Part shown: positions 1 through 10,591 of the stretch, piece after piece
How the letters are laid out: every line of letters starts with the position of its first letter
Numbering within the stretch: position 1 is the first letter of the stretch
Assembly: GCA_934678915.1 (NCBI GenBank)
Contig: CAKUSF010000067.1
Coordinates: 1-10,591, forward strand
Reading direction: 5' to 3'
Length of the DNA: 10,591 nucleotides
Source: an uncultured Bacteroidales bacterium
Lineage (GTDB): Bacteria > Bacteroidota > Bacteroidia > Bacteroidales > UBA932
Translations under genes and position numbers: made by a program
The notes under the pieces: generated by a model
The model's input: only the letters and a program-made list of their open reading frames with translations
The model's database searches: none
What the model was told of the DNA's origin: nothing

Positions 1-525
1 GTTCTTCCTCCAGTTTCAATCCTTGATCCTGAGCAGACAAAGTACTACTTCCTCTCAGGCTTCACTGCAAAACTGGCCGGAACAGAGCGCGGAATTACAG
101 AGCCTACTCCTACCTTCTCAGCTTGCTTCGGACAGGCATTCCTTGAGCTTCACCCTACAAAATACGCTGAGGAGCTTGTGAAGAAGATGAAGAAGAGCGG
201 TGCCAAGGCTTACCTGGTCAACACTGGCTGGAACGGAACCGGCAAGAGAATTTCCATCCGTGACACACGTGGAATCATCGATGCTATCCTTGATCATAGT
301 ATCGATTCAGCTCCTACCAAGACCATCCCTTACTTCAACTTCGTAGTTCCTACAAAACTTGAAGGCGTTGACACCCACATCCTTGATCCTCGCGACACCT
401 ATGCTGATCCAGCACAGTGGGAGGAGAAGGCTAAGGATCTCGCTGCAAGGTTCATCAAGAACTTCAAGAAGTACGAGTCAAACAGGGCGGGCAAAGCTCT
501 CGTTAAGGCTGGTCCTCAGCTCTAA
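1..525 (+). CDS. pckA: Phosphoenolpyruvate carboxykinase (ATP), C-terminal 174 residues (5' end outside the window)
   Basis: The frame is open from base 1 and ends at TAA 523-525. The family converts oxaloacetate plus ATP to PEP, CO2 and ADP in the cytosol; in fermentative Bacteroidales it often runs toward oxaloacetate for succinate formation. Seen directly: the run [15 protein letters not shown] (from about residue 17 of the visible part), then [13 protein letters not shown], then the nucleotide-binding stretch [20 protein letters not shown], all signatures of the ATP-type enzyme rather than the GTP-type. The family is about 530-540 residues, so roughly two thirds lies upstream of the window. 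The C-terminus looks complete. A strong terminator follows within 25 bp, so this is the last gene of its transcript. Identification is firm; the preferred direction of flux is inference. Confidence 0.97.
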
Positions 526-549
526 TCGACAACCGTCATACATGAATAT

Positions 550-582
550 GGCTGGCCAGGAATCTGGCCAGCCTGTTTTTTT
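550..582 (+). terminator. Rho-independent terminator of pckA
   Basis: There is a perfect 10-bp stem, GGCTGGCCAG (550-559) with CTGGCCAGCC (564-573), and a 4-nt loop GAAT, followed by TG and seven T (576-582). It starts 24 nt after the pckA stop. On the - strand the hairpin lies 22 nt beyond the crcB stop, but the tail there is only ATATTC, so it would be at best a weak stop for crcB. Confidence 0.93.
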
Positions 583-594
583 CAGTATATATTC

Positions 595-975
595 TCAGAG
601 AACACGGGAGGCAATGCTGCCGAGATAAAGGAATATCAAGCCTAGAACAAGACTCAAGACGGCATAGAGCAAGGAATTGAATAGTTCTCCTCCCTGAAGC
701 ATGGACATATTCTCGTTCATGAATGTAGAGAATGTGGTGAAGCCCCCGCAGAAGCCAACGGTCAGGAACATCAGCATGTCCTGGGACAATGTGGTGTGAC
801 GTGAGGCGATTCCGTAGAACAGGCCGATCAGGAAGCAGCCGGCCATATTGGCCACCATTGTGCCGAGCGGAAGTGTCGCGGCAGGAAACAACTTGCCGCA
901 ACCTACCTTCACCAAATATCTCGCGATACCCCCGAGGAAACTTCCTCCACCAATTAAGAGTAATGTGCGTATCAT
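595..975 (-). CDS. crcB: CrcB/Fluc fluoride ion channel
   Basis: This 126-aa hydrophobic protein has four predicted membrane segments. Fluc channels are dual-topology dimers in the inner membrane that export toxic F-. Visible signatures: GGGSFLGGIARY at residues 9-20 (conserved Arg19), LGTMVANMAGCF at 37-48 (Asn43 of the pore), and the signature GFCGGFTTFSTF at 74-85, which holds the Phe-box residues (F82, F85) and the Gly/Thr residues of the central Na+ site. Length is normal for the family, and a single copy fits a homodimer. The start at 973-975 is supported by GAGGTG (980-985, read on the - strand), one of the few SD-like sites in the window. It lies 64 nt downstream of the phosphatase gene on the same strand and may be co-transcribed with it. 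I could not recognise a fluoride riboswitch in that gap. Confidence 0.96.
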   Translation of the reverse strand: MIRTLLLIGGGSFLGGIARYLVKVGCGKLFPAATLPLGTMVANMAGCFLIGLFYGIASRHTTLSQDMLMFLTVGFCGGFTTFSTFMNENMSMLQGGELFNSLLYAVLSLVLGLIFLYLGSIASRVL

Positions 976-1039
976 TTGTCACCTCAAATTATCGTAAAAT
1001 CCTCGACATATTGTAGTACAAGTTCTTGATTCAACATAT

Positions 1040-1507
1040 TCATAGATTTTTGCCGCTTTCGTCATTCATCAGTGAAGCCAACAGTCCCTTGCATCCTTCG
1101 GTGATGTCTCGGTAGGTCTTCTCGAAGTCTCCGGTATACCATGGATCAGAAACATCCGAGTCCCTGCCGGCATATTCCATCATCATGTGGACCTTGGACA
1201 TATTCATAGGGGTGAGAATCCGTGAGAGCAGCCGTCTATTCGAGGAATCCATGATGACTATAACGTCATACTCAGAGGCTTCCGCATCTGTCACCTTGTG
1301 AGCACTGTGATTTCCGAAAGGAACTCGATGTTCATGCAGTACGCGCTTGGCTGGAGGGTACATGTCGTTTCCCTCCTCCTCGTAAGACACCGCAGCCGAA
1401 TTGACACGCAAGGTCATCCCGTCCTTTCGCGCCATGTCTTTCATTATGAACTCCGCCATCGGACTCCGGCAGATGTTCCCGTGGCAAATGAACAGTACAC
1501 TTTTCAT
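1040..1507 (-). CDS. Low-molecular-weight protein-tyrosine phosphatase
   Basis: This 155-aa cytosolic phosphatase has the class signature near the N-terminus: CHGNICRSP, with nucleophile Cys8 and phosphate-binding Arg14. The general-acid Asp121 sits in SDPWYTGDFEKTYRDI (120-135), the typical DP(W/Y) loop. The family dephosphorylates phosphotyrosine; bacterial members either counter BY-kinases in capsule export or have unclear cytosolic targets. No kinase or capsule gene is adjacent here, so the substrate is open. Length is normal. The ATG at 1505-1507 is preceded by no SD, and a TAACTTTG box lies only 5 nt upstream, so the message could be almost leaderless. It lies upstream of crcB on the same strand. 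Confidence 0.95.
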   Translation of the reverse strand: MKSVLFICHGNICRSPMAEFIMKDMARKDGMTLRVNSAAVSYEEEGNDMYPPAKRVLHEHRVPFGNHSAHKVTDAEASEYDVIVIMDSSNRRLLSRILTPMNMSKVHMMMEYAGRDSDVSDPWYTGDFEKTYRDITEGCKGLLASLMNDESGKNL

Positions 1508-1512
1508 AGCTG

Positions 1513-1520
1513 CAAAGTTA
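1513..1520 (-). promoter_or_regulatory. Candidate -7 box (TAACTTTG) for the phosphatase gene
   Basis: On the - strand TAACTTTG matches the Bacteroidota -7 consensus TAnnTTTG. Its G is only 5 nt from the ATG, so initiation would fall at or next to the start codon. The nearest upstream TTTG (1545-1548) is 24 nt away, longer than the usual 19-21, so the -33 element is weak or absent. Confidence 0.4.
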
Positions 1521-1550
1521 ACACTTTTCAGTCAAAGAACAGAACAAAAT

Positions 1551-1577
1551 AGAGGCCGCAGATAATCTGCGGCCTCT
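1551..1577 (-). terminator. Terminator of the rpsF-rpsR-rplI operon
   Basis: There is a perfect 12-bp stem, AGAGGCCGCAGA (1551-1562) with TCTGCGGCCTCT (1566-1577), and a 3-nt loop. Read on the - strand it is followed by ATTTTGTTCT, a T-rich tail, and it lies about 37 nt past the rplI stop. A small AGCC-TTTT-GGCT hairpin lies between the rplI stop and this element. Confidence 0.88.
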
Positions 1578-1614
1578 TGATAAATTGTCAGCCAAAAGGC
1601 TAATAGACTTGGGA

Positions 1615-2058
1615 TTAGGCCTCAGCGACTACAGTAACTTTTACAGTAGCCTTTACAGCCTTGTAGCACTTAACAGTGCCTTCGTACTCACCAACGGTCT
1701 TGATTTCACCAAGGGTGATGTTCTTCTTGTCAACCTCGATGCCAGCGGCCTTAAGAGCCTCCTCAATCTGAGCTGTGGTGACAGAACCGTAGATCTTACC
1801 AGATTCACTAACCTTAACAGAAACTGTGACAGGCGTAGCTGCAATCTTGGCAGCGAGAGCTTCAGCGTCAGCAACGAGTTTAGCCTCCTTGTGAGCCCTC
1901 TGGCGCTTTGTCTCCTCAAGCTGCTTAAGAGCGGACTGAGTAGCGGCACAAGCGAATCCCTGAGGGATAAGATAGTTGCGTCCGTAACCTGACTTTACCT
2001 CTACCACATCTCCGGCCTCGCCGAGATTGGCAACTTCTTTCTTCAAAATGATCTTCAT
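1615..2058 (-). CDS. rplI: 50S ribosomal protein bL9
   Basis: This 147-aa protein of the large subunit sits at the base of the L1 stalk on 23S rRNA. The N-terminal rRNA-binding domain is intact: MKIILKKEVANLGEAG, then VKSGYGRNYLIPQGFA, matching the L9 family signature (Gly-Tyr...Asn-Tyr-Leu...Gly). A charged connecting helix (about 45-75, rich in Lys, Glu and Ala) leads to the C-terminal domain, with GKIYGSVT at about 87-94. Length is normal. It is last in the rpsF-rpsR-rplI order common in Bacteroidota, 15 nt after rpsR. Its ATG has an AGGAG (2068-2072) with a 9-nt spacer, reaching into the end of rpsR, so translation may be coupled to rpsR. Confidence 0.98.
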   Translation of the reverse strand: MKIILKKEVANLGEAGDVVEVKSGYGRNYLIPQGFACAATQSALKQLEETKRQRAHKEAKLVADAEALAAKIAATPVTVSVKVSESGKIYGSVTTAQIEEALKAAGIEVDKKNITLGEIKTVGEYEGTVKCYKAVKATVKVTVVAEA

Positions 2059-2073
2059 AATCTCGCTCTCCTA

Positions 2074-2352
2074 TTATTTAAGAAGGTCAGTTACATAAGG
2101 AAGCAGAGCAAGGGAACGGGCCCTCTTGACTGCCTGAGCGACTTTCCTCTGGAACTTCAGGGAAGTACCGGTGATACGGCGAGGGAGAATCTTACCCTGC
2201 TCGTTGAGGAACTTCTTGAGGAACTCGGCGTCCTTGTAATCAACATACTTGATGCCTGCCTTCTTGAAACGGCAGTACTTCTTCTTTCTTACCTCTACTG
2301 TAGGAGGATTGAGATAGCGGATTCCCGCATTCTGTGCGTCATTCTGTGCCAT
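2074..2352 (-). CDS. rpsR: 30S ribosomal protein bS18
   Basis: This 92-aa small-subunit protein binds 16S rRNA as a heterodimer with bS6 on the platform. The core is evident: [19 protein letters not shown] at about 23-41, then [18 protein letters not shown] and the C-terminal helix [18 protein letters not shown]. Only one of the Cys positions of Zn-type S18 proteins is retained, so Zn binding is unlikely. Position between rpsF (17 nt upstream) and rplI is standard. The start carries a perfect AGGAGG SD at 2361-2366 with an 8-nt spacer, unusual for this phylum and unlike most neighbours. Confidence 0.98.
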
Positions 2353-2360
2353 AATTTATT

Positions 2361-2366
2361 CCTCCT
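2361..2366 (-). promoter_or_regulatory. Consensus Shine-Dalgarno AGGAGG of rpsR
   Basis: Read on the - strand, AGGAGG lies 8 nt before the rpsR ATG. rpsF, pepD, lpxL, greA, the LRR gene and the flavodoxin gene show no comparable site. Strong SDs are rare in Bacteroidota, whose ribosomes keep the anti-SD occupied, so a perfect one in front of bS18 suggests dedicated translational control. Confidence 0.75.
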
Positions 2367-2369
2367 TGA

Positions 2370-2783
2370 TTAAGCGTTTTCCTCTGTTTTCTCCTCAGCG
2401 GCGACAGGAGCCTCGGCTACCGGTGCCTCCTCGGCCTTAGGAGCGGCAGGCTTGTTCCTGTTCTCCCTTCTCTTGGCTGCATAAGCCTCGGCGTGCTTGT
2501 CAAGAGCCACGGTAAGGAACCTGATGATCCTCTCATCACGGAAATACTGGGTCTCAAGGGTGGCGATGAAGCTTGGCTCAGCCTTGAACTGGATAAGATA
2601 ATAGAATCCTGAGGTCTTGTGCTGGATAGGATAAGCCAGCTGACGGAGTCCCCAGTCCTCCTCGTACACTACCTCGCCACCATTGTCGGCGATCAGCTTT
2701 GTGTACTTGGCAACCGCTTCCTTCATCTGTTGTTCAGACAAAACGGGAGTTGCGATGAAAACGGTCTCGTACTGTTTTAACAT
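2370..2783 (-). CDS. rpsF: 30S ribosomal protein bS6
   Basis: This is a 137-aa protein if started at the ATG at 2781-2783, giving [19 protein letters not shown], which aligns with the usual S6 N-terminus. A further upstream ATG at 2853-2855 in the same frame would add 24 residues, but it lies within the -7 box and leader hairpin and is not used. S6 forms a ferredoxin-like fold and pairs with S18 on the platform. Visible features: [23 protein letters not shown] (typical S6 core) and [12 protein letters not shown], then an Ala/Pro/Glu-rich tail (last ~30 residues), as in many S6 proteins. The start region is AT-rich without an SD. First gene of the operon, followed by rpsR after 17 nt. Confidence 0.97.
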
Positions 2784-2811
2784 TTGACTTAATTGTTTAA
2801 TAATAAATAAA

Positions 2812-2855
2812 TTGCAGTCCTTTCGGGGACGTATGCCAACCCAAAAGGACTGCAA
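2812..2855 (-). promoter_or_regulatory. Leader hairpin upstream of rpsF, probable S6:S18 autoregulatory element
   Basis: Perfect 12-nt inverted arms TTGCAGTCCTTT (2812-2823) and AAAGGACTGCAA (2844-2855) enclose 20 nt. On the - strand the stem continues as GGG (2842-2840) with CCC (2828-2826), leaving a small internal loop with U2843 opposite C2825-G2824, so that a CCG trinucleotide lies at the junction. A CCG in a bulge between two stems is the reported core of the S6:S18 mRNA-binding motif in other bacteria. The predicted transcription start lies inside the outer arm, so about 8 bp of the outer stem would exist in RNA. The inverted repeat is seen; the ligand assignment is inference. Confidence 0.65.
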
Positions 2856-2884
2856 ATATAGTCAATTATCTCAACTTTCGCAAA
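2853..2884 (-). promoter_or_regulatory. Bacteroidota-type promoter of rpsF-rpsR-rplI
   Basis: On the - strand there is TTTG (2884-2881), a 20-nt spacer, then TATATTTG (2860-2853), an exact TTTG-N20-TAnnTTTG arrangement. The expected start is about 2847-2849, giving a leader of roughly 65 nt. The promoter lies in the 47 bp between the pepD stop and the leader, so pepD transcription may run into it, since I see no terminator after pepD. Confidence 0.8.
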
Positions 2885-2902
2885 TTAGCTTCAAATCGAG
2901 AA

Positions 2903-4360
2903 CTACTTTTCAGGAATATTCTCAAGCACCGCTACGAGGAACTTCCATGTCTCAGCGACGGAAGCGATGTTCACGCGCTCGTCCGGAGAGTGAGGATAGA
3001 GGATGTCCGGTCCGATGGAAACCATCTCCCAGTTAGGGTACTTGGCACCCATGATGGCGCACTCAAGTCCTCCATGTGTAGCCGTGATCTTGAGATCCTT
3101 TCCGAAGAGTGATTTATAGGTATCCTCAAGAACCTTGATCATCGGTGTTCCGAGTTTCGGAGCCCAGCCACTGTAAGCTCCAGATGTTGAATATTTTGCA
3201 CCTGCAAGTTCAAAGACATAACGTATCGAGTCAGCGAGGTACATCTTAGCTGCGTCAATTGAGCTGCGCGTCAAAGAATGAACTGTCAGATGTCCTTTCT
3301 GTGTGCGGACAATGGCCATATTGGTGGAAGTCTCGGTCAATCCAGGAAGAGTGTCACTCATCCTCTGAACTCCGTGAGGGCAGGCCAGAATAGCCTTGAC
3401 AGCCCTGCCTATTACCACTGGGCTGATGTAGCGGGCAGCTGGAGCGTTCTGCTTCTCGTAGATGAGAATCATGTCTGGATCAGAGTACTGGTACTCGAAC
3501 TTAGACTCTTCGAACTTCTTCTCCACCAAAGCCTTGACATTGCGAGAATCCGCTGACGGAACGAGAATTTCAGCCTCAGCCTCGAACGGAATGGCGTTGC
3601 GAAGGGACCCACCTGTGATGGACGCGACTTTAACTTCATATTCAGAAATCAGCGCCTTAAGGATTCGGCATATAATCTTGTTGGCATTGCCTCTGAAAAG
3701 GGAGATGTCCATTCCGGAGTGGCCGCCTTTCAGACCCTTAACGGTGATCTTGTAGCCGACATATCCTTCAGGAGTCTTGTAGGTTCTGTAAGCGAAATCA
3801 GCGGTTCCGTCAACCCCACCGGCACAACCTGTGCAAAGCTCACCTTCCTCCTCAGAGTCGAGGTTAAGAAGGATGTCACCCTTTAATATTCCAGGCTTCA
3901 AGGAATTAGCTCCAGTCATTCCGGTCTCCTCGTCATAGGTGATGAGGGCCTCTAGCGGGCCGTGCTTCAAAGTCTTGTCCTGAAGGACGGAAAGCGCGAG
4001 AGCCACACCGATGCCGTTATCCGCTCCAAGGGTAGTTCCCTTTGCTGTCACCCAATCCCCTTTTATCTCGGTCTCGATCGGATCAGTAAGGAAGTCATGC
4101 TTGGTGTCAGCTGTCTTCTGCGGAACCATGTCCATGTGAGCCTGCATAATCACTCCCTTGCGGTTCTCAAAACCCGGAGTCGCTGGAACAGTGAATATGA
4201 TGTTACCGGTGTCGTCCTTCTTTACATCGACACCATGCTCCTTTCCCCAATTCAGAAGGTACTCCTGAACCTTGCCTTCATGCTTTGAAGGACGAGGAAC
4301 TCTTGTAAGGCCATAGAAGTTCTCCCAAACGGCCTTTGGCTGCAAATCTTTAATTGTCAT
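2903..4360 (-). CDS. pepD: Cytosolic non-specific dipeptidase (aminoacyl-histidine dipeptidase, M20 family)
   Basis: This 485-aa di-zinc peptidase hydrolyses dipeptides, including Xaa-His, in the cytosol. Metal ligands are all visible: H75 and D77 in MQAHMDMVP, the bridging D114 in LGADNGIG, catalytic E144 with ligand E145 in TYDEETGMTGA, D168 in LLNLDSEEEGE, and the C-terminal H457 in YPHSPDERVNI. The lid/dimerisation domain lies between about 205 and 390 (GLKGGHSGMDI at its start). Length matches E. coli PepD. No signal peptide is present. It is third in a - strand set after lpxL and the DUF4831 gene, 27 nt from the latter and without an obvious promoter of its own. Asaccharolytic or amino-acid-using Bacteroidales depend on such peptidases, but that link is context only. 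Confidence 0.97.
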   Translation of the reverse strand: MTIKDLQPKAVWENFYGLTRVPRPSKHEGKVQEYLLNWGKEHGVDVKKDDTGNIIFTVPATPGFENRKGVIMQAHMDMVPQKTADTKHDFLTDPIETEIKGDWVTAKGTTLGADNGIGVALALSVLQDKTLKHGPLEALITYDEETGMTGANSLKPGILKGDILLNLDSEEEGELCTGCAGGVDGTADFAYRTYKTPEGYVGYKITVKGLKGGHSGMDISLFRGNANKIICRILKALISEYEVKVASITGGSLRNAIPFEAEAEILVPSADSRNVKALVEKKFEESKFEYQYSDPDMILIYEKQNAPAARYISPVVIGRAVKAILACPHGVQRMSDTLPGLTETSTNMAIVRTQKGHLTVHSLTRSSIDAAKMYLADSIRYVFELAGAKYSTSGAYSGWAPKLGTPMIKVLEDTYKSLFGKDLKITATHGGLECAIMGAKYPNWEMVSIGPDILYPHSPDERVNIASVAETWKFLVAVLENIPEK

Positions 4361-4387
4361 AGCGTTATTTTATTAATATGTGAATGA

Positions 4388-5419
4388 TCATTTTCCGAGA
4401 GGGAAATAACTTTCCGTACCAAGCTGATAGACAGCGATTCTGTCTTGAAGTAGAGAGGTAACTCCATCAGACAAGCGAACCGTGCAGATGGCTGGAATCC
4501 TGTAAACAGCAACATTGCCCTTAGCCGGGGTAGCTTTTCCGGAAGCTTCTCCTACAGGTTGTGGGACGAGTTCCAGAAGATAAGGCTTGCCGGCCATGTT
4601 GTCAGGTGGAACTATTCCGTCAGCGTCAGAGATTCTAAATGCAACATAAGTCTGTGACTTTCTCTCTTTTACAGGGACAACATCGCATTTGAGTTTCTGG
4701 ATCTGGCAATCACTGTAGCCAATAAACATGGACATGTACTCCTTTTCAAGGGCAGCGATTTCTTTCAAAGCAGCGCCCATCGCCTCACCGCTGTAAGTAG
4801 CATCAGTGTCACCGGTGACGATCTGAACTCTTTTCTGCCTAAGGTTAAAAATCATGTCAGCAGCTTCTTTAGCCCTCTGTTCCAAGGATTTCTGAACAAT
4901 CATGTTCTGCTGGACGGCAATCCGATTGAATGATGCGTCTTCTTTTACGCCTTTATAAAGGGTAGCTGACTCCGATGTCAAATTGGAGCTTATTCCTTTG
5001 TCATTGAAATCCGCACCGGATCTTGACGTGAATCGCCATTGGGAACTTTCTCCGAAATTGCCATCACTGACAGCAATAAGTCCTTGAGCAGAAAGTGCAA
5101 GGAACGATTCCGATGCCTTATCCGGTGTCACATAGTACCGGAAGTTCTGGTCGGCTTCGATGAATGGGGTCATTTTGACCTCATTGATAGTGCAAGTTGT
5201 CTGATCGGACTGCCTCGCATCCACACCTAGGTACTTTTGCGCGTACTTGGCATAAGGGCCTGCGTAGAAATATTCACGGACAGCCTCAACCTCTATCGTA
5301 ATGGTCGTCTGTGGAAGTGCGTACGAGACGGTTCCCATCGGATCTTGTGCCGAAATCCCGCTTGTTGGCAGCAGAGCCGCTGCGAGGCAAAGCAATGATA
5401 CTGTTTTTTTCATATTCAT
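4388..5419 (-). CDS. Secreted DUF4831-type protein of unknown function
   Basis: This 343-aa protein has a Sec signal peptide (MNMKK start, hydrophobic 6-18, probable cleavage after SGISA at about residue 24), so it is periplasmic or surface-exposed; Cys11 lies inside the hydrophobic core and is not a lipobox. I recognise the overall pattern as the DUF4831 family of Bacteroidota: an N-terminal EAVREYFYAGPYAKYA block, a Gln/Ser-rich middle, then EQRAKEAADMIFNLRQKRVQIVTGDTD, which is highly conserved, and ALKEIAALEKEYMSMFIG, an amphipathic helical stretch. No catalytic motif is evident. It starts 7 nt after lpxL stops, so it is almost certainly co-transcribed with this lipid A acyltransferase, which hints at an envelope role. 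An alternative start at Met3 is equally possible. Family assignment is from memory of the pattern. Confidence 0.85.
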   Translation of the reverse strand: MNMKKTVSLLCLAAALLPTSGISAQDPMGTVSYALPQTTITIEVEAVREYFYAGPYAKYAQKYLGVDARQSDQTTCTINEVKMTPFIEADQNFRYYVTPDKASESFLALSAQGLIAVSDGNFGESSQWRFTSRSGADFNDKGISSNLTSESATLYKGVKEDASFNRIAVQQNMIVQKSLEQRAKEAADMIFNLRQKRVQIVTGDTDATYSGEAMGAALKEIAALEKEYMSMFIGYSDCQIQKLKCDVVPVKERKSQTYVAFRISDADGIVPPDNMAGKPYLLELVPQPVGEASGKATPAKGNVAVYRIPAICTVRLSDGVTSLLQDRIAVYQLGTESYFPLGK

Positions 5420-5426
5420 AGATTTA

Positions 5427-6338
5427 TCATTTCCATCGTTTGTGACTCCAAAGGTAATTCTCCGGATGCTTCTCCAAATCGACTTGAAGGAGGTTGTAAT
5501 ATTCCTGCATTATCGAATGTGGAGTCATGGTCGAGGCATCAGAACATATTTTGGTGAAAGTCCACTCATAGTGGCCTTTGGTGACAGGTGTCAAACTCAT
5601 GTAGAACACGCTGTAACCCAGCTTATGTGCTATTGACGCACCTCCTAGCATTGTTCTTGTCGGTTGGTGCATGAAGTCAACGACATCATTGACGGTGGAG
5701 TTCTTGTAAGGGCATTGATCGGCTGGTATTATGTAAATCTTCTTGTCCGAGCGGTGTTCTATCGCGTAACGCAAGAGATTCACAGAGCTCACATAGCCAG
5801 TGTAGCCCTCACGAAGAACTGGTGCGCATCTGTTAGCATGCATTATTTCGTCCCACATCTTGCTGCTGAGCGGCTTATAGACAGCGATGATGTCGTTAGC
5901 CGTTATCTTGCCGCGCTGGGATTCCGGGCGGTAGTCATAGGTCAGGCAGCCTCCGGTCAGCTCCCAATTGCCGAAATGGCTGTTCAGTACGACCGCTCCT
6001 GGGCTTTCGGCCAAAGCGGCTTCGACAATCTCAAGGTTGGTATATTCCACCAAGTGCTTCTTATGGAGCCTTTCAGGGTTCCGGCAGCCTCCAAACCAGA
6101 TAGCTTCCGCCAAAATCTCCCCGAAATGCTTGTAAAATGCATCCGAAATGCTCCTTAGTTCTTTGTACTTTTTATTAGGAAAAGATCTGGCAAGGTTGAC
6201 CATCACGACATCCCGACGGTAATGCATGACATCTCTGAGCAGCCAGGAGAAGAATCCCGCCCAAGCATAGTGGAACCCCAGCGGAAGCGCTGAGATCCCT
6301 CTTAGAAGCCCTTGCATCAGTTTCGTCAATATCCTCAT
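5427..6338 (-). CDS. lpxL: Lipid A biosynthesis late acyltransferase (LpxL/HtrB-like)
   Basis: This 303-aa inner-membrane-associated acyltransferase of the LpxL/LpxM superfamily transfers a secondary acyl chain from acyl-ACP to the lipid A precursor. Seen: an N-terminal hydrophobic anchor (about 10-35), the catalytic HX4E motif as H121-FGNW-E126 in VVLNSHFGNWELTGG, and the C-terminal NYLWSHKRWK, characteristic of the family (YxWxHxRW/K). The middle holds AVYKPLSS and IIPADQCPYKN, corresponding to the conserved regions after the catalytic motif. Length is normal. Bacteroidales lipid A is usually penta- or tetra-acylated and has one such late enzyme, so this is likely the single LpxL; the exact acyl specificity cannot be read. 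First gene of lpxL-DUF4831-pepD and divergent from greA. Confidence 0.94.
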   Translation of the reverse strand: MRILTKLMQGLLRGISALPLGFHYAWAGFFSWLLRDVMHYRRDVVMVNLARSFPNKKYKELRSISDAFYKHFGEILAEAIWFGGCRNPERLHKKHLVEYTNLEIVEAALAESPGAVVLNSHFGNWELTGGCLTYDYRPESQRGKITANDIIAVYKPLSSKMWDEIMHANRCAPVLREGYTGYVSSVNLLRYAIEHRSDKKIYIIPADQCPYKNSTVNDVVDFMHQPTRTMLGGASIAHKLGYSVFYMSLTPVTKGHYEWTFTKICSDASTMTPHSIMQEYYNLLQVDLEKHPENYLWSHKRWK

Positions 6339-6364
6339 CGGTCAACATTATGTCGCATATCAGG

Positions 6365-6372
6365 CAAATATA
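6365..6372 (-). promoter_or_regulatory. -7 box (TATATTTG) of the lpxL operon
   Basis: An exact TAnnTTTG on the - strand, 26 nt before the lpxL ATG, giving a predicted leader of about 20 nt. The -33 position shows only TTTA (6395-6392, 19-nt spacing); the full TTTG (6401-6398) is 25 nt away. Confidence 0.6.
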
Positions 6373-6486
6373 ATATTTATAAATGATAGAGTAAATACAA
6401 ACATGCTATTTTTAGCGACATTTCATAACAAATATCATTGTATCTAATTTTTGGCAATAATTTTAAAGGACATATTTCTTCAAAAT

Positions 6487-6518
6487 GGTGGTTCCACCGG
6501 ACAAAATTTGTACTTTTG
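6487..6518 (+). promoter_or_regulatory. Promoter of greA with a small palindrome at the -33 position
   Basis: TACTTTTG (6511-6518) matches TAnnTTTG and predicts a start near 6523-6525, about 18 nt before the greA ATG. There is no TTTG at the -33 position; instead the palindrome GGTGG-TT-CCACC (6487-6498) occupies it, which could be a factor-binding site. The 6403-6480 stretch between this and lpxL is AT-rich with no other signal I can support. Confidence 0.55.
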
Positions 6519-6541
6519 CCATGCATAACTAATGAGACGTC

Positions 6542-7012
6542 ATGGAATATCTGTCAAAGGAACGCTACGACCAGATTGTAGCGGAACTTAATAACCTTAT
6601 AAATGTGGAATATCCACGCATCAAGGAAGACCTCTCCGAAGCCCGCGCGCAAGGGGATTTAAGCGAGAACTTTGAATATCGCGCGGCAAGGAGAGCCCAA
6701 GGCAAGACCATCAGCAGAATACGCTTCCTTCAGAAGGTTCTGGAATATTCAAGAGTCATCGACACAGCGGCATTGCCAAAGGATCAGGTTTCACTTCTGA
6801 GCAAAGTGGAATTTACGAATATGTCGTCTAACGTCAAGATGACATACACCATTGTGAGCCCGCATGAAATGAACCTTGAGAAAGGCAAGATTTCCTGCAA
6901 GTCTCCGATTGGTGCCGCTTTGATGGGCCGGAAAGTCGGTGATGTGGTGGAGGTTCATGCCCCGTCCGGAACCTTTCAGGTTAGAATCGAGAACCTATCT
7001 GTTGAGCTGTGA
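6542..7012 (+). CDS. greA: Transcription elongation factor GreA
   Basis: This 156-aa factor enters the RNA polymerase secondary channel and stimulates cleavage of backtracked RNA. The N-terminal coiled coil (about 1-75) carries the tip sequence EARAQGDLSENFEYRAA with the two acidic tip residues D39 and E42 that coordinate the catalytic Mg2+; the C-terminal FKBP-like domain ends in the typical block SPIGAALMGRKVGDVVEV (121-138). Length matches GreA rather than GreB. The ATG at 6542 is the first in frame after the promoter and has no SD, as usual for the phylum. It stands alone between its own promoter and terminator, divergent from lpxL. Confidence 0.96.
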   Translation: MEYLSKERYDQIVAELNNLINVEYPRIKEDLSEARAQGDLSENFEYRAARRAQGKTISRIRFLQKVLEYSRVIDTAALPKDQVSLLSKVEFTNMSSNVKMTYTIVSPHEMNLEKGKISCKSPIGAALMGRKVGDVVEVHAPSGTFQVRIENLSVEL

Positions 7013-7055
7013 CACATTTCCTGCTCCGCTCGACTTTGTAAGTCTAAAAGAAACT

Positions 7056-7094
7056 GAGTGAATACCTTACGAGTAAAGCATTCACTCTGTTTTT
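7056..7094 (+). terminator. Terminator of greA, possibly bidirectional
   Basis: GAGTGAAT (7056-7063) pairs with ATTCACTC (7080-7087), and inside the 16-nt loop CTTAC can pair with GTAA(A)G across a bulge. Five T (7090-7094) follow TG on the + strand. On the - strand the same hairpin is followed by AGTTTCTTTTAG, so it may also end the convergent LRR lipoprotein transcript, which stops 25 nt away. Confidence 0.82.
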
Positions 7095-7118
7095 GCTAGC
7101 CAGATTGCTCTCTGCTAT

Positions 7119-9188
7119 TTATTGCTCTTCTTGAATTCTGTCTGCATAGGTTGACCAGCCTTCTGCGGCTTTGTAGGTCTTTGCGCAGCCTTTCGGAATG
7201 TAGATTACGAAGTTGTCAGACGTATCAGCGAAGGTATTGGCGTCTAGCGTTGCAGGAGTGGCTGACAGCATGTGGATTTCTGCCAGTTCCTTGCTGTTAT
7301 AGAATATGTTCGCCCCCAATTTGCTGACATTTGCTGAGATTGTAATCTTTTTGAGAGCATTCATATTGCTAAATGCATACTGTCCGATTTCTGTAATCGG
7401 TGCTCCTGCCAGGTCAATTGAGGTGATGCCACTGTATTCAAATGCAGCTCTACCGATGCTTTCAATATTTGGAAGGCTTATCTCCCCGGCAATCTTTGTA
7501 CAGTTATTGAACCCACCATTCTCTATTGTCTTGACTATCTTCAACTGTTCATTGGTTACTTCCAATGCATAGCAGTTTTGGAAGGCATAAATTCCGATGT
7601 TTTCCGTGAGGTAGCTAACCATAGGTAAGGTTCTGCAATCTTTGAACATATAGTCCGAGATTTTGGTAAGATTCTTGAGTGAACCGACACTAGTCAGCTT
7701 TCCGCAGCCATCAAACATATTATTGCCAGCGCTTGTGAGATTTCGTAAATCTACGCTTTCCACACCGCAGGAGGCAAACGCGTATTCTTCAGCTGTCAGG
7801 AGATTACTTAGATTTATGCTTTTGAGATTGCTGCAACCGCTAAATGCATAACGATAAACGTTTTTGAGTTTCGGTGTATCACCGACAGATTCTAGATTAA
7901 TGGCGCTTTGAAATGCGTTCTGTCCGATGGCTGTGACTGATGAGAGGTCTATATATTTAAGCTGTTTGCATTGGTAGAACGCATATGCTTCTATTGTCTC
8001 AACACCATGCGTGCTATTAATTTCAGAGAGGTTGGTTTCTCTAAAACTATTGTAACTTATTGTAGTGATATTAGGAGGAAGTGTTATCTTTCCTATTTTT
8101 ACTTTATTGTTCCAGAAATTTGGAGTCTTCACCAATCCTGTGAAATGCTGAAATTCATGGAATGATGTAATTTTGGTGCTTTTAGGCAATGTACTGCTTA
8201 TAAAAGATGACATCTGATTATCCGTCACCACAGCCGCCTCACCGATCGTCAGAAAGCCGTCTTTGTCTGTGTCAAAATTGCTCACCAGCAATTCTCCGAG
8301 ATTAGAATCCTCAAAAGAAATGACATTGAAATCAGTCTTGTCGAGGTTCAACTTGAGCGTAACTTTGTGGCCGGCTTGGAGGTTGCTGCTGCCATCAATA
8401 ATCTTAGTCAGAGTGCAGGTCGCACCGTCCTTTGTGTAAGTGATGTTGATCCTGACTTTCGTGCCGGACAGATCCACCGGAGCCACAACCGCGATCTTCC
8501 CTTGCCACTCAGTACTGAGTTCAGCAACTGGGTCGCTCACTGAGACGTAGTTATAGGATTCGGTCAAAATCTTGTCAGCCATGATGGTTTTTCCTGTGAA
8601 GTATTTACCTTCGTCAAGGCTAGCCAGCGTCACTTTCGTCACGGGACATCCATTGAGTTCCGAGGACTTGAACTGGAAATCAATGTAGGCACACTCATGT
8701 GTGAATGTCAGTCCTTTTTTAACCAACTCGGCTTTAGTTCCTGAGAATTTCGCGCTCATTCGGCCCCATTTCCCTGTCTGGCCATCCTGCTCTGCGGCAA
8801 TCTCGATCACTTGGGTGCCATCTGAGGTAGTCTCAGAATAAGGATAATAGGCTGTGAAAGCAATCTGTGTCTCATCTGTCACCTCGACCCCCTCTTTGAT
8901 AGGCACCGTAATCGTTGCTGACTGTTTCCCGTCAAACTCATCCTTTATCGCGTAGAAAGAACTTCCGTCAACTACGCTATTACCATCCGCGACAAACCCG
9001 ATTCTGTCACCCTTTGCCCAAAGCACGTTAACTCCATCAATCGTTGTCTTTGTTGCCTGCGAAACATTCGCGCTGACCTCAATCCCACGAACTTCCTCAG
9101 TTTCCTTTCCTTGCTCCTCAAGGTTTTCCTTGCTGCATGCAGCCACTGCCAGAACGGTCAGAGCCGCTGTAAAAAATTGCTTATTCAT
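7119..9188 (-). CDS. Surface lipoprotein: fimbrillin-like domain, EF-hand loop and BspA-type leucine-rich repeats
   Basis: 689 aa. Seen: a lipoprotein signal with lipobox LAVAAC (Cys18), followed by a Glu/Lys-rich linker typical of exported Bacteroidota lipoproteins. Residues about 38-285 resemble the fimbrillin-like (Mfa-like) fold common in this phylum (KTTIDGVNVLWAKGDRIGF, then FTAYYPYSE). Next comes a canonical EF-hand loop, D306-T-D308-K-D310-G-F-L-T-I-G-E317, which should bind Ca2+. The C-terminal half holds about 13 LRR_5/BspA repeats with the pattern AF-x-x-C-x-x-L-x-x-I-x-L, the key Phe recurring at 382, 404, 426, 449, 471, 492, 515, 536, 560, 583, 606, 629 and 653 (21-24 residue period). 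The protein ends in IPKGCAKTYKAAEGWSTYADRI, the usual capping segment of such proteins. BspA-type proteins act in adhesion to host proteins or other cells; the ligand here is unknown. The gene lies downstream of a small ORF in the same predicted transcript. Confidence 0.92.
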   Translation of the reverse strand: MNKQFFTAALTVLAVAACSKENLEEQGKETEEVRGIEVSANVSQATKTTIDGVNVLWAKGDRIGFVADGNSVVDGSSFYAIKDEFDGKQSATITVPIKEGVEVTDETQIAFTAYYPYSETTSDGTQVIEIAAEQDGQTGKWGRMSAKFSGTKAELVKKGLTFTHECAYIDFQFKSSELNGCPVTKVTLASLDEGKYFTGKTIMADKILTESYNYVSVSDPVAELSTEWQGKIAVVAPVDLSGTKVRINITYTKDGATCTLTKIIDGSSNLQAGHKVTLKLNLDKTDFNVISFEDSNLGELLVSNFDTDKDGFLTIGEAAVVTDNQMSSFISSTLPKSTKITSFHEFQHFTGLVKTPNFWNNKVKIGKITLPPNITTISYNSFRETNLSEINSTHGVETIEAYAFYQCKQLKYIDLSSVTAIGQNAFQSAINLESVGDTPKLKNVYRYAFSGCSNLKSINLSNLLTAEEYAFASCGVESVDLRNLTSAGNNMFDGCGKLTSVGSLKNLTKISDYMFKDCRTLPMVSYLTENIGIYAFQNCYALEVTNEQLKIVKTIENGGFNNCTKIAGEISLPNIESIGRAAFEYSGITSIDLAGAPITEIGQYAFSNMNALKKITISANVSKLGANIFYNSKELAEIHMLSATPATLDANTFADTSDNFVIYIPKGCAKTYKAAEGWSTYADRIQEEQ

Positions 9189-9247
9189 ATAGTCTTTCTA
9201 GATTAAGAAAAGGTTAATACTCAGAGTCTTCGCTATCGCCCCAAGAT

Positions 9248-9370
9248 CTATTTTCGAGAGAATTTATACCCCCCCACGGTACTTGTTGCGAAAACATGGC
9301 ACGCCTCGATTTCGCAAACCAAGACCTCTGGTGCGGCATAAGCCCGGAGAATACTGTTTTTACTGTTCAT
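9248..9370 (-). CDS. Small ORF (40 aa) in the leader of the LRR lipoprotein gene, with a G7 tract near its 3' end
   Basis: This is an unannotated-size gene. ATG is at 9368-9370 and TAG at 9248-9250. The product starts MNSKNSILRAYAAPEVLV and continues CEIEACHVFATSTVGG, then YKFSRK. The pattern Tyr-x-x-Pro-Glu-Val-x-Val-x-Glu...Ser-Thr matches, from memory, short Bacteroidales peptides often encoded beside lipoprotein or fimbrillin genes; their function is not known to me. Seven consecutive G (9259-9265, C on the + strand) lie in the Val-Gly-Gly codons. With one G fewer, the frame continues as INSLENRSWGDSEDSEY and stops at 9214-9216 (51 aa), an acidic Trp-containing end that looks more like the family than the basic one seen here. 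With one G more it stops after 35 aa. It sits about 34 nt after a predicted start site and has no SD. I consider it a real gene, probably frame-shifted, phase-variable or affected by a base-count error. Confidence 0.6.
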   Translation of the reverse strand: MNSKNSILRAYAAPEVLVCEIEACHVFATSTVGGYKFSRK

Positions 9371-9409
9371 TGCTTAAAGGTTTAATAAGTTGCAAAACAT
9401 TTTGTTCGA

Positions 9410-9441
9410 CAAAGTTAGAAAAACTGTTTCGGTTTAGCAAA
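9410..9441 (-). promoter_or_regulatory. Promoter for the small ORF and LRR lipoprotein
   Basis: On the - strand TTTG (9441-9438), a 20-nt spacer and TAACTTTG (9417-9410) form a full-consensus Bacteroidota promoter, with the same spacing as the rpsF promoter. The predicted start is near 9404, so the leader before the lipoprotein ATG is about 215 nt and the small ORF occupies most of it. Confidence 0.75.
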
Positions 9442-9530
9442 TAAAAAAATCGAGGGGTGAAGGTGAAGCAGACTCTCGGCATTTCCGATGCAGTGAAATG
9501 GCTTTTCATCACGGGCGCAATAATACTATA

Positions 9531-9574
9531 TTTTGCTCCCATTGTGGTACTTACTTACCATGACGGGAGCAAAA
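9531..9574. repeat. Long nested inverted repeat between the GNAT remnant and the LRR promoter
   Basis: TTTTGCTCCC (9531-9540) and GGGAGCAAAA (9565-9574) are perfect arms. Inside them TGGTA (9545-9549) and TACCA (9556-9560) also pair, with wobble pairs and one mismatch between the two blocks, so nearly the whole 44 nt folds into one hairpin with a 6-nt loop. Neither strand shows a T-tail, so it is not a standard terminator. The rest of 9371-9626 holds the promoter above, a 7-bp hairpin TAGAGTA/TACTCTA (9608-9629) overlapping the GNAT stop, and nothing else I can support. Confidence 0.7.
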
Positions 9575-9626
9575 ATACAGCAAAGTGATTAAGTACGCGA
9601 ATTTAGCTAGAGTATCAGACGGTACT

Positions 9627-9896
9627 CTACAGCAGATAGAATGTAGTCTCAAGGGTCTTTGAATATGCTTCCCGCTCCTTCCAAGGATGAGCGTAGCAAT
9701 AACCGATGACCACGCCATCATATTCAAAGACAAAATAAGGGAAGGCGGTGGAAATAGAATTGATGCGGCCACGCATCTCCTCCGTTGTGACTGGTTCTGT
9801 CTCGAAGGTGATGGTGGTCGCTGAAACGTATTTATTGTAAATGGAAGCGATGCGCTCGGCATCGTCTAATCGCACTTGTCTGATGAAACCGTTCAT
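9627..9896 (-). pseudogene. Truncated GNAT N-acetyltransferase (phosphinothricin-acetyltransferase-like), N-terminal half only
   Basis: The frame encodes 89 aa that match the first half of the Pat/MnaT-type GNAT family: IRQVRLDDAERIASIYNKYV, then ATTITFETEPVTTEEMRGRI (27-46), and GYCYAHPWKEREAY at 65-78. Family members are about 160-180 aa and next carry the acetyl-CoA pyrophosphate loop (Q/R-x-x-G-x-G/A); here the frame ends with TTFYLL and TAG, and none of the three - strand frames downstream resumes the homology. The cofactor site is therefore missing and activity is not expected. The ATG directly abuts the flavodoxin TAG (TAGATG), indicating translational coupling in the original operon. 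The break point near 9640 is followed by low-coding sequence, consistent with a deletion that removed the 3' half. Confidence 0.82.
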
Positions 9897-10460
9897 CTAC
9901 AAACTTTTGACCCATTCGTCAACGGTCTTCTGGCTGGCCCCGTTCAGGAGTTTGCCGGCCTTGAAATTCACCTCTGGGTATTGCTTACCGAGTACCTTGA
10001 GGGAATTCTGGATTCCACTGCCACCAGATGTCATGAAGAGAATCACGGTCTTGCCTTTTAGGCCGTAAGCCTCGATGAAAGTGTTGATGATCCTCGGAGC
10101 ACCGTTCCACCAGTTAGGGAAGCCGAGATAAACCACATCGTATGCGTCCAAATTCTCCTTGGTCTTGATGAAAGCCGGACGGGAGGATGGGTCTGCATTC
10201 TCCTTGCAGCAGCGTGAAGTCTCGACGGTCCAGTCCAGATCCTCGGTGGAATATTCAGCCTCCGGGGTGATCTTGTAAAGTTCCCCACTAGTAGCGGTAG
10301 CGATCTTCTTCGCTAGAGACTCTGTAGTTCCTGTGGCGGAAAAATAAGCCACAAGTGTCTTGCTGTCAGTCATGTTCTTTTTCTCCTTCTTTTGTCCGCA
10401 GGCCGTGACGGTGATTAGTCCCAAGGCCACAACCGCGATGATAAACACTAATTTTTTCAT
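9897..10460 (-). CDS. Flavodoxin-like lipoprotein
   Basis: 187 aa. Residues 1-21 form a lipoprotein signal ending in TVTAC (lipid-bearing Cys21), followed by a Lys-rich linker, so the flavodoxin domain is exported and membrane-anchored. The domain starts at about 34 (KTLVAYFSATGTTESLAKKIA); SATGTTE (41-47) is the FMN phosphate loop, YLGFPNWWNGAP (111-122) and FMTSGGSG (142-149) are the isoalloxazine-side loops. These features fit the flavodoxin_4-type group common in Bacteroides. It probably carries electrons or reduces quinone-like compounds at the membrane; the partner is unknown. A second Met at residue 30 could give a cytosolic form if used, but the lipoprotein signal is convincing. The cupin-like gene ends 17 nt upstream and the GNAT remnant starts at its stop codon. 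Confidence 0.93.
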   Translation of the reverse strand: MKKLVFIIAVVALGLITVTACGQKKEKKNMTDSKTLVAYFSATGTTESLAKKIATATSGELYKITPEAEYSTEDLDWTVETSRCCKENADPSSRPAFIKTKENLDAYDVVYLGFPNWWNGAPRIINTFIEAYGLKGKTVILFMTSGGSGIQNSLKVLGKQYPEVNFKAGKLLNGASQKTVDEWVKSL

Positions 10461-10477
10461 GATTCTATCTGTTTTGA

Positions 10478-10591
10478 TTATTTCTCACAAGAGGCATACT
10501 GCTCATCCGTCACCGGCTCAAGCCATTCATTGCTGGACTCTCCGCCAGTAGTGACATGGGTGGCAATGTGCTGGAACCAACTGTCTTTCGT
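10478..10591 (-). CDS. Cupin-domain protein, C-terminal 37 residues (5' end outside the window)
   Basis: The frame runs in from the right edge and ends at TAA (10478-10480). The visible part reads KDSWFQHIATHV, then GESSNEWLEPVTDEQYASC. The pair DSWFxHxA...NEWLEPVxDEQY is, from memory, the end of cupin proteins (alone or fused to carboxymuconolactone decarboxylase) that in Bacteroidales often sit beside flavodoxins and aldo-keto reductases. The metal-binding cupin motifs lie outside the window, so only the family level can be stated. It is 17 nt upstream of the flavodoxin gene and likely in the same operon. Confidence 0.72.
   Translation of the reverse strand, partial: TKDSWFQHIATHVTTGGESSNEWLEPVTDEQYASCEK

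Follow-up and report, generated by a model that had tools for sequence, protein, structure and literature searches.

The poly-G tracts of Neisseria and Campylobacter mostly switch whole proteins on and off. In Helicobacter canadensis, C-terminal phase variation has been proposed for poly-G tracts that lie late in genes; in the part of that account available here, the tracts are 10 bases or longer and sit toward the end of coding regions, as in one case of 322 aa (PMC2823697). For the surface genes of Bacteroides, DNA inversion is the sole phase-variation mechanism named in the available part of PMC11868660. The titles and abstract openings of the open-access literature held no description of poly-G switching in Bacteroidales, nor of the small peptide family or the leader RNA motif reported below.

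Here we analysed a 10,591-nt stretch of DNA from an uncultured Bacteroidales bacterium (the window, by which we mean this whole stretch), where a G homopolymer lies near the end of a small peptide gene. As in H. canadensis, to the extent that PMC2823697 was available, the tract is a late poly-G whose length would pick among three C-termini, expression not being stopped; indeed, a late homopolymer tract with alternative C-termini, a feature of SSR-mediated C-terminal phase variation, is present in the window. Unlike in H. canadensis, the tract would range over G7-G9, and the product is a Bacteroidales peptide of roughly 51 aa. With the slipped-strand poly-G systems of Neisseria and Campylobacter, as portrayed in the portion of the literature on them that was available, it shares the G homopolymer and the surface-linked genes and would share the frame switching, in a different phylum. 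With the invertible-DNA phase variation of Bacteroides it would have in common the stochastic control of surface molecules, within the same order, although the mechanism there, as far as the available part of PMC11868660 goes, is inversion.

The locus is best explained as a two-gene operon in which a YxxPE peptide gene is followed by the gene of a fimbrillin-like/BspA-LRR surface lipoprotein (Table 1). An earlier, sequence-only reading had described a 40-codon ORF with a Tyr-x-x-Pro-Glu-Val core between a full-consensus promoter and a surface lipoprotein, and such an ORF is indeed present on the minus strand, running from the ATG at 9370 to the TAG at 9250-9248 and with a core that reads YAAPEV. 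The promoter box ends 39 nt before this ATG, and the pattern TTTG-N(18-22)-TAnnTTTG matches three times in the window against 0.16 expected. A sigma-70-type promoter scan of the window gave one match, at chance level and on the other strand, and a terminator scan of the window found none. The lipoprotein carries a Mfa_like_1 (fimbrillin-like) domain and BspA-type leucine-rich repeats (LRR_5). Its start region is AU-rich and predicted to be weakly folded, so that initiation at its ATG (9188) need not depend on upstream translation; coupling between the position of the peptide stop and translation of the lipoprotein is possible, being allowed and not required by this prediction.

Table 1. Features of the peptide locus in the window and of G-tract leaders at related loci
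Feature	Position	Strand	Remarks
Bacteroidetes-type promoter TTTG-N20-TAACTTTG	9410..9441	-	exact match to TTTG-N(18-22)-TAnnTTTG
40-aa peptide ORF as encoded, MNSKNSILRAYAAPEVLVCEIEACHVFATSTVGGYKFSRK	9248..9370	-	stop included
51-aa reading, GGINSLENRSWGDSEDSEY	9214..9370	-	one G skipped; acidic tail of the family type
G7 homopolymer tract (C7 on + strand)	9269..9275	-	codons GTG GGG GGG
Spacer, 51-aa stop to lipoprotein ATG	9189..9213	-	25 nt
Surface lipoprotein, 689 aa	7119..9188	-	lipobox by eye; Mfa_like_1, LRR_5
Candidate leader RNA (alignment A7)	L119:1460-1579	-	35 further besides the four given
Candidate leader RNA (A7)	L107:1378-1496	-	
Candidate leader RNA (A7)	L158:1114-1230	+	
Candidate leader RNA (A7)	L153:1428-1542	-	
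Second-type leader	L196, tract at 1501	+	G10
Second-type leader	L218	-	G9
Second-type leader	L221	+	G10

The seven consecutive G's reported by the earlier reading exist, but it had put them at 9259-9265, ten bases from their true site (Table 1). They fall at codons 32-34 of 40 (of 51 in the shifted reading), which is late in the ORF. When one G is passed over, the product ends in WGDSEDSEY after 51 aa and the stop (9216-9214) lies 25 nt before the lipoprotein ATG, whereas one extra G leads, by direct reading of the sequence, to VGGV-stop and a 35-aa product; both outcomes had been foreseen. A G7 run alone is ordinary for the window, with 0.71 expected and at least one in 82 of 200 shuffles. 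Since GGG is rare in the codon use of the window's genes (24 of 216 Gly codons), the chance of GTG GGG GGG comes to about 0.003, a post hoc figure.

When 5.8 billion proteins were searched with the 51-aa and the 40-aa forms, the same three clusters were returned each time. P0003 (52 aa, 94% identity to the 51-aa form) and P0004 (51 aa, 82% identity) continue in frame into the acidic tail. P0005, the counterpart of the product with one extra G, is 34 aa long and ends in VGGV; its first 33 residues are identical to those of P0004 and are followed by V-stop, as expected if an out-of-frame tract runs into TATAA. Each of the three kinds of C-terminus that had been predicted thus occurs, in the 40 aa of the window, the full-length P0003 and P0004, and the cut P0005. 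If the glycines of these relatives are encoded by GGG, tracts of G9, G9 and G8 are implied for P0003, P0004 and P0005, against G7 in the window, and at the protein level these sequences would support a tract-length polymorphism among relatives. Related sequences appear to show different tract states, but the in-frame state had been taken as six G, whereas the in-frame relatives imply nine; nine G appears to be the in-frame state in nature and the window would be short by two. With three clusters among 5.8 billion proteins, the sample of relatives is tiny.

The 51-aa form found nothing in the seven nearest genomes, nor did a 3-row model (A2) in 268 relatives of G002, and altogether no close orthologue of the window peptide was seen in sets of 7, 398 or 268 genomes, which overlap and whose empty outcomes prove little. 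An orthologous locus was also sought by synteny and rejected: upstream of the acyltransferase in the nearest named genomes (stretches L001, L002 and L003 of 2.1, 4.1 and 6.6 kb, 61-66% identity) lie other genes and no like lipoprotein. Among viral contigs, 76 stretches fitted a pattern and none was confirmed, and the window DNA had no match among plasmids.

The small peptide gene is genuine. It is a member of a large family that has no name and is defined here through alignments A3 and A4; the family signature consists of the YxxPE core, a conserved Ser 19 residues after the Tyr, an acidic tail usually with W, F or Y, and a lipoprotein directly downstream. In alignment A3 the Tyr, the Pro and the Ser at 19 residues are invariant in 11 of 11 members, and the window peptide has both the core and the spacing. 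Of the 398 genomes in the family to which the nearest named relative, RUG510 (G001), belongs, 7 gave members with a 3-row model, and an 11-row model found members in 13 of 393 genomes of the order, while 11 of 14 near genomes have a member at E<=0.1. With a 52-row model, members were found in 244 of the 398 genomes of RUG510's family (E<=0.01), and some genomes hold at least 17 family matches. No Pfam or NCBIfam family matched either window frame at E<=1, nor any of 52 family members at E<=0.01.

From loci L008-L185 we obtained 167 distinct family peptides. The sequence-only reading had proposed that homologous short ORFs be looked for before lipoproteins in related genomes, and they are there: a lipoprotein ATG follows the stop at a distance of 1-53 nt (median 21 nt) in 133 of the 162 members that could be scored, five being too close to the locus end, as against 67 of 1409 control short ORFs of the same loci, a comparison that describes, like the tail figures below, a set preselected for likeness, because the loci were fetched with the family's own models. 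By the test used, 29 of the 162 have no lipoprotein. The Bacteroidales family with an acidic aromatic ending named by this reading was borne out as well, since all 147 tails scored in this preselected set are net negative (median -4) and 138 of them have an aromatic residue within the last eight; in the other 20 peptides there is no clear match to YxxP or the tail is shorter than 5 aa. Judged by these norms, the 40-aa form of the window has a tail of +3 and a stop 59 nt before the lipoprotein ATG, outside both the acidic-tail and the 1-53 nt norm, whereas the 51-aa reading, with -4 and 25 nt, lies within both. The encoded frame thus breaks two family norms to which the shifted frame conforms. 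Domains were scanned in 40 of 126 downstream lipoproteins, most of them cut off by the locus end, and 3 of the 40 matched Mfa_like_1 and 2 LRR_5 (E<=0.001); the scanned lipoproteins share the lipobox Cys because of how they were selected.

We rejected the idea that in-ORF tracts are a general feature of the family peptides, as a G or C run of at least seven occurs within only 1 of the 167 peptides, against 0.56 expected by synonymous resampling. The sole case, a YxxPE gene of genome G048 (L024:1453-1614, plus strand), has a G8 near the start codon, in the N-terminal part, and its frame is open across the run. Unlike in other members of the family, the in-ORF G tract of the window copy puts the tail out of frame.

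Poly-G runs are found instead upstream of the sister peptide genes. Within 250 nt upstream, on the coding strand, 20 of the 167 peptides have a G7-G10 run (17 of them G8 or more and 9 of them G9 or more) and one has C7, whereas the 250 nt downstream of the 167 peptides contain no G7 or C7. A7 and T7 runs, by comparison, occur upstream (13 and 11) and also downstream (11 and 6). In 300 first-order Markov simulations, a mean of 2.7 upstream regions had a G7, with a maximum of 8 of 167. The upstream G runs begin 41-172 nt before the peptide ATG, and close homologues differ in run length (G10 in L119 and G7 in L158; G9 in L117 and G8 in L153). By eye, 15 of the 20 leaders have one layout in common and five differ, and a survey of G9 runs across 15 genomes added two further leaders built in the same way. 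In this layout the tract and a CU-rich stretch able to pair with it (P1) are followed by TATAA-N-TAATCA-N-TTATA, a hairpin (P2), a segment ending in GTGCC and then the peptide ATG. An alignment of leaders (A6) was made from 17 of 25 G-tract leaders, eight being excluded by eye because they depart from the layout (L134, L146, L185, L135, L037, L196, L218 and L221), and in 10 of these 17 an exact TAnnTTTG box starts 64-82 nt before the tract.

When eight leaders were folded singly, P2 was part of the best structure in all eight and P1 in seven (in L219 the G's pair elsewhere); two folded clearly better than their shuffles (z -2.0 and -3.2) and the other six lay between -0.8 and +0.3. A model search over 44 chosen loci gave 39 matches at E<=1e-6 (alignment A7), all with a G4-G11 run, which is G7-G10 in 34, and the leader ends 34-153 nt before a YxxPE gene in 32 of the 39. 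All 10 pairs of P2 are changed on both sides among the 39 matches, and P1 varies mainly on one side because its G strand is constant. Taken together, P1 and P2 score 0.337 for covariation; shuffles give 0.220, with none of 500 reaching the observed value, and sliding the partners lowers it to 0.10-0.13. Cells that change on both sides number 87 where shuffles give 42.3, and again none of 500 is as high. These scores are favoured by an alignment fitted to the structure. Two stricter measures gave a weaker signal: 13 pairs change on both sides where shuffles give 12.0, a number reached in 193 of 500 shuffles, and there are 47 further pair types where shuffles give 41.9, a number reached in 13 of 500. 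The leader model matched 42 of 299 genomes of the family (E<=0.001, with rough E-values), and among 22 matches outside the model building (E<=1e-6, chosen loci) a family peptide was just downstream in 15 and absent in 7. Rfam had no match in the window, none in 20 leader loci at the gathering score and none in eight loci at E<=0.1. These predictions make a conserved structured leader RNA before YxxPE genes likely, though short of proof. Frames are open by eye in a few of the leaders, but hairpin P2 leads us to prefer an RNA structure over coding leaders. Another type of leader was also seen, in genomes G136 and G433 (Table 1), where a short hairpin (by eye) runs into G9-G10 followed by TAAATT, the tracts beginning 34-39 nt before a lipoprotein ATG.

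Poly-G tracts are not confined to the surroundings of the peptide genes. In genome G048, the matches listed include 16 distinct runs of at least nine G's, and the frame pieces were scanned at seven of them. Tracts of G9-G10 lie there in TonB/SusC-type receptors (L205, L230 and L193) and in regulator-propeller proteins (L228, which has a kinase domain, L229 and L236), and the scan gave no protein name for L238. At L205, L228 and L236 the upstream ORF ends 5-37 nt after the tract, and at L205 and L228 another frame stays open past it; at L193 and L230 a frame is open across the tract. The G048 tracts suggest that phase variation through poly-G tracts occurs in these Bacteroidales. At L186 (genome G195) a contig terminates in 68 G's, and at L187 (genome G465) long G runs lie near the end of another contig; both are probably assembly artefacts, which would inflate the G9 counts of these two genomes.

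For the window we favour a slippage-prone tract that gives C-terminal phase variation of the peptide, the switching being under selection, an account that is unproven and to which we would give an even chance. Late in its ORF the peptide gene would carry a poly-G tract prone to slippage, and the length of this tract would change stochastically, and presumably reversibly, through slipped-strand mispairing. With the tract in frame (nine G, as we infer), the acidic aromatic tail would be made and translation would stop 25 nt before the lipoprotein start; with one or two G short, the peptide would lack the tail, being 34-35 aa long or 40 aa long and basic at its end, and translation would end farther upstream of the lipoprotein, on which it may or may not have an effect. 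Production of the full-length peptide would in this way be turned on and off from cell to cell, the window representing an off state. Phase variation is supported by P0003 and P0004 being in frame with P0005 cut, by the tail and spacing norms of the family, which the shifted frame fits, by the codon use at the tract, by the poly-G lengths that differ between close homologues at sister loci, and by the precedent proposed in H. canadensis. Against it count the G7 of the window, which is short for a hypermutable tract, the three clusters of relatives, the single in-ORF run among 167 peptides and the assumption of GGG codons behind G9 and G8. Since in-ORF runs of at least seven are not a family habit, a lineage-specific slippage tract is the best reading. 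These same figures, near chance in the family (1 of 167 against 0.56) and resting on three clusters, would also suit the main rival, a hypermutable accident or decay, in which a chance G run from Gly codons slips often and the window and P0005 are broken, unselected alleles that stay at low frequency or head for loss. We find this somewhat unlikely, as the very small sample holds two out-of-frame alleles (the window and P0005) next to two that are in frame, the stretch beyond the tract in the window is still open, family-like and net -4, and poly-G runs recur upstream of YxxPE family genes.

Homopolymers are a usual site of base-count errors, the window is a single contig and its in-frame reading fits the family norms, so the true tract could be in frame, with G's lost or gained in sequencing or consensus building. 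Such an error would have to recur, as P0005 looks like an independent out-of-frame allele and G7-G10 length differences are found again at sister loci in several assemblies, and we hold it to be decidedly unlikely. Still less probable is programmed slippage of the ribosome or RNA polymerase on the run, by which two or three C-termini would be made from one DNA state: G GGG GGG is a classic slippery heptamer, but a fixed DNA tract length would then be expected whereas the relatives imply differing ones, and the predicted hairpin uses the tract itself, in a stretch that folds no better than shuffles (z +1.26). The tract might finally be a displaced copy of the poly-G leader RNA of the sister operons, with a structural meaning in RNA and not one of frame switching. 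The window reads GGGGGGGTATAA, as do some leaders, and in its predicted fold the G's pair with CU sequence close by, albeit on the opposite side; yet leader model R1, run with its filters off, had no match at the tract and reached at best 5.0 bits elsewhere in the window, the distance from the beginning of the promoter box to the tract is 142 nt (9417 to 9275) against 64-82 nt in leaders, and the TAATCA box and hairpin P2 are missing by eye. This identity is unsupported and appears highly improbable.

Set beside the leaders and the G048 tracts, C-terminal phase variation in the window may be one instance of something wider. Tentatively, and with somewhat more doubt than belief, we suggest that length-variable poly-G tracts are a general device of YxxPE operons, serving as a hairpin strand in many leaders and as a C-terminus switch in the window lineage, and that slipped-strand switching is a route of surface diversification alongside DNA inversion in this order; in the leader version of the same suggestion, the tract would sit some 60-75 nt into the transcript. 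If this is true, a very large unnamed peptide family, coupled to surface lipoproteins, would be phase-variable by G-tract slippage, and G-tract control would operate in bacteria described with DNA inversion alone in the available part of PMC11868660. The switch would be a concrete one, readable in sequence, for which metagenome reads already available could be scored; the conserved acidic tail, together with the leader RNA, would offer two handles on peptide function.

Two further features were seen near the locus. A 13-nt inverted repeat (92%, 9300-9312 and 9447-9459) spans the promoter together with the beginning of the peptide ORF; it could be the trace of an invertible promoter or a product of chance, the latter being possible because three repeat pairs occur in a stretch of 1692 bases. 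An 89-aa ORF at 9627-9896 on the minus strand resembles what we take to be the N-terminal half of a GNAT-type acetyltransferase, possibly truncated.
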